The translations under genes were made by a program, and so were the position numbers. 54,484 bases of DNA, from positions 1 through 54,484 of the forward strand of contig JAJQEO010000037.1 in assembly GCA_021201665.1 (NCBI GenBank). Reading direction: 5' to 3'. The stretch is from Lachnospiraceae bacterium (lineage in GTDB: Bacteria; Bacillota; Clostridia; Lachnospirales; Lachnospiraceae). The stretch's first letter is position 1, and every line of letters begins with the position of its first letter. Below are positions 1 through 54,484 of the stretch, piece after piece. The notes beneath the pieces were generated by a model, which had not been told where the DNA came from, searched no databases, and saw nothing but the letters and a program-made list of their open reading frames with translations.

Positions 1-2
1 GT

Positions 3-158
3 GAGAAATGGGTCCAGAGCAGGGTCATCCCTGCCAGCAGGCAAAATATCGGGGAAATCCTTCGGGTAAACGGAATGAACCAGTATGACGAGCATCAATT
101 ATTGATAAAAAATGAGGGACGGAGCTGTCAGGATGAATTTTATATAGAGCGCGTTTAG
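3..158 (+). CDS. C-terminal end of a conserved protein, possibly HipA-associated (partial, runs off window)
   Basis: Frame 3 is open from the window edge to a TAG at 156-158 and gives 51 residues rich in family-like features, including NIGEILRVNG, YDEHQLL and GRSCQDEFY. From memory this resembles the C-terminus of small Firmicutes proteins encoded beside HipA-like kinases, where the end reads roughly 'R..P..R.NI...L...GL.EYDE..LL....GRS.QDDFY'. That assignment is recall, not a search. A ten-base inverted repeat overlaps the stop codon. The start lies outside the window, so nothing can be said about the N-terminus. Confidence 0.45.
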   Translation, partial: EKWVQSRVIPASRQNIGEILRVNGMNQYDEHQLLIKNEGRSCQDEFYIERV

Positions 159-168
159 AAACGCGCTC
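147..168. terminator. Inverted repeat overlapping a stop codon
   Basis: GAGCGCGTTT and AAACGCGCTC form a perfect 10-bp inverted repeat separated by two bases (practically an 8-bp stem with a 6-base loop). It covers the stop codon of the preceding reading frame. There is no clear T-run after it on the plus strand, so it may be a weak or Rho-assisted terminator, or only an mRNA 3' stabiliser. Confidence 0.4.
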
Positions 169-299
169 TCTCACGTTCCGAAGTCCTGTCTGTTAATAAT
201 CATTTCTTCCTTTCGCCACAGGTACAGTTGAGCCTTCGGAAGGCAATTAAGATTTCCGAATCTGTTCAATTTTGCAGGTATGTTCTTTGCTGTTTTTTA

Positions 300-461
300 T
301 CATAATTCCTTCGTCTGGCAGCTGCGGGAAGAGCCATCGCCTTTTTCGTATCTTTCATAATCGAAGTTTTCTGCGATCCGCTCTCCCAGGACACAGATGT
401 CTTTCTTCACAAAGCTTCCGTTTTCGTCAAATACCTGTACATCTCTGATTCTCATGCTCAT
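300..461 (-). pseudogene. nagA 5' remnant (duplicate of the nagA start at 44094)
   Basis: An ATG at 461 opens a 53-residue frame whose first 40 residues match the N-terminus of the intact nagA at 42754-44094 almost residue for residue: MSMRIRDVQVFDENG versus MDMRIRDVEVFEENG, then SFVKKDICVLGERIAE in both, then DYERYEK. After that point the similarity stops and the frame ends at a TGA (300-302). No metal-binding or catalytic part of N-acetylglucosamine-6-phosphate deacetylase remains. It lies directly downstream of a Fic/SGNH chimera, the same gene order as in the intact locus, so both pieces belong to one duplicated segment. Confidence 0.8.
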
Positions 462-478
462 ACAGACCTCCGTCCGGC

Positions 479-799
479 TCAGATCTGTCCGTTTGTCACA
501 AAGCCAGCGATATATTCCGCAAAATACCGGTTGCCGTCACGGAACGGATGGATACACAAAAAGTCAAGAATCACGCAGGGAATCAAAAGAAGCTGGTTAA
601 TATTCGCATCATTTTTAGCATCCATATATGCCAGCTCCAGCTGTTCCATAGCTGCCTGTGTCTCTGCCGCCGGAACCGGGCGAAATCTCACTCTCCTGTT
701 TCCATCCGCATCTACTTCCAGAATGACATTATCGTCGGTCTTATATCTGCCTCCATATTCGTATCCGGCAATGGACATCATCGTCTCATGAAGCCGCAA
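479..799 (-). pseudogene. Fic-SGNH chimeric pseudogene
   Basis: The 106-residue frame begins with residues equivalent to 116-203 of the intact Fic protein at 44532-45578 (RLHETMMSIAGYEYGG through CIHPFRDGN) and then switches to RYFAEYIAGFV, the tail of the SGNH fragment at 44193-44456. The junction (530-535) falls in GTTGCC, which is present at both parental points (44970-44975 and 44238-44243), so a deletion of about 732 bp at a 6-bp microhomology explains it. The Fic motif is cut after HPFRDGN, losing GR. The Fic N-terminus is missing as well, by a second deletion (see 800-876). No good ribosome binding site precedes the ATG at 799. Almost certainly not functional. Confidence 0.85.
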
Positions 800-876
800 A
801 ATGTCACTCTGCCGAAAATCAAGTCTGGCGGGCTGTTTTCTGCATATATTCTGGATTTTTTATATGCAAAAAACAG
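800..876 (-). promoter_or_regulatory. Relic of the fic control region with second deletion junction
   Basis: Upstream of the chimeric frame the Fic sequence continues back only to LDFRQ and then jumps, at TCAAG, to sequence matching the promoter region of the intact fic gene. In the intact copy TCAAG occurs at 45259-45263 and 45628-45632, so about 369 bp between them were lost here. The retained inverted repeat CTGTTTTCTGCATAT (833-847) and ATATGCAAAAAACAG (862-876) has one mismatch and corresponds to 45642-45684. Confidence 0.75.
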
Positions 877-914
877 AATGTCAATGTTACCGCTCTCCTC
901 CTCAGATAGATTCT

Positions 915-2525
915 CTATAGCACCTCAATTTTGCAGCGATGTACTTTATCCTTTCGATAGTACCCAATGCCAACCAATATAATTCTGCCCGTTGTCTTCG
1001 GCTGTTCCCCGATCTTTCCCTGAAACTTCAGCGCATAATTCTTATCCTTAATCTGCTTCAGTGCCGTTTCTGGGGAATCGTCAACTTTAAGCTCGATAAT
1101 AATCCCGTCGTCCATGCGGTTATGCGGATAAAAAATATAATCTACATATCCGATTCCGGCCTGATCTTCTCGTTGCATATCATATTTATTCCTTGCTGCA
1201 ATGTACGCAAGCTTCACGCTGCCAGATAATTCAGCTTCATCATTATATGCCTTTAAAGGGGATTCTGTAGTGTGAACAATAGCCAGCACTTTCCCCACCG
1301 TGTCCTCATCTCCATCATAGGTAGCCTGCAGGATTCGAGCAGATTCTTTTTCTAATTCACGCATATAACTATACTTTGGCTCTGTCCGTATAATCCGGTC
1401 AAACTCAAGCTCCAATTCTTTATTCGGTATCCGTACACAGCCATCGTAATAATTCAGATATCCATAAACCGTCATGACAGAAAAAATTTCATCCCTGTTC
1501 TTTAGTTCTGTTGCCGTGGATGCATATTCTGAAAGGTCTGCCTTTACCGGTTCCCCGGCTGCAAGAAGCATCACTGCATCTTTTACACCATCAATGTCGT
1601 TCAGAACGTACTCTCTCAATTCATCATATTCTCCAGCCTTTGCCCAATAATTATTGGTCGCATTCCGGGTGAGAGCCTGCACGACAGAATTCGGATTATA
1701 GATGCTGACACCGTTTCCTCTTTGGTACCCATCATACCAGTCCGCCAGATCCTCCCGTGAAAATCCCGGTGCGGCGCAGTTACTCAAATAACGCTGATAC
1801 AGCTCATCCACCTCTTCACTGGTAAATCCAAAATACTCATCGTACATATCGCTGTTTGCCATATTATACTCTGCGAAATGATTCATTGTATCGCTGGCTG
1901 AATATTTTTTTATAGGAAGGACTCCGGTCAGATAAGCCAGCTCGACATATGCCATTCCTTTCGTCATTCCTCCAAGAAAAGCAGTGAATTTCCCTCTGTC
2001 AGATTCTGTAAAATAATCTTTATGAAAAACATAATCCCACTCATCAAAAATCAGCAGAAATTTTTCGTTATTATGTGCCAACGAAACAGTTCGTAAAACT
2101 GCCCCCATGGAATCCTCAGCATCAATTTCCACATCCGGATATGCCCTTTTTAAATCTCGTACCAACCGTTTTTTTATAGTAGTAATGTATTGTTTATAGG
2201 ATTCGCATTCTTCTACAGCACGGCTAAAATCAATATAGATCAGATTATGCTGATTCAGATGTTTCGCGTAATTATTGTTCTTGACTATCTTTAAGTAAGA
2301 AAACACTTCTGAACTGTCTGTCCCTTTTCCAAAAAAGGCTCCCATCATAGCGGCAACCATTGATTTTCCAAACCTTCGCGGTCTCGTAACCGAAATATAA
2401 TTTCGCCCCTGCTCCAAAAGCGTGATCATTTCTCCGAGCATTTTCGTCTTATCCACAAAATAAGGTTTCTCTGTCTCACCCTTATACAATTCAAGAACAT
2501 CCTCCGGATTCAGATAATATCCCAT
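915..2525 (-). CDS. AAA-ATPase-like / PD-(D/E)XK nuclease-like protein
   Basis: This 536-residue protein begins with the layout of the AAA-ATPase_like family common in gut Clostridia and Bacteroidetes: a FVDKTKML segment, a P-loop RPRRFGKS (residues 48-55) and a Walker-B-like LLIFDEWDYVF near residue 160. The C-terminal 70 residues carry DDGIIIELKV and a later lysine-rich segment, the pattern of the DUF1703 PD-(D/E)XK nuclease-like fold. The start at 2525 is supported by AGGAGGTGAATGAAG directly upstream. The family is widespread and multi-copy but has no established role; nuclease or toxin-like and mobile-element functions have been guessed. The window has two more ATPases with nuclease-like tails (8296-9684, 51352-52935). 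Family call is secure, function unknown. Confidence 0.85.
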   Translation of the reverse strand: MGYYLNPEDVLELYKGETEKPYFVDKTKMLGEMITLLEQGRNYISVTRPRRFGKSMVAAMMGAFFGKGTDSSEVFSYLKIVKNNNYAKHLNQHNLIYIDFSRAVEECESYKQYITTIKKRLVRDLKRAYPDVEIDAEDSMGAVLRTVSLAHNNEKFLLIFDEWDYVFHKDYFTESDRGKFTAFLGGMTKGMAYVELAYLTGVLPIKKYSASDTMNHFAEYNMANSDMYDEYFGFTSEEVDELYQRYLSNCAAPGFSREDLADWYDGYQRGNGVSIYNPNSVVQALTRNATNNYWAKAGEYDELREYVLNDIDGVKDAVMLLAAGEPVKADLSEYASTATELKNRDEIFSVMTVYGYLNYYDGCVRIPNKELELEFDRIIRTEPKYSYMRELEKESARILQATYDGDEDTVGKVLAIVHTTESPLKAYNDEAELSGSVKLAYIAARNKYDMQREDQAGIGYVDYIFYPHNRMDDGIIIELKVDDSPETALKQIKDKNYALKFQGKIGEQPKTTGRIILVGIGYYRKDKVHRCKIEVL

Positions 2526-2661
2526 TCTTCATTCACCTCCTGATTTTACCGCGTCAGCAGGACTTTATTTTATTTCATTCTTAATCTCTTGTTCCGTTTC
2601 CTGTATCTTTAGATTACCACGATGACTCTGGAAATACAATCAAAAGAATATTTTTTTATTT

Positions 2662-2974
2662 ACTCTCTTTACCCAGCGAATCGGATGCAATATCCGCACC
2701 TATATCTCCCTGATGCGGATCAACACGTCCAGGCGCATGCTGCTCCAGACCGACCTCTCCATCGGAGAAATTGCTCAGCGCTGCGGTTACTCTTCCATCG
2801 CAGCTTCAACCGTGATTTTCTCGATCTTACCGGTATGCCGCCGCGCGATTACCGGCAGAGCGAAAAACCGGACCGGATGACAAATTACCGCACGCCGCTG
2901 GTAAACGAAATCCTTTTAAAGCAATGGGAATCGCCGGAATTTACCGGGTATCCGCAGCAGAATATTATTCAGTA
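2662..2974 (+). pseudogene. AraC-family regulator C-terminal remnant, frameshifted
   Basis: Two overlapping frames together spell the second half of an AraC DNA-binding domain. The first frame (from 2662) reads LFTQRIGCNIRTYISLMRIN, then LSIGEIAQRCGYSS; the second frame continues SFNRDFLDLTGMPPRDYRQ and ends at a TAG (2972-2974). The switch is close to 2800, where one or two bases break the frame between the two helix-turn-helix units. No ligand-binding domain lies upstream. This is a decayed gene end with no identifiable target. Confidence 0.75.
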
Positions 2975-3009
2975 GCCTGAACCGCTGAAATTTAAAAATC
3001 AGAAAAACA

Positions 3010-3050
3010 AGGCAGCGGACACCTTTCAAAAAGGCCGCTGCCTGCAAAAC
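3010..3050 (-). terminator. Rho-independent terminator after rubredoxin
   Basis: AGGCAGCGG (3010-3018) pairs with CCGCTGCCT (3035-3043). Read on the minus strand, the stem is followed by TGTTTTTCTG, so it terminates the rubredoxin transcript ending at 3064. Confidence 0.75.
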
Positions 3051-3063
3051 AACTATTTCGTTT

Positions 3064-3219
3064 TTATGCCTCGCTGAACTGATCCTTGCCTACCTGGCAG
3101 AGCGGGCATACCCAGTCATCCGGAAGATCTTCCCACTTCGTGCCGGGTGCGATTCCATTGTCCGGATCGCCGAGTGCCTCGTCATACTCATAACCGCAGA
3201 CGTCACATACGTACTTCAT
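3064..3219 (-). CDS. Rubredoxin
   Basis: A 51-residue protein with both rubredoxin Fe knuckles: CDVCGYEYD (Cys5, Cys8) and [11 protein letters not shown] (Cys38, Cys41). The intervening conserved aromatic and Asp-Pro segment ([19 protein letters not shown]) is typical. It is a cytoplasmic one-electron carrier, in anaerobes usually feeding superoxide reductase, rubrerythrin or flavodiiron proteins; a superoxide reductase gene lies 1 kb away. TTAGGAGGTGAG precedes the ATG. A clean promoter (3257-3285) and an upstream box shared with the 6405 gene suggest redox regulation. Length matches the family. Confidence 0.97.
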
Positions 3220-3256
3220 ATTCTCACCTCCTAATAAAAACCATCATAGCAGCATC

Positions 3257-3285
3257 AGTATATATGCAAATCCCAAAAAGTGCAA
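3257..3285 (-). promoter_or_regulatory. Rubredoxin promoter
   Basis: On the minus strand, TTGCAC (3280-3285) and TATACT (3257-3262) are separated by exactly 17 bases, a good sigma-A promoter about 40 bp before the start codon. Confidence 0.75.
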
Positions 3286-3295
3286 GACTGTCACA

Positions 3296-3325
3296 TTTTT
3301 ATGAGCCACTATTTTTTTCATAGTT
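3296..3325 (-). promoter_or_regulatory. Upstream box shared with the 6405 promoter
   Basis: The minus strand reads AACTATGA, a short A/T run, ATAGTG, then CTCATAAA. ACTAT and ATAGT form an inverted repeat around a 7-base spacer. A near-identical box lies at 6513-6543, and in both cases it starts 15-16 bp upstream of the -35 element. The conserved placement argues for a common activator; the HxlR protein encoded between the two genes is the obvious candidate. Confidence 0.6.
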
Positions 3326-3342
3326 CCTGTGCAAATGATCCG

Positions 3343-3438
3343 TCATTTTTTCGCAGCAATTGCCTCAATCTCGCAAAGAACTCCCTTGGGAAGAGTCTTT
3401 ACCGCGACACAGCTTCTCGCAGGCTCCGAGATGAATAG
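3343..3438 (-). pseudogene. RidA C-terminal remnant
   Basis: The minus-strand frame ending at a TGA (3343-3345) reads ISEPARSCVAVKTLPKGVL, then CEIEAIAAKK. This is the C-terminal signature of RidA/YjgF enamine deaminases (PARSCVAV..LPKG...EIEAIA), including the conserved arginine of the active site. The remaining three quarters of the gene are absent upstream, where a different sequence with the 3546 promoter follows. It is a relic, probably left by a deletion. Confidence 0.75.
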
Positions 3439-3545
3439 TTACTCGTTCTCTCCGCGTCCCGCTGCAAGGTTCGCGGCACGAGTGTAACGCATATCCATGA
3501 ATGCACTGTTTTGGCATTTTTTGTGTTCTACGTCCATATTTATTC

Positions 3546-3574
3546 TTGACATATGTCATAAACTAGCGTATGCT
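3546..3574 (+). promoter_or_regulatory. Promoter with palindromic operator for the NifX-like gene
   Basis: TTGACA (3546-3551) and TATGCT (3569-3574) are 17 bases apart. The -35 element is embedded in the perfect 12-bp palindrome TGACATATGTCA (3547-3558), a likely operator. The leader to the ATG at 3747 is about 165 bases and holds no other feature I can name. Confidence 0.7.
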
Positions 3575-3746
3575 GTTTTCGTACAATCAATTGTCAGGAG
3601 ACAAACTCCAGTCAGGATCATGTTCTCATGGCAAAAATCTACCTCAAAGATACCAATGGGTCCAATAGTCATGCATCAAACTGCAAGCATCCAATTTGAT
3701 TCATGCCTTTGGACTCTGGTATCGTCATTCGAAAGGAGAAACCATT

Positions 3747-4172
3747 ATGAGAATAGCAGTTACTTACGAAAACGGACAGATTTATCAGCACTTTGGGCAT
3801 ACAGAGCAGTTTAAGGTTTACGACACAGAGGATGGAAAAATCGTAACCTCCAGGGTTGTCAGCACAAATGGTCAGGGACACGGCGCACTGGCCGGCGTTC
3901 TGAATGCCATCCAGACCGACGTCCTGATCTGCGGCGGCATCGGCGGCGGTGCACAGGATGCGCTCACATCAGCCGGTATCCGCTTATACGGCGGGGTGAC
4001 AGGCGATGCGGACGCGGCTGTGGAGGCACTGCTTGCCGGAACGCTTGCCTACAATCCGAACGTGCGCTGCAGCCACCATGAGGGAGAACACCATGGAGAC
4101 AACTGCGGCGGGCATGGCGGACACCATCACGGAGAAGGCCATGAATGCCGGCACGGCCACTGCACAGACTGA
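3747..4172 (+). CDS. NifB/NifX-family iron-molybdenum cluster-binding protein with His-rich tail
   Basis: The 141-residue protein has the dinitrogenase iron-molybdenum cofactor fold: MRIAVTYENGQIYQHFGHTEQF at the start, then a Gly-rich CGGIGGGAQDAL loop and an alternating AGIRLYGG strand. The last 35 residues are rich in His, Gly and Cys (HHEGEHHG, GGHHHGEGHECRHGHC), a probable metal-binding tail. Proteins of this family in non-nitrogen-fixing anaerobes are thought to carry FeS or other metal clusters; no nif gene is present here. AAAGGAGAAACC supports the ATG at 3747 rather than the upstream in-frame ATG at 3696. The next gene, desulfoferrodoxin, starts 94 bp downstream on the same strand, possibly cotranscribed. 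Confidence 0.88.
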   Translation: MRIAVTYENGQIYQHFGHTEQFKVYDTEDGKIVTSRVVSTNGQGHGALAGVLNAIQTDVLICGGIGGGAQDALTSAGIRLYGGVTGDADAAVEALLAGTLAYNPNVRCSHHEGEHHGDNCGGHGGHHHGEGHECRHGHCTD

Positions 4173-4266
4173 GCGCAGCTGGTGGGTTGACAGGTACAGG
4201 GGACTATCCTGAAAAGTTACAATCTGGTATCATAATCAAAAGCGAAACGAAAAGGAGAATATGCAA

Positions 4267-4641
4267 ATGGAATTAAAATTTTATATCTGTGAACGCTGCG
4301 GCAATATCATTATGAAGGTCAAAGATCAGGGTACGCCAGTCTCATGCTGCGGCCAGAAAATGAGGGAGCTCATCCCGGGCACAACCGACGCAGCAGTCGA
4401 AAAGCACGTCCCGGATTATAAGGTAGAAAAGAATCTTGTCCTTGTAAATGTCGGCTCTGTAGACCATCCGATGCTCCCGGAGCATTACATCGAATGGGTC
4501 GCGCTCAAAACAGCGCAGGGCGCCCAGATCAAAAAGCTGAATCCAGGTGAAAAGCCGGCTGTCACCTTCGCGCTCAGCGACGGCGACAAGGCGGAAGAGG
4601 TCTATGCTTACTGCAACCTTCACGGGATGGGGAAAGCGTAA
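4267..4641 (+). CDS. dfx: Desulfoferrodoxin (superoxide reductase)
   Basis: This protein reduces superoxide to hydrogen peroxide in the cytoplasm using electrons from rubredoxin. The N-terminal desulforedoxin domain has CERCGN and the paired CC of SCCGQ that bind Fe(SCys)4. The C-terminal neelaredoxin domain has EKHVP, HPMLPEHYIEW and CNLHG, supplying the glutamate, histidines and cysteine of the Fe(His)4Cys active site. The first ATG (4261) sits only three bases from GGAG, so the second ATG (4267, MELKFYICE) nine bases away is preferred; the protein is then 124 residues, the usual size. The short hairpin TTCATAAAT / ATTTATGAA follows at 4646-4666. Its natural partner rubredoxin is encoded nearby on the other strand. 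Confidence 0.95.
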   Translation: MELKFYICERCGNIIMKVKDQGTPVSCCGQKMRELIPGTTDAAVEKHVPDYKVEKNLVLVNVGSVDHPMLPEHYIEWVALKTAQGAQIKKLNPGEKPAVTFALSDGDKAEEVYAYCNLHGMGKA

Positions 4642-4690
4642 TATTTTCATAAATAATATTTATGAAGGTACTGAATCATGAAATTATATG

Positions 4691-4925
4691 AAATTACATT
4701 TCTGCCGCAATGCAGACGCTATGGGTATTTCCCTGACTGACCTGGATGCTTATGTCCTCTCCCATGGACATTATGACCATTCCGGCGGCTTTGAGGAACT
4801 GTTTCGCCGCGCTCCGGCCGCGAAGGTATATGCACGAAAAGAGGCACTGGATGTTTATCTGTCCACTGCCGGAGGAATGCATGAGATCAGTGTGCCGCAG
4901 AATGTCGCATTCCAGTCTGACCGAT
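4691..4925 (+). pseudogene. Metallo-beta-lactamase-fold fragment
   Basis: The frame contains GISLTDLDAYVLSHGHYDHS followed by GG, the metal-binding HxHxDH core of an MBL hydrolase, and about 50 more family-like residues (FRRAPAAKVYARKEAL). The N-terminal beta strands and everything beyond the first metal motif are missing. The sequence after about 4925 belongs to a different gene on the opposite strand, so this is an internal fragment trapped at a rearrangement point. It has no ribosome binding site. Confidence 0.7.
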
Positions 4926-5055
4926 TTCTTCCTCTTTCGGTTTCTCCAGCTTTGCAGGAATGCCTACATCAACAGAAAGCTGACGTACCGCGTCGATGGC
5001 TGCCTGGCGGTAAGCTGGCTGATCCATGCCAGTCGTGTCCATATACGGTTCTTCT
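4925..5055 (-). pseudogene. Iron-containing alcohol dehydrogenase C-terminal fragment (probable)
   Basis: On the minus strand one frame reads MDTTGMDQPAYRQAAIDAVR, then QLSVDVGIPAKLEKPKEEE. This resembles the helical C-terminal domain of iron-dependent alcohol or lactaldehyde dehydrogenases, in which 'A...A...L..DVGIP..L' is conserved just before the end. The Rossmann and iron-binding parts are absent, and the fragment abuts the MBL fragment at about 4925. Family assignment is from memory of the motif and is moderately sure. Confidence 0.5.
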
Positions 5056-5060
5056 GCTAT

Positions 5061-5441
5061 TTATGAGGTGTGATAGTCGCATTTCTGACAGTAAGTCATC
5101 TCTTCATCCGGATTTTGCTTATAAAAAATGCCTGACCACCGGCAGATGCTCTGCAGGATAGGAACAACCGTTTTTCCAGTCTCTGTCAGAGAATATTCCA
5201 CCCGGGGCGGGATCTCATTATAGGATTTCCGCTCCACAATTCCATTCGCGATCAGGTTTTTCAGCGTAGCTGCAAGGACTGCATCCGTAATATTTCCCAT
5301 CTCGCGGCGGATTTCACTATAGCGCAGCGTCCCCATTCCCGCAAGGACACAGATGATCCTGGAATCCCATTTTCCGCCAAACACACCAAGTCCATATTCC
5401 AGCGGACAGCGAATATCCTCCTTGAGTTTTTTCTGATACAT
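5061..5441 (-). CDS. HxlR-family transcriptional regulator
   Basis: The 126-residue protein has the winged-helix layout of HxlR/YodB regulators: CPLEYGLGVFGGKWDSRII near the N-terminus, LRYSEIRREMGNITDAVLAA as the recognition-helix region, and VERKSYNEIPPRVEYSLTET as the wing. AAGGAGG upstream of the ATG at 5441 fixes the start and excludes the longer frame from 5498. Some HxlR proteins sense thiol-reactive or electrophilic stress through cysteine; here cysteines lie at residues 9 and 29 and in CQKC near the C-terminus. It is flanked by redox genes, and a shared box upstream of rubredoxin and the 6405 gene is its likely target. Confidence 0.92.
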   Translation of the reverse strand: MYQKKLKEDIRCPLEYGLGVFGGKWDSRIICVLAGMGTLRYSEIRREMGNITDAVLAATLKNLIANGIVERKSYNEIPPRVEYSLTETGKTVVPILQSICRWSGIFYKQNPDEEMTYCQKCDYHTS

Positions 5442-5513
5442 GGCATAATCCTCCTTCCGTAATCCGGTTCTCCGCCTGCTGCAGGCAGCGCAAATCAAGA
5501 ACGGTATCGCGCC

Positions 5514-5580
5514 CCTCGCCGGGTTTTACCCCCAATCTTTGTTTGTGGAGCGTGGGCATCCGGCACTTCATACGGGATAT
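5514..5580. repeat. Degenerate hairpin-repeat modules
   Basis: CTCGCCGGGT followed about 35 bp later by GCATCCGGCACTTCATACGG and GATATGC reproduces, in degraded form, the two modules that alternate at 54400-54484 (CTCGCCGGGT and GCATCCCACGCTTCGCATGG). The second module folds as a short hairpin (CATCC/GGATA). Confidence 0.45.
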
Positions 5581-5651
5581 GCATTCGCGGAGCGATTCTT
5601 CATTGTGCGGCTTTCATTATACACGAGAAATATTCTTTTTTATAGCAGCTT

Positions 5652-5867
5652 TTAAAATGAAAAACTGCTTGTTTCCGCCAATTCTATAAGCGCAGGCGCT
5701 CCCTTGTGACAAATCGCGACGCAGCTTCCACAGCCAACACATTTTTCCGTGTCTACTTCACTTTTCCATCCCGCTTTCATACGGATCGCGTGTTGAGGAC
5801 AGGCAACGATGCAGGCACCACAGCCGACGCATTTTTCCGGTCTGATATATGCTTTTTCAGAATTCAT
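5652..5867 (-). CDS. 4Fe-4S dicluster ferredoxin
   Basis: The 71-residue protein has two complete CxxCxxCxxxC cluster motifs: CVGCGACIVACPQHAI and CVGCGSCVAICHKGA. The layout and size fit a small bacterial 2[4Fe-4S]-type ferredoxin, a cytoplasmic low-potential electron carrier. The ATG at 5867 has AAAGAGGAA directly before it, with rather tight spacing. A longer frame could start at 5900, but that lies inside the hairpin at 5880-5913, so 5867 is preferred. The last ten residues (LAETSSFSF) are unusual but harmless. It follows the flavin protein gene on the same strand, separated by that hairpin. Confidence 0.9.
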   Translation of the reverse strand: MNSEKAYIRPEKCVGCGACIVACPQHAIRMKAGWKSEVDTEKCVGCGSCVAICHKGAPALIELAETSSFSF

Positions 5868-5879
5868 TTCCTCTTTATG

Positions 5880-5913
5880 AAAACAGGTGCAGAACCACAT
5901 CCGCACCTGTTTT
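5880..5913 (-). terminator. Terminator-like hairpin between flavin protein and ferredoxin genes
   Basis: AAAACAGGTGC (5880-5890) and GCACCTGTTTT (5903-5913) are perfectly complementary. On the minus strand the stem ends in TTTT, so it may stop or attenuate transcription from 6405 before the ferredoxin start at 5867. Confidence 0.6.
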
Positions 5914-5930
5914 ACTTTGCTCCTTTTAAG

Positions 5931-5967
5931 ATTTCGTGACTGTAAAAGTACCGAACAGTTACGAAAT
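5931..5967. repeat. Dispersed palindromic element, copy 1
   Basis: ATTTCGTGACTGT (5931-5943) pairs with ACAGTTACGAAAT (5955-5967) with one mismatch. The minus-strand core CGTAACTGTTC, GTAC, ACAGT recurs at 37447-37475 upstream of the ABC transporter operon, so this is a small dispersed repeat rather than a gene-specific terminator. Confidence 0.55.
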
Positions 5968-6009
5968 TTCCAGCATCTCGTTTTCTCCGGCTTATTGCCT
6001 CTGCCGATA

Positions 6010-6405
6010 TTAAAGGATTTTCTTATTGTCTGCGCCAGGTGTTGTAACAATCACCTTTTCCGGTGTGATAAGCAGCGCACCCTTTGCTGTGGCAGCCCCG
6101 TTAAACATCTTTTCTACCATTGCCTTAAATGCCGTCACAATGTCGCCGTCGGTCAGATACTCTGCTGTACCTTTGATCTGATACCCTTCCAGAGACTGAG
6201 CGTCATATACGGAGATCGCAATCTTCCCGCCGTTTGCTTTCAGGTTATTCAACGTTGTCTCAAGAAATACATCTCCTACAGCCAGCTTGCCGTCTTCCGT
6301 TACCATCTTAAAAGCAACCGGAACCACATTCGGCTCTCCGTCTGCGCAGGTCGCCAGATCCCACATACTTGCATCGAGCAGTTTTTTCACATTTTCGTTT
6401 AACAT
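6010..6405 (-). CDS. Pyridoxamine 5'-phosphate oxidase family protein
   Basis: The 131-residue protein has the split beta-barrel flavin-binding pattern: SMWDLATCADGEPNVVPVAF, GKLAVGDVFLETTLNNLK and GGKIAISVYD. Proteins of this small subfamily in anaerobes bind FMN or F420-like cofactors and are annotated as pyridoxamine oxidase-like; true vitamin B6 activity is unlikely at this size. ACAGGAGGTTCG precedes the ATG at 6405. The promoter (6474-6502) carries the same upstream box as rubredoxin, which suggests a shared redox regulon with the neighbouring HxlR protein. Confidence 0.88.
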   Translation of the reverse strand: MLNENVKKLLDASMWDLATCADGEPNVVPVAFKMVTEDGKLAVGDVFLETTLNNLKANGGKIAISVYDAQSLEGYQIKGTAEYLTDGDIVTAFKAMVEKMFNGAATAKGALLITPEKVIVTTPGADNKKIL

Positions 6406-6473
6406 AATACGAACCTCCTGTAATTGTTTTTTGTAATTGTTTTTTTGAAATCGTTCGTTTTTGAACTGTGCTA

Positions 6474-6502
6474 AGTATATCGGAGTCTCTGCGTAATAAC
6501 AA
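6474..6502 (-). promoter_or_regulatory. Promoter of the pyridoxamine-oxidase-like gene
   Basis: Minus-strand TTGTTA (6497-6502) and TATACT (6474-6479) are separated by 17 bases. The transcript would have a leader of about 65 bases. Confidence 0.72.
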
Positions 6503-6512
6503 GATATTAGCA

Positions 6513-6543
6513 AATTTATGAGTCACTATTAAATTTCATAGTT
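6513..6543 (-). promoter_or_regulatory. Upstream box shared with the rubredoxin promoter
   Basis: The minus strand reads AACTATGAAATTTAATAGTG then ACTCATAAAT. ACTAT and ATAGT form an inverted repeat with an 8-base spacer. It matches the box at 3296-3325 at nearly every position and begins 16 bp upstream of the -35 element, like its counterpart. Confidence 0.6.
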
Positions 6544-6615
6544 ATCATAAATAGATTTCATCAAAAATTTATCACAGTAAAAACTTAACGCTGGTTTTCA
6601 TCACTTTTTCCAGAC

Positions 6616-6644
6616 TTGTGTTTTTCTCGGCAATGTTATATGAT
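6616..6644 (+). promoter_or_regulatory. MATE exporter promoter
   Basis: TTGTGT (6616-6621) and TATGAT (6639-6644) are 17 bases apart. The same promoter is duplicated upstream of the MATE fragment at 9870. The leader to the ATG at 6747 is about 95 bases. Confidence 0.6.
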
Positions 6645-6746
6645 AGTCCGCATGAATGAAAGAATCGCATTTGAAATAAGTCGGCCGCAATCCCATTGAC
6701 TTCAAACGATGGGCAGTTCACCGACAAAATGCAAAGGACGGAAGAT

Positions 6747-8126
6747 ATGGCATCACGTGTACAAAACATGACGGAAGGAAAGCCGCTGCGGCTGATTCTG
6801 TTTTTTGCGCTGCCGCTCATGCTGGGGAATGCGTTTCAGCAGCTTTATACGCTTGTGGACACCATGGTGGTGGGGCAGGCGCTGGGGGTAACCGCACTGG
6901 CGGCGCTGGGCGCGGCGGACTGGCCAAACTGGATGTTTCTCGGGATCATCCAGGGTTTTTCACAGGGATTCTCGATTAAGATGGCGCATGATTTCGGCGC
7001 AAAGGATTATGAAGCGCTGAGGCGAACGGTTGCACATACAACTTTTCTGGCGGCAATTTCCGCCCTGCTGCTGCTCTTGGCAGGGCAATGTCTGCTCCGT
7101 CCCCTGCTCGTCCTTTTGCAGACACCCGACTCAGTGATAGAAGGCGCGCTGCTCTATCTGCGGATTATGATCGCGGGAGTTCCGGTGGTGATGGCGTACA
7201 ATGTCCTGGCCTCGGTCCTGCGTGCGCTCGGCGACAGCAAAACTCCGCTTTATGCCATGCTGCTGGCAGCCGGCATTAATATCGTGCTGGATCTGGTGTT
7301 TGTGCTCCTCTTCCGCTGGGGAATCGCCGGAGCGGCGTCCGCAACCATTTTCGCGCAGGTCTGCTCGGGACTTTTTTGCTTCCGCGCGATCCGCCGCATT
7401 GATTTTCTGCATTTGTCGCGGGCGGACTTCCGGATCAGCCGTTCTCTTTGCCTGTATTTGATGAAGCTTGGATTTCCCATGGCGTTTCAGAATGGGATCA
7501 TCGCCGTCGGCGGCATGATCGTTCAATTTGTCGTAAATGGATTTGGCGTTTTGTTCATTGCAGGATTTACAGCGACCAACAAGCTCTACGGACTGCTTGA
7601 AATCGCTGCTACCTCCTTCGGATACGCGATGGTGACTTACGTCGGACAAAATCTTGGCGCAGGAAAAATAAAACGCATCAGCCAGGGGATACGCGCTGCG
7701 CTGGTGACTGCGATCGCTGTTTCCATTGTGATCGGCGCGGCCATGCTGCTGTTCGGCAAGATGATCCTGGGACTGTTTCTTTCCGGCACCGCCGAGGAAG
7801 TGTCCACCGCGCTGGGGATCGCCTACCATTACCTGACCATCATGAGCGTCTGCCTTCCGATTCTCTATATTCTCCATGTCACGCGATCGACGCTGCAGGG
7901 CATGGGCGATACGCTGCTGCCGATGGTTTCCGGCATCGCGGAATTTGTCATGCGCACCGGCACCGCCATCGGCCTCCCCATGCTAATCGGGGAATCCGGC
8001 ATCTTTTACGCGGAGGTGCTGGCCTGGCTGGGCGCGGACGTGATTCTGGTCAGCAGCTGCTGTATCCGGATGCGGCAGCTGTCGCGGCAGAGCTTTCTGG
8101 CTACTGACTGTCGTTCGAAATTATAG
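6747..8126 (+). CDS. MATE family multidrug/toxin efflux transporter
   Basis: A 459-residue polytopic protein in two homologous halves of about six helices each. The N-terminal segment GKPLRLILFFALPLMLGNAF followed by QQLYTLVDTMVVG is the diagnostic start of the DinF/NorM-type MATE family; the second half begins around LCLYLMKLGFPMAFQNGI. It would export cationic drugs or metabolites using a Na+ or H+ gradient. The open frame extends upstream to a TTG at 6696, but the ATG at 6747, preceded by AAGGACGG, gives the usual N-terminus (ATGs at 6729 and 6768 are alternatives). A clean terminator follows. Its first 290 bp, with the promoter, are duplicated at 9870-10157. Substrate unknown. Confidence 0.92.
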   Translation: MASRVQNMTEGKPLRLILFFALPLMLGNAFQQLYTLVDTMVVGQALGVTALAALGAADWPNWMFLGIIQGFSQGFSIKMAHDFGAKDYEALRRTVAHTTFLAAISALLLLLAGQCLLRPLLVLLQTPDSVIEGALLYLRIMIAGVPVVMAYNVLASVLRALGDSKTPLYAMLLAAGINIVLDLVFVLLFRWGIAGAASATIFAQVCSGLFCFRAIRRIDFLHLSRADFRISRSLCLYLMKLGFPMAFQNGIIAVGGMIVQFVVNGFGVLFIAGFTATNKLYGLLEIAATSFGYAMVTYVGQNLGAGKIKRISQGIRAALVTAIAVSIVIGAAMLLFGKMILGLFLSGTAEEVSTALGIAYHYLTIMSVCLPILYILHVTRSTLQGMGDTLLPMVSGIAEFVMRTGTAIGLPMLIGESGIFYAEVLAWLGADVILVSSCCIRMRQLSRQSFLATDCRSKL

Positions 8127-8141
8127 TATAGTCTACGAACA

Positions 8142-8180
8142 ATGGGCTTCCCTGCTGATCGGGGAAGCCCATCTTTTACG
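8142..8180 (+). terminator. Rho-independent terminator of the MATE gene
   Basis: ATGGGCTTCCC (8142-8152) pairs perfectly with GGGAAGCCCAT (8162-8172) and is followed by CTTTTA. Confidence 0.85.
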
Positions 8181-8196
8181 CGGATATATTGATCTG

Positions 8197-8292
8197 TCAG
8201 ATAAACATCCATTTGTCCAGACCTTCAAAGGCCTCTTTCATCTTTGCCGGTAGGAACGCCAGATTCATGTGCAGCGGCCAGTCCCATGAAAC
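8197..8292 (-). pseudogene. Possible short C-terminal remnant
   Basis: One minus-strand frame reads SWDWPLHMNLAFLPAKMKEA then FEGLDKWMFI and a TGA. The composition looks like a real protein end, but I do not recognise the family. It lies just downstream of the ATPase stop at 8296 and ends near the MATE terminator. Included as a possible relic only. Confidence 0.2.
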
Positions 8293-8295
8293 ATT

Positions 8296-9684
8296 TTACA
8301 TCTCATCGAAGTCTACTAAGCGGACGTTGCCGCAGCCTTGCGAGACATCTATAGCATCCTGACTGAAGCCGGATTTTGAAAAAACAAAGAATTGCTTTTT
8401 TCGATATGCAAACAAATCTCCACGCTCGAGCAGACACTTTACAACTGCTGCGTCTGTTTTCTCATTTCTCCATTTGCACTCACCAAACAAAGCCTGATCC
8501 TCACAGACCGCCATCAGATCAATTTCTTCCTGCCTTCTCGTTTTGGGATTATTCCCCCACCAACGCCCTATCTTACCAGCCGGAAATAATAAATCTGCAT
8601 AAACAGATGGCTGGAATAAATATTGTATACAGATTTCTTCAAATATCTGCCCCATAAAATCATTTAACTGAGGCAATACCAGAGACTCATATATCTGCGC
8701 TCCTGCCCCACGTATAATCGCGCTTGTATTTGGTCTCACAAAACGATACCAGAACAGATACATGCCGTCTGCCAGCCGGTAGATGGTTCTGCGGCTTGTC
8801 TCTGGTTCCGCTATCGGAATCTCTTTTTTTACAATCCCAAGAGAGATCAGTGACACCAGCTGATTGCTGCAGCCGCTGGTTTCCAGCCCCGTCTTCGTGG
8901 CAATCTCATTTAATCTGCTCGCTCCGCCGGCAATCGCAGAAATAATCGAATGATAGGTCATGGGCTCCTTCAATTCCTGCTTCATTAAATTCAGCGGCTC
9001 TTCAAACAGGCGCCCGGATTCATCAAAAAATAACTGCTTAATATTTTCATGTACAGAAACATCTCCCTGAATGTGAGACAGATATTCCGGAATTCCCCCT
9101 GTTACGCCATAAAAAACAGCCTGTTCTTCTTTCTGATAGCCACAGAGCATCTGCCGGGCCTCAAAAAATGTAAACGGCTGAATCTTGAATTGAGCCGTGC
9201 GCCTTCCGTATAAGGGGCTTTTATAGCCCAGAACCTGCTCTTCCATAAAGCTCATAGAGGAACCGCATAAGATAAAAAAGAGGCTGCTGTCCTTCCAGCA
9301 ATTGTCGATATGGCTCTGCAGCATGGAAGAAATCACCGGGTAGGAGACTGCCAGATAGGGATATTCATCTATAGCCACAATAAGCCTTTTCCCGCTTTTC
9401 GCAAGAGTATCCAGGTGCCCCAGCATGGACTCATAGTCCTTGAATTCGAATGTTTCCTGCAGGCTGTCTTCCTGTGAAAGGAAAGCTCTGGACAGGCCTG
9501 CCAGGTTCTCCTTTTTCGCGCCTTCGACGCTCATGTAATAATATCCCTGCTTATCCTTCATGAATTCCCGGATCAGTGTCGTCTTTCCCACCCGGCGTCT
9601 CCCGTACACAACCGCAAACTCAAAGCTGCCGCTCTGGTACATCCCGTTTAATTTGCTTAGTTCCCGTTCTCTTCCAACGAACAT
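8296..9684 (-). CDS. ATPase_2 / DUF234 family ATP-binding protein
   Basis: The 462-residue protein starts MFVGRERELSKL and has the P-loop GRRRVGKT (residues 28-35), a Walker B LIVAIDEYPYL near residue 100 and a sensor-like LCGSSMSFM. After a winged-helix stretch (SRLNEIATKTGLETSGCSNQ) the C-terminal third has EEIDLMAV and LFGECKWR, the DUF234 nuclease-like DxxxxE-K pattern. It is a STAND-like ATPase related to archaeal ATPase_2 proteins; function unknown, possibly regulatory or element-associated. GAGGAGACATGGC upstream of the ATG at 9684 fixes the start and rejects the longer frame from 9813. The promoter (9823-9851) is followed by nested inverted repeats. The gene sits between the intact MATE gene and a broken copy of its 5' end. 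Confidence 0.85.
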   Translation of the reverse strand: MFVGRERELSKLNGMYQSGSFEFAVVYGRRRVGKTTLIREFMKDKQGYYYMSVEGAKKENLAGLSRAFLSQEDSLQETFEFKDYESMLGHLDTLAKSGKRLIVAIDEYPYLAVSYPVISSMLQSHIDNCWKDSSLFFILCGSSMSFMEEQVLGYKSPLYGRRTAQFKIQPFTFFEARQMLCGYQKEEQAVFYGVTGGIPEYLSHIQGDVSVHENIKQLFFDESGRLFEEPLNLMKQELKEPMTYHSIISAIAGGASRLNEIATKTGLETSGCSNQLVSLISLGIVKKEIPIAEPETSRRTIYRLADGMYLFWYRFVRPNTSAIIRGAGAQIYESLVLPQLNDFMGQIFEEICIQYLFQPSVYADLLFPAGKIGRWWGNNPKTRRQEEIDLMAVCEDQALFGECKWRNEKTDAAVVKCLLERGDLFAYRKKQFFVFSKSGFSQDAIDVSQGCGNVRLVDFDEM

Positions 9685-9776
9685 GCCATGTCTCCTCACC
9701 AGTTCTATGTTTTTGCCCATCTCGCGCAGCAAATGCGTGGCATGGGTGTGAACAGTAACCCACGCTATGCAGATGG

Positions 9777-9851
9777 TTGCTAATTGTACAATTACTAATT
9801 GTTCGATTAGCAATTTTGTTTTATACTAGCACAGCAGGCAGCGATCGTCAA
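9777..9851 (-). promoter_or_regulatory. ATPase promoter with nested inverted repeats
   Basis: Minus-strand TTGACG (9846-9851) and TAGTAT (9823-9828) are 17 bases apart. Just downstream, TTGCTAAT (9777-9784) and ATTAGCAA (9806-9813) form an outer inverted repeat enclosing ACAATT/AATTGT (9788-9802), as expected for repressor sites at the transcription start. Confidence 0.6.
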
Positions 9852-9869
9852 TGGATTTCAATACGTAAA

Positions 9870-10176
9870 ACTTGTGTTTTTTCCGGCAATGTTATATGAT
9901 AAGCCGCGTGAATGAAAGAATCGTATTTAGAATAAGTCGACTGCAATCCCATTGACTTCATACGATGGGCAGTTCACCGACAAAATGCAAAGGACCAAAG
10001 ATATGACATCACGTGTACAAAACATGACGGAGGGGAAGCCGCTGCGGCTGATTCTGTTTTTTGCGCTGCCGCTCATGCTGGGGAATGCGTTTCAGCAGCT
10101 TTATACGCTTGTGGATACCATGGTGGTGGGCCAGGCGCTGGGGGTAACTGCGCTGGGGATTGCATATATACTTTGA
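9870..10176 (+). pseudogene. Duplicated and truncated MATE 5' end
   Basis: From 9870 the sequence repeats 6614-6905, including the TTGTGT/TATGAT promoter, leader and first 60 or so codons of the MATE gene, with about one difference per 15-20 bases. The frame (open from 9952) reads GKPLRLILFFALPLMLGN as in the intact gene, then after VVGQALGVTAL jumps to GIAYIL and stops at 10176. TALGIAY also occurs late in the intact protein (near 7812), so an internal deletion between GCGCTGG-like sequences probably created the joint. Cannot make a transporter. Confidence 0.85.
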
Positions 10177-10242
10177 TATGTTCTTGTTTTTCCGGGGATT
10201 TGCGCGTATACTACTATCATTATTTAATGATACAAGGTGCCG

Positions 10243-10320
10243 GACATCCCACACTTCGTGCGGGATATTCACCGACCAGAGCGATAGCGTAGATGCGGAA
10301 CACGGGGCAATCCGTAGTAT
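10243..10320. repeat. Partial hairpin-repeat modules
   Basis: GACATCCCACACTTCGTGCG followed by GGATATTC and ACCGACCAGAGCGATAGCGT correspond to the GACATCCCACGCTCCGCATG and ACCGACCGAAGCGAAGCGTA modules of the 17189 repeat, but in the opposite order. This is a shuffled fragment of the same mosaic repeat family. The rest of 10177-10420 shows no gene. Confidence 0.5.
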
Positions 10321-10419
10321 CATGTCCTTTTGTCGCTCGAATCATTTAATGTGATCACAGAAATTTGCGGCGCTTGCGCCAGGAAATTTCGATGGTCAAC
10401 GTGCAGTGTAGTTGCGGGC

Positions 10420-10566
10420 AGGAAAGTGAACGTTCTGAGTGTCGCTCCCTTTGTCCTCAGCCACCGGATTCTGTCCAGGGGTTCTGAGAGCTTCGCGGAC
10501 GCGCAAAAATATCTGAATCGCCTGATCGGGCAAATCCCGACACCCCTGGAAGAGATAAACGCATGA
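10420..10566 (+). pseudogene. MoxR AAA+ ATPase C-terminal remnant
   Basis: The frame reads VLSVAPFVLSHRIL and ends FADAQKYLNRLIGQIPTPLE then EINA. The 'AP.VL.HR' segment followed by about 30 residues ending 'IP.P' is the lid-domain end of MoxR ATPases. moxR almost always precedes a DUF58 gene, and here it overlaps the first of three start-codon repeats of exactly such a gene by ATGA. The P-loop and sensor regions are gone; upstream sequence is mosaic repeat and the MATE fragment. Hence a truncated moxR. Confidence 0.6.
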
Positions 10567-10665
10567 GTTTATTGATTGTGCCATTGGAAGAGATAAAAGC
10601 ATGATTCTGTTGATTGCATCATTAGAAGAGATAAAAGCATGATTTTACTGATTGCGGCGTTTGCC
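10542..10665 (+). repeat. 38-bp triplication of a stop/start junction
   Basis: ATGs at 10563, 10601 and 10639 are exactly 38 bp apart, each preceded by GAAGAGATAAA(A/C)GC. Because 38 is not a multiple of three, the first two copies each encode a 13-residue peptide (MSLLIVPLEEIKA and MILLIASLEEIKA) that ends in TGA overlapping the next ATG. The upstream MoxR remnant also ends in an ATGA overlap. Four reading frames are therefore linked by three consecutive ATGA junctions before the DUF58 protein begins. Confidence 0.85.
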
Positions 10666-11763
10666 GTCATATTATATTTTGTTGAAAAATATTCCCTGAA
10701 GCACGTGCTGGATAAGGTTACGTTTGAGACGGCAGCCGATAAGGGCGTTGTGGAGCCGGAAGAGGCCTTCTCCTGGTCGATCACCATCCGGAACGGAAAA
10801 CGGATGATGGTTCCTTATCTCCGGCTGCGGGAAAATATACCGGAGGGTCTTCTCTTTGCGGACGGGAGCGGGCCGGTGGGGTCGACCCGGTTTTCCTGGC
10901 TGACATCGACGCTCTATCTCGGCAGGCGGCAAAAGGTCTGCCTGAGCAGGGACGTCATGCTGCCAAAGCGCGGAAGATATTTTTTCCACGGTGCTTTCGT
11001 GGAGGCCGGTGATTTTCTGGGGATCCGATCAGTGACGGAGAACTACCCGGAGCTGAAAGATGTAGTCGTGAAGCCGCGCCGGTCCGATTCTCCCGAGCTT
11101 GCCGTGCTTCTTGGCGGATACCTCGGGGAGCATTCCGTGCGCAAAAGCCTGATGGAGGATCCGATCAATACCATCAGCTTTTTGGATTACACAGGCCGGG
11201 AGCCGATGCGCTCCATCAGCTGGATCCAGAGTGCCAGGCACAATCGCCTGCTGGTGAAGCAGTATGATCACACGGCCGAGTTCTCCTGTACCGTCCTTCT
11301 GAATGTGGACTGTCCAAGCTCCAGAAATCGCAGTGAGCGGCTGGAGCAATGCTTTTCCATTGTACGCAGCGTCTGTGAGGAGCTGGAAAAGAGAAAAATC
11401 TCCTGCGATTTCCGGACAAACGGAAGCATCGCCGGAGCAATCGGCAGCTGGGACCATGTCGGCGACGGACTGGGGGCGGCGCATCTTGAGACGATCCTGG
11501 AAGGCCTGGGACGGATGACCTACAGTTATCGGGAATCCGCCGGCACCTTCCTCGAGCAGGAAATCCGGGGAATGCAGCGCGGGAAAAGCATCATCCTGGT
11601 GACGCCGGTGGCGCCTGAGGAAGATCCGGTTGTCCGGACAGCCGCAGCGCGGCTTGAGAAAATGTCACAGAGGAAGGTGCTGGTTCTTTATGCGGTAAAT
11701 GCGGCAGGCGGCTTTGAAGCCAAAAGCGAAACCGCCGGGGACAGTCAAGCATGGGCGGACTGA
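10639..11763 (+). CDS. DUF58 domain protein
   Basis: A 374-residue protein with one or two N-terminal hydrophobic residues stretches (MILLIAAFAVILYFVEKY) and the DUF58 signature GREPMRSISWIQSARHNRLL at about residues 184-205, followed by a von Willebrand-like alpha/beta region with LLNVDCP and SIILVTPVAPEEDP. DUF58 proteins pair with MoxR ATPases and membrane or transglutaminase-like partners and are implicated in envelope processes. The start at 10639 is the third of three repeated starts; it continues directly from the junction repeats. The matching moxR is only a remnant, so the system may be defective or use another MoxR. Followed at 11911 by its usual membrane partner. Confidence 0.85.
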   Translation: MILLIAAFAVILYFVEKYSLKHVLDKVTFETAADKGVVEPEEAFSWSITIRNGKRMMVPYLRLRENIPEGLLFADGSGPVGSTRFSWLTSTLYLGRRQKVCLSRDVMLPKRGRYFFHGAFVEAGDFLGIRSVTENYPELKDVVVKPRRSDSPELAVLLGGYLGEHSVRKSLMEDPINTISFLDYTGREPMRSISWIQSARHNRLLVKQYDHTAEFSCTVLLNVDCPSSRNRSERLEQCFSIVRSVCEELEKRKISCDFRTNGSIAGAIGSWDHVGDGLGAAHLETILEGLGRMTYSYRESAGTFLEQEIRGMQRGKSIILVTPVAPEEDPVVRTAAARLEKMSQRKVLVLYAVNAAGGFEAKSETAGDSQAWAD

Positions 11764-11910
11764 ATTCCTGGGAAAAAGCATGCTCAAAAGACTGGCTGAA
11801 GCCTCAGGAAGAGCGTACTCAAAAGGCAGACGAAGCCCACGGAAAATACAAATGTGGACGGGCGGGTGAACCCGCAGCGACATCACATGGCACAATGAGG
11901 AGGAAAACAC

Positions 11911-12981
11911 ATGGCAATCGCTCTTTTAAAAATGCTGACTGACAGTGCCTGGTATCTGGCCTTTATGGCTCCGATCCTGGTGTCACTGCCCGACATAGCC
12001 GGACGAATCCTTCTTATGGTTCCTGTCTTCTGGGTGATTTATCTGGCCATTTTCTGGAAAAAGCGCGATTTTATCTCGGATATTCAGGACATGGTTTTGT
12101 TTGAAGCGAAATTTCTCCTGGGTGTCGGAATTGCAGAGCTGCTTTTTATCGGACCGGCCAAATGGCAGACATTGTGCGGACGTCCTGTCGTTTTGTTTCT
12201 GGTTTTCGGAATTTTCCTCCTGCGTGCCGGACGCATCGCAGGCGCGGCTGGAGAAAAGCGCGGCTTCTGGAGCGCCAGCGGAATTTCTCTGTTCTCGGCA
12301 CTTATCCTGGCGGCGGTTCTCTCGTCAGAAACCGTCCGAAATGGCGCACTCTGGCTCCTTAAAACCCTCTACAACCATCTGGTCATCCCGGTCCTGGAGG
12401 CTTTTTTCTGGCTGCTGGCCGGATTCTTTTCCATCCTGGTCACTCTCTTTTCCATGCTGTTTTCCGGCTCCTTCTCAGCTGAAAACCAGGAGCTTCTGCA
12501 GATGGATCTGGAAAACCCACTGGAGCTGGAGGAAGCAGCCACTGCTCAGACACCCCTGCCCGTAAAGGTTGTGGGCACTCTTCTCCTGATCCTGGCAGCC
12601 GCGGCAATCCTCTTCTTCCTATACCGCAGGCTGGCCGGTAATGCTTCCGGATGGAGGCAAAAGGTGACGGGCAGCATAAGCAGAAGCCCGGACGAGGAAC
12701 ATCCGGGCGGACCTAAGCGCCCCGGTCTCACCGGCCGGAGGCGGAACGTGCGCTATTATTACAGAAAATTTCTGCAGCTCTGTGTGAAAAACGGACTGAA
12801 TACAGAGCGACCTCTGACGAGCGATGACGCGCATAAGTTTGCTGTTTCTTCTGCTTCCTGCCAGGATCCTGAAAGCTCCAGAGAATTCCGGGATCTGTAC
12901 CGGCGTGTGCGCTACGGCGGCGAACCGGAGGATGAAGATACCGGGAAGCAGGCGAAGGAGCTGTATCAGAGCTTTCACTGA
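11911..12981 (+). CDS. Polytopic membrane protein with DUF4129-like C-terminal domain
   Basis: The 356-residue protein has about seven hydrophobic segments in the first 240 residues (for example SAWYLAFMAPILVSLPDIAG, LFSILVTLFSMLF, VVGTLLLILAAAAILFFLY) and a soluble C-terminus with NVRYYYRKFLQLCVKNGL and FRDLYRRVRYGG, the pattern of DUF4129. In moxR-DUF58 operons the third gene usually carries such a domain, often with a transglutaminase core, which I do not see here. TGAGGAGGAAAACAC supports the ATG. The 147 bp after DUF58 contain two partial repeats (CTCAAAAGACTGGC and CTCAAAAGGCAGAC). Probably works with the DUF58 protein at the membrane; exact role unknown. Confidence 0.7.
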   Translation: MAIALLKMLTDSAWYLAFMAPILVSLPDIAGRILLMVPVFWVIYLAIFWKKRDFISDIQDMVLFEAKFLLGVGIAELLFIGPAKWQTLCGRPVVLFLVFGIFLLRAGRIAGAAGEKRGFWSASGISLFSALILAAVLSSETVRNGALWLLKTLYNHLVIPVLEAFFWLLAGFFSILVTLFSMLFSGSFSAENQELLQMDLENPLELEEAATAQTPLPVKVVGTLLLILAAAAILFFLYRRLAGNASGWRQKVTGSISRSPDEEHPGGPKRPGLTGRRRNVRYYYRKFLQLCVKNGLNTERPLTSDDAHKFAVSSASCQDPESSREFRDLYRRVRYGGEPEDEDTGKQAKELYQSFH

Positions 12982-13151
12982 ACCGTTATGCAAATTTATG
13001 GAAAATAATCTCCAGAGTCATAAAGCTTGAAAGAGCGGACAAGTACTGCATCATAACTGATGGCATGGCTCGACTATCCATCCTGCTTAAAGAAACACAA
13101 TCGAAAATGGGAAGCTGTTCATGCATCTGCATATGATAAAGCAGCGGATTT

Positions 13152-13196
13152 GGGCGGATATTTGTCGGAAAACGATAAAATATCCGCCCTTTTTTC
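13152..13196 (+). terminator. Strong Rho-independent terminator
   Basis: GGGCGGATATTT (13152-13163) pairs perfectly over 12 bp with AAATATCCGCCC (13178-13189), followed by TTTTTT. It ends the DUF58 operon. The 170 bp between the gene stop and this stem contain nothing recognisable. Confidence 0.92.
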
Positions 13197-13255
13197 TTAT
13201 AATTTCAATGATAAAAGCCTTAAGGAAATGTCCGTCATAGGAGGGGAGATTTGAC

Positions 13256-13375
13256 ATGGCAAACACAATGTACAAACAGACAGCGGATCTGTATCAATTC
13301 CTCTTAACATGTGGAAATGAGCACGACCCATATCGATTCTGCGGGATGATTGCGCGCGGACTGCCGAAACTCAGC
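13256..13375 (+). pseudogene. Truncated N-terminus of an unidentified protein
   Basis: GGAGGGGAGATTTGAC precedes an ATG that opens MANTMYKQTADLYQFLLTCG then NEHDPYRFCGMIARGLPKL. The codon pattern looks genuine and the segment resembles the start of GAF-LuxR type regulators, but this is a weak memory. After about 40 residues the frame runs into the 3' end of the convergent aldolase gene and becomes its antisense. The gene seems to have been cut off by a rearrangement. Confidence 0.35.
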
Positions 13376-14348
13376 TGCGATTATGCAGCTGTTTCTGCAC
13401 CTCCTGCGCAATCAGCTTTACCAGCATCTCCTGATCCATTTTGCCCATGCGTGCATCTGTCTTTTTCCCTGCGCATGCGGATAAGCCGTCAGAGGCATGT
13501 CCACAGCTTGAAAACAGTTCCATTTTGGTCTGGCACTCCTGTTTCACTGCCTCGACTGCTGCCGGAATCAGGTCAATGATACCCTTGTCCATGCTGTTGA
13601 ATTTTCTGAACTCGGCCTTTACAGCCGCGACATTGATGTCGGTAAATATGTTGACCTTGCTGATGCCTTCATGGATAGCCCTGCGGAAATCGTTATCCGT
13701 CAGTCCGGAGCCTCCGTGCAGGACAAGCGGCACATTCACTGTGTGCGCGATCGTACGGATCCGCTCAAAATCCAGCTTGGGAGGCAGCTTGTAGGCTCCA
13801 TGCGCGTTGCCCACGGCGATCGCCAGCGCATCGACTCCGGTCCGCTCCACATAATCCTTTGCTACGGCGGGATCTGTAAAATATTTGGATGGATCCTCCA
13901 GCTGGGAATCGCCTTCCGCGGAATCCGGGTTATCGCCGACATGGCCCAGCTCCCCTTCGATCGTTGCTCCGTAGGAATGAGCAATTTCCGCCATTTCGCG
14001 CACCTTGCTCACATTAACCTCATATGGGTCTGTCGAGCAGTCGTACATAATTGAAGAAAAACCGAGCTCAAGCGCCTTTAAGCAGGTCTCCTTTTTCAGT
14101 CCATGGTCCAGATGTATGACGACCGGCACACGGGCTTTTTTCGCCATGGGAAGCAGAAAATACGAGATTTCCTCCAGAGGTCCGTAAGGGAGCAGCACCT
14201 CCGCGGATCCCATAATCACCGGAGACTGGGTGGCCTCCGCCGCAGCGATGATCCCTCTGGCAAGCTCCAGGTTCACTGCATTAAAAAGCCCCACCGCATA
14301 TTTTTTCTTTTTTGCCGGGAGCAAAACATCATTTAAATTTGCTAACAC
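13371..14348 (-). CDS. Class II (zinc) fructose/tagatose-bisphosphate-type aldolase
   Basis: A 325-residue protein with the class II aldolase metal ligands: HLDHG (first His pair, near residue 79-82), GNAHGAYK (His near 180) and LHGGSGL (His near 208), plus the NIFTDINVA phosphate-binding segment. It would cleave a ketose bisphosphate or ketose 1-phosphate to dihydroxyacetone phosphate and an aldehyde. The C-terminal 50 residues (AGKKTDARMGKMDQEML) extend beyond the usual end. It follows the PfkB kinase by 12 bp and completes an isomerase-kinase-aldolase cassette. The sugar is unknown; tagatose or a rarer ketose is plausible. Confidence 0.9.
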   Translation of the reverse strand: MLANLNDVLLPAKKKKYAVGLFNAVNLELARGIIAAAEATQSPVIMGSAEVLLPYGPLEEISYFLLPMAKKARVPVVIHLDHGLKKETCLKALELGFSSIMYDCSTDPYEVNVSKVREMAEIAHSYGATIEGELGHVGDNPDSAEGDSQLEDPSKYFTDPAVAKDYVERTGVDALAIAVGNAHGAYKLPPKLDFERIRTIAHTVNVPLVLHGGSGLTDNDFRRAIHEGISKVNIFTDINVAAVKAEFRKFNSMDKGIIDLIPAAVEAVKQECQTKMELFSSCGHASDGLSACAGKKTDARMGKMDQEMLVKLIAQEVQKQLHNRS

Positions 14349-14360
14349 TGCGATTCCTCC

Positions 14361-15485
14361 TTACTCGTTTTTGGCCCAGCCAGCGGCAATTCTTGCCCGA
14401 AGTCTCTCAAAGCTCTCCAGGCCGCTCAGTGCGTCATAGGACGTCACACAGCAGGCGCCCGCCGCAGCGGAAAGCTGCATACATTCCTCCAGAGAGTTTC
14501 CTTCCAGCACAGCTGTTAAAAATGCTGCAATGCTGGTATCGCCGGCTCCGGTCCCCGAGAGAATCCGATCCGGCACATAGCTCTTTTCAAAGCCCTCCCC
14601 GTCGGCCCAGGCTTCCGAATCCAGCTCTAACTTTTCCCCGATTGCCAGGAGCCTTTCCCGGTCGGCTGTGCGGTAATACATACCTGGTGCGCCGCATTTG
14701 ATAACCAGCACCTTTGCGCCCAGCTCCATGCACTGATCTGCCAGGGGACGGACGTCCTCTTCTATCGAAAGGATCTCTGTCAGATCCCTTCCCGCCGCGC
14801 GGACTTGCCAGCTGTCAAAGCGTTCACGATCCAGCATGTAGCAGAGCTCTTCCACGCTCGGCACGAAAAAATCCACATAGGGAAGCACTCGGCTAAGGAT
14901 CGTATGCCAGTCTGCCTTTCCTGCCTCAGAAGAGGGATCGACTGCAGCCATATCAAGGGATGTTGCCGCCCCGTACTCCTTTGCGCGTTTCATCAGCTTT
15001 ACCAGCTCCTCTCCCTGATTCCGGTACATTTCGGCCATCAGGGGCGGATAGCCAAAATGAAGCAGAGCCGCTTCCTTCAAAGCATCCCCGGGAATGTCAG
15101 AAGCGCAAAAGGTATCGTTGGCGCCCGGATTGTGCAGGAAAATCCTGTCAATGCCCGGCACTGCCAGAACCACAGAATACGACGTGGATTCTCCCTCCGC
15201 GACCAGCATGCCGTCCGGCACCCCATGTTCCTGCAGAATCGTGCGCACCATGGAGCCAAACGGATCGCTGCCCGTTTTTCCCATCAGCGTCACATCCGCG
15301 CCAAAAAATTTCATGGCCAGTCCGGTATTTGCCACAGAACCGCCCGTATGCACATCCGCCTCTTCCATATGTATCAGCTTTCCCGGCTGCAGAAGCTCGT
15401 CAAGCCGCTCCACCGGCTGATTCGGAAAAACCGGCGTAATGTCCAGGCAGATATGCCCCGCCGCAATCGCTTTTTTCTTCATCAT
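14361..15485 (-). CDS. PfkB family carbohydrate kinase
   Basis: The 374-residue protein has the ribokinase fold: AAGHICLDITPVF at the start, the substrate-binding GGSVANTGLAMKFFGADVTL, and the C-terminal anion-hole motif LSGTGAGDTSIAAFLTAVLE with the catalytic Asp. It phosphorylates a sugar hydroxyl using ATP. Two adjacent ATGs (15485 and 15482) follow GGGGGTGA; either can be used, and the longer in-frame extension up to 15656 is only repeat sequence. It lies between an isomerase and an aldolase gene in one transcription unit, so the likely substrate is the ketose made by the isomerase, phosphorylated before aldol cleavage. Confidence 0.9.
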   Translation of the reverse strand: MMKKKAIAAGHICLDITPVFPNQPVERLDELLQPGKLIHMEEADVHTGGSVANTGLAMKFFGADVTLMGKTGSDPFGSMVRTILQEHGVPDGMLVAEGESTSYSVVLAVPGIDRIFLHNPGANDTFCASDIPGDALKEAALLHFGYPPLMAEMYRNQGEELVKLMKRAKEYGAATSLDMAAVDPSSEAGKADWHTILSRVLPYVDFFVPSVEELCYMLDRERFDSWQVRAAGRDLTEILSIEEDVRPLADQCMELGAKVLVIKCGAPGMYYRTADRERLLAIGEKLELDSEAWADGEGFEKSYVPDRILSGTGAGDTSIAAFLTAVLEGNSLEECMQLSAAAGACCVTSYDALSGLESFERLRARIAAGWAKNE

Positions 15486-15517
15486 TTTCACCCCCGGTTT
15501 TTGATCGGTAAACCCCA

Positions 15518-15690
15518 TTATCGGGAATTCCGCTATTAGTATCTTCGGATTGGAAACCATTTCAGGAATTCCATTATTATCTTCAGATTGATAATCCATA
15601 TCGGCTTTTTCAATCTTGATAATTCCAATATTCGTAATTCCAGATTGGAAATCCATATCGGGAATTCCAGATCAGGAATCCCCGATATGG
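15518..15690. repeat. Degenerate palindromic repeat cluster
   Basis: About five imperfect units of roughly 35 bp occur between the isomerase and kinase genes. They share AGATTGGAAATCCATATCGG and GGAATTCC. The last two units form an inverted repeat, CCATATCGGG and CCCGATATGG (about 15653-15690). It could be an mRNA-processing or operator array; no known motif was recognised. Confidence 0.6.
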
Positions 15691-15853
15691 ATTTCCGGTG
15701 CGCAGGACTCCGCTGGCAAATTTTTTACCTTGCGTTTCTCTGCCAGCAGAGCGTTCCGCCGTTTCTCCATTGATGGATCGCTATAGAAACAATCTTTCCA
15801 GCGATCCCTCTGCAGCCGAACGAATTCCCTTATACACCGTTATTTACACTCGC

Positions 15854-16888
15854 TTATTTCAGCCCCATCAGCAGCTCCATCACATACAGCTCAAGAGCTT
15901 CAAAGTCCCTGTTTTCCACGCATTTCTTCTGGAAATCGTAGTCAAAGCGGTCTACCTTCTCCTCCAGAGCCTTGAATACCTTCAGGCTGGTCTCCAGATG
16001 CTTGTAGCTGTCCTCATCCCTGGTGGTACGCATTGCCTTTACATCCAGGCCGACATACTCGCCGTGCTCACCATATCCGTTCTCCTTCAGAACCTTTACC
16101 TGATTGAAAGCGGAGCGGAGGTTTTCTACGCCGAAGGACTTATCCTGATCGTACTTGATTCCGTTCTGGTCATTGAGATGCACCGTCATCAGCTTGCCCA
16201 TCGCCAGCGCGAATCCGATCTCATGAGCCGGATCCAGGCCTGCAAGCACTGCATGCGCGCTCTCGAGGTTGCCGCCTACACGGGACGGGTCCTTTGTAGC
16301 AGCAGAGATTGCCATTACATGTCCCATCGTTCCGCAGATACTGCGGTCAATCGGCTCATTTGGCTTCGGCTCGATGCAGACACGGATATGCGGATCATAA
16401 TCCAACATCTTGTTGATCGCTTCGATCAGCATCTTCGTCGCCCATACCGGAGATTTGCTCTCCGCGCAGAGGGTGCCCTCTCTCGCCAGCCAGAGGACGA
16501 TCATGTCTGTGCCAAGCTCATTCGCGATATCAATTGAGCGGTATGCTCTCCACATCGCATATTCTCTGTCCGCCTCGCAGGTGCTCATAAAGCCGCCGTC
16601 GATCGTGTGCGGATCCATCCAGAGGCGCGGCGCTACGAATTCTGCCTTCAGATCCAGAGAATCCAGGGTCTTCCGGAGTTCTCTTGCTTTTTCTTTGATT
16701 TCTTCCTCAGTGTAATCATTGATGTTCGGAACCGCGTCATCATCATGGAACTGGATGGCGTCAAAGCCCATCTCCTTAAACTTTTTGTACTTCTCTACTG
16801 CCGGAATCTCGTCTCTTGTCGCCGGGCCGTAAGAGTCTGCACCTGAATGAACATTCCATGGACCTACTGAAAATTTAAATTTTGACAT
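15854..16888 (-). CDS. Xylose isomerase-like TIM-barrel sugar isomerase
   Basis: The 344-residue protein has the class I xylose isomerase active site: QFHDDD (His48, Asp51), WLAREG, EPKPNEP (metal Glu and Lys), NLESAH (metal Glu and His) and HLNDQNG with a following YDQD (metal Asp cluster). It is shorter than the 380-440 residues usual for true xylose isomerases, so it may act on another aldose. ATGGAGGAAACAACG supports the ATG at 16888; the in-frame ATG at 16903 lies inside that ribosome binding site. It is the first gene of the cassette with PfkB kinase and class II aldolase, divergent from an AraC regulator. Confidence 0.88.
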   Translation of the reverse strand: MSKFKFSVGPWNVHSGADSYGPATRDEIPAVEKYKKFKEMGFDAIQFHDDDAVPNINDYTEEEIKEKARELRKTLDSLDLKAEFVAPRLWMDPHTIDGGFMSTCEADREYAMWRAYRSIDIANELGTDMIVLWLAREGTLCAESKSPVWATKMLIEAINKMLDYDPHIRVCIEPKPNEPIDRSICGTMGHVMAISAATKDPSRVGGNLESAHAVLAGLDPAHEIGFALAMGKLMTVHLNDQNGIKYDQDKSFGVENLRSAFNQVKVLKENGYGEHGEYVGLDVKAMRTTRDEDSYKHLETSLKVFKALEEKVDRFDYDFQKKCVENRDFEALELYVMELLMGLK

Positions 16889-17017
16889 CGTTGTTTCCTC
16901 CATTCTTTGTTTTGAATGATCCGCCGTCCTGGGCGGGTAAAGTTGATTTTTAAGGTTTTCACGCGTGATTTTGATGGTTTTATTAAAACACAGATTCTCT
17001 GTAAAAAAATGACAATC

Positions 17018-17059
17018 TTGCGATTTTTTATTTCCTATTTTGCGATTTTCTGATATACT
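17018..17059. promoter_or_regulatory. 22-bp-spaced direct repeat with a -10 element, probable AraC site
   Basis: TTGCGATTTT occurs at 17018 and again at 17040, exactly 22 bp (two helical turns) apart, as AraC-type half-sites usually do. A plus-strand -10 TATACT lies at 17054-17059 without a good -35. The site is between the divergent isomerase cassette (start 16888) and the AraC gene (start 17446) and could control both. Confidence 0.5.
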
Positions 17060-17188
17060 GAATGCAATGAAAATCTTTCGTGCTGTTAGAGCAGATCAGG
17101 CGGGCATGAGAGCAGCTGTTTCTCGAGAGAATTGGGTAAAAAATCATGCTGATTTGCAGAAATATCAGGTACAAGATATCACCGTTTG

Positions 17189-17420
17189 AATCGAGTAGGG
17201 AGAATTGTCCCCTACTCGCCCGCGCGGTGTATGCCATAAGGGTTCTGCGTGCCAGTGGCACGCGTTTTATGTCCCGATTTTCGCAGAAAATCGAGGACGC
17301 AGGCACCGACCGAAGCGAAGCGTAGATCCTTATGGCTATGGCGCGTGAGCGTAAGCTGCTAATTTCCCTCGCCGAGTGACATCCCACGCTCCGCATGGGA
17401 TATACCTTACGCGCCCCCTG
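17189..17420. repeat. Mosaic hairpin repeat element, copy 1
   Basis: This 230-bp stretch is made of consecutive small hairpins: CGAGTAGGG/CCCTACTCG, CGTGCC/GGCACG, CGATTTTC/GAAAATCG and ATCCCA/TGGGAT, with GCCATAAGG and CCTTATGGC pairing over a longer distance. Most of it recurs in the same orientation at 54096-54484. Short frames inside it are not genes. It lies in the leader of the AraC gene. Confidence 0.8.
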
Positions 17421-17445
17421 TGCATAAAAAACCGGAGACATATAT

Positions 17446-18387
17446 ATGGAACAAAGAAAAAAAGAACTGGAAATCGTCCAGCACACACAGATGAATTTTC
17501 TGGAAATTTTCCTTCTGGAAATGGTCTCCCGCCAGCCGCATGGACATGAAGATCTGGAAATCGGGCTGGTACTGGAAGGCGAGCTGCGCCTGTATCTGGA
17601 AAGTGACTGCATCCAGCTAAAGCCCGGGGATATCTATATCATCAACCGCTATCAGGTCCACGCGCTCTCCGCTGCCGGGCGGAAAAGCCTGATCCTTGCC
17701 TTTCAGATGGACACGGAGTTCTACCGGAGGATAAATCCGTCGCTTGAGCGTGTCCGTATCGAGAGTAATATCATCCACAGCGGCGCCCTGCACAAAACGC
17801 TGCATGACGATCTGATGACCTGCGCCATGTGCTATTTCCAGGGAGCCGACAACTATGAACTGCGCTGTGCCAGTATCATGCTGGACGCGCTGTATCATCT
17901 GCTTTCGAGCGCGCACTGCCACCGTACAAGTGAAAGCGAGCAGCGGACCGCACGGAGCAATTCTGCCCGTCTCAACCGGATCACCGACTTTATCGCAGAA
18001 AATTATACACAGAAAATTTCTCTGCAGGATATCGCGGACCGCGAGCAGATCACCGTCTGCCATGCGTCGCACTTTATCAGGAAAATGCTCGGCATTTCCT
18101 TCCAGGATTATCTGAATAACAAACGGTTTGAGCATGCGTTCCGCCTGATCCGCAATTCCGATTCCAGCTTCAACATTCTGGACATCTGCCTGGAGACCGG
18201 TTTCTCCAGCAGCCGCTATCTGAACCAGATGTTTGAAAAAAAGCTGGGCTGCACGGTAAAAGAATATCTCCGTTCAGAAAAAGAACCCATGCCCGTCTCG
18301 CCCTCTCTGCCCGCAGATAACTACGAGCGCAAGTATGAGTTTGAGAAGGCACGGGAAAAACTGGCGGAGGTTTCGGATTTGGTTTAA
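17446..18387 (+). CDS. AraC-family transcriptional regulator (cupin sensor)
   Basis: The 313-residue protein has an N-terminal cupin-like sugar-sensing domain (PHGHEDLEIGLVLEGELRLY, KPGDIYIINRYQVHAL) and a C-terminal double helix-turn-helix (KISLQDIADREQITVCHASH, FNILDICLETGFSSSRYLNQ followed by MFEKKLGCTVKEYL). AACCGGAGAC precedes the ATG. It is divergent from the isomerase-kinase-aldolase cassette and is its most likely regulator, responding to that sugar. The promoter region is unusually long because the mosaic repeat is inserted in it. The C-terminal 50 residues beyond the DNA-binding domain are charged and not recognised. Confidence 0.92.
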   Translation: MEQRKKELEIVQHTQMNFLEIFLLEMVSRQPHGHEDLEIGLVLEGELRLYLESDCIQLKPGDIYIINRYQVHALSAAGRKSLILAFQMDTEFYRRINPSLERVRIESNIIHSGALHKTLHDDLMTCAMCYFQGADNYELRCASIMLDALYHLLSSAHCHRTSESEQRTARSNSARLNRITDFIAENYTQKISLQDIADREQITVCHASHFIRKMLGISFQDYLNNKRFEHAFRLIRNSDSSFNILDICLETGFSSSRYLNQMFEKKLGCTVKEYLRSEKEPMPVSPSLPADNYERKYEFEKAREKLAEVSDLV

Positions 18388-18462
18388 CCCATTTCATCAA
18401 ATATTTTTCTCATGAAAACGTTTTTGACCATGTCTGTCTTATCGCCCCAGAACGTATTCAAA

Positions 18463-18580
18463 CACGAATCCCCGTATTTACATGTGTAAATATAACGCAA
18501 ATCCCCGTATATTTTTCCCGGATTCCCGCGCAAATCCCCGTTTATTTTCTTTGGATTCCCGCGCAAATCCCCATCTGTTC
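18463..18580. repeat. 33-bp tandem repeat
   Basis: CGCAAATCCCCGT begins units at 18496, 18529 and 18562, exactly 33 bp apart, with a degenerate unit at 18463. As 33 is divisible by three, a minus-strand frame (18384-18647) reads repeated GDLRGNPKKIN-like units, but it has no ribosome binding site or family. It occupies the gap between the AraC and RhuM genes, otherwise empty. Confidence 0.75.
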
Positions 18581-18686
18581 CAGTCTTCCTGTACATCGTA
18601 GTCTGCACAGTTAATAGTCGTGACAAAAACCGCACCCATAACATCATCTGTCACTGGTAATGAATTCACATCATGTCGGATTTCAA

Positions 18687-19670
18687 TTATTCCAGCGCCT
18701 CCAGTTCTTTTATACTCTCTATAAAATGCTGTTCGACAGGGGACAGCAGTTCATCCTGCTTCTTCTGATATTTTGCATACTCTTCATGTGCTTTCTGGAT
18801 CGCTTGCTGATGGGTGACACGTCCCTTTGTAGTCAATATATCCCGTCGTGTCATTTTCAGATAATCATCAATCGTTTCCAGCCAGTCTTTCATATACATG
18901 GGTTCATGCTCCAGAGCACGAACCTCTGCAATGTCCAGATACGCCGACACAATTTTATTCAACGCATCCATTTCCGCCCGGGTCAGATAATTCTTGGCAA
19001 TCTCCGTATCTGCACGTCTGATCTGTTTCCCTGACCAGGAGGTCAGCCCCATATTTTCCTTATCTGCATCCGCTCGTTCATACACAATTTCTGCCGCCGT
19101 GTGCTTATGCGCTGCCCAGTGCATTTTATTCTGCACCTGCTTAAAAAATAAGACAGAGGATTCCACCTTTGGATCGTAATCAATGCTGGTAGCATAAATC
19201 TCCAGAACCTTGCGCCAGAACACCTTTTCAGAAGAACGAATGTCCCGTATGCGGGCCAGCAATTCATCAAAGTAATTGCCCCCGCCCAATCGCTTCAACC
19301 GATCATCGTCCAGTGCAAATCCTTTTTTCATATACTCTTTCAGGATTCCACTCGCCCATATACGGAATTGTGTTCCTCGTAGGGACTTCACACGATAGCC
19401 CACCGAGATGATCACATCAAGGTTATAGTAATCGACCTGATAGGTTTTCCCATCGGCGGCAGTGTAGGCAAATTTTGCCCAAACTGATTCCTTAATCAGT
19501 TCTCCTTCTTTGAAAATATTTCTGACATGTTTACCAATGACGCTTTTGTCTCGTTGAAACAATTCCGCCATCTGATCAATAGACAGCCAGACCGTATCCT
19601 CGTCAAAAGTGGCCTCAATCTTCGTCACTCCATCTTCCGTCGTATACATGATAATATTGGATCGGCTCAT
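18687..19670 (-). CDS. RhuM family protein
   Basis: The 327-residue protein matches the virulence-associated RhuM family: VWLSIDQMAELFQRDKSVIG and KHVRNIFKEGEL at the N-terminus (a KilA/BRO-like DNA-binding region), then VDYYNLDVIISVGYRVKS, RGTQFRIWASGILKEYMKKG and YFDELLARIRDIRSSEKVFW. RhuM proteins are common on islands and near restriction or toxin-antitoxin loci, but the biochemical role is not established. Its ATG overlaps the stop of the upstream HTH gene (ATGA), with AAGGAGG inside that gene's end, so the two are translationally coupled. The pair looks like a regulated two-gene module. Confidence 0.92.
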   Translation of the reverse strand: MSRSNIIMYTTEDGVTKIEATFDEDTVWLSIDQMAELFQRDKSVIGKHVRNIFKEGELIKESVWAKFAYTAADGKTYQVDYYNLDVIISVGYRVKSLRGTQFRIWASGILKEYMKKGFALDDDRLKRLGGGNYFDELLARIRDIRSSEKVFWRKVLEIYATSIDYDPKVESSVLFFKQVQNKMHWAAHKHTAAEIVYERADADKENMGLTSWSGKQIRRADTEIAKNYLTRAEMDALNKIVSAYLDIAEVRALEHEPMYMKDWLETIDDYLKMTRRDILTTKGRVTHQQAIQKAHEEYAKYQKKQDELLSPVEQHFIESIKELEALE

Positions 19671-19867
19671 TGCCCGCTTGCCTCCTTGTGAATGTTTTCC
19701 GTTTGAATGTAATAGGCCAGCAGCCGGATCACGTACTCTGGTGCGTGCCGGTTACCCAGTTCCCAGTCTGTAACTGTTCTATAAGGGATTTGAAAATATT
19801 CGCAAAATTCCTTTCGGTTCATACCTGTACTTTCCCGCAGTTCCCTGATTCTATTTTTTAATTCCAT
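19667..19867 (-). CDS. Small helix-turn-helix protein coupled to RhuM
   Basis: The 66-residue protein is almost entirely a Cro/C1-like HTH: IRELRESTGMNRKEFCEYFQ then IPYRTVTDWELGNRHAPEYV. GAAAGAGGAAACGAC precedes the ATG at 19867; the longer frame from 19987 crosses the promoter and is rejected. It lies upstream of and overlaps rhuM. Its promoter is flanked by 13-bp inverted repeats, so it probably represses its own operon, as antitoxin-like regulators do. Confidence 0.88.
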   Translation of the reverse strand: MELKNRIRELRESTGMNRKEFCEYFQIPYRTVTDWELGNRHAPEYVIRLLAYYIQTENIHKEASGQ

Positions 19868-19942
19868 GTCGTTTCCTCTTTCCTCCATAAAATCAGCTAC
19901 GAAGCCGACCACCGGCGGCGTTCCTCGTATGCTAAAACAAAA

Positions 19943-19993
19943 TATGCGTTGTGTATCTATCTTAACACATGCCGGATAAATACGCAACGCATA
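19943..19993 (-). promoter_or_regulatory. HTH-RhuM promoter flanked by an operator-like inverted repeat
   Basis: TATGCGTTGTGTA (19943-19955) and TACGCAACGCATA (19981-19993) are inverted repeats with one mismatch. On the minus strand TTGCGT inside the right arm is the -35 and TAAGAT the -10, 17 bases apart, so a repressor bound at both arms would cover the promoter. Confidence 0.72.
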
Positions 19994-20102
19994 AATTTAA
20001 ATCAGGATTCTTTTTGTAAAATTTCATTCTATGGCTCATTGTCATGAACAGAATCCTGTGTGCAATACTAAAAAACGTTCACGACTTCACACTGCCCATC
20101 CC

Positions 20103-20924
20103 CTAATCTACGAGAGGCTCCGGATCATAGGACAGCTTCACCGCCCCGTAGCTCATCTGTTCCAGTGCTACACCAAGAAACTCGTAAGGCTTCGGGTCAC
20201 CCTTTCCGGCCAGGATGTCTTCGCAGATATGGATCAGGTCGTCTGCGGTGCTCTGCGGCTGGCTGAAGCAGTTGGGCTGTCCCATATACCCGACATGTCC
20301 GTTGAAATTCTGGTCAAAGCGAGCCGCGAGGGAGCGAAATTTCTTAAGTCCTTTTAAGGTGGCCTCGATGCTGGCGCCAAGTGCCAGGAGATTCACATTG
20401 CAGCAGTCCCCGCTGATCATCATCCGGTTCGCGCCGTCCAGGAAGGTGACGCTGCCTGCCGTATGGCCGGGGATAGTATATGCCTCAATAATCCGTCCGC
20501 CAAGATCAAAGGTATCCCCATCGTTTAAGGGTAAAAATTCCGGATATTTCTGAAACTCCGGAGCACTCTCAGGGGAATAGTCATAGACCTGATAGCCGCC
20601 CGCCTTGCCAAACATCTCCGCATAGGATACGATGTCTTCTCGGCGGATGCTTTTCGCCAGTCCGACATCCTTCTCATTCAGATAGACCTGCTCAAAGGCG
20701 CACATTCCTCCGGCATGATCCATATGCGCGTGCGTCAGGACCACAATCAGCGGCTTATCCGTCAGGGTCTGAACCACCTGCTTCAGATCACAGATGCCGC
20801 ACCCGGTATCAATCAAAAGTGCTTTTTCCTCCCCGATCAGCAGATACATGGCTGAAAGGCCAAATTCATTGATTACATAGGTTTTCGGTGCGATTTCACA
20901 TATATAAGGTTTTGTGATTGCCAT
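20103..20924 (-). CDS. MBL-fold metallo-hydrolase
   Basis: The 273-residue protein carries the zinc motif THAHMDHAGG, the second-site PGHTAGSV histidine and DGANRMMISGDC aspartate, the complete metallo-beta-lactamase set. Lactonase, glyoxalase II-like and thioesterase functions are all possible. GAGAGGAGAAAAAC precedes the ATG at 20924. It is the last gene after hypB on the same strand (gap about 120 bp) and is a paralogue of the hydrolase at 27806 (shared DLK..V.TLTD..., TH.H.DHA.G and LGG pattern). Its specific substrate cannot be inferred. Confidence 0.88.
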   Translation of the reverse strand: MAITKPYICEIAPKTYVINEFGLSAMYLLIGEEKALLIDTGCGICDLKQVVQTLTDKPLIVVLTHAHMDHAGGMCAFEQVYLNEKDVGLAKSIRREDIVSYAEMFGKAGGYQVYDYSPESAPEFQKYPEFLPLNDGDTFDLGGRIIEAYTIPGHTAGSVTFLDGANRMMISGDCCNVNLLALGASIEATLKGLKKFRSLAARFDQNFNGHVGYMGQPNCFSQPQSTADDLIHICEDILAGKGDPKPYEFLGVALEQMSYGAVKLSYDPEPLVD

Positions 20925-21042
20925 TGTTTTTCTCCTCTCGTCCATTTATAAGTTGTTTAAGATGATGTTTGTAAAGAGCAGTCATTCTTCTTATTTGATT
21001 CCAAAGCGAATATTGATCGTTTCCTCACTGATTTTTGTCCGT

Positions 21043-21726
21043 TCATTCAGCCAAATTCCAATCTGTAACATGGCGGCGCAGCCAGTCACACCATTTTTCA
21101 AATCCATCGCCGGTTTTGGCGGAGAGGAAAATGACCTCCGCGTTCGGATTTCTTTTGTGGATCCGCTCTACTACCGCATCATCGTCAAAGTCAAAAATCA
21201 CCTTCGCATCGATCTTATTGATCAGGACCAGATCGCTGACCTGAAACATCAGCGGATATTTCAAGGGTTTATCGTCTCCCTCCGGAACGGAGAGAATCGC
21301 CACATTGGCAGATGCGCCGGTGTCGAACTCTGCCGGGCAGACCAGATTGCCCACATTTTCCAGGAACAGCAGGTCGAAATCCGCAGCGCCGATCTCATCG
21401 AGCCCCTGCTTCGTCATTTCTGCGTCCATGTGGCACATGCCGCCGGTGTGCAGCTGAATCGCTTTTGTCCCGGAGGACGCTATTGTTTCCGCATCCACGG
21501 TAGCATCAATATCTGCCTCCATGACGCCGATTTTCATTTCGTTTCCCAGCATTTGTATCGTGCGCATCAGGACGCTGGTCTTGCCCGCTCCCGGAGACGC
21601 CATCAGGTTCACCATAAAGGTCTTTTCTTCTTTTAACTGTGTCCGGATTTTGTCTGCGTTGATCTCGTTTTTTGCAAAGACGTTCTGTTTAATTTCAATG
21701 ACCCGGACTGCTCTTGTTTTCTCCAC
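21043..21726 (-). CDS. hypB: HypB nickel-incorporation GTPase
   Basis: The 227-residue protein is a SIMIBI GTPase with the P-loop MASPGAGKTS, the switch-I metal site HTGGMCHMD (Cys-His that binds Ni or Zn), DLLFLENVGNLVCP and LINKIDA. HypB drives Ni insertion into [NiFe]-hydrogenase large subunits with HypA. It lacks the N-terminal nickel-storage His stretch of some HypBs. The start is a GTG at 21726 with AAAGGAGGAAGAG eight bases upstream; the ATG at 21750 overlaps that site. It is directly downstream of hypA. No hydrogenase is in the window, so the client enzyme must be elsewhere. Confidence 0.95.
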   Translation of the reverse strand: MEKTRAVRVIEIKQNVFAKNEINADKIRTQLKEEKTFMVNLMASPGAGKTSVLMRTIQMLGNEMKIGVMEADIDATVDAETIASSGTKAIQLHTGGMCHMDAEMTKQGLDEIGAADFDLLFLENVGNLVCPAEFDTGASANVAILSVPEGDDKPLKYPLMFQVSDLVLINKIDAKVIFDFDDDAVVERIHKRNPNAEVIFLSAKTGDGFEKWCDWLRRHVTDWNLAE

Positions 21727-21758
21727 AGGATCTCTTCCTCCTTTTCTCAAATTTAAAA

Positions 21759-22103
21759 TTACTCGACCGCAATATCGCGGATGACCACCTCGTCACCGGA
21801 TATCACTCGATAGCTGGATTCGCCGCAAAAGGGGCAGACGCCATTCCGCTCGACCAGGTCGAAAATCTTTCCGCAGCGGTTGCAGGTGCCAAGACCGGCG
21901 ATTTCTACGATGTTCAGATCAGCGCTGGCAAACAGCTCGTACTGCTCCTGGATGGCGTCCCAGCAGGCATTCATATATTCCGGCATTACACCGGTCAGCG
22001 CCCCGATTTCGAGCGTCAGCGTGTGAATCTTTTTGACCTGGTTTTCTCTCGCAATCTCGTCCACCTGGTCAACGATATTGAGCATTACTCCCATTTCATG
22101 CAT
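21759..22103 (-). CDS. hypA: HypA nickel metallochaperone
   Basis: The 114-residue protein begins MHEMGVM, the invariant N-terminus whose His2 binds nickel, and contains the zinc ribbon CNRCGK and CPFCGES. It delivers Ni2+ together with HypB. The invariant MHE fixes the start at 22103; the longer frame to 22172 is repeat-derived. The ribosome binding site (GGAAAGGCAG) is weak and distant. The gene follows the large oxidoreductase across 250 bp of degenerate repeats and precedes hypB by 32 bp. Confidence 0.95.
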   Translation of the reverse strand: MHEMGVMLNIVDQVDEIARENQVKKIHTLTLEIGALTGVMPEYMNACWDAIQEQYELFASADLNIVEIAGLGTCNRCGKIFDLVERNGVCPFCGESSYRVISGDEVVIRDIAVE

Positions 22104-22179
22104 GTCTGTATTCTGCCTTTCCGCGAAAATCTCCAATGATGTGATACAATCCTGATCATTGGATTCTTCCACTTTCCCT

Positions 22180-22350
22180 CTCCTGGAATTGCTCTCCTGA
22201 AGCCTCTCTCCCGGATTTTCTCTTCCGAAGCCATTCTTCTGAAAACCCTCTCCAGATTTTCTCTTCTGAAGCCACTCTTCAGGAAATCCTCTCCAGGAGT
22301 CTCTCCCTCGGAATCACTCTCCTGGAGCCACTTTTCTGCATTCCCTCTTC
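22180..22350. repeat. Degenerate repeat cluster before hypA
   Basis: The spacer between the oxidoreductase and hypA is built from imperfect units containing CTCTCCTGGA, GAAGCCACTCTTC and CCGGATTTTCTCTTC, several of which are complementary to each other (TCCTGGAG/CTCCAGGA). No gene or known regulatory motif was seen. Confidence 0.6.
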
Positions 22351-22355
22351 CGGAA

Positions 22356-25001
22356 TCAGTTCGCACTCCGCGCCTTTTTCGCGATTCTTTCTTCACGTTC
22401 TTTGGTATATTTTGCGATGGTTGGCGCGATCATCTGCTTCGGAAGAGACGGGGCATTGTAGCGGCGCACCAGTTTAATTGCGTCAAATTCGCACTTGGTC
22501 GCGCAGACACCGCAGCCGATGCACTGGTACTGATCGACATAGGTTACGCCGCAGCCCAGGCAGCGGGCGGTCTCTTTCCGAATCTGCTCCTCTGTAAGAT
22601 CCTTTCTCAGGTCTTTAAACGTCTTGCGCGACTCCTCCGCCTTCACCTCCGGCGGATTCTGGCGCGGCATGCGGTCGTATCCTGCCGCAGAAAGGCTCTC
22701 TTTATCCAGCGGAATGTAATTCCGTTCCCTCTTTACCGCGAGGCCGCGTCCGCGGATGAAACGATGAATGGAGATCGCGCCCTGCTTTCCGGCTGCGATG
22801 GCGTCGATTGCGAATTTTGGTCCGGTCACCACATCGCCGCCTGCGAAGATGTCTTTCTCCTTCGACTGCCAGGTGATTTCTTCTACCTTGATGGAATTTC
22901 CTCTGCCAAATTCAACAGCAGTGCCTGTAAGCAGATCGCCCGTAACGATGCTCTGACCGATCGCGGTGAGGATATGATCCGCTTTTACAGTAATTGTGTC
23001 GTTTTCGTCATAGGACGGGCTGAAACGTCCTTCCTCGTTGAATACGGAAACACAGCGCATAAACTCCACGCCAATCGCTTTTCCGTTTTCAGTCAGGATC
23101 CGCTTCGGTCCCCAGCCATTACAGATCTGTACGCCCTCACCGGTCGCGTCCGCCTGCTCCTTCGGAAGCGCAGGCATCTCGTGCGGCTGCTCCAGGCAAT
23201 ACATGGAAACAGATCCATTTGCCACACGCACCGCACTTCTCGCGACATCGATCGCCACGTTTCCGCCGCCGACCACGACACAGTCTCCCTTTAATTCCGT
23301 GATCTTATGCAGGCTTACCTCGCGCAGGAAATCGACACCCGAGATTACACCTTCCGCATCCTCGCCTTCCACATTCAGCTTCCGCCCGGCCTGTGCGCCG
23401 ATCGCCACATAGAATGCCCGGTATCCCTGCTCACGCAACTGCGCGATCGTGATGTCCTTTCCGACCTCCACACCGCAGCGGATCTCCACGCCCAGCTTGC
23501 GGATGATTTCGATTTCCGCGTCAATCACGTCCCGATCCAGGCAAAATTCCGGGATTCCCATGGTCAGCATGCCGCCAGCACGCTCATTTTTCTCAAATAC
23601 TGTGACCGGATACCCCTCGCAGCCCAGATAATACGCGCAGGACAGACCCGCCGGGCCGCTGCCGATGATCACCACCTTTTCGTTATAATGCGTATATACC
23701 TGCGGCACGTAGGTATCGACCGCCTTCAGATCCAGATCGGCGATAAACTTCTTGATCTCATCAATCGCCAGAGGCTCATCGACCCGGTTCCGGCTGCACT
23801 CGGTCTCACAGGAATGCGGACAGACACGGCCGCAGACTGCCGGGAACGGATTATCGCGTTTAATTACGCGGAGCGCCTCGTCATATTTTCCCTGGGAAGC
23901 TTTTTTGATGTAGCCCTGGATCGATATGTGCGCCGGACACTTCGATTTACATGGACTCGAGCCCGTCTCCGAAACCATCACGCGCTTTCTCCAGTTTTCC
24001 TTATCCCATCTCTCCTCGCCCCACTCATGATCGTAAGGAGTTTCCGTCGTCATCTTCGGTGTTTTCCCGGTCAGCGCATTTCCAAGCACCAGCGCGTTCG
24101 CGTTGCAGGATTCCACACAGGCGCCGCAGGCGACACAATTATCCGGATTGATCTCCGCGACGAAATTTGACCGCACATAGTCCGGGCAGCGCATCAGGGA
24201 CACGCGGCGCAGCACCGAGCAGGAGCATCCGCAGCAGTTGCAGATAAACGTGGATTTATTGACCCCTTCATTATTGAAAATCTCGTGCACCAGTCCTTCA
24301 CGCTCCGCGTCGCGGAGGATTTGTTCCGCTTCCTCCCTCGTAATGCGGCGGGCCCGGCCGGTCTTCACATAATACTCAGCTTCCGCTCCAATCTGGATGC
24401 AGCGGTCCTCGATCTGATGCTCGCACGGCTCGCCGAGCAGCTTTTTGGAGGTACGGCAGGCACAGACCGTCACAGAATAATAATCGCTCTGATCCAGGTA
24501 GGTCTGCACCTCTTCATAGGAAACCGTCTTCGTCTGCGCGTCAATCGACCGGCCGATCGGAATTACACGCATGAAACCAGCCCCTACCGGAGCCTTCGCC
24601 GCACCCTTCACGCCGCTTTTGAATCCTGTCATATCAAAATACTTCGCGACCTCCATATTTCGCATGGACGGTTTCGTCAGGCAATGCTCGCAGACGCCCG
24701 GCGCCCACGGCACACGGTTGTAGTACCGCTGCCCATCTTCCTTATCCTCAAAAAACAGGACACCGATCTCCCCGAGTTCCACAATCTGATCCCGGATCTC
24801 ATCCGCAGGCACCTGATTGCGCTCCGCGATCTGCTCCACCGTCTCCGGATTTCTGGTACACAGAAGCGCCACCTCTGCCAGTGCGTCATCGACTCCCATC
24901 GATTTCAAGAGCTGTACAGGTGCGTCATCCTCCACGAACGCCTCCGGAGAGTCATTCGGGATATTGCTGATCGAGTTTGCCAGTTCGATTACTTTTTTCA
25001 T
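22356..25001 (-). CDS. Multidomain FeS / FAD NAD(P)-dependent oxidoreductase (GltD/NfnB-like)
   Basis: An 881-residue cytoplasmic protein. Residues 1-330 are a winged-helix-like start, a CEHCLTKP segment, VCACRTSKK, CNCCGCSCSVLRR and a full 4Fe-4S motif CVACGACVESCNANAL. Next comes the GltD-type domain: a cysteine cluster (CPAHISIQGY, CGRVCPHSCETECSR), FAD-binding IIGSGPAGLSCAYYLG, NAD(P)-binding VVGGGNVAIDVARSA and the IFAGGDVVTGP closing motif. The C-terminus adds CLGCG and CIGCGVCATKCEFDAI. GltD-fold subunits move electrons between NAD(P)H and FeS carriers. Partner genes downstream are hypA, hypB and an MBL hydrolase. ATGAAAAAAGTAATCGAAC is preceded by GAAAGGACGG. Redox partner unknown; hydrogenase or ferredoxin coupling is conjecture. 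Confidence 0.85.
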   Translation of the reverse strand: MKKVIELANSISNIPNDSPEAFVEDDAPVQLLKSMGVDDALAEVALLCTRNPETVEQIAERNQVPADEIRDQIVELGEIGVLFFEDKEDGQRYYNRVPWAPGVCEHCLTKPSMRNMEVAKYFDMTGFKSGVKGAAKAPVGAGFMRVIPIGRSIDAQTKTVSYEEVQTYLDQSDYYSVTVCACRTSKKLLGEPCEHQIEDRCIQIGAEAEYYVKTGRARRITREEAEQILRDAEREGLVHEIFNNEGVNKSTFICNCCGCSCSVLRRVSLMRCPDYVRSNFVAEINPDNCVACGACVESCNANALVLGNALTGKTPKMTTETPYDHEWGEERWDKENWRKRVMVSETGSSPCKSKCPAHISIQGYIKKASQGKYDEALRVIKRDNPFPAVCGRVCPHSCETECSRNRVDEPLAIDEIKKFIADLDLKAVDTYVPQVYTHYNEKVVIIGSGPAGLSCAYYLGCEGYPVTVFEKNERAGGMLTMGIPEFCLDRDVIDAEIEIIRKLGVEIRCGVEVGKDITIAQLREQGYRAFYVAIGAQAGRKLNVEGEDAEGVISGVDFLREVSLHKITELKGDCVVVGGGNVAIDVARSAVRVANGSVSMYCLEQPHEMPALPKEQADATGEGVQICNGWGPKRILTENGKAIGVEFMRCVSVFNEEGRFSPSYDENDTITVKADHILTAIGQSIVTGDLLTGTAVEFGRGNSIKVEEITWQSKEKDIFAGGDVVTGPKFAIDAIAAGKQGAISIHRFIRGRGLAVKRERNYIPLDKESLSAAGYDRMPRQNPPEVKAEESRKTFKDLRKDLTEEQIRKETARCLGCGVTYVDQYQCIGCGVCATKCEFDAIKLVRRYNAPSLPKQMIAPTIAKYTKEREERIAKKARSAN

Positions 25002-25072
25002 CCTTGTATCCGTCCTTTCTTCCTGTTTATAATTTCTACGCAGCTTCTTGCATATTGACCATCAAAATTGTC

Positions 25073-25109
25073 CGGCACGAGTGCCGCAAATCTTGATGAC
25101 CGCATTATA
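25073..25109 (-). promoter_or_regulatory. -10 element and 5' hairpin of the oxidoreductase operon
   Basis: A minus-strand TATAAT (25104-25109) preceded by TGTGTAC has no good -35. The transcript would begin within a few bases of an imperfect hairpin whose tip is GCGGCAC/GTGCCGG (25073-25086) and whose base is CATCAA/TTGATG. The rest of 25110-25440 holds no gene I can see. Confidence 0.5.
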
Positions 25110-25452
25110 GTACACAGAATAACATGAAGGGTTTTTTCTTTGTTGTCAGTTTCAACAATATTTCTTCTCATTCCCGGACATTTTTATTCAAAATATCCGA
25201 TTTTTTCAGTGCAGTAATCATCCATGCAGCATTTGCTGATCGCCAGCAAACCATTGCGGAACACATTGTCAGCGAAGCTTTCTCCTGACGTTCATTTCCA
25301 TAAATATAGAATCGTCATATAAATCGCCTAATGGATGCTTGGCAGAGTCTTCTATTTAGCGCATAAAATGATTCAAAGTGAAATAATATGTTTGCAATTT
25401 GCTTCATTTTATGGTATTTTTCTTGTATCTTATATCAGAAAGGTGAATGTCA

Positions 25453-25725
25453 ATGACTACAATCAGTATCAGACTCGATGATGATGAAAAAAAAGAACTG
25501 GAAGAGATGTGCTCCAGCATGGGAATGAGTATCAGTACGTTTTATATGCTCTATACAAAGAAAGCGCTTCGGGACAGACGTATCCCTTTTGAAATCACCG
25601 CGCCAAAAGACCCTTTTTATTCTTCTTCAAACATCAGTCAGCTAAAAAAAGCTGACAGGCAGATCAGAAACGGCCAGGTAGTTGAAAAAACCATGGAAGA
25701 ACTGGAGGCACTGGAAAGTGAGTAA
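25453..25725 (+). CDS. relB: RelB/DinJ family antitoxin
   Basis: The 90-residue protein starts MTTISIRLDDDEKKELEEMC followed by SSMGMSISTFYMLYTKKALR, the ribbon-helix-helix of RelB/DinJ antitoxins; the C-terminal part (AKDPFYSSSNISQLKKAD) is the toxin-binding arm. An ATG at 25447 sits one base from the AAAGGTG site, so the ATG at 25453, seven bases away, is preferred. It overlaps the toxin gene by 8 bp. It should neutralise the toxin and repress the operon. Confidence 0.92.
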   Translation: MTTISIRLDDDEKKELEEMCSSMGMSISTFYMLYTKKALRDRRIPFEITAPKDPFYSSSNISQLKKADRQIRNGQVVEKTMEELEALESE

Positions 25726-25978
25726 AATACAATTTGCCGAAGACACCTGGGATGATTACCTGTACTGGCAAACGCAGGATAAGAAAACGCTGAGAAAGAT
25801 AAATGCATTGTTGAAAGAAATTCAGCGAACTCCTTTTGAAGGTGCAGGAAAGCCTGAGCCTTTAAAAGGAGATCTGAGTGGTATGTGGAGCCGGCGAATT
25901 AACAGTGAAGATCGTCTGGTTTACCGTTATGAAAGGGATACCGTTATTGTCGAACAGTGCAAAGGCCATTATGAATAA
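25718..25978 (+). CDS. yoeB: YoeB/Txe family ribosome-dependent mRNA interferase toxin
   Basis: The 86-residue protein follows the YoeB pattern throughout: EDTWDDYLYWQTQDKKTLRK, TPFEGAGKPEPLKGDLSGMW, SRRINSEDRLVYRY and the terminal KGHYE. The catalytic glutamate, arginine and His-Tyr pair are all present, so it should be active. The start is a GTG inside the end of relB (25718), with GGAGG about eight bases upstream. An unusual feature is that the toxin partners a RelB/DinJ-type antitoxin rather than the more common YefM type. Confidence 0.94.
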   Translation: MSKIQFAEDTWDDYLYWQTQDKKTLRKINALLKEIQRTPFEGAGKPEPLKGDLSGMWSRRINSEDRLVYRYERDTVIVEQCKGHYE

Positions 25979-26018
25979 ATATTACAATATAGTGTCATCG
26001 AAACATGCGAAAGCAGCG

Positions 26019-26067
26019 AGTTATCGAATCACTTTTTTTAATTTACAAAAAAAATGACTCGATAACT
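26019..26067 (+). terminator. Hairpin after yoeB
   Basis: AGTTATCGA (26019-26027) pairs with TCGATAACT (26059-26067); the stem extends inward through an A/T-rich segment with two mismatches. It can act as a terminator in either direction. The 100 bp beyond it are empty. Confidence 0.6.
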
Positions 26068-26175
26068 TGTACTTTTCATTAAATGTGCTCTATATCTCGT
26101 TTAAAAAATCTGCTCCATCCCACATAGGAATTCATTCGCGGGAATAAATGCTGTGAAGCAACCCCGGCAGCAGAA

Positions 26176-27723
26176 TTACATTTTCCCTTCCCGGTAATTC
26201 TGCGCATCATCCGGATCTCCGCTCCCGCTGTATACCGGATACCCCGGATATTCATACAGCGGCCGCGTTCTGCCGACCGTCTGCGGATTGCGGTCGGTCA
26301 CGGTCAGGGTGCCTGGAGCGGTTCCTTCTTCCACCCATGTATCCAAAGCATGCAGGAAATCTGACATGATAATAAAGCTGCCGTCGGTTCCGTGGCCATA
26401 GCCCGGAGCCAGGTAGAACCTCATAAACTTCCTCAAATCCTCCTGCCCGTATTTCTCCAGCAGGTTCTCATAATACTGAATGGTGCCATACATAGTTACC
26501 TGCGGATCGGTGGTTCCCTGTACCAGGATCAGCTTTCCGCCTCTCTGTATAAACGCATCCAGATTGGTATCATAAGCATCCAGCCATTTTGAGAGCTCCA
26601 GAATACGATCCTTCCACTTCTCCGGATCAAAGGAATCGTCATCTAACTCATAATTCGGATCCTGCGCGAAGAAGCTCTGGAAAACGCTGTCGCTCCCGGT
26701 CGATCTTCCGATCTCCATGGCCTGCTTCTGCATGGAAAGCGGGATCAGAAGAGAAGTCCCCTCAAACACCGAATACCCCGGAAATACCGGCTGCCCATAC
26801 TCGAGCGGATACGGCATGACATAAGGCTCTTCGAACGCCTCAAGGATCTGGAACTGCTCCTCTGAGACGACTTTCCTGACCGCTGCTTTCAGTTCTTCAT
26901 GCTTTTGCCTGGCCGCGGATGAATTGGAAATCAGGCCATCCTTGACGCCATCCAGCTCATCACAGAGTCCCAGTACCGCTTCCTGAATTCTGGCATCCGT
27001 CTCCGGATCAATCCAGCCTGCCTCACCAATCTTTGCCGCCACTCTGTTGCTGCGGATATCCGAAAGGACCTTCTGCACCCAGTACAGCACCGGGAAAAAG
27101 CAGATCGCCCCGTCATAATCCTCCGGATAATTCTGTATTGCTTTCATACACTCACGCCCGCCATTCGAGCCCCCGTAAAAATAGACCTTTTCCGGTTTTT
27201 CCCCATATACCAGCTCTGTCAGGACAGCGACTGTATCCTTTACCTTTTTCAGAGACTGATGCGCAAAGTTCTCAAAGCACTCCCGGTTTATCGCCCAGCT
27301 GCAGTCCATCATATCGCCGTTGATAAATGTATGACCGCTGTCGCTGGCAAAGACCACATACCCCTGCTTTAAGGCAGAATGATCGGTACGATCCTGGCCA
27401 TGCGGCGGCATCGTGCATGGCGGCACATAGCCATTGACTCCGCCGCCGCCCAGCTGCATGATTTTCCCATTCCAGGCAAGCGGCATCCCGGCCTCAAAAT
27501 GAATGTCCGGCGCCTCCGGGTCAACCGGATGGATTACGCCCTCGTACCGGTATACATCAGCGGTAAAGGAAAGGTGATAGGCCTGTCCAAACGGAGACGG
27601 ATCCGGCTCGCCTTCGTGAAACAGTTTACACGCCGTCACCGTTGCACCGCGTGTTGGCAGACCAATTTGCTCCGCCGGGATTTCCAGCGGTAATTTCAGC
27701 ATCTTTGCACAATTTTTCAGCAT
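26176..27723 (-). CDS. Tannase / feruloyl esterase family hydrolase
   Basis: The 515-residue protein has the alpha/beta-hydrolase arrangement of the tannase/feruloyl esterase family (PF07519): GGGGVNGYVPPC near residue 93, DSGHT, the nucleophile elbow YGGSNGGRE with Ser186, VQGTTDPQVT for the acid and GYGHGTDG for the histidine. It would release phenolic acids such as ferulate or gallate from sugar esters. No signal peptide is present, so it acts inside the cell after uptake. GAGGAGGATCATAA supports the start. It is the last gene of the minus-strand block with GH3 enzymes, an esterase and an ABC importer. Confidence 0.85.
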   Translation of the reverse strand: MLKNCAKMLKLPLEIPAEQIGLPTRGATVTACKLFHEGEPDPSPFGQAYHLSFTADVYRYEGVIHPVDPEAPDIHFEAGMPLAWNGKIMQLGGGGVNGYVPPCTMPPHGQDRTDHSALKQGYVVFASDSGHTFINGDMMDCSWAINRECFENFAHQSLKKVKDTVAVLTELVYGEKPEKVYFYGGSNGGRECMKAIQNYPEDYDGAICFFPVLYWVQKVLSDIRSNRVAAKIGEAGWIDPETDARIQEAVLGLCDELDGVKDGLISNSSAARQKHEELKAAVRKVVSEEQFQILEAFEEPYVMPYPLEYGQPVFPGYSVFEGTSLLIPLSMQKQAMEIGRSTGSDSVFQSFFAQDPNYELDDDSFDPEKWKDRILELSKWLDAYDTNLDAFIQRGGKLILVQGTTDPQVTMYGTIQYYENLLEKYGQEDLRKFMRFYLAPGYGHGTDGSFIIMSDFLHALDTWVEEGTAPGTLTVTDRNPQTVGRTRPLYEYPGYPVYSGSGDPDDAQNYREGKM

Positions 27724-27805
27724 TTTATGATCCTCCTCTCAGATACAGTCTTCCTCGCAGAAGACAAGCGTCGTTTTTGTTCGTTGTTAATCATTTTTGT
27801 TTATT

Positions 27806-28627
27806 TTAAATTCGTTCCGGACTGTATACAATATTCCCGGTTTTCCCATCGGTTCTCATATATCCCTGCCCGTAAGCTTTCGCGACAAATCCATGGGAGC
27901 CGAGAAAATCATAAGGGATTTTATCATCCGTTCCCTCGCGTATCTCCTCGCAGACATCCAATACCTCATCCAATAAGCTGTTCGGGGGGATTACATTTCC
28001 GTGGGAGAGGAAAATCGTACGGTATTTTCCTTTCAGCTGTTCCCTCACACAGGCAAGGTTTTTTTCATACTCCGTGATTTTCAAACTGAAAGCGGTATCC
28101 TGCAGCATGGTAAAAAAGTTGCACGCATCGCCGGAAAGCAGCGCTTCCTCCTCACGAATGAGATACATCATGCACCCGGGCGTATGCCCGCCGCACGCAA
28201 ATGCTTCAATGGTCAGGCCTCCAAGGTCAAACATGTCTCCATTCTTTACAGGATGAAATTGATCCGGATCTCCATTCGGAAGATAATCCTGATCTTCCAC
28301 CTCGCCAAATCTCGGAGAAGTTGCCAGATAAGCGCTTCTCATTTCCTTCGAACGATGATTCATAAAGACAACCCGATCCAGAGGATTCATGTAGACATCT
28401 GAAAACTGAACAGCCCCCGAAGCATGATCGACATGTCCGTGCGTCAGCAACACAGTAACCGACCGGTCGGTGAGTGTTTCTACAAAAGCTTTCAGATCGC
28501 CCACACCGCTGCCGGTATCCAGAAGCGCAGCCCTCTCTTTTCCCTCGACTAAATACATCTGCTCGTTTACGATTCCGCGGATCCTGGTCGTGGAATCTGA
28601 GACTTTCTCCGATGTAAACCGAATCAT
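27806..28627 (-). CDS. MBL-fold metallo-hydrolase (glycoside locus)
   Basis: The 273-residue protein has THGHVDHASG, GGHTPGCMM and LLSGDACN, the metal ligands of an active metallo-beta-lactamase-fold hydrolase. It resembles the 20103 protein over its whole length. The ATG at 28627 is preceded by AGGAGATGGTGGT. In this locus it may hydrolyse a lactone or thioester produced during breakdown of the imported compound; that is inference from position only. It begins 152 bp after the second binding-protein gene, across two strong hairpins. Confidence 0.85.
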   Translation of the reverse strand: MIRFTSEKVSDSTTRIRGIVNEQMYLVEGKERAALLDTGSGVGDLKAFVETLTDRSVTVLLTHGHVDHASGAVQFSDVYMNPLDRVVFMNHRSKEMRSAYLATSPRFGEVEDQDYLPNGDPDQFHPVKNGDMFDLGGLTIEAFACGGHTPGCMMYLIREEEALLSGDACNFFTMLQDTAFSLKITEYEKNLACVREQLKGKYRTIFLSHGNVIPPNSLLDEVLDVCEEIREGTDDKIPYDFLGSHGFVAKAYGQGYMRTDGKTGNIVYSPERI

Positions 28628-28669
28628 ACCACCATCTCCTCATATAATTTATTCAGCATGATTAAAGTC

Positions 28670-28733
28670 GAGCAGGAGACACCCCGCCTCCTGCTCACCT
28701 GATTCAGTATGAGGCGCTTTTTTCGCCTCATAC
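28670..28733 (-). terminator. Two consecutive hairpins after the second binding-protein gene
   Basis: GAGCAGGAG/CTCCTGCTC (28670-28696) and GTATGAGGCG/CGCCTCATAC (28707-28733) are both perfect. They lie between the binding protein (ends 28779) and the MBL gene. Neither has a good minus-strand U-run, so partial termination or 3' stabilisation of the upstream mRNA is likely. Confidence 0.6.
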
Positions 28734-28778
28734 CCTGTTTCTTTTACTTTACATCAATGTCCACCGCAGTACACTGAT

Positions 28779-29963
28779 TTACTCACCCAGATAGCTTCCT
28801 ACGCGGGCTGTAATATCTGAGATGTTCCAGTAATCCGTGCTCTGATAGGTTTCCACCAGCGCTTCTCTCTCCCCTATGGTCATATCGCCGCCGGTGAGGG
28901 AGCAGAAGGATAAGATTTCATCCGGCAAAAGGCCTCCGGGTACTTCGCCATTTGTATAGGTAGACGCAGCCTCGTATTCCTCAGCAGATGTTACGAGGAA
29001 GCTGCTGAACAGAGGAACCAGTCTCGGATCTTCTTCACAGAACAGACGATCCGCTCCGCATAATCCATTGAACACCTGCATATACAGATCGACCATGTAC
29101 ACACTTGCTCCCGCAGTGGTTGCTGTCAACAGTCCGGCTTCAAAGTACTCTGCGGCATCACTGCATTCTCCCTGTACCAGCGCAATCTGACCGCTCAGCC
29201 CGGCAGACTGAATTGCCGCAAGAACATAATCTCCGGAACCGCAGTAAACAATTCCATCCAAATCTGAGCCATAGGACGCGAGAATATCAGACGCGCCTGT
29301 TCCGATATCACTGCCTCTGTATTCCGCGACAACATTCATCCCTGTATCCGCAGCCGCAGCCTCAGCGCCTTCTACCATTTCATCGCTCATGGTCTCACCC
29401 TCGCTGTTCGCGATGATCGCGATGTTTTCACATCCCTGCTCTGCAAGCACCTCAGTACTGTCGTAGCCTCCCTTATAATTTGAGCCATCTGTTCCGCCCA
29501 GATCTCCTACAATGCCACAGTTGTATTCCGAACCATCCACGACAAGAGCTACCTCATCGGTGTAAGAGCGTGTCTGCAGTACATAGTAGACACCATTCTC
29601 CTCCATGTACTCATAAAGGGACGGAGAAGAGCCCAGAATCATGATAATTCCGTCACAGCCGTTGGAAACCAGCGTTTCCACTGCGGTACTGATCGCCTCG
29701 GTATCCCATGCGGTCATGTCGTAGTATTCCATTTCACAATTTGTCAGCTCCGCACAATAGTCCAGTACATTGTGGAACTGCTGAGACTGCTCATCAGCGG
29801 TTGACAGATAAAAGAATCCGATTTTATAACCGCCCAGATCGTCCGCGCTCAGGTTTTCTCCGGCTGTCAGTACCTCCGCGCTGCCTTCCTCTGCGCTTAC
29901 CGGAGCCGCTATCGCTGCTGCCATCATTGTCGCCGCCATAATTACTGACCAGGCTTTTTTCAT
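28779..29963 (-). CDS. ABC transporter substrate-binding protein 2 (sugar type)
   Basis: The 394-residue protein has a signal peptide (MKKAWSVIMAATMMAAAIAA then PVSA) and a periplasmic-binding-protein-like fold of the ribose/galactose class (LGGYKIGFFYLSTADEQSQQ, SNGCDGIIMILGSS). No lipobox cysteine follows the hydrophobic core, which is unusual for a Gram-positive binding protein; cleavage after VSA is predicted instead. It is a close paralogue of the 33559 protein along its length (for example FHN.LDYCAELTNCEMEYYD and PDEILSFCSLTGG in both). AAGGAGGACATTGAA supports the ATG at 29963. It probably shares the permeases and ATPase with copy 1 but may bind a different ligand. Confidence 0.88.
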   Translation of the reverse strand: MKKAWSVIMAATMMAAAIAAPVSAEEGSAEVLTAGENLSADDLGGYKIGFFYLSTADEQSQQFHNVLDYCAELTNCEMEYYDMTAWDTEAISTAVETLVSNGCDGIIMILGSSPSLYEYMEENGVYYVLQTRSYTDEVALVVDGSEYNCGIVGDLGGTDGSNYKGGYDSTEVLAEQGCENIAIIANSEGETMSDEMVEGAEAAAADTGMNVVAEYRGSDIGTGASDILASYGSDLDGIVYCGSGDYVLAAIQSAGLSGQIALVQGECSDAAEYFEAGLLTATTAGASVYMVDLYMQVFNGLCGADRLFCEEDPRLVPLFSSFLVTSAEEYEAASTYTNGEVPGGLLPDEILSFCSLTGGDMTIGEREALVETYQSTDYWNISDITARVGSYLGE

Positions 29964-29997
29964 TTTCAATGTCCTCCTTATTTGTTTTTTGGTTCCC

Positions 29998-32349
29998 TTA
30001 CAGCGTACTCCACGCACTGTAAATTTTATCCAGCATGGACTGTGAGGTTTCCTCATCTACATGGATAGCGGGAAGCACACACTCCTTCCAGATCTGTGAA
30101 AAGGTTGTCAGCGGCTGGAACACGATATAGCTTCCTGCCACTTCATGTAATTTGACCCCGGATACCTCTTCCGCGATTTCCAGTGCTCTCGGATTGGATA
30201 CTACCTTCACGATATCCGTCTGCGGCCCGATCCCGTACGGGTTTTCACAGATGACATTCACTGTCAGACTTTGCGTGATCTCTGCGGAGGAATGTCCGAT
30301 CAGAAGACGAAATTCTCCCGGCTCCGTGGCCCACATGCCCAGGCGGCAGTCGTAGCTGGCGAAATCTTTTTTCGTCAAAACCAGCTGAATTTCTTTTTCT
30401 TCACCCGGCTCCAGATAGACCTTCTGAAATGCTTTCAATTCTTTAAACGGTTTCTCCAGCGTGCTTTCCACATCATGGACATACAGCTGAATCACTTCAG
30501 AGCCTGCCATTTTCCCGGTATTTTTTACTTTGACCGAAACAGTTACATCTCCTTCATCAACATTGACCTGAGATCGTGCGTTTGCTCCGGTAATCGCAAA
30601 GGTTGTGTAGGAGAGGCCGTATCCGAACGGATACATGACCTCGACGCCCTTTTTCTCATAGTAACGATATCCCACATAGATGCCTTCGCCGTACCACACT
30701 TCGCTGTCGTAGCCCGGGAAATTCCCATAGGTCGGACAGTCACGGTATTCCTTCGGGAAGGTCAGCGGCAGCTTTCCGGACGGATTCACTTTTCCAAGCA
30801 GGATGTCCGCCGCGGCGGCTCCCCCCTGCATGCCTGGTATAAACATACACAGGATTGCCGAGGCCTTTTGCTCCCAGTCCACGATCTGAACCGGAGCGGC
30901 GACATTCAGAAGCACAATCACCGGAATTCCTTTCGCCTCCGCCTCAGTCATGGCTGCGTCAAGCACCGCGCGGTCTTCCGGCTCCATGAGCATATCCGGG
31001 CGATCCGCGCCTTCCTGTCCGTTCGCGCTCACCGTCACAATTACAACCGTCGTATCCTCCCGGATCTCGCCAAAGCTTACATGATCCGCTCCCAGCATCT
31101 CGGCGACACAGTCATATACATTGGTCGTCAGCGAGGTATTCACTGCGGCGCTTCCCGCTCCGGAATCCATCATTTCCCGGCTGCGTCTGCCATAAAAGGC
31201 AGGTCTTGCGTCCGTTGAAAGCGGCAGGATCCCATCATTTTTCAGGAGAACCATTCCTTCCTTAGCCGCATTGTAGGCCGCAGTGATTCCCTCCCGAATG
31301 TCATATTCTGTCTTTCTGCCCTTCATCGTGGGCGTTTCCAGGACTCCGCGCAGGAAATTCCGCACACATTCATCCAGAGCCTCCTCCGGAAGGATGCCAT
31401 CCTCCACTGCCCGGATGATCGTGCCCATCTGTCTTGGTCCCGGCATGACCAGATCATTTCCGGCCGCGCAGGCTTCCACCTGATCATAGGCGGCCGACCA
31501 GTCAGTCATTACAAAGCCATCAAATCCCCATTCTTCACGAAGGACGTCATGCAAAAGCCAGCGGTTCTGCGCACACGGGACGCCGTTGATTTTATTGTAG
31601 GCAGACATCACGGTTTTGCACCCGGAGTCCACGCATGCCTGGAATCCCGGCAGGTAAATTTCTCTCAGCGCACGTTCCGGGATATGCTCATTGACGCCCA
31701 TGCGGTCTGTCTCCTGATTATTCGCCGCAAAATGCTTTACATTCGCCAGGACGCCCTCCGCCTGCACGCCCTTTACAAAGGAAGGCGCCAGCTTTGACAC
31801 CAGGCACGGATCTTCCGAATATCCCTCGAACAGCCGCCCGTTTCTCGGATCCCGGTGGATGTTGACGTTGGGAGTCCCCAGGAGGACATCCACGCCGCGC
31901 ACGTTCGTTTCCTGTCCGAGCGCATGCCCGCAAGCCTCGATCACTTCCGGATTCCAGGTAGCCCCAAAAAGGATTCCCGGCGGATAGCAGCCGAATTTTT
32001 GATCCTCGCCCATCGATTCCCGGGCGTGTTTGTACCGGAGTTCCCAGAGATCCGGATCACTCAGGACTATCTCCAGCCCGCCCATGCGGCCGGTGCATGC
32101 TTCTTCGTCCACCGGATTTCCTTCTTCTTCTCTGCGCTTCGCGTATTCCTGATAGGTCAGATCCAGATAATACTGGTTTGTATTAAAGCCGGTACCCCCA
32201 TCCAGAAGCAGCAGCTTCGGAATGCCATATTTCTCCATGGCTCTGGTGTAAAATGAGCTTCCCCCTGTAATGCAGGCTGCTTTTTCTTTCACAGTCATTT
32301 CTTTTATGATGTCCTCAATGGAAGCCACATCCGTCAATTTCGTTGCCAT
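29998..32349 (-). CDS. Glycoside hydrolase family 3 (beta-glucosidase-like), 783 aa
   Basis: The N-terminal TIM barrel has LLLDGGTGF, NVKHFAANNQE (substrate-binding KH, 205-206), MSAYNKINGVPC and the nucleophile segment GFDGFVMTDWSAAYD with Asp283. The middle alpha/beta sandwich (GMVLLKNDGILPLS, GKLPLTFPKEYRDCP) and a fibronectin-III-like C-terminus (VSVKVKNTGKMAGSEVIQLY) complete the usual GH3 set. There is no signal peptide, so it cleaves imported glycosides. AGGGAGGATTTT supports the start. It is embedded in the ABC operon between a permease and the second binding protein. Beta-glucosidase is the likeliest activity; beta-xylosidase cannot be excluded. Confidence 0.92.
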   Translation of the reverse strand: MATKLTDVASIEDIIKEMTVKEKAACITGGSSFYTRAMEKYGIPKLLLLDGGTGFNTNQYYLDLTYQEYAKRREEEGNPVDEEACTGRMGGLEIVLSDPDLWELRYKHARESMGEDQKFGCYPPGILFGATWNPEVIEACGHALGQETNVRGVDVLLGTPNVNIHRDPRNGRLFEGYSEDPCLVSKLAPSFVKGVQAEGVLANVKHFAANNQETDRMGVNEHIPERALREIYLPGFQACVDSGCKTVMSAYNKINGVPCAQNRWLLHDVLREEWGFDGFVMTDWSAAYDQVEACAAGNDLVMPGPRQMGTIIRAVEDGILPEEALDECVRNFLRGVLETPTMKGRKTEYDIREGITAAYNAAKEGMVLLKNDGILPLSTDARPAFYGRRSREMMDSGAGSAAVNTSLTTNVYDCVAEMLGADHVSFGEIREDTTVVIVTVSANGQEGADRPDMLMEPEDRAVLDAAMTEAEAKGIPVIVLLNVAAPVQIVDWEQKASAILCMFIPGMQGGAAAADILLGKVNPSGKLPLTFPKEYRDCPTYGNFPGYDSEVWYGEGIYVGYRYYEKKGVEVMYPFGYGLSYTTFAITGANARSQVNVDEGDVTVSVKVKNTGKMAGSEVIQLYVHDVESTLEKPFKELKAFQKVYLEPGEEKEIQLVLTKKDFASYDCRLGMWATEPGEFRLLIGHSSAEITQSLTVNVICENPYGIGPQTDIVKVVSNPRALEIAEEVSGVKLHEVAGSYIVFQPLTTFSQIWKECVLPAIHVDEETSQSMLDKIYSAWSTL

Positions 32350-32438
32350 AAAATCCTCCCTTAAACCAGAATCCGCAAAAGGTTACATCATAGAAGCCGA
32401 CAGAACCTTTTGCGAAAAGGTAATTTCCAGATAATGCG

Positions 32439-33434
32439 TTACGATTGCTTTGCTGAGGAAAATTCCATATCCGCCTCCCCGGCAATCCTCTTTTTCTCCC
32501 GAATCTGCTCCGGAACACTCGCATTCGCGGAAAAGGTAATGACCGCAAACAGGAAAACGCCGGTCAGGATTCCGCGGATCTCAGAGCTGAACCCACAGGC
32601 CACCAGTCCGGAGCTCAGCAGACGGATGGTGAACGTTCCGATCAGAACGGACGCGCTGAAGTTGATCCACCGCATCAGCACCATTGCAAGAAACACACCC
32701 ATGATTCCGTCAAAAATAATCGATACAGAGGCAATTCCTGTCACCGCCGTAACAGACACATTTGCTGACATATAGACAATCCCGGCCACTCCCAGGAAAA
32801 CGCCCGAGAGCAAGAAGGAAATAAACTTCGTCCGGTCAATATTAATTCCGGCACTCTCCGCAATTTTGATATTCGCTCCGATCGCCCGCATATCCGCGCC
32901 CAGGGTCGTACAGCTGTTGATAAAATAGAAGATCGCAAACATAATAGCCAGAATGATATAGCAGTATGGGGAGCTTCCGAGATAGCCGTCCAGCAATCCG
33001 ATTTTTCCATTTGCTCCCGGTACATAGATGTTCGGCAGCGCCTCGATCACCATGACCATCCCCAGCGAAAGTACCAGACACGGAACCCGTAAGAGCCGGT
33101 AAAGAATTCCCATTACCGCGCACAGCACAACGCCGGTCAGAATCGAGAATACGCACAGCCCCGGAATACCGGTATTTGTAATCTGCGCGAAATAAGCTCC
33201 AAAAATAGCGCATGCGTACAGAATTGCCCCCGCTGCAAAATTCCACATGTTCATGACCATGCCAAACGCGAGTGTCATGCCCAGTATAATCGGAACGACA
33301 GCCGTACGAAATGCGGACAATATCGCCGTTGTCTTCGCGAATCTTCCTCCCGTGATGACAGAAAAGACAGCCCAGACACCCACGGGCAGTATCAGTGCCT
33401 TGATCCAGTTCAGAACTTTTGATTTTACACTCAT
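32439..33434 (-). CDS. ABC transporter permease 2 (RbsC-like)
   Basis: A 331-residue polytopic protein of the BPD_transp_2 family, with about nine to ten hydrophobic segments and the conserved late motif GADMRAIGANIKIAESAGIN that contacts the ATPase. It forms a heterodimeric channel with the permease at 34883. GAAAAGGAGATCGTAAA supports the ATG. It is separated from the first binding-protein gene by a strong hairpin and from GH3 by 89 bp. Confidence 0.9.
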   Translation of the reverse strand: MSVKSKVLNWIKALILPVGVWAVFSVITGGRFAKTTAILSAFRTAVVPIILGMTLAFGMVMNMWNFAAGAILYACAIFGAYFAQITNTGIPGLCVFSILTGVVLCAVMGILYRLLRVPCLVLSLGMVMVIEALPNIYVPGANGKIGLLDGYLGSSPYCYIILAIMFAIFYFINSCTTLGADMRAIGANIKIAESAGINIDRTKFISFLLSGVFLGVAGIVYMSANVSVTAVTGIASVSIIFDGIMGVFLAMVLMRWINFSASVLIGTFTIRLLSSGLVACGFSSEIRGILTGVFLFAVITFSANASVPEQIREKKRIAGEADMEFSSAKQS

Positions 33435-33463
33435 TTTACGATCTCCTTTTCTCCCAAATCGCG

Positions 33464-33511
33464 TACCCTCCGGTTTTCACGCATTAATCTGCGTGAAAAC
33501 CGTTCGGTACA
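33464..33511 (-). terminator. Intercistronic hairpin after binding-protein gene 1
   Basis: CGGTTTTCACGCA (33471-33483) and TGCGTGAAAACCG (33490-33502) form a perfect 13-bp stem, with an outer GTACC/GGTAC pair. With no U-run it is probably a stabiliser or attenuator that gives more binding protein than permease. Confidence 0.7.
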
Positions 33512-33558
33512 GACCACAAAGAGAGGTGGTATTCTCCCGGAACTGCTCTGACACAGTC

Positions 33559-34722
33559 TTATTTGGCATCATACGCATCAATGCGTGCCATAATGTCGGT
33601 AATATTCCAATAGTCAGAACTCATGTAGCTCTCGACCATCGCTTCTCTTTCTTCCACGGTCATCTCCTCCCCGCCGGTCAAAGAGCAGAAGGAAAGGATC
33701 TCATCTGGAGTGAGTCCGCCCGGATAGTCGCCATCCGTATAGGTGGTTGCCGCCGCATATTCTTCCGCGCTCTTTACGATAAAGCCCTGGAACATCGGCA
33801 CGATTCTCGGATCCTCATCGTTGTAAAGGCGATCCGCTCCTGAGAGTGCGTTAAAGAGCTGCATATAGCAGTTAATCATATAGGTGCTGCCGCCTGCATA
33901 GGTCGCAGTCAGCATCCCCGCGTCAAAGTAGGCTTCCGTATCACCACTGGCATCCACCGCAACTACCTTGATCTGCCCGGTCAGGCCTGCAGACTGTACA
34001 GCCGCCATGACGTTTTCTCCGCCGCCGGTCACCACAATTCCATCAATGTCCGTTCCGTACGCCCCCAGGATATCTGCGGAACCAGTCAGGAAGTCTCCGC
34101 CTCTGTACTCTGCTATTACCTCCATGCCGTTGTCTTCTGCCGCGGCTTTCGCTCCCTCTACACGTTCATCATTCATGGTTTCACCTTCACTTCCGCCAAT
34201 AATCGCGATGCTCGTGCAGCCTTCATCAGCCAGCACCTGCGTAATATCATAGCCCGACTGATAGTTTCCACCGGATTCTCCTCCCAGGTCGCCTACGAAG
34301 CCGCAGTTGTATTCGGAGCCATCCACGACCAGAGCCAGCTCATCCGTGTAGGAGCGTGTCAGTGCTACATAATACACACCATTGCTTTCCATGTACTCAT
34401 ACAGAGACGGGGAGGAACCAAGAACCATGATAATACCGTCGCAGCCATTCGACACCAACGTCTCCACCGCCGTACTCAGTGCCTCGGTATCCCAGGCTGT
34501 CATGTCATAGTACTCCATCTCACAGTTGGTCAGTTCCGCGCAGTAGTCCAATGCATTGTGAAACTGCTGAGAAAGTGTGTCCGCAGTGGAAAGATAGAAG
34601 AAGCCGATCTTATAGCCGCCCAATCCATCTGCGCTTAAGCTTTCTTCTGCGCAGACATTTAATCCCGACATTGATACCGCTGTCGCCGCCGCCAGTAACA
34701 TTGCCATTGTTCTTTTTTTCAT
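33559..34722 (-). CDS. ABC transporter substrate-binding protein 1 (sugar type)
   Basis: The 387-residue protein has a signal peptide (MKKRTMAMLLAAATAVSMSG then LNVCAEE) and a type I sugar-binding fold (LGGYKIGFFYLSTADTLSQQ, SNGCDGIIMVLGSS, KVVAVDASGDTEAYFDAGML). The cysteine in LNVCAEE does not fit a lipobox well ([LVI][AST][GA]C expected), so processing by signal peptidase I after VCA is more likely. AAGGAGACAACATC supports the ATG at 34722. It sits between the two permease genes. Copy 2 at 28779 is its duplicate. Confidence 0.9.
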   Translation of the reverse strand: MKKRTMAMLLAAATAVSMSGLNVCAEESLSADGLGGYKIGFFYLSTADTLSQQFHNALDYCAELTNCEMEYYDMTAWDTEALSTAVETLVSNGCDGIIMVLGSSPSLYEYMESNGVYYVALTRSYTDELALVVDGSEYNCGFVGDLGGESGGNYQSGYDITQVLADEGCTSIAIIGGSEGETMNDERVEGAKAAAEDNGMEVIAEYRGGDFLTGSADILGAYGTDIDGIVVTGGGENVMAAVQSAGLTGQIKVVAVDASGDTEAYFDAGMLTATYAGGSTYMINCYMQLFNALSGADRLYNDEDPRIVPMFQGFIVKSAEEYAAATTYTDGDYPGGLTPDEILSFCSLTGGEEMTVEEREAMVESYMSSDYWNITDIMARIDAYDAK

Positions 34723-34882
34723 GATGTTGTCTCCTTTTCTTTTATAAAATTTTTTTATTGCTCATTGATTTATTCTCAGCCATCCACGACCGCAGGACTG
34801 CACGAGGATCTCTGTCAGCTTTCCTTTCATCTTTTCACAGGAAAGTCTGATCAATCTCTGCTCCCTTTGCAGGACAAAAGGA

Positions 34883-35887
34883 TCACTCTACCAGCTTCCC
34901 TTTCGTCTTTTCATAGGTAAGCGCGATCACGACAATAAACAGCACACCTTTGAACAGATAACCCATCGCTGAGGCATAGCCGAGCATTCCAAGACCGTTT
35001 GTCAAGATGATGACCATCAGCGCGCCGATGATCGGTGCGGAAAATCTGGAATTTGCGCCTCCGGAAAGTGGAAAACCTCCCAGCACGATTCCTACCATGA
35101 CATTCAGATTCATCGAGCTTCCTGTCGTAGGGTCCACCACACCTGCTCTCGCCACATTGAAAACTCCCGCAATTGCGAGCAAAACGCCCATAAATATGTA
35201 GACCAGATAAATTGTTTTTTCCACCTTGATACCGCTGATTCTGGCCACCGTCATACTTCCGCCCATCGCTCTGACTGACTTCCCGAAAACCGTATAATTA
35301 TAAAGCAGGTAACCCACGGCAACAAGAACGACCAGTACAACTACTTTTATTGGCACGCCGTTGAGCCATGGCGCCTGACTGTACGGAAATACGATTTTCC
35401 CCTGTTTGGATACCGCCGACACAATTCCAGAAGCTACATTGGAAATACACAGAGAAGCGATAAAAGAGTCCAGCTTTAAATAGTTCTTCGCCGTCGCCGT
35501 GATACACATAAATGCCACTGCCGTGATGGCTGCGGCGATAAAACAGATTAGCAGTGGTACACTCCTCTGATACAGCAGCGTCAGCACCATCGATGAGACC
35601 GCCATTACCTGCCCAAGCGAGAGATCCATCGCGCCCATGGAGTACAGAAACGTTGCGCCGATAATGACAATTACCAGGGTATAGCACTGGTTCAGTAGAA
35701 GGCTGAGGTTATCTATACCGATAAATTTTCCTTTTGTCAGTACGGAAAAAAGCACTACCAGAAAGATAATTCCGACATAAGGGAGTACCATAGTGAGACG
35801 TTCTTTGCGCTGTTCCGCCTCATTTAGCTTTTTCTGGATATCTTCTCCAGAAGCCGCTGCAGTCTTTACATTTGTATTTTCCTGCAT
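34883..35887 (-). CDS. ABC transporter permease 1 (RbsC-like)
   Basis: A 334-residue polytopic protein with a soluble N-terminal 30 residues, then about nine hydrophobic segments (VLPYVGIIFLVVLFSVLTKG, TLVIVIIGATFLYSMGAMDL and others) and the ATPase-contact motif GKSVRAMGGSMTVARISGIK. It belongs to the same family as permease 2 and would form the pore with it. AGGAGGGGTGAAAC supports the ATG. The gene is 12 bp downstream of the ATPase gene. Confidence 0.9.
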   Translation of the reverse strand: MQENTNVKTAAASGEDIQKKLNEAEQRKERLTMVLPYVGIIFLVVLFSVLTKGKFIGIDNLSLLLNQCYTLVIVIIGATFLYSMGAMDLSLGQVMAVSSMVLTLLYQRSVPLLICFIAAAITAVAFMCITATAKNYLKLDSFIASLCISNVASGIVSAVSKQGKIVFPYSQAPWLNGVPIKVVVLVVLVAVGYLLYNYTVFGKSVRAMGGSMTVARISGIKVEKTIYLVYIFMGVLLAIAGVFNVARAGVVDPTTGSSMNLNVMVGIVLGGFPLSGGANSRFSAPIIGALMVIILTNGLGMLGYASAMGYLFKGVLFIVVIALTYEKTKGKLVE

Positions 35888-35899
35888 GTTTCACCCCTC

Positions 35900-37411
35900 C
35901 TATACCATGTACTCAATCAGCTGTGTATCGCTGACCGTCTCGCTGCGCATAATCTCGCTGGCCAGTTGCCCGTCTCTCATGATAATCATCCGGTCGCTCA
36001 TGCCGATCAGCTCCGGAAGCTCCTCTGAGATCATCACAATCGCCTTGCCTTCTTTTTTAAACTGGCAGATCATCTGATACATGGCTGCCTTGACGCCGAT
36101 ATCAATGCCTCGTGTCGGGCAATCCATGATGTACACCTCGCTGCCGGCCGCCAGCCACTTGGAAAAGGCCACCTTCTGCTTATTTCCGCCGGAGAGCTGG
36201 CTGCAGAACTGTTTGCCGGAGACGCATTTTGTACTCATGGCCTTTATCTGCGCATCGGATAGCTCCCTTTCATCCTTTGGGGAAATGAACAGCCCTTTTG
36301 TCAGCTTTTTGTAGGATGCCATAACAGTATTGCTCTGGATACTCGCGTTCAGGATAATGGATTCGTTATCACGATCCTTGGAAACATATCCCATATTCTG
36401 TTTTATAGCATCCGTAACTGCATGGATTTTTGTATTGGACGGCACATGAACCACCTCGCCGGTAATCGTCTCGTCCAGTCCGAACATCATACGCCCGACC
36501 TCATGCATGCCACAGCCCGCAAGGCCGCCGAAGCCCAGAATTTCTCCTTTGTGTAGCTGCACGCTGAAATTCTTTATATAGCCGTCCGCGGAGGTGATAT
36601 GCCGGACATCCAGCACGACCTCGTCGCTGCAGGAGCCATCCCAGTCCTCGCGGTAATAACTGCCGGTCAGTTCACGGCCCACCATCAGGGGACGCATGTT
36701 GCCAACCGTGATATCACTTCCACTCAAATGTCCGACCATGACGCCGTCACGCAAACAGGTGATTTTACTACAGACCTGCACCAGCTCATCCAGATCGTGA
36801 GAGATAAAAATAATTCCCTTATTCTCGCTGCGCATCTTGTCGATCAGCCGGTACAAAAGCTGGCGGCCTTTCTGTGCCAGCGCGGTCGTAGACTCATCAA
36901 TGATCAATACCTCCGGCTGCAGATACATGGCGCGGGCAATCTCCACGATCTTCCGGTCTTCAAAATTCAGCTGAGAGAGCGGCATATTCGCATTCAGGTC
37001 GTCTGCTCCGATTTCCTTCAGGATGCGGTCTGCCTCTGCATGCATTTTCTTCACATTCAGATAACCAGCCTTGCTGAAGGATGCATAATTGCCAATGAAA
37101 ATATTGCTGGCCACATCGATGTTTGGCAGCGTGGCTGCTTCCTGGACAATCATCGCCACCCCATGCTTCTGCGCGTTTACCATGTTTCCTGGCTTGTACG
37201 GCTGTCCCTTGCAAAAAAGCTCACCGCTGGTCTGAGGCTGTACACCGGCAAAAATGGATGTCATCGTAGACTTTCCCGATCCGTTCTCGCCAATCAGGCC
37301 GCACACCTCGCCGCGCCGGAGCTCAAAATCAACGTCGATCAGCGCTCTGGTCGCCCCGAAGTTTTTACAGAGATTTTTACAGCTCAGCAGCACTTCCGCA
37401 TTTTTTTCCAT
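35900..37411 (-). CDS. Sugar ABC transporter ATP-binding protein (two ABC domains)
   Basis: A 503-residue tandem ATPase of the RbsA/MglA type. Domain 1 has Walker A GENGSGKST (41-49) and Walker B VLIIDEST. Domain 2 has the degenerate GFGGLAGCGMHEVG loop typical of the second half, the signature QLSGGNKQKVAFSKWL and IMDCPTRGIDIG. It powers import with permeases 1 and 2. AAAGGAGGAATAACCCGG fixes the start at 37411; the longer frame to 37468 is rejected. It is the first gene of the operon and follows an AraC-type control site (37540-37592). Confidence 0.94.
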   Translation of the reverse strand: MEKNAEVLLSCKNLCKNFGATRALIDVDFELRRGEVCGLIGENGSGKSTMTSIFAGVQPQTSGELFCKGQPYKPGNMVNAQKHGVAMIVQEAATLPNIDVASNIFIGNYASFSKAGYLNVKKMHAEADRILKEIGADDLNANMPLSQLNFEDRKIVEIARAMYLQPEVLIIDESTTALAQKGRQLLYRLIDKMRSENKGIIFISHDLDELVQVCSKITCLRDGVMVGHLSGSDITVGNMRPLMVGRELTGSYYREDWDGSCSDEVVLDVRHITSADGYIKNFSVQLHKGEILGFGGLAGCGMHEVGRMMFGLDETITGEVVHVPSNTKIHAVTDAIKQNMGYVSKDRDNESIILNASIQSNTVMASYKKLTKGLFISPKDERELSDAQIKAMSTKCVSGKQFCSQLSGGNKQKVAFSKWLAAGSEVYIMDCPTRGIDIGVKAAMYQMICQFKKEGKAIVMISEELPELIGMSDRMIIMRDGQLASEIMRSETVSDTQLIEYMV

Positions 37412-37446
37412 CCGGGTTATTCCTCCTTTTCTTTTTCTTTCCACAG

Positions 37447-37475
37447 CGTAACTGTTCAGTACCTTCACAGTTGCT
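37447..37475. repeat. Dispersed palindromic element, copy 2
   Basis: AACTGT (37450-37455) pairs with ACAGTT (37467-37472). The surrounding CGTAACTGTTCAGTACCTTC matches the minus strand of 5931-5967 at almost every position. A partial copy of the middle (TTCAGTACCTTCA, minus strand) lies at about 4662-4674. Confidence 0.55.
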
Positions 37476-37539
37476 CCACAGCTTCAATATCAGAACCATT
37501 TGTTCTGTTTATACATAAAGAATAGCCTGTTTTTACTTT

Positions 37540-37592
37540 TTGTTGTTGTCATTTTCTGCAAAATTCACTATCATTTTCGGTTCTTTTTGTGC
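37540..37592 (-). promoter_or_regulatory. AraC-type activator site and -10 of the ABC operon
   Basis: On the minus strand GAAAATGA occurs twice with 22-bp spacing (plus-strand TCATTTTC at 37571 and 37549), inside a 50-bp block that is conserved at 39180-39232. A -10-like TATTCT follows 20 bases after the GACAAC at the second half-site, with no separate -35, as expected of an activator-dependent promoter. Confidence 0.65.
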
Positions 37593-37597
37593 GGAAA

Positions 37598-39133
37598 CTA
37601 TATAAGTCCGGGGTCGATACTGAGAATTTCCGTCATTGCGTCCATCGTTTTTTTGTGCGGTTTCGTGATCATTCCGCAGTGTTCTCCCAGTTCCATGACC
37701 TGATCTCTTCCCCCGGAAAAAGGCTGCCAGACTGGCAGATCTGGATTTTCCTCATTTGGATTTCCGGTATAAATGAAATTTCTCAGATAGCGGGACATTT
37801 TCCCGGAGAGTTCCCGGTCCGTCTCCTCCCAGGATACATCCGTGTATTTCTGGTTTTTGTAAAAATACGGCAGAGCAGAGGAATGAAACGCGCCAAAACC
37901 AATATCAGGTACTGCCCGGTCAAAATAGTAGAGCCAGACCGGGCTCAATCCGCAGGCTGCCTGCATCCGGGCCCAGATGTACATGTGATGTTCAAACATA
38001 CGCTCCCGGCATTCCCAGGCTGCCGCCTGTGCCGCACTTGCGGCGTCTTCCAGATAAAGCTCCGTCAGCGCACTTCCACGTTCCCCATAGCGTATCCGCA
38101 TTTCCTCCGTAAACGTTTCCTTTTTAATCTGCGGATCCGTAAAAATCAGCCCCTCGTCTGAATTGCTCCCGAGCAGCAGGGGGACATCGTTCTGCGCATG
38201 CGTTCCGAACACTGCGCTGTAATCTCCCGGCAGCACCCAGCCGTCAATATTCGGGCCCCAGGCTCCCTGGATTTTCATTAAAGTCTCTGCATCCAGTTTT
38301 CTTAATTCCTCTGCAGTAGTGACACCGATCGCCGCCAGAGACACGCTGTCCTGCTCCTGTCTTCCCGCAAGCGTCACTTCACGGTATCCGACCAGAGAGC
38401 TGATTCCGGCAAAGAGCGCACCGCTCTGCGCAAACGCCCGCTGAAACAGCCCCTTTGCCAGCGGAGACTGATACAGGACACTGACACACCCGCCGCCCGC
38501 AGACTCTCCCGCAATGGTCACGCACTCCGGATCTCCGCCAAATGCTTCTATATTATTGCGCACCCAGCGAAGTGCCATGATCTGATCCAATATCCCGTAA
38601 TTGCCGGAAACACCCTCGTCATTTTCTTTTGATAACGCCGGATGCGTCAGAAATCCAAAGATTCCGAGACGGTAATTGACCGTTACGACGACCACATTCT
38701 CTTCCGAAAAATTGCCTCCGTTCAAAACCGGCACGGACCCGGCTCCTGTCGTAAATCCGCCGCCGTGAAAAATGACCAGCACAGGGAGCTTTGCCGCAGG
38801 GCTTCCTTTCCCTTCTGTCCGCAGAGCATGCATCGGTGTCCAGACATTCAGATACAGACAGTCCTCACTGACCGGTGTCTCTTCCGATATGAAATTCTCC
38901 TGTCCATAACACAGCCAGCGTTTTCCAGGCGGAACCACAATCTTTTTCTGCATGGCCGCAGGGCCAAAAGAAGTACAGTCGCGCACTCCCATCCAGGCAT
39001 CCGGCGGCTGCGGCGCCCGGAAGCGGAGCTCTCCTATGGGAGGCTTCGCGTAGGGAATCCCAGCGAACAGCGCACGCTTCATGTTGCCGTCAAAAATCCC
39101 CTTTACCACTCCATATGTTGTAATTGCCAGCAT
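37598..39133 (-). CDS. Type B carboxylesterase/lipase
   Basis: The 511-residue protein has the carboxylesterase family hallmarks: SEDCLYLNVWTP, the oxyanion HGGGF (123-127), the nucleophile GESAGGG with Ser211, NSDEGLIF for the acid and GAFHSSALPY for the histidine. It lacks a signal peptide and would hydrolyse esters in the cytoplasm. The frame also offers a GTG at 39139, but AAGGAGG is nine bases from the ATG at 39133 and only three from the GTG, so ATG is preferred. It has its own copy of the activator-type control site and precedes the ABC operon, so it likely removes acyl or phenolic groups from the imported glycoside. Confidence 0.92.
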   Translation of the reverse strand: MLAITTYGVVKGIFDGNMKRALFAGIPYAKPPIGELRFRAPQPPDAWMGVRDCTSFGPAAMQKKIVVPPGKRWLCYGQENFISEETPVSEDCLYLNVWTPMHALRTEGKGSPAAKLPVLVIFHGGGFTTGAGSVPVLNGGNFSEENVVVVTVNYRLGIFGFLTHPALSKENDEGVSGNYGILDQIMALRWVRNNIEAFGGDPECVTIAGESAGGGCVSVLYQSPLAKGLFQRAFAQSGALFAGISSLVGYREVTLAGRQEQDSVSLAAIGVTTAEELRKLDAETLMKIQGAWGPNIDGWVLPGDYSAVFGTHAQNDVPLLLGSNSDEGLIFTDPQIKKETFTEEMRIRYGERGSALTELYLEDAASAAQAAAWECRERMFEHHMYIWARMQAACGLSPVWLYYFDRAVPDIGFGAFHSSALPYFYKNQKYTDVSWEETDRELSGKMSRYLRNFIYTGNPNEENPDLPVWQPFSGGRDQVMELGEHCGMITKPHKKTMDAMTEILSIDPGLI

Positions 39134-39164
39134 ATCCACATTCCTCCTTTATGCAGAAAGGATA

Positions 39165-39232
39165 TCATTCTTTTTCTTTCTGTCGTTGTCAGGTTCGGCA
39201 GAATTCGTTCTCATTTTCGGACTTTTTTGTAC
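39165..39232 (-). promoter_or_regulatory. AraC-type activator site and -10 of the carboxylesterase gene
   Basis: Minus-strand half-sites GAAAATGA and GAACCTGA are 22 bp apart (plus-strand TCATTTTC at 39211, TCAGGTTC at 39189). The flanks match 37540-37592 closely, and TATCCT occupies the same position as TATTCT there. Outside this and the terminator below, 39134-39507 shows nothing else. Confidence 0.65.
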
Positions 39233-39373
39233 AGAATGTCCTTATTTTCTCCCGGCGAGGGTTACACTTTCGAGCAGAGTGGCTATATTCGCAGTCCTGT
39301 ATTTCTAACTAACCGGGTAATTTTTACTGTGTCCGGCGACAGCCGGAATTTTCCTTTCGTAGTCCTGCGTATC

Positions 39374-39418
39374 GCAAAAAAACTCCCCTGAATTGATACG
39401 CGTCAATCAGGAGAGTTC
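39374..39418 (-). terminator. Rho-independent terminator after the second GH3 gene
   Basis: On the minus strand AACTCTCCTGA pairs with TTCAGGGGAGTT, followed by TTTTTTT. It ends transcription from the AraC-GH3 operon, so the esterase needs its own promoter. Confidence 0.8.
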
Positions 39419-39507
39419 CATTTGCAACCGTGGCTGCCTCTTTTCAATTGTCAGACTCAAAAGTGTAATCCATCCTGGAATAAGCAGACTGGCGTTAATA
39501 TTCTCTA

Positions 39508-41625
39508 TCAATCCATGCTAAGCCGAATCGTTCCTTTTTGCAGATCTTCTTCAGCCTCTGAAGTTCCGATGTATACTTCATACTCTGCATATTCCATCTC
39601 AAATTCCTGCGTTTCTTCATTATAATAAGAAAGCCTTTCTACCGGACAGTACAATGAGACTCTTTGCTTCTGGCCAGGGTCAAGTGTGACTCTTTGAAAA
39701 CCACAGAGAGTTCTCACCGGGCGTTCCACTGCCGAATGCTGGCAGCCCACATAGAGCTGAACCACCTCCGTCCCGGAAACTGCACCGCTGTTCTCTATGT
39801 CGACGGTCGCCGTAATCCTCTTGCCGTCACAGGAAAACGCTGCGCGATCCAGTATAAAGGTAGTATAGCTAAGTCCAAAACCATACGGTCGGTATGGCTT
39901 CACCTCTTTTCGATCCAGATCCGTGTAGCCATGATAATACCCATAGTACTGGTTTTCGGCTTCCCAGTCCATCTCCGGCAGATCGTTTTCTGAATATGGC
40001 AGGACAAACGGCAGCTTTCCGGAAGGATTCACTTCGCCTAACAGAATCTGTGCCAACGCCGTGCCGCCTTCCTGCCCCGGATAATACAAGTGCAGGATCG
40101 CCGGAAGATCCTGTTCCCACTCAGATACAGTAATCACTCCGCCTCCCATAAGGACGGCCACTGATGCCGGATTCACAGACCCTGCCTCCTTCAGCATCCG
40201 AACGTCAGCCGGGTGCAGGCCAAGCGAGATACGGTCTCCGCCCCTTGGCACCCCATAGACCGTTGAAGCCTTCATCGGATCGTATTCTCCCTCATCTCTG
40301 AAGTCAAGGCCGACGACAAACACGACCGCCTCGGTTTCCTCCGCAAGTTTCTTTATATGTTCAATATCGTCTCCGTCATAAAAGATTACCTCAGTATCCG
40401 GCACTGCTTTTACAATGCCTTCCAGAGGCGTGACCACATAAGCGGGATAGACTCTCGACGAGCCACGGTCGCCCGTATTTTCCGCAGAAGCAAGCCTTCC
40501 GATCACGGCGATCTTCCGCAGATCCTTTTTGAGCGGAAGTGTCTGATTCTCATTTTTAATCAGAGTGATCCCTTCCTGCGCAGACTGTAATGCCAGCTCA
40601 CGGTGGTGTGCGCGGTCATAAGACTGCATCTTCCACTCCCGAAGGTGTCCGAAGCTATCCGTCCTTGCAAAATTGCCAGAGATGTTCTCTTTTTTGCTCT
40701 GGATTTTTCCCTCCTCAAATGCCAGGATAGTCCGCACTATCCTCAGTGCTGCCTCGTCAATGACAGATTCCGGCACCTCGCCCTTTTTTACCGCATCCAC
40801 CAGTTTTTCGCCATAGCAGCGTGTATGGCACATTTCCACATCTACACCCGCTTTCGCGGCTTTAATGGTATCCAGTATCCCCCAGAAGAAATCACTGATC
40901 ACGATTCCATCAAATCCCCACTCTTCCTTAAGTACCTGGCGAATCAGATACTCCGAGTGACCGCAGTGTTCTCCCTGATACTGGTTGTATGCAGTCATCA
41001 CCACCGCCGCCCCCGCATCCACGCACTCCTTAAAATGCGTGAGAAACACCTCACGTTCCGTGTGTCTTTGGCAGGTAACATTCACCTGAAAGCGGCTGTT
41101 TTCCATCGAGTTGAACGCATAATGCTTGACACAGGCCATCACGCCCGCAGCCTGGACTCCCCGCACTGCGGCCGCTCCCATCATTCCCAGCGCAAAGCTG
41201 TCCTCTCCATAAACCTCCTGGCTGCGCCCCCATCCCGGGTGCCAGGGGATGTTCACACAGATTCCTCCGTACAGATTGGCTCCGGCCGCCCGGGCCTCCT
41301 CACCGATCGCCTGTCCGATTTCCTCCTCCAGTTCAATGTCAAAAGACGCACCCCGTAAGACCGGAGCCGGAAAGCAGGTCGTCTCTCCATAACCGCAAAC
41401 CACACCTCTCGGACCGTCACAATAGCGCAGCGCAGGAATCTGATGCTTTTCGCTGCCGCCCGCCTCATACGGCGCATAATTAAAATGATAGCCCTGCTGT
41501 TTTGCCTCGGAGATCTGCTGTATGGATGAGTCGCCGCTCATCAGGCTGATTTTTTCTTCCAGTGTCATGCTTTCGACAAGTTTGCCGGCTCTGGCTGTAT
41601 ATTTTAATCTCTCTTCTCTGGTCAT
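39508..41625 (-). CDS. Glycoside hydrolase family 3, 705 aa
   Basis: The TIM-barrel domain contains LRYCDGPRGV, CVKHYAFNSME (KH 167-168) and GFDGIVISDFFWGI with nucleophile Asp245. The second domain has ITLIKNENQTLPLKK and GKLPFVLPYSENDLP, and a fibronectin-III-like region ends the protein (VDIENSGAVSGTEVVQLYVG). No signal peptide. It is distantly related to the 29998 enzyme and more like the avenacinase/beta-glucosidase branch. It starts one base after the stop of the AraC gene, so the two are cotranscribed. The likely substrate is the same imported glycoside or its intermediate. Confidence 0.92.
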   Translation of the reverse strand: MTREERLKYTARAGKLVESMTLEEKISLMSGDSSIQQISEAKQQGYHFNYAPYEAGGSEKHQIPALRYCDGPRGVVCGYGETTCFPAPVLRGASFDIELEEEIGQAIGEEARAAGANLYGGICVNIPWHPGWGRSQEVYGEDSFALGMMGAAAVRGVQAAGVMACVKHYAFNSMENSRFQVNVTCQRHTEREVFLTHFKECVDAGAAVVMTAYNQYQGEHCGHSEYLIRQVLKEEWGFDGIVISDFFWGILDTIKAAKAGVDVEMCHTRCYGEKLVDAVKKGEVPESVIDEAALRIVRTILAFEEGKIQSKKENISGNFARTDSFGHLREWKMQSYDRAHHRELALQSAQEGITLIKNENQTLPLKKDLRKIAVIGRLASAENTGDRGSSRVYPAYVVTPLEGIVKAVPDTEVIFYDGDDIEHIKKLAEETEAVVFVVGLDFRDEGEYDPMKASTVYGVPRGGDRISLGLHPADVRMLKEAGSVNPASVAVLMGGGVITVSEWEQDLPAILHLYYPGQEGGTALAQILLGEVNPSGKLPFVLPYSENDLPEMDWEAENQYYGYYHGYTDLDRKEVKPYRPYGFGLSYTTFILDRAAFSCDGKRITATVDIENSGAVSGTEVVQLYVGCQHSAVERPVRTLCGFQRVTLDPGQKQRVSLYCPVERLSYYNEETQEFEMEYAEYEVYIGTSEAEEDLQKGTIRLSMD

Positions 41626-41626
41626 A

Positions 41627-42586
41627 TTAACTCTGCCATCCTTCCACGTCTATATCAGCCCACTGATGAAGCAGCTCATCCACCCCGCAATCATTAAAAT
41701 ACAGGTAATCCTGAATGTCATTGCTCACTGCATTCGCCTCCGCGCCTTTGCGGTATTCCCCCGGCGTAATGCCCATAGCCGAACGAAATCTGCGGTAAAA
41801 GGTGGCCTCGCCGGAATAGCCGCACAGATCAGAAACGATCTGCAGGGGCATGCGAACATCCTGCAAAAGCGTACAGGCCTTCTCAATGCGCGCGGTATCG
41901 ATCAGTTCCTTTAAGGTCTGCCCGACTGTATCCTTCAAAATCCGGTAAACACCTTTCTCACTGAGCCCAAACTCGCGGCAAACCGCCGCCGGAAGATTTT
42001 CCGCTGAAAGATTGCGGTCCACAAAACCGCTGATTTCCATCACCAGCTCGGCGTTCTTTTCATTATTCGGTGATGCGGATCTCAGCTCATACTGTGCCCC
42101 GTCCAGCAAATCAGCGATCAGCATCTGCAGCCATGCGTTTTCGCGCAAAGCAGAGCCTTTATCCGTTCCCCGGTGAGACAGCCCGACCATCGCTGCCGTT
42201 TTGATATATTGACTGTAAGGTATTTTCGAGGGGTATTTCTGACTGCTGCTGTTCAGAAAGAAAAGGTAATTCATCCCGGCCGGAACCGGCTCCAGAAGTG
42301 CCGGAGAAAACTGGATACAGAGACAGACATTGTTCAGCTCCACCCCGCGAAATCCGTGTATTCCTTTTGAATTAATCAAAATCATATCTCCTGCGGACAG
42401 CTTCTGAGCCTCAGGCCCGTACAGGCCATACTGCGCCTCAATCTTCCCTCTGAGAACCACAATCAGTTCATAATCATAATGCCAGTGATAGGCAGAGCTT
42501 CGTATCCCGTACACGCTCACTCTGGCGGCAGTGTTTGTCAGATGCTGAATATTCTCATACTGCCCTGGATTATTGCCTGGATTCAT
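41627..42586 (-). CDS. AraC-family regulator of the glycoside locus
   Basis: The 319-residue protein has a cupin domain (HWHYDYELIVVLRGKIEAQY, KLSAGDMILINSKGIHGFRG) and a C-terminal HTH pair (LPAAVCREFGLSEKGVYRIL, PLQIVSDLCGYSGEATFYRR followed by FRSAMGITPGEYR). GGGGGAATCACC fixes the start at 42586. It is cotranscribed with GH3 (705 aa) and is the best candidate to bind the duplicated 22-bp-spaced sites upstream of the esterase and ABC operon, sensing the glycoside or a product. Confidence 0.92.
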   Translation of the reverse strand: MNPGNNPGQYENIQHLTNTAARVSVYGIRSSAYHWHYDYELIVVLRGKIEAQYGLYGPEAQKLSAGDMILINSKGIHGFRGVELNNVCLCIQFSPALLEPVPAGMNYLFFLNSSSQKYPSKIPYSQYIKTAAMVGLSHRGTDKGSALRENAWLQMLIADLLDGAQYELRSASPNNEKNAELVMEISGFVDRNLSAENLPAAVCREFGLSEKGVYRILKDTVGQTLKELIDTARIEKACTLLQDVRMPLQIVSDLCGYSGEATFYRRFRSAMGITPGEYRKGAEANAVSNDIQDYLYFNDCGVDELLHQWADIDVEGWQS

Positions 42587-42689
42587 GGTGATTCCCCCTT
42601 TATCACTGTGTTTCGATCGGTAGCTTTTCATTCGTCTTTGAATTTATGCTTATATCTGCTCAGGTTTCTTTACAGAAAATTCACCGGCA

Positions 42690-42772
42690 CCTGTCACCCG
42701 TATGCCTTCACTTTTACCCGTATGCCTTCACTTTTACCCGCATGCCGCCACTTTTACCCGCATGCCGTCAGC
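42690..42772. repeat. 20-bp tandem repeat at the 3' end of nagA
   Basis: CCCGTATGCCTTCACTTTTA-type units repeat four times with a 20-bp period. The unit nearest nagA contains its last codons and stop (ACG GCA TGC GGG TAA on the minus strand), so the array seems to be amplified from the gene's own 3' end. Confidence 0.8.
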
Positions 42773-44094
42773 TTTCCCTTATGCATCCTGTATTTGATTT
42801 CCAGATCTTCATTCACAAAAAGAATATTTGCATAGCAGCCCGGACGCAGGCTTCCATACTCCTGGTCGATGCCGATGCACCTGGCGGGGTTTACGGCGGC
42901 CGCTTTCAGGGCGCTTCCAAGAGGAATCCCCATGGAAAGCACAGCCGTGCGGAAGCAGTCCATCAGGTTCGTCGCGCTGCCGGCAATCGTTCCGGGATCC
43001 TGCGTCAGAACCGCCCGGTTCCCGGTCACGGTAACATCCTGTCCGCCCAGGGTGTACTGCCCGTCGGGCAGTCCGGTTGCCATCATGCTGTCGCTGATCA
43101 GGATGACCCGGTCATCCCCAAACAGCTGAAAGGTCATGCGGACAACTGCCGGATGAATGTGAATCCCATCAGCAATCAGCTCCACATCTGCTCCTGCTTC
43201 CCATGCGGCCACGATCGGTCCCGGCATCCGGTGCGTGATCCCAGGCATCGCGTTGTACAGATGCGTCATATGAGAAGCCCCCGCGCCGAACGCTTCCTTC
43301 GCAGTCTCGTAATCCGCGCAGGTATGGGCAAGTGATAATACGACCTGTCCCTTCAGCTCCCGGATCATCTCCATTGCCCCCGGTTCTTCCGGCGCAAGAT
43401 CGCAAAGCTTAAAAAGCCCGTTTGCTTCCTTTTGCAGACGGAGAAATATTTTTGCGTCCGGCCGATGGACAAATGCCTCATTCTGCGCGCCTTTCTTCTT
43501 CCGGCTGATAAACGGTCCTTCCATATTGATACCGACCAGATCCGCACCCTCCCGGTTTCTATGAGCCGCAGCCGTCCTGGCAATGCGGGTGAGCGTTTCT
43601 TCCCCATATGTCATGGTAGCCGGGCAGATCGCGCCGATTCCCTGCCTCAGCTCATACGCCGCAATTTTTGAAATGGTCTCCTCCGTCCCGTCGCAGAAAT
43701 CAACCCCATCGCAACCGTGAAAATGGATATCTACCAGCATGGGAATTGCTTTCAGGCTGCCGCAATCCATCTGCAGCCTCCGGAGCGTCTGTATTTCTTT
43801 CTCTGTCATCGCGTTATAGGAGAAACCGTCGTTTTTATCGTTTTCGTTTCTTCCGTTTCTTCCGTTTCTTTTGCCTCTTTCGCTTTTTTCGTATCTTTCG
43901 TATCTTTCGCTTTTTTCGTATCCTTCGTATCTTTCGTCTCTTTCGCTTTTTTCGTATCTTTCCTCTCTTTCGCTTTTTTCGTATCTTTCATAATCGGAGC
44001 TTTCTGCGATCCGCTCTCCCAGAACGCAGATATCTTTCTTCACAAAGCTTCCGTTTTCTTCAAATACCTCTACATCTCTGATTCTCATATCCAT
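42754..44094 (-). CDS. nagA: N-acetylglucosamine-6-phosphate deacetylase with low-complexity insertion
   Basis: The enzyme hydrolyses GlcNAc-6-phosphate to glucosamine-6-phosphate and acetate. Metal and catalytic motifs are intact: VDIHFHGCDG, GINMEGPF, SLAHTCADYE, HLYNAMPGI and ISDSMMATGLPDG with the catalytic Asp. The protein is 446 residues, about 60 more than usual, because residues 33-89 are a charged repeat (DYERYEKSEREERYEKSERD then RYEGYEKSERYERYEKSERG and NGRNGRNENDKND) placed between the N-terminal beta strands and the barrel. AAAGGACAGGAATCTGC supports the ATG at 44094. No nagB or GlcNAc transporter is nearby. It was part of the segment duplicated at 300-900. Confidence 0.93.
   Translation of the reverse strand: MDMRIRDVEVFEENGSFVKKDICVLGERIAESSDYERYEKSEREERYEKSERDERYEGYEKSERYERYEKSERGKRNGRNGRNENDKNDGFSYNAMTEKEIQTLRRLQMDCGSLKAIPMLVDIHFHGCDGVDFCDGTEETISKIAAYELRQGIGAICPATMTYGEETLTRIARTAAAHRNREGADLVGINMEGPFISRKKKGAQNEAFVHRPDAKIFLRLQKEANGLFKLCDLAPEEPGAMEMIRELKGQVVLSLAHTCADYETAKEAFGAGASHMTHLYNAMPGITHRMPGPIVAAWEAGADVELIADGIHIHPAVVRMTFQLFGDDRVILISDSMMATGLPDGQYTLGGQDVTVTGNRAVLTQDPGTIAGSATNLMDCFRTAVLSMGIPLGSALKAAAVNPARCIGIDQEYGSLRPGCYANILFVNEDLEIKYRMHKGKLTACG
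43828..43998 (-). repeat. Coding low-complexity repeat inside nagA
   Basis: The plus strand is a run of TCGTATCTTTCG, CTTTTTTCG and CCGTTTCTT-type units, on the coding strand mostly GAAAGATACGAAAAAAGC. The unit lengths (9, 12, 15, 27 bp) keep the frame open. Codons are almost all GAA, AGA, TAC and AAA. Confidence 0.85.
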
Positions 44095-44192
44095 GCAGAT
44101 TCCTGTCCTTTTTTCCTGACCCTGACAAGCCGGAGTCAAAATTCTGCCATTTTTCGCGGGAAATCATTCTTAAGTTCCTAATCCGGGCAGAC

Positions 44193-44456
44193 TTATATAT
44201 TTGCCACAAAGCCCGCGATATACTCTGCAATATAACGGTTGCCTTCCTCATTCGGATGTACGCCGTCCGGGAACCATTCCGGATGATCCTGGGTAAAATG
44301 ATACAGATCGATCACCGGAATCCCGATCCTTTCCGCGATTTCATCAATCATTTCCAGTTCCCTTTGAATCACCTCGTCACGGATATCATACATGACTTCA
44401 CTCTCGCCATTCACAACGAAAGCCTTCGGCGGCGTGTCCGGATTACAAACACTCAT
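44193..44456 (-). pseudogene. SGNH/GDSL hydrolase C-terminal fragment
   Basis: The 87-residue frame reads ELEMIDEIAERIGIPVIDLY, WFPDGVHPNEEGNRYIAEYI and ends a few residues later. DGVHPNEEG is the catalytic Asp-x-x-His block of SGNH esterases, and the closing helix fits that family. The N-terminal GDS block with the nucleophile serine is missing, and an ATG with no good ribosome binding site marks the apparent start. It sits between fic and nagA; its last 17 codons are also present in the chimera at 479-531. Confidence 0.75.
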
Positions 44457-44531
44457 TTATCCAGACGCTCAAAAGCGTCTTTTCCTTTGTAAGGGAAAAC
44501 GCCAAAATGGCAAATGGCATAACCGTAAAAA

Positions 44532-45578
44532 CTATATTTTCACATATCTGCTTGAACGTCCCTGCCCAAGCCGGCGAATTGAGCCGCTTTTTACCATTAC
44601 TCCCAACACAGCTTCTACTGTAGTAGGACTGATATCCGGCAATATTTTACAGATTTCCGTTTTGGAAATCGGTGTCAGGCTATTTAGCACTGTGGCCTCT
44701 ACCCGGGCCTTTTTCGTGATTTTTCGGCCATGAACCACCGCGAACCTCCTGTCCAGTTCCTTATAGCACATATATAAGGTTGACAAAAAGTTCTCTATGA
44801 ACGGAACATAAGTGTTTCCGTTCGATTCCCAATCTGCGGATGATTTTCGCAATGCTTCGTAATACCATGCCTTATTGTTGTTAATTTGTTCCTCAAACGA
44901 AACATATTTTCCTGCGTCGTATCCATTTTTATAGAGAAGCAGCAGAGAAAGCAGCCTTGACATTCTGCCGTTGCCATCGCGGAAAGGATGAATACACAAA
45001 AAGTCAAGAATCACGCAGGGAATCAAAAGAAGCTGGTTAATATTCGCATCATTTCTGGCATCCATATATGCCAGCTCCAGCTGTTCCATAGCTGCCTGTG
45101 TCTCCGCCGCCGGAACCGGGCGGAACCTCACTTTCCTGTTTCCATCCGCATCTGCTTCCAGTATCACGTTATCGTCTGTCTTATACCTGCCTCCATATTC
45201 GTATCCTGCAATGGACATCATCGTCTCATGAAGCCGCAAAATATCGCTCTGCCGAAAATCAAGGTACGAATACCCAAGATGAATCGCATTTAGCACGTCC
45301 CTGTATCCGGCAATCTCTGCCTCATTATGATTCAACGGCGCACTGTTCTGGTTCACGATAGCCGCAATACGTTCATCGCTGGTCACAATGCCTTCAATCG
45401 CATTCGAGCTTTTCACGGATTGTACTTTTGCCACAGCTTCCAGTTCTGTAAACACCGCTCCATATTCTTCTTTTCGCACGCCCGCCATCGTCCGCAGGCT
45501 GGCAATATTGGCAGTTAAAGTTACCAGATTCGCAGGAAGCAATCCGTTATTCAAAAAACTGTAATCAAATTTTCTCAT
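44532..45578 (-). CDS. Fic family protein (probable AMPylase) with C-terminal winged helix
   Basis: The 348-residue protein carries the complete Fic motif HPFRDGNGR (197-205) and an N-terminal inhibitory helix SNAIEG (Ser58 to Gly63, matching [S/T]xxxE[G/N]), making it a class II, self-inhibited Fic enzyme expected to AMPylate protein targets. The N-terminus FDYSFLNNGLLPANLV is the Fic/DUF4172-like segment. The last 70 residues (LTPISKTEICKILPDISPTT, GSIRRLGQGRSSRYVKI) form a winged helix that probably binds the operator upstream. AGAAAGGAGTCTGATCT supports the start. Targets are unknown. A doubly deleted copy is at 479-876. Confidence 0.94.
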   Translation of the reverse strand: MRKFDYSFLNNGLLPANLVTLTANIASLRTMAGVRKEEYGAVFTELEAVAKVQSVKSSNAIEGIVTSDERIAAIVNQNSAPLNHNEAEIAGYRDVLNAIHLGYSYLDFRQSDILRLHETMMSIAGYEYGGRYKTDDNVILEADADGNRKVRFRPVPAAETQAAMEQLELAYMDARNDANINQLLLIPCVILDFLCIHPFRDGNGRMSRLLSLLLLYKNGYDAGKYVSFEEQINNNKAWYYEALRKSSADWESNGNTYVPFIENFLSTLYMCYKELDRRFAVVHGRKITKKARVEATVLNSLTPISKTEICKILPDISPTTVEAVLGVMVKSGSIRRLGQGRSSRYVKI

Positions 45579-45590
45579 AGATCAGACTCC

Positions 45591-45684
45591 TTTCTGCATA
45601 TTATTTTAATCAAATATATGCAGAAATTCAAGCCTGGTGAGCTGTTTTCTGCATATTTTGGGGGCTTTTATATGCAGAAAACAG
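45591..45684 (-). promoter_or_regulatory. fic promoter with two inverted-repeat operators
   Basis: TTTCTGCATAT occurs four times as two inverted pairs: 45591-45601 with 45616-45626, and CTGTTTTCTGCATAT (45642-45656) with ATATGCAGAAAACAG (45670-45684). On the minus strand TTGAAT (-35, 45626-45631) and TAAAAT (-10, 45603-45608) are 17 bases apart, so the first pair brackets the -10 and runs into the ribosome binding site. This is a repressor arrangement. Confidence 0.75.
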
Positions 45685-45784
45685 GGTTCAAAAAATATCA
45701 TCAACGGTTTCGAGGCAGACAATAATGATGATTATGTCTGCCTCGATGGGGCTGCGCTGTACCAGTGAGTGCATATGCCGCTGT

Positions 45785-46300
45785 TCATTCATATTCCCCG
45801 AGCCACCGCATGCTTGTCTGAAGCACGGCGGCTTCTTTTTTCAGGCTTTCCGGCACATCCAGGATCCGCTGGTTTTTGCTGCCGCGAAAGTTCAGCTCGA
45901 GGCTTTTCTCTTTCATCAGGAAGGGGCCGTCGACCAGCACGTCGATCGTTTCCAGCAGCTGGCGCTGCTCCCTGGTTCCTTCCAGAAGCTGCTCAAACAG
46001 AAAGCCTGTGTAGGCCGCGATTTCATACCCGTCCGCTTTCAGCAGTCTGCCAAGCCTGGCGAATTCTCCCGCCTGCGCAAATGGCTCTCCGCCTGAAAAG
46101 GTGACTCCGCAGACGAGTGGGTTTTGCCGGATGATTTGGGCGACTGCTTCCGGCTCCATCGGCGTGCCGGTGCCGAAGGGCCAGGTCTCCGGGTTCTGGC
46201 AGCCGGGACAGTGGTGCGGACAGCCCTGGCAGAAAATCGTCGTGCGAATCCCCGGGCCGTCCACTATGCTGTCACTGACAATACCGGCAAGGTCAAGCAT
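45785..46300 (-). CDS. nrdG: Anaerobic RNR-activating protein (radical SAM)
   Basis: The 171-residue enzyme uses a 4Fe-4S cluster and S-adenosylmethionine to place the glycyl radical on NrdD. The cluster motif is CPHHCPGC, preceded by IVDGPGIRTTIFCQG; the SAM-binding FSGGEPF follows. MLDLAGIVSDSIVDG is the normal N-terminus. It overlaps the small glycyl-radical-domain gene by 8 bp and is the third gene of the class III RNR operon. Its substrate glycine is unusually encoded on that small gene rather than in nrdD itself. Confidence 0.96.
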   Translation of the reverse strand: MLDLAGIVSDSIVDGPGIRTTIFCQGCPHHCPGCQNPETWPFGTGTPMEPEAVAQIIRQNPLVCGVTFSGGEPFAQAGEFARLGRLLKADGYEIAAYTGFLFEQLLEGTREQRQLLETIDVLVDGPFLMKEKSLELNFRGSKNQRILDVPESLKKEAAVLQTSMRWLGEYE

Positions 46301-46454
46301 GAGAGATCCCGTGCTTTACTCTGTCACGCTCTTCGGCACGCTTCGCGTCATTCCACTTGTCCATCGTCCCTACAAGGTAGCCTGTGATGCGGCGGATCCG
46401 CTCAAAGCCGACCCCCTGCCCCATTTTTTCTTCTACGTTTACTTTTACTGACAT
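46293..46454 (-). CDS. Separately encoded glycyl-radical domain of anaerobic RNR
   Basis: The 53-residue protein contains RIRRITGYLVGTMDKWN and ends AKRAEERDRVKHGISHA. In class III RNRs 'R(V/I)(C/T)GYL' followed by N.GK/AKR.E...RVKH is the C-terminal glycyl-radical loop of NrdD. Here the nrdD gene stops 230 bp earlier, without it. AAAGGAGACCAGGATT precedes the ATG at 46454, so it has its own translation start; an upstream open frame from a TTG at 46694 overlaps the nrdD stop in the +1 frame. The sequence from 46455 to 46690 is repetitive. The radical domain would have to assemble with NrdD as a separate subunit. Family assignment is certain; function as a split enzyme is inference. Confidence 0.85.
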   Translation of the reverse strand: MSVKVNVEEKMGQGVGFERIRRITGYLVGTMDKWNDAKRAEERDRVKHGISHA

Positions 46455-46686
46455 AATCCTGGTCTCCTTTCTTTTTCTTTTTCCTACTTTTATTTTCTTT
46501 CTTTCGCCTGTACGACTGTCAGCCGCAAACTGCACCGTCCCCAGGCTAAGTGCCGCTCCATTACTGTTACTCAGAGCCGCATCATTGCAGCCACTTAAGA
46601 CTTTGCCTTCGCAATCAATCAAGACCGTACCTTCGTAATTGCTAAGAGACGCGTCATTGCATTCCCTCAGCACATCATCGCTCCAG
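46455..46686 (-). repeat. Repetitive open spacer between nrdD and the glycyl-radical domain
   Basis: The minus strand stays open in one frame from 46694 to 46454 and encodes CNDASLSNYEGTVLIDCEGK then CNDAALSNSNGAALS: two or more degenerate 45-bp-like units, then a Lys/Arg-rich stretch (ERKKIKVGKRKRKET). It resembles no protein I know. Confidence 0.6.
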
Positions 46687-48969
46687 TCACTCAATCCCCT
46701 GGAATGCCGGCATCTCCGGATACATCTTTTTCAGCTCATCGATCCGCTCCGGGGCGATGGATTCGCCCTCGCGGCGGCCGCAGCGCGGGCACACGTCCCC
46801 GATCACGCCTACATAGCCGCAGATGGGATCGCGGTCTACCGGATGGTTGATGCTGCCGTAGCCGACGCCGCAGTCATGCATCCAGCGCACGACCGTCTCA
46901 AAGGCTTCTACATTCTTTGTCGTGTCGCCGTCCAGCTCCACGTAGCTGATATGCCCGGCGTTGCAGAGCGCATGGTACGGCGCCTCCAGCCGTATTTTAT
47001 CATAGGCAGAGATCGGATACCAGACCGGAATATGAAAACTGTTCGTATAGTATTCGCGGTCTGTGACTCCGGGAATCCTGCCGTAGCGCTTCTGGTCGAT
47101 TCGGATGAAGCGTCCGGAAAGACCCTCCGCCGGGGTCGCCAGAAGTGTGACATTCATCTGCAGCTCCTGCGACTTCCGGTCGCAGAAATCACGCATATGG
47201 CTGATGATCGCCAGGCCTTTTTCCTGCATCTCTTCGCTCTCGCCGTGATGGCGCCCGTAGAGTGCCGTGAGAGTTTCCGCGAGGCCAATGAATCCGATCG
47301 AAAGCGTCCCATGCTTCAAGACCTCGCGGAGGCTGTCTCTCGGGCCCAGCTTATCGGAGTCCAGCCAGATGCCCTGTCCCATCAGGAAGGGGAAATTGTA
47401 GACACATTTATCTGCCTGAATCTCAAACCGGTCCAGCAGCTGCTGCATCGTGAGCTCCAGCATCTGATCCAGCTTTTCATAAAAGATCTTTTCATTTTTT
47501 TCACTTTCAATCGCCAGCCGCGGCAGGTTGATCGACGTAAAGGAAAGATTTCCGCGCGAATAGGCGATCTCTCTGGTCGGGTCGTAGACATTTCCCATGA
47601 CGCGGGTGCGGCAACCCATGGTCGCCACCTCCGTCTCCGGGTGGCCCGGTTTATAGTATTTAATATTATACGGCGCGTCCAGAAAGACAAAATTCGGAAA
47701 CAGCCGCTTGGCGCTGACCTTGCAGCTTAAGCGGAAGAGGTCGTAATTCGGATCCCCTTCGTTGTAATTAACGCCCTCTTTAACCTTAAAAATATGGATC
47801 GGGAAAATGCAGGTCTCGCCATGTCCGAGTCCCGCGTCCAGCGCCAGCAGCACGTTGCGGATCGCCATGCGGCCTTCCGGCGTGGTGTCCGTGCCATAAT
47901 TAATCGATGAAAAAGGTGTCTGCGCGCCTGCCCGGGAGTGCATGGTGTTCAGGTTGTGTACGAAGCCCTCCATGGCCTGATAGGTATCGCGGTCCGTCGC
48001 CCGCAGTGCTCTCTTCCGGGCGCGTTTCGTCACCCAGGCGGCCTCCTCTGCCGATAAAGACATCGAGTCCTGAATTGCTGCCGCCACAGCCTGATCGAAT
48101 TCCGGACGATTCTCCAGCCGCACCGTCTCGCCGGTGGTCTCCTCCGCGATCTTCAGCGCAGCCTTCATCTCCTCCAGAACATCATCCAGAGCCTTCAGAT
48201 CCTCGACCGCCAGCGCAAGCATGCGTGTAAACTCTTTGCGGAACGTCTTTATGATGCCCTCGGCCATCGCATAGTCAAAATTCGGAATCGACTGTCCCCC
48301 GTGCTGGTCGTTCTGATTCGACTGAATAGCAATCGCCGCCAGCGCGGTGTAACTCTGAATGCTCTGCGGCTCCCGCAGATAGCCGTGCCCGGTCGAAAAT
48401 CCGCCGTGAAACAGCTTCAGAATATCGATCTGGCAGCAGGTCGTGGTCAGGGAATAAAAGTCAAAATCATGGATATGGATATCTCCCTCCCGGTAAGCCT
48501 TCGCGTGCTCCGGGCGCAGCAGGTAAAGCTCATTGTAGGCCTTTGCTCCCGCACTGCCGATCTGCAGCATGCTGCCCATGGCCGTATTTCCGTCGATATT
48601 GGCATTGTCCCGCTTCATATCGCTGATCAGCGCGTCAATGTTCGTAATCTCGTCGATGGTCTTCATCAGAGAGGTGTTGGCCTCCCGCGCGCGGGTACGA
48701 TTCGCACGGTACAGAATATACGCCTTCGCCGAAGCCCCGAACCCATGGTTCATCAGCTGCTGCTCCACCATATCCTGAATATTCTCAATCGTCGGAGACT
48801 CATCGTGAAACGATGCCTCCAGCTCCCGCTGTACATCATTGGCCACCCGTGCCGCGTCCGAGGCGTCTCCCTCCCTCGTCTCCTGCAGCGACTTCAGAAT
48901 CGCCGCCGCGATCTTATTCTGCTCGTAAAGGACGACCCTGCCGTCCCGCTTAATAATACTGTGAATCAT
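46687..48969 (-). CDS. nrdD: Anaerobic ribonucleoside-triphosphate reductase, catalytic subunit lacking the radical loop
   Basis: The 760-residue class III RNR begins with an ATP-cone (MIHSIIKRDGRVVLYEQNKI, DAARVANDVQRELEASF), followed by the ten-stranded barrel (HIHDFDFYSLTTTCCQIDIL, QNDQHGGQSIPNFDYAMAEG, GCRTRVMGN). Near the end is one zinc half-site, CGYVGVIGDVCPRCGR. Normally a glycyl-radical segment follows; here the protein ends GESIAPERIDELKKMYPEMP then AFQGIE. The radical segment is on the next gene. GGAAGGATTTTTTGC supports the ATG at 48969. The operon has tandem NrdR boxes. It makes dNTPs under anaerobic conditions. Confidence 0.95.
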   Translation of the reverse strand: MIHSIIKRDGRVVLYEQNKIAAAILKSLQETREGDASDAARVANDVQRELEASFHDESPTIENIQDMVEQQLMNHGFGASAKAYILYRANRTRAREANTSLMKTIDEITNIDALISDMKRDNANIDGNTAMGSMLQIGSAGAKAYNELYLLRPEHAKAYREGDIHIHDFDFYSLTTTCCQIDILKLFHGGFSTGHGYLREPQSIQSYTALAAIAIQSNQNDQHGGQSIPNFDYAMAEGIIKTFRKEFTRMLALAVEDLKALDDVLEEMKAALKIAEETTGETVRLENRPEFDQAVAAAIQDSMSLSAEEAAWVTKRARKRALRATDRDTYQAMEGFVHNLNTMHSRAGAQTPFSSINYGTDTTPEGRMAIRNVLLALDAGLGHGETCIFPIHIFKVKEGVNYNEGDPNYDLFRLSCKVSAKRLFPNFVFLDAPYNIKYYKPGHPETEVATMGCRTRVMGNVYDPTREIAYSRGNLSFTSINLPRLAIESEKNEKIFYEKLDQMLELTMQQLLDRFEIQADKCVYNFPFLMGQGIWLDSDKLGPRDSLREVLKHGTLSIGFIGLAETLTALYGRHHGESEEMQEKGLAIISHMRDFCDRKSQELQMNVTLLATPAEGLSGRFIRIDQKRYGRIPGVTDREYYTNSFHIPVWYPISAYDKIRLEAPYHALCNAGHISYVELDGDTTKNVEAFETVVRWMHDCGVGYGSINHPVDRDPICGYVGVIGDVCPRCGRREGESIAPERIDELKKMYPEMPAFQGIE

Positions 48970-49022
48970 GCAAAAAATCCTTCCTGCCCCTGTCTGCTCC
49001 TGTCGGCAAACGTGTCGGCGCA

Positions 49023-49069
49023 AAACTACATCTTGTGTTTTTTAGCTGCGAACGAACTATATTTTGTCA
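49023..49069 (-). promoter_or_regulatory. Tandem NrdR boxes upstream of nrdD
   Basis: Minus-strand CAAGATGTAG (49026-49035) and CAAAATATAG (49057-49066) match the NrdR core CWATATATWG at 8 and 9 of 10 positions. They start 31 bp apart, the three-turn spacing typical of paired NrdR sites, so ATP/dATP-sensing NrdR should repress this operon. Confidence 0.75.
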
Positions 49070-49230
49070 TATAGAGAAGCATTTGTCAAGGGAAGATTCT
49101 AATTGTGAATGTATAAAATAACGTGCGAAAATTTAAGAAATTCTATATGTTTTGTCACAAAAATCATGCTACACTCTGGCCGGAGCAAAAAGGTTTGTTA
49201 AGTAATGCAAAACCGATTTGGAGGTGTGTC

Positions 49231-49407
49231 ATGAAAAACTTTGATGTTATTCTGGGATTGATTTTGCCCTGGATTTTAATTCTCTTTGGTATTCCGGTTG
49301 GGACATATTACATTACAGCTCTACTCGTCCGGTGCGTGTATATATTCTTACTTATTATCTCTGCCGGAATCCTGTTTCGCCTGGCTCTTAACAGCTGGAG
49401 GAATTAG
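49231..49407 (+). CDS. Small membrane protein, 58 aa
   Basis: GGAGGTGTGTC precedes an ATG that encodes MKNFDVILGLILPWILILFG then IPVGTYYITALLVRCVYIFL, with two hydrophobic helices and a short basic tail (NSWRN). I do not recognise a family. The strong ribosome binding site and hydrophobic pattern argue for a real gene. It sits between the divergent nrd operon and the convergent HigA/ImmA gene; no partner is evident. Confidence 0.6.
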   Translation: MKNFDVILGLILPWILILFGIPVGTYYITALLVRCVYIFLLIISAGILFRLALNSWRN

Positions 49408-49452
49408 CCAGCCAGGATGCCGACAAAGAAATTCATATTCAATTCTATACAT

Positions 49453-50544
49453 TTATTTCGCCCATTTGTATCTGGTCCTATAGCTGCTGTAAGAACTATA
49501 TGGCAACCGCTTCTCTTTTTGCAATCTTCCTATTACAACATAAGGCATTACACTTTGCGATGATGCAAATGCTTCTATAGACTCTATGTCAAAGCTTCCC
49601 TTTTTTATAAACTTGTCATATTCATCGGACGAAAGTAATTTGTTTCCGGCAAACTGATCTGCTTTTATCTCTTTTTCTCCATCAGTCCTCATATCAACAA
49701 ATTTCGCAGTCTTGCCTACATCTCCGTTCATAATATGTCCAAGCTCATGGAACAGGGAAAACCAGAAGATATCAGCAAATGAACCTCTTAATGTCAGCAC
49801 CATCTGGTACACCCCGCTGCTCTTTTGTGAAATATACCCCTGAACCGGGGCGCCGCGAAAATTTCTGAGCAATGCAAAATCAATGCCATATTCGGACATC
49901 GTATTTTTAAGAGCCTCCGGCAAAATTGCTTCGTCCTGCCGCATGTTTCTTTTGAGCGCTTCCACCAGTTCGTCTATTTTATCAGGATTAAAGCGGGCAG
50001 TAATCGCATTATCATTGCTTACAAGCTGACACAACCGAATCCACGCACCCATTACATAAGGCTCAACGACCGTATTGGCCGCCATCCGAAATGCTCCTTC
50101 CGGTATGATATCCTTAAGATTCGCGATATTGCTGAATTGAAGCACTTTTCTCAATGACAAAATGGAAGCATCCCTGTTCTCTCCGACAGGCATTTTCCCT
50201 CTCTGACGCAAGTACTTCACGACTTCATTCAGGGCTGCCCGCGCTTCCCGTTCCTCGTCCGTTATTGTCTGCATTTCGTTAAACTCTAAAAGCTCCGCAT
50301 CATAATGCGCCTGAAGATTCATCCAGAAGGATTTCGGTACGTCCAGCGCATACTCCAACGCAAACGCAAATTTAGCGGAAATGTCTTTTTTCCCTTTTAT
50401 CACATTACTGATGAAGGCCGGAGAAACTCCCGTCTGCGCAGCAAGTTCAGCCTGTGTGATACCGCGCTCTTCCAAAACTTCTGCAAGCGTCTCTCCCGGA
50501 TGAAAAATCAAGTCACGGGATATACCAGTTTTCTTTACTGCCAT
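49453..50544 (-). CDS. higA: HigA-type antitoxin fused to an ImmA/IrrE zinc peptidase
   Basis: The 363-residue protein starts with a HigA-like HTH (HPGETLAEVLEERGITQAEL then AAQTGVSPAFISNVIKGKKD) and ends with an ImmA/IrrE-type metallopeptidase containing FHELGHIMNGD, the HExxH zinc site, and a later ADQFAGNKLL glutamate segment. It is the antitoxin and autorepressor for the toxin encoded just upstream, whose 3' end overlaps its start by 32 bp. Plain HigA antitoxins are about 100 residues; the peptidase extension suggests regulated self-cleavage or proteolytic release. The start at 50544 gives MAVKKTGISRDLIFHPGE. Confidence 0.9.
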   Translation of the reverse strand: MAVKKTGISRDLIFHPGETLAEVLEERGITQAELAAQTGVSPAFISNVIKGKKDISAKFAFALEYALDVPKSFWMNLQAHYDAELLEFNEMQTITDEEREARAALNEVVKYLRQRGKMPVGENRDASILSLRKVLQFSNIANLKDIIPEGAFRMAANTVVEPYVMGAWIRLCQLVSNDNAITARFNPDKIDELVEALKRNMRQDEAILPEALKNTMSEYGIDFALLRNFRGAPVQGYISQKSSGVYQMVLTLRGSFADIFWFSLFHELGHIMNGDVGKTAKFVDMRTDGEKEIKADQFAGNKLLSSDEYDKFIKKGSFDIESIEAFASSQSVMPYVVIGRLQKEKRLPYSSYSSYRTRYKWAK

Positions 50545-50851
50545 GGTAATCGCTCACCCCTTCCACTTCTATTTCCGAGCAGATTAAAATCGTATCTTCA
50601 TCCGCATTTGGCTCCAAAATCAGTCTTGCATGAGGTGCAACATGCAGGGAATACCTGATATTCGTATATCCAGAAAGCCGTTCAGGCTTTCCCAATCCCA
50701 ATTTCAGAAAATCCCCAAAACACTCTGCCGCCTCCAGACGATCCATGTGCTTCTTTATCGCTTTTACCCAGTCCATGGGCAACTTCCGCTGCATCTTCTG
50801 GTAGTCTGTAAAATATTTTTCAATTTTGCTGTTGGCGTATGTTATGTTCAA
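50513..50851 (-). CDS. higB: HigB/RelE-family toxin
   Basis: The 112-residue protein has the RelE/HigB fold pattern: YANSKIEKYFTDYQKMQRKL, CFGDFLKLGLGKPERLSGYT, NIRYSLHVAPHARLILEP and VEGVSDYHG. It should cut mRNA on the ribosome. It precedes its antitoxin gene, the reverse order typical of hig loci. GAGGCAAGGAGGAAATGCC upstream supports the ATG at 50851. A good promoter lies at 50907-50935. Confidence 0.85.
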   Translation of the reverse strand: MNITYANSKIEKYFTDYQKMQRKLPMDWVKAIKKHMDRLEAAECFGDFLKLGLGKPERLSGYTNIRYSLHVAPHARLILEPNADEDTILICSEIEVEGVSDYHGSKENWYIP

Positions 50852-50880
50852 TAAGGCATTTCCTCCTTGCCTCCGTTGAA

Positions 50881-50935
50881 TTAACTAATTGGTTAATCCG
50901 ATTAATATAATAGCATATACTGATATGTCTGTCAA
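50881..50935 (-). promoter_or_regulatory. hig promoter and operator-like repeats
   Basis: Minus-strand TTGACA (50930-50935) and TATTAT (50907-50912) are 17 bases apart. Downstream, TTAAC/GTTAA (50881-50896) and TTAAT/ATTAA repeats overlap the transcription start, a plausible HigA operator. Confidence 0.72.
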
Positions 50936-50975
50936 CAGGAATCCTCTTTATTTTTCCCTGTAATCTCCGGCGCGA

Positions 50976-51107
50976 TATAGAGTTCAGACCATACAGGATT
51001 TCGAAGGCTGCGGTCAGGATGCAGATGACCAGCACGCGTTTTCGTACCTTCCAGGCGATTTTCATCATCCAGGCAACATTTTGGGGGATGCTATATCGAG
51101 TCTTCAA
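50976..51107 (-). pseudogene. ABC exporter N-terminal fragment
   Basis: A TTG at 51107 with TAAGGAGACTC upstream opens MKTRYSIPQNVAWMMKIAWK then VRKRVLVICILTAAFEILYG. This resembles the N-terminal cytoplasmic stretch and first helix of ABC exporters (ATPase-permease fusions). After 44 residues the sequence turns into unrelated, out-of-frame DNA. A truncated gene start. Confidence 0.5.
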
Positions 51108-51185
51108 TTTTAGAGTCTCCTTATCTTTGATATTTCGCGGAAATAAAAACCTCTTACGCAGCTATGTACATCATATACCACAAAA

Positions 51186-51217
51186 ATTCATCCCCGGTGC
51201 ATTTCGGGGATGAATTG
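51186..51217 (-). terminator. Terminator after the kinase fragment
   Basis: ATTCATCCCC and GGGGATGAAT form a perfect stem; on the minus strand the stem is followed by TTTTT. A nearby direct repeat of TTCGGGGATGAAT (around 51203 and 51224) partly duplicates it. Confidence 0.7.
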
Positions 51218-51241
51218 TCATACTTCGGGGATGAATCGTTG

Positions 51242-51349
51242 TTATTGCGGGATCAGAATCTCTGTGGTAAACGCCCCGTCCTCGCTGTTGCGGCTTAAAT
51301 ACCCGTCCAGGCGTTCTACAATGCTGTCGATGCGGACCAGGCCAGTTAC
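51242..51349 (-). pseudogene. Sensor histidine kinase C-terminal fragment
   Basis: The frame reads GLVRIDSIVERLDGYLSRNS then EDGAFTTEILIPQ and a TAA. 'GL.RI.SIVER..G.L......GAFTTEI.IP' is the closing segment of GHKL ATPase domains of LytS- or AgrC-like kinases. Only the last 35 residues remain; upstream it abuts the stop of the 51352 ATPase gene. Confidence 0.65.
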
Positions 51350-51351
51350 AC

Positions 51352-52935
51352 TTATACCACCGCTTCCACCAGAACGCGGTCTCCCACCATGATCTGCTTC
51401 ATCCCGGTCTGCTTTTTCTTATTAAAGTTAAAGCTAAGCAGATACCCTTTCTGCAAACGGTAGTAGTCCATATATTCCAGCAGCTGATTTTCTCCGCGCC
51501 GGTTATATTCCTGTCCATGATAGATCTTCATTTCCAGAACAAACTGCATCCCTTTATAGTCAATGATTACATCCGTCCGCTTCATATTGCGCGTCCTGGA
51601 TTCAATGTAGTAATTTCCGGTTCCATTTATGATCGGTTTCAGATAAATCAGAAAAATCCTTCTTCCGTTATCTTCAATAAATTTATCATCCGCATCCGCA
51701 TAAATATCTTCGAAATACTCACAGAACTTCTGTAATACCAGCTCCATCTGCAGGAAGCCGCCCCTGATAAACTGATTTTTCTCCATATCCGCGGCTGAAA
51801 AAATCAGATTATCCGTCTCATCCTCGGACAGAAACAGATTATACAGCTTCGTCTCGAAAATCCGGTTTGAAACTGCCACTGCCTCATTGCGTTCCTCCAA
51901 AAAGCCAAACATTACCCCAATGCGAATGCGGTCATTTTCTGCTTCGTACGCATATTTTTTCCCCTGAAATAAAATACTGTAAATCATTTCTTTCAGTTTT
52001 GGGTAATCATGAAGCTTCTTGCTCATATCATCAAAAAGCGTATTCGGTTCCTTTAATATCCTGCTGACCGCATTTTGAATCGCTTCCTCACTCCAGGCAG
52101 CCAGCCGCTCCTGTTTTGTACTGTCCTCCCTCAGTTTTTCCGCAAGAATCTGGCATAACCCGGATACGAGAAACGGATAACCGGACGTGTAATCATACAG
52201 AATCCGGCTGACCTTTTCGATCTCCATACCCGTATGCCAGTCCTCCTCATACTGTTTCAGCATAGAAGTAATATCTTTCTCACTAAAGCTCATATCCACC
52301 GTAAAGTTTACCGCTATGTTCCAGGGTGAATTGTATTTTGTTTCCTCCTCCGGATGAAGCTTTTGTTTTAAATTCCTGATATCGTATACTCCCGCCAGAA
52401 TAACAGACCAGAAGGTCGTATCCTTACCCGCCAGCTGGTCAAGATATTTTGTACGCAGCAGACCCAGAAAAGAAAGAAACAGACGGTTATCCGAACTTCT
52501 ATCTACTTCATCAATCATCAGGACTACTTTTTTGTCGCAGCTCTGGCAAAGATCCGTTATCTTTTCATTTAAATCCATCATGGGAAGGATCGCAGAAACC
52601 GGTTTTTTCCATTCTGTCAGGATACTCTCTTCCACACCCTGTCTGCGCAATTTTGTCCCTATCGTCCTGACCAGTCCTTCCGCCAGCGTCTGAGCGGAGC
52701 AAAAGAGATCATCCGCAGCCTCAAAGCTTATGTTTATCACAAGATATTGCTGCTTTAGCTTTTCTTCGAGCATATACAGTGTCGTGGTCTTTCCATACTG
52801 CCTTGCGCGGTTGATCGTAAAATACTTGCCCGGAGCAACATATTCATCCACAATCTGTTTTACCCGGTCGCTTAAATCTACCATATAGTGCCTCTCAGGG
52901 ATACATAGTCCTGTTACTGTAAACGTTTTTTTCAT
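51352..52935 (-). CDS. AAA-like ATPase with PD-(D/E)XK-like C-terminus
   Basis: The 527-residue protein has a degenerate P-loop region NRARQYGKTTTL (about residues 42-53), a Walker B VVLMIDEVDRSSDN, and a C-terminal nuclease-like segment with TDVIIDYKGMQFVLEMKIYHG (Asp-x(n)-Glu-x-Lys). It belongs to the AAA_35-like family that is common, multi-copy and uncharacterised in gut Clostridia. The start ATG at 52935 lacks a clear Shine-Dalgarno (GGAAGGGCGGAT lies just upstream). Three ACAAAAT heptamers 15 bp apart precede it. The role is unknown; a target-modifying or element-linked nuclease is possible. Confidence 0.85.
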   Translation of the reverse strand: MKKTFTVTGLCIPERHYMVDLSDRVKQIVDEYVAPGKYFTINRARQYGKTTTLYMLEEKLKQQYLVINISFEAADDLFCSAQTLAEGLVRTIGTKLRRQGVEESILTEWKKPVSAILPMMDLNEKITDLCQSCDKKVVLMIDEVDRSSDNRLFLSFLGLLRTKYLDQLAGKDTTFWSVILAGVYDIRNLKQKLHPEEETKYNSPWNIAVNFTVDMSFSEKDITSMLKQYEEDWHTGMEIEKVSRILYDYTSGYPFLVSGLCQILAEKLREDSTKQERLAAWSEEAIQNAVSRILKEPNTLFDDMSKKLHDYPKLKEMIYSILFQGKKYAYEAENDRIRIGVMFGFLEERNEAVAVSNRIFETKLYNLFLSEDETDNLIFSAADMEKNQFIRGGFLQMELVLQKFCEYFEDIYADADDKFIEDNGRRIFLIYLKPIINGTGNYYIESRTRNMKRTDVIIDYKGMQFVLEMKIYHGQEYNRRGENQLLEYMDYYRLQKGYLLSFNFNKKKQTGMKQIMVGDRVLVEAVV

Positions 52936-52974
52936 ATCCGCCCTTCCAATTCTCTTTGCATCTGATATCAGTTT

Positions 52975-53011
52975 ACAAAATTGTGGCTTACAAAATCATG
53001 TACCACAAAAT
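52975..53011. promoter_or_regulatory. ACAAAAT heptamer repeated with 15-bp period
   Basis: ACAAAAT lies at 52975, 52990 and 53005, exactly 15 bp apart, upstream of the ATPase gene. Regular spacing suggests protein binding, though 15 bp is not a whole number of helical turns. Confidence 0.4.
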
Positions 53012-53065
53012 GCTGACGCTTTCCAGGCCATATATAAAGTTATCACGATACCTCATTCAATTCAA

Positions 53066-53106
53066 CCCCAAAAAGAGATGGTTTTTAAAACCACCTCTTT
53101 TTGGGG
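53066..53106. terminator. Bidirectional terminator
   Basis: CCCCAAAAAGAGATGGTTTT and AAAACCACCTCTTTTTGGGG form a 20-bp stem with one mismatch. It lies between the LysR gene (stop at 53170, minus strand) and the ATPase gene and stops LysR transcription. Confidence 0.85.
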
Positions 53107-53169
53107 CATAAACTCCTCTTATCCGATGAATGCATCGTTTATGATTTCATTTTCGGAAACTGTATCCGG

Positions 53170-54069
53170 TCATTGCCCGGAGTAACACTTCAGTTCATGG
53201 ATATACGCTTCCCCGATCGGGCTTATTTTTACGCCCTTTCGCTTTACATAACCGATACAGATTCTTTCAGACTCGACAAGCGGAATTGCTCTGTAGTCCT
53301 TTCCGTTCAGCTCTTCGCAGATAATACCGGAGCAGAGCGTGTACGCGTTCAGCCCTACCATCAGATTCAGAAGGGTCGCCCGGTCGCTTGCGCGGATCAG
53401 GCGCTCGTATTCGTACGTGCTGTTCATCTCCTCCGCGAAATAAAAGGAGTTGTTTTTTCCCTGGTCGAACGCCAGACACGGATACGGCGCAAGCTCCTCC
53501 ATGGAAATGCTTTCTTTTTCCGCCAGAGGATGCCCGCTCCAGAGATATACATACGTGTCGCACCAGAATAGCTCCACAAATTCAAGTCCGTTTTCTGAAA
53601 TGATTTTTGTCAGCGCCTTTTCATTAAAATCACTGCGGTACAGGACGCCGATTTCGCTTTTCAGGCTTTTCACATGCTCAATCACTCCCGCCGTCGTCGT
53701 CTCGTACACCGCAAATTCATAACAATCGATCCCGGCGGTTTTTACGGTATCGATAAAGGCTTTTACCGCAAAGGTATAGTGCTGCATGGATACGCTGAAT
53801 TTCTCTTTCGCCCGTTTTTCCACGTATCGCTCATAAATCAGGCCAAACTGGTCCGCCACCTGCCGGGCATAGCTTAAAAATTCTTCGCCCTCCGGGGTCA
53901 GCGTGATCCCCCGGTTGGTGCGGGCGAAAATGCAAAGGCCGATCTCATTCTCCAGCTCCTTTAGGGAGCCGGAAAGGCTGGACTGGGAAATAAACAATTC
54001 CTTCGCGGCCCCGTTGATGGAACCGCTGTCCGCAATCGCCAGGGCGTATCGTAATTGCTGCAGAGTCAT
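53170..54069 (-). CDS. LysR-family transcriptional regulator
   Basis: The 299-residue protein begins MTLQQLRYALAIADSGSING then AAKELFISQSSLSGSLKELE, the winged helix of LysR proteins, and has an effector domain with EIGVLYRSDFNEKAL and LNLMVGLNAYTLCSG. GAAGGGATGATAAA precedes the ATG at 54069; a longer frame from 54087 is less likely. The usual divergent target gene would lie beyond the window, where the mosaic repeat begins immediately. Effector unknown. Confidence 0.93.
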   Translation of the reverse strand: MTLQQLRYALAIADSGSINGAAKELFISQSSLSGSLKELENEIGLCIFARTNRGITLTPEGEEFLSYARQVADQFGLIYERYVEKRAKEKFSVSMQHYTFAVKAFIDTVKTAGIDCYEFAVYETTTAGVIEHVKSLKSEIGVLYRSDFNEKALTKIISENGLEFVELFWCDTYVYLWSGHPLAEKESISMEELAPYPCLAFDQGKNNSFYFAEEMNSTYEYERLIRASDRATLLNLMVGLNAYTLCSGIICEELNGKDYRAIPLVESERICIGYVKRKGVKISPIGEAYIHELKCYSGQ

Positions 54070-54095
54070 TTTATCATCCCTTCTCATGGAATCGC

Positions 54096-54484
54096 AATCG
54101 AGTAGGGAGACTTGTCCCCTACTCTGGAGTTCTCGATTTGCTGCGCAAATCGGAACATAGCCCGCGCGGGGTATGCCATAAGGGTGCTGCGTGCCAGTGG
54201 CATCTACGCTTCGCTCCGGTCCGTCCTAAACGCGTGCCACCGGCACGCAGGACCGTTTTATGTCCCGATTTTCGCAGAAAATCGAGGACGCAGGCACCGA
54301 CCGGAGCGAAGCGTAGATCCTTATGGCTATGGCGCGTGCAGCGTAAGCCGCTAATTTCCCTCGCCGGGTAATGTCCACAATCGGAGATTGTGGACGCGGG
54401 CATCCCACGCTTCGCATGGGATATACCCTCGCCGGGTGGCATCCCACGCTTCGCATGGGATATACCCTCGCCGGGTGGCATCCC
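54096..54484. repeat. Mosaic hairpin repeat element, copy 2 (runs off window)
   Basis: It repeats the 17189 element in the same orientation but with extra modules: CGATTTGCTGCGCAAATCG, a second GGCACGCAGGAC-type hairpin, TCCACAATC/GATTGTGGA, and at the end a 39-bp tandem unit (GCATCCCACGCTTCGCATGG followed by GATATACCCTCGCCGGGTG) that is still repeating at the last base. Each tandem unit holds two small hairpins. Frames translated from it are not genes. Confidence 0.85.

Follow-up and report, generated by a model that had tools for sequence, protein, structure and literature searches.

A class III ribonucleotide reductase with its glycyl-radical domain on a separate gene, probably a two-polypeptide enzyme, in a Lachnospiraceae bacterium and related gut bacteria

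The window, the whole stretch of 54,484 nucleotides analysed here from a Lachnospiraceae bacterium (contig JAJQEO010000037.1, assembly GCA_021201665.1), harbors a class III ribonucleotide reductase (RNR) gene, nrdD, whose glycyl-radical domain (GRD) is encoded by a small gene of its own, named grd here, and the same split recurs among many related gut bacteria. Class III RNRs are anaerobic, oxygen-sensitive enzymes that supply the precursors of DNA. Because of the separate genes with their own start site, the strict conservation, the genomes with no other RNR found and the arrangements that bar a single polypeptide, the locus very probably encodes a functional two-polypeptide class III RNR, in which a small protein acting in trans would carry the glycyl radical and NrdG would activate it. 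In the literature found, class III RNRs hold the radical glycine within the catalytic chain, while here it lies on a separate protein of ~5-6 kDa, and no description of a separate NrdD radical subunit was found in the literature searched.

The features of the locus are listed in Table 1. A preliminary description, made from the window alone, had claimed that nrdD stops before the glycyl-radical loop and that the loop is encoded by a 53-residue protein with its own ribosome-binding site, overlapping nrdG, and both claims were borne out. The Pfam NRDD profile matched the large ORF over positions 1-531 of 562 (604.2 bits, cut-off 26.2) and the small ORF over positions 533-562 of 562 (31.4 bits, same cut-off), a Shine-Dalgarno site precedes grd, and the grd stop at 46293 overlaps nrdG, with its ATG at 46300, by 8 nt. 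The nrdD product also matched the Pfam ATP-cone (80.8 bits) and NCBIfam PRK07111 (1069 bits), and the nrdG product matched TIGR02491 NrdG (135 bits, cut-off 126.1). A GRD profile, which includes the window's own small-ORF sequence, recovered the small ORF from its own genome with E = 4.8e-33. Since both the NRDD and the GRD profiles matched it, the small ORF is not a chance ORF, a candidate also rejected by the selection test described below.

Table 1. Features of the split class III RNR locus in the window
Feature	Position	Strand	Description
nrdD core gene	46687..48969	minus	760 aa, ATG at 48969; ATP-cone, NRDD barrel and zinc knuckle, without glycyl-radical domain
Zinc knuckle CGYVGVIGDVCPRC	46780..46821	minus	read from sequence
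NrdD C-terminal tail, 30 residues	46690..46779	minus	proposed docking element of this split type
Intergenic spacer, 232 nt	46455..46686	minus	length and frame not conserved
Shine-Dalgarno AAAGGAGA of the radical-subunit gene	46463..46470	minus	read from sequence
grd (name used here), separate glycyl-radical-domain gene, 53 aa	46293..46454	minus	NRDD 533-562/562; conserved in relatives
Glycyl-radical loop RITGYLVG	46368..46391	minus	Gly25 codon 46380-46382; aligns to P. copri Gly711
nrdG, radical-SAM activase	45785..46300	minus	TIGR02491

The NRDD catalytic domain, the MGCR finger-loop cysteine motif and the NrdG activase expected of class III RNRs were all present. All 97 split NrdD ORFs examined, a count that includes duplicates, contain the MGCR motif, and the exact strings TCC and ATPAE occur in 71 and 82 of these, respectively; the MGCR cysteine was placed by alignment to T4 NrdD, and we take it to be the thiyl cysteine. 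The radical glycine loop is absent from the catalytic polypeptide and present in the system on the separate ORF, where Gly25 corresponds in the alignment to Gly711 of P. copri NrdD (numbering as in PMC11226230), and the split point maps by alignment to the 706/707 junction of P. copri chain 8p23_A. At E<=0.001 the 133-aa ORF that contains grd matched NRDD and no other Pfam family, with no pyruvate formate-lyase (PFL)-type glycyl-radical domain among the matches.

That longer ORF arises because the grd frame stays open from the grd ATG (46452-46454) past the nrdD stop codon (46687-46689) back to a TTG at 46694. As the spacers of five genus relatives hold stops or lie in other frames, the start of grd is assigned to the ATG and not to the TTG, and the 133-aa frame was rejected as a real product, the spacer being unconserved. 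The site GGTCTCCTTT (reverse complement AAAGGAGACC) lies ahead of grd at 46461-46470.

The split nrdD/grd arrangement was observed in six of 47 genus genomes, namely the window's own and five further ones, and in 79 of 80 relatives among the matches listed (80 of 353), the 80th ending at a contig edge. The relatives were gathered with this NrdD by six search patterns, one of which lies within the NrdD tail, so that these counts show recurrence and not prevalence. Cultured species with the split include Gemmiger sp. An87, Fournierella massiliensis DSM 100451, Faecalimonas umbilicata DSM 103426 and Clostridium fimetarium DSM 9179. The searches with the GRD profile (A1) miss divergent fused GRDs (genus genome G010 contains two fused NrdDs and no A1 match), so that their tallies are not rates and no prevalence was drawn from them. 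Within the 32-codon radical core, no amino-acid change was found in 15 of 15 genus pairs despite 4-15 nucleotide changes (pN = 0), and pN/pS was 0.044 over 82 rows, revealing that the core is under purifying selection. That a single gene was broken by an indel, whether through assembly error, frameshift or pseudogene formation, might be suggested by the open small frame beyond the nrdD stop and by the position of the locus on a draft contig, and most of the genomes used were metagenome-assembled or drafts. Nevertheless, the recurrence in the genus and in the listed relatives, the absence of amino-acid change in the radical core, the Shine-Dalgarno site of grd and the conserved tail beyond the zinc knuckle render this explanation of negligible probability, and the dismissal of an assembly error in the preliminary description agrees with the recurrence of the split in independently assembled genomes.

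The end of the large ORF differs from that of fused NrdDs. The preliminary description had spoken of a single zinc half-site, which is misleading, as the three-cysteine pattern CGY..CPRC is common to the window NrdD and fused sisters such as L180, L183 and L185, and compared with these the zinc region is complete; a fourth cysteine is present in the knuckle of P. copri NrdD. The knuckle pattern ending in CPRCGR was found in 97 of 97 split ORFs (duplicates included), followed after the CxxC by 30 residues in 91 of them and by 31, 32 or 45 residues in the other six. In the 26 fused ORFs the knuckle is followed by a linker of 8-15 residues, against the tail of ~30 residues in the window-type split NrdDs, and in these the tail perhaps docks the radical subunit. 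The tail was rejected as a general mark of split NrdDs: it is absent from those of the f126 and f184 genomes and of phage L232, the f184 end being longer and different and the other two short, and docking in these would therefore have to work otherwise.

We also considered whether the ribosome joins both parts into one chain, through read-through, frameshifting or bypass. Over 81 loci the spacer ranged from 11 to 669 nt, with a median of 49 nt, and all three relative frames of nrdD and grd were used (41, 19 and 21 loci). Read-through is formally possible in 26 loci, where one stop codon (TAA in 23) is all that interrupts a frame common to both ORFs, the distance often being only 12 nt. However, 40 of the 81 loci are out of frame, the longest spacer measures 669 nt, and the GRD gene lies upstream of nrdD in the viral contig L258/G842. 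In the f126 genomes the GRD was unlinked from the GRD-less nrdD in six of ten, with nrdG beside the GRD in all six: in the single-contig genome G1006 the grd-nrdG pair is 429 kb from the only NrdD, while the GRD and nrdD are on different contigs in G1025, G1109, G867, G1062 and G962. A joined product is impossible in relatives with reversed order (L258) or unlinked genes (G1006), and a single chain is very improbable as a general explanation. The preliminary description had proposed looking for relatives that read through in one frame, and the three frames together with the reversed and unlinked genes answer that check; along with the recurrence, they support its suggestion that NrdD may work with a radical subunit activated by NrdG.

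Rejoining of the parts by intron or split-intein splicing was likewise weighed, given that introns, inteins and homing endonucleases are known to split phage RNR genes (PMC3653736). No Rfam match was obtained in 46200-46900 of the window up to E = 1, nor for introns or RNA elements in nine loci at gathering scores, and spacers of 11-12 nt are too small. An intein half would need more than the ~16 residues that precede the GRD core. Taken with these points, splicing is extremely improbable.

In the two-polypeptide enzyme, the large subunit, made up of the ATP-cone, the zinc knuckle and the catalytic barrel that holds the thiyl cysteine, would have no radical of its own, and the ~50-residue protein would bear the radical glycine. 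NrdG, encoded alongside grd, would put the glycyl radical on the small protein, which would enter, or stay permanently in, the barrel slot that in a fused NrdD is filled by the C-terminal loop, and hand the radical to the barrel cysteine. Complex formation, the order of activation and docking are steps that we infer from the sequences. An AlphaFold read-through model (A2; mean pLDDT 69.9, pTM 0.64) recovered the NrdD fold only, with a pLDDT of about 35-62 over the GRD, and a further model (A3) had a pLDDT of 55 and was unusable; neither serves as evidence for docking.

A single split NrdD was the only RNR found by profiles for all three RNR classes in G620, G636, G678, G775, G812 and G814, with no match to PF02867, TIGR02505 or PF00268. 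A complete, more distant NrdD is also encoded in the window's own genome, as it is in the four other split genomes of the genus that were checked, so the split enzyme in the window's genome need not be essential. The f126 and f184 genomes were scanned with PF02867 only, and since PF02867 is silent in a Synechococcus control matched by TIGR02505, they might still contain a monomeric class II RNR.

Stand-alone GRDs of ~90 aa adjoin complete fused NrdDs in L163-L167. These loci, and the precedent of GrcA/YfiD, which serves oxygen-cleaved PFL (PMC8683613), could suggest that the small protein serves for repair alone, as a spare part, and is not a constitutive subunit. This is quite improbable for the split loci: their core lacks a GRD that could be lost, and no other RNR was found in the six genomes tested. 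A partner with its own cleavable GRD, as GrcA has, is lacking for split NrdD and present in L163-L167, where a spare-part role for the extra GRDs is likely.

The NrdDs of P. copri (8P23), S. thermophilus (9D3X) and phage T4 (1H78) share with the split enzyme the NRDD barrel, MGCR motif, zinc knuckle and NrdG partner; the ATP-cone is shared with the first two and the RITGYLVG loop with P. copri. The window's NrdD differs in having the GRD on its own gene and a 30-residue tail replacing the 8-15-residue linker to the loop. GrcA/YfiD of E. coli and Y06I of T4 are likewise described as small free glycyl-radical domains serving a GRE core without a functional one (PMC8683613); however, GrcA/YfiD is a PFL-specific repair protein, whereas grd has an NrdD-type loop, is encoded with nrdG and would be required from the start, as its core has no such domain. 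Split class II NrdJa/NrdJb also spreads an RNR over two genes, but belongs to another class, NrdJb being reported to hold an IscU-like and zinc-finger domain and not the radical (PMC9669993), and PF02867 had no match in the window's own genome. Phage nrdD in pieces, such as in Aeromonas phiAS4 and Lactococcus phage 949, is similarly divided, though the account in PMC3653736 is of broken regions, introns and intein/HEG traces, with no conserved free radical subunit described in its passages on split nrdD.

The two-gene system would offer a natural means of studying radical installation apart from the 85-kDa core. With it one could ask if NrdG acts on the free domain or on the assembled complex, if oxygen damage is followed by exchange of the radical subunit, and in what way the ATP-cone controls the reaction. 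The grd proteins are candidates for the non-PFL GRE spare parts on which the authors of PMC8683613 speculated, and RNR surveys that exclude sequences under 400 residues, as stated in PMC9531940, would miss the small subunit. Orphan radical-domain genes were detected in 27 viral records, in which no NrdD was found, and G1124 contains two NrdDs with one GRD-NrdG pair (by profile coverage). The NrdD GRD might be a general exchangeable radical subunit, a GRD-NrdG pair serving an unlinked NrdD or two NrdDs, and phages of anaerobes might carry no more than the ~50-aa subunit, with which the host RNR would be charged, renewed or taken over during infection; this reading is tentative, at slightly less than an even chance. 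An orphan GRD would then be a very small phage gene with a possible influence on the dNTP supply of the host.

Regarding the origin of the split, the AU test (p 7e-65, quick tree) rejected the grouping of the 24 split cores, out of 44 cores, as one clade, and the 56-row tree requires nine split/fused changes, both of which speak against a single origin. Pulling the other way, the ~30-residue tail is similar in the window's clade, f75 and f72 (L141, L142, L146 and L147), which the tree separates. The history may have involved repeated re-fusion, gene exchange or repeated splitting, and the likeness of the tails keeps all three compatible.

The class III ribonucleotide reductase (RNR) locus of the window carries the glycyl-radical domain (GRD) on a small gene of its own, downstream of nrdD, as shown in the table below. 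The Pfam NRDD profile is divided between the two proteins, which bears out the preliminary description of an NrdD without a GRD, and the claim that the small gene has its own ribosome site and overlaps nrdG also held, with a Shine-Dalgarno sequence detected and an overlap of 8 nt. When aligned to the fused NrdD of P. copri, the large protein reaches chain residue 706 and the small protein resumes at 707, with its Gly25 matching the radical Gly711 (numbering as in PMC11226230). The zinc knuckle of NrdD is complete judged against fused sister proteins, and the earlier remark on a zinc half-site therefore fails. Elsewhere in the window, a low-complexity repeat (RYEKSER-like, 43806-43991) lies in the frame of a 461-aa ORF (42754-44139).

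Coordinates of the split RNR locus in the window
Feature	Position or length	Strand	Profile match
nrdD core gene	ATG at 48969 to stop at 46687	minus	Pfam ATP-cone and NRDD 1-531 of 562
Spacer between nrdD and small gene	232 nt	minus	
Shine-Dalgarno of small gene	46463-46470	minus	
GRD gene, 53 codons	46454-46293	minus	Pfam NRDD 533-562
nrdG	46300-45785	minus	above NCBIfam NrdG cut-off

The same split was found in related nrdD loci. A PF13597 search revealed the two-piece pattern, with varying spacer lengths, in 6 of the 47 genomes of the genus (G000, G008, G012, G013, G016 and G017). A scan of genome contigs gave 353 relatives of the window NrdD, and among the best 80 the match stops no more than two residues short of the end of that protein in 79, each followed by a distinct GRD ORF; the remaining locus (L096) is interrupted by a contig end. 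This list gives no prevalence and is biased to split forms because one of the six search patterns sits in the NrdD tail. Named species and genera among these 80 include Gemmiger, Fournierella, Ruthenibacterium, Faecalimonas umbilicata and Clostridium fimetarium, and four contigs (L051-L054) come from the genus genomes and were left out as duplicates from the 81 loci used for spacers and frames. The spacer ranges from 11 to 669 nt (median 49), with a frame shift between nrdD and GRD of 0, 1 and 2 in 41, 19 and 21 loci, respectively. Compared in 15 pairs of sequences from the genus, the 32-codon GRD core differs by 4-15 nucleotides and is identical in amino acids, and its pN/pS is 0.044 in its own frame (82 rows) and at least 0.13 in each of the five other frames (40 rows). 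An assembly error or frameshift in a single gene is ruled out by this recurrence in relatives, in three frames, and by the conservation of the GRD core. One split nrdD is followed by two different minimal GRD genes (L102:2941-3553).

A joined product of the two genes is also spoken against, as far as gene order tells, because the GRD gene may lie upstream of nrdD, be unlinked to it or be shared by two NrdDs. It lies upstream in the viral contig L258 (record G842). In the group of relatives f126, the GRD-less NrdD and a GRD beside nrdG are at separate places in 6 of the 10 genomes examined (G962, G1006, G1025, G1109, G867 and G1062; linked in G1044, G984, G1094 and G1124), 429 kb apart on the single 2.07-Mb contig of G1006, where they are the only PF13597 matches, and on different contigs in the other five. 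G1124 has one GRD and two NrdDs, with profile matches ending at 540 and 532 of 562, the C-terminal end having been read for the first and the second resting on its profile match. In G901 (L292, L308), nrdD ends with FERIHRITE right before the radical glycine and a GRD gene of ~90 aa is on another contig, as could result from a sequence error or if the in-cis domain has been lost recently. In Eggerthella phage EL753P1 (L131), nrdD has a large insert and no GRD, with GRD-like sequence downstream spread over two frames beneath a CDS annotated as hypothetical.

A total of 25 genomes with split NrdD were searched for PF13597 and PF02867, and neither profile detected another NrdD or a class I/II catalytic subunit in G620, G636, G678, G775, G812 and G814, the first four of which are 99% complete; TIGR02505 and PF00268 each gave 0 matches in 12 genomes tested, including these six. 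Other genomes contain an additional RNR: a complete, more distantly related NrdD in the window's own genome and in the four genus genomes tested, another NrdD in C. fimetarium, a class II enzyme in Gemmiger and Fournierella, and one of each kind in Faecalimonas. PF02867 was absent in 11 of the 15 genomes of f126 and the group f184, in a search by this profile only, with monomeric class II enzymes outside its reach. G604 and G707 harbor, besides split NrdD, an NrdD-like paralogue (L196, L197) without zinc knuckle and GRD, its end overlapped by an NrdG-like ORF. At their ends, the second NrdDs of many genus genomes (L023-L032, L038-L048, L050) mostly carry sequence of the type ..APTLVVLHDG..KYVNASNIKRYV, resembling by eye a thioredoxin/glutaredoxin-type domain.

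Gene separation, conservation and, in some genomes, the sole use of a split RNR are evident from the sequences; that the small protein binds NrdD and performs the radical chemistry is most likely. NrdG would charge the glycine of the small protein, either free or already bound to NrdD, and the radical loop would sit in the NrdD barrel beside the MGCR cysteine and last for many turnovers. If cleaved by oxygen, a separate radical subunit could be replaced at low cost, and a single GRD-NrdG pair could supply two or more NrdDs.

The zinc-knuckle CxxC is followed by 30 residues in 91 of 97 split NrdD ORFs, duplicates included, and by 31, 32 or 45 in the rest; in fused NrdDs, 8-15 residues separate CxxC and loop (26 ORFs). 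This tail has a conserved, helix-like pattern (S.E.L.ELRK.YP..P.F), is present in three groups that lie apart in the core tree (the window's clade, f75 and f72), and may act as a docking element. The f184 NrdDs have a longer, different C-terminal stretch. In f126 and phage L232, NrdD ends shortly after the zinc knuckle and the GRD has an extra N-terminal domain; on the ORFs compared, the 30-residue tail is not general to split NrdDs. A single clade of split forms was rejected (p-AU 7e-65, tree of 44 cores) and nine split/fused changes were required on a 56-row tree, which indicates that the GRD was repeatedly detached, re-attached or exchanged. The split phage L232 was placed among its fused phage relatives L243 and L263. 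In L151, the NrdD end has ~90 extra residues inserted between zinc knuckle and radical loop, in one frame.

No naturally occurring cellular NrdD divided at its radical domain was found in the available parts of the open-licence literature, including PMC11226230, PMC9531940, PMC9669993, PMC12288474, PMC4390871, PMC3653736, PMC2795772, PMC3019208, PMC12662201, PMC11528403, PMC8683613 and PMC12386605; prior mention elsewhere is possible, since subscription papers and database notes lie outside this search. According to PMC8683613, T4 Y06I and E. coli YfiD are the only validated spare parts, with further ones a speculation of its authors; both are paralleled by the free NrdD-type GRDs found here. 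A second GRD type, ~90 aa with a conserved N-terminal domain ahead of the same loop, was observed between nrdD and nrdG beside a complete fused NrdD in L163-L167, and without NrdD in 19 fetched loci (L154-L161, L168-L170, L172-L179), 15 of whose genomes also have a fused GRD. These stand-alone GRDs are candidate spare parts for NrdD.

On viral contigs, the GRD profile matched 236 relatives, of which 80 (L205-L284) were retained, giving with five other loci 83 GRD ORFs, a few contigs being counted twice. Among the matches listed, 62 of the 83 have no NrdD in the locus, 12 are fused, six lie downstream of NrdD, one upstream, and two are otherwise placed. No NrdD core was detected in 27 of 29 of these viral records searched whole, which may be fragments, and the two records with a core belong to the split phages L258 and L232. 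Two additional GRDs are present in G664, a genome with split NrdD, one (L144) adjoining an endolysin-like amidase, a tail-fibre-like ORF and a DNA methyltransferase, the other (L145) a tail-fibre-like ORF; because of these phage-type neighbours, a prophage origin is likely for L144 and less sure for L145. Examples of orphan viral GRD genes are found in L211, L218, L226, L231 and L245.
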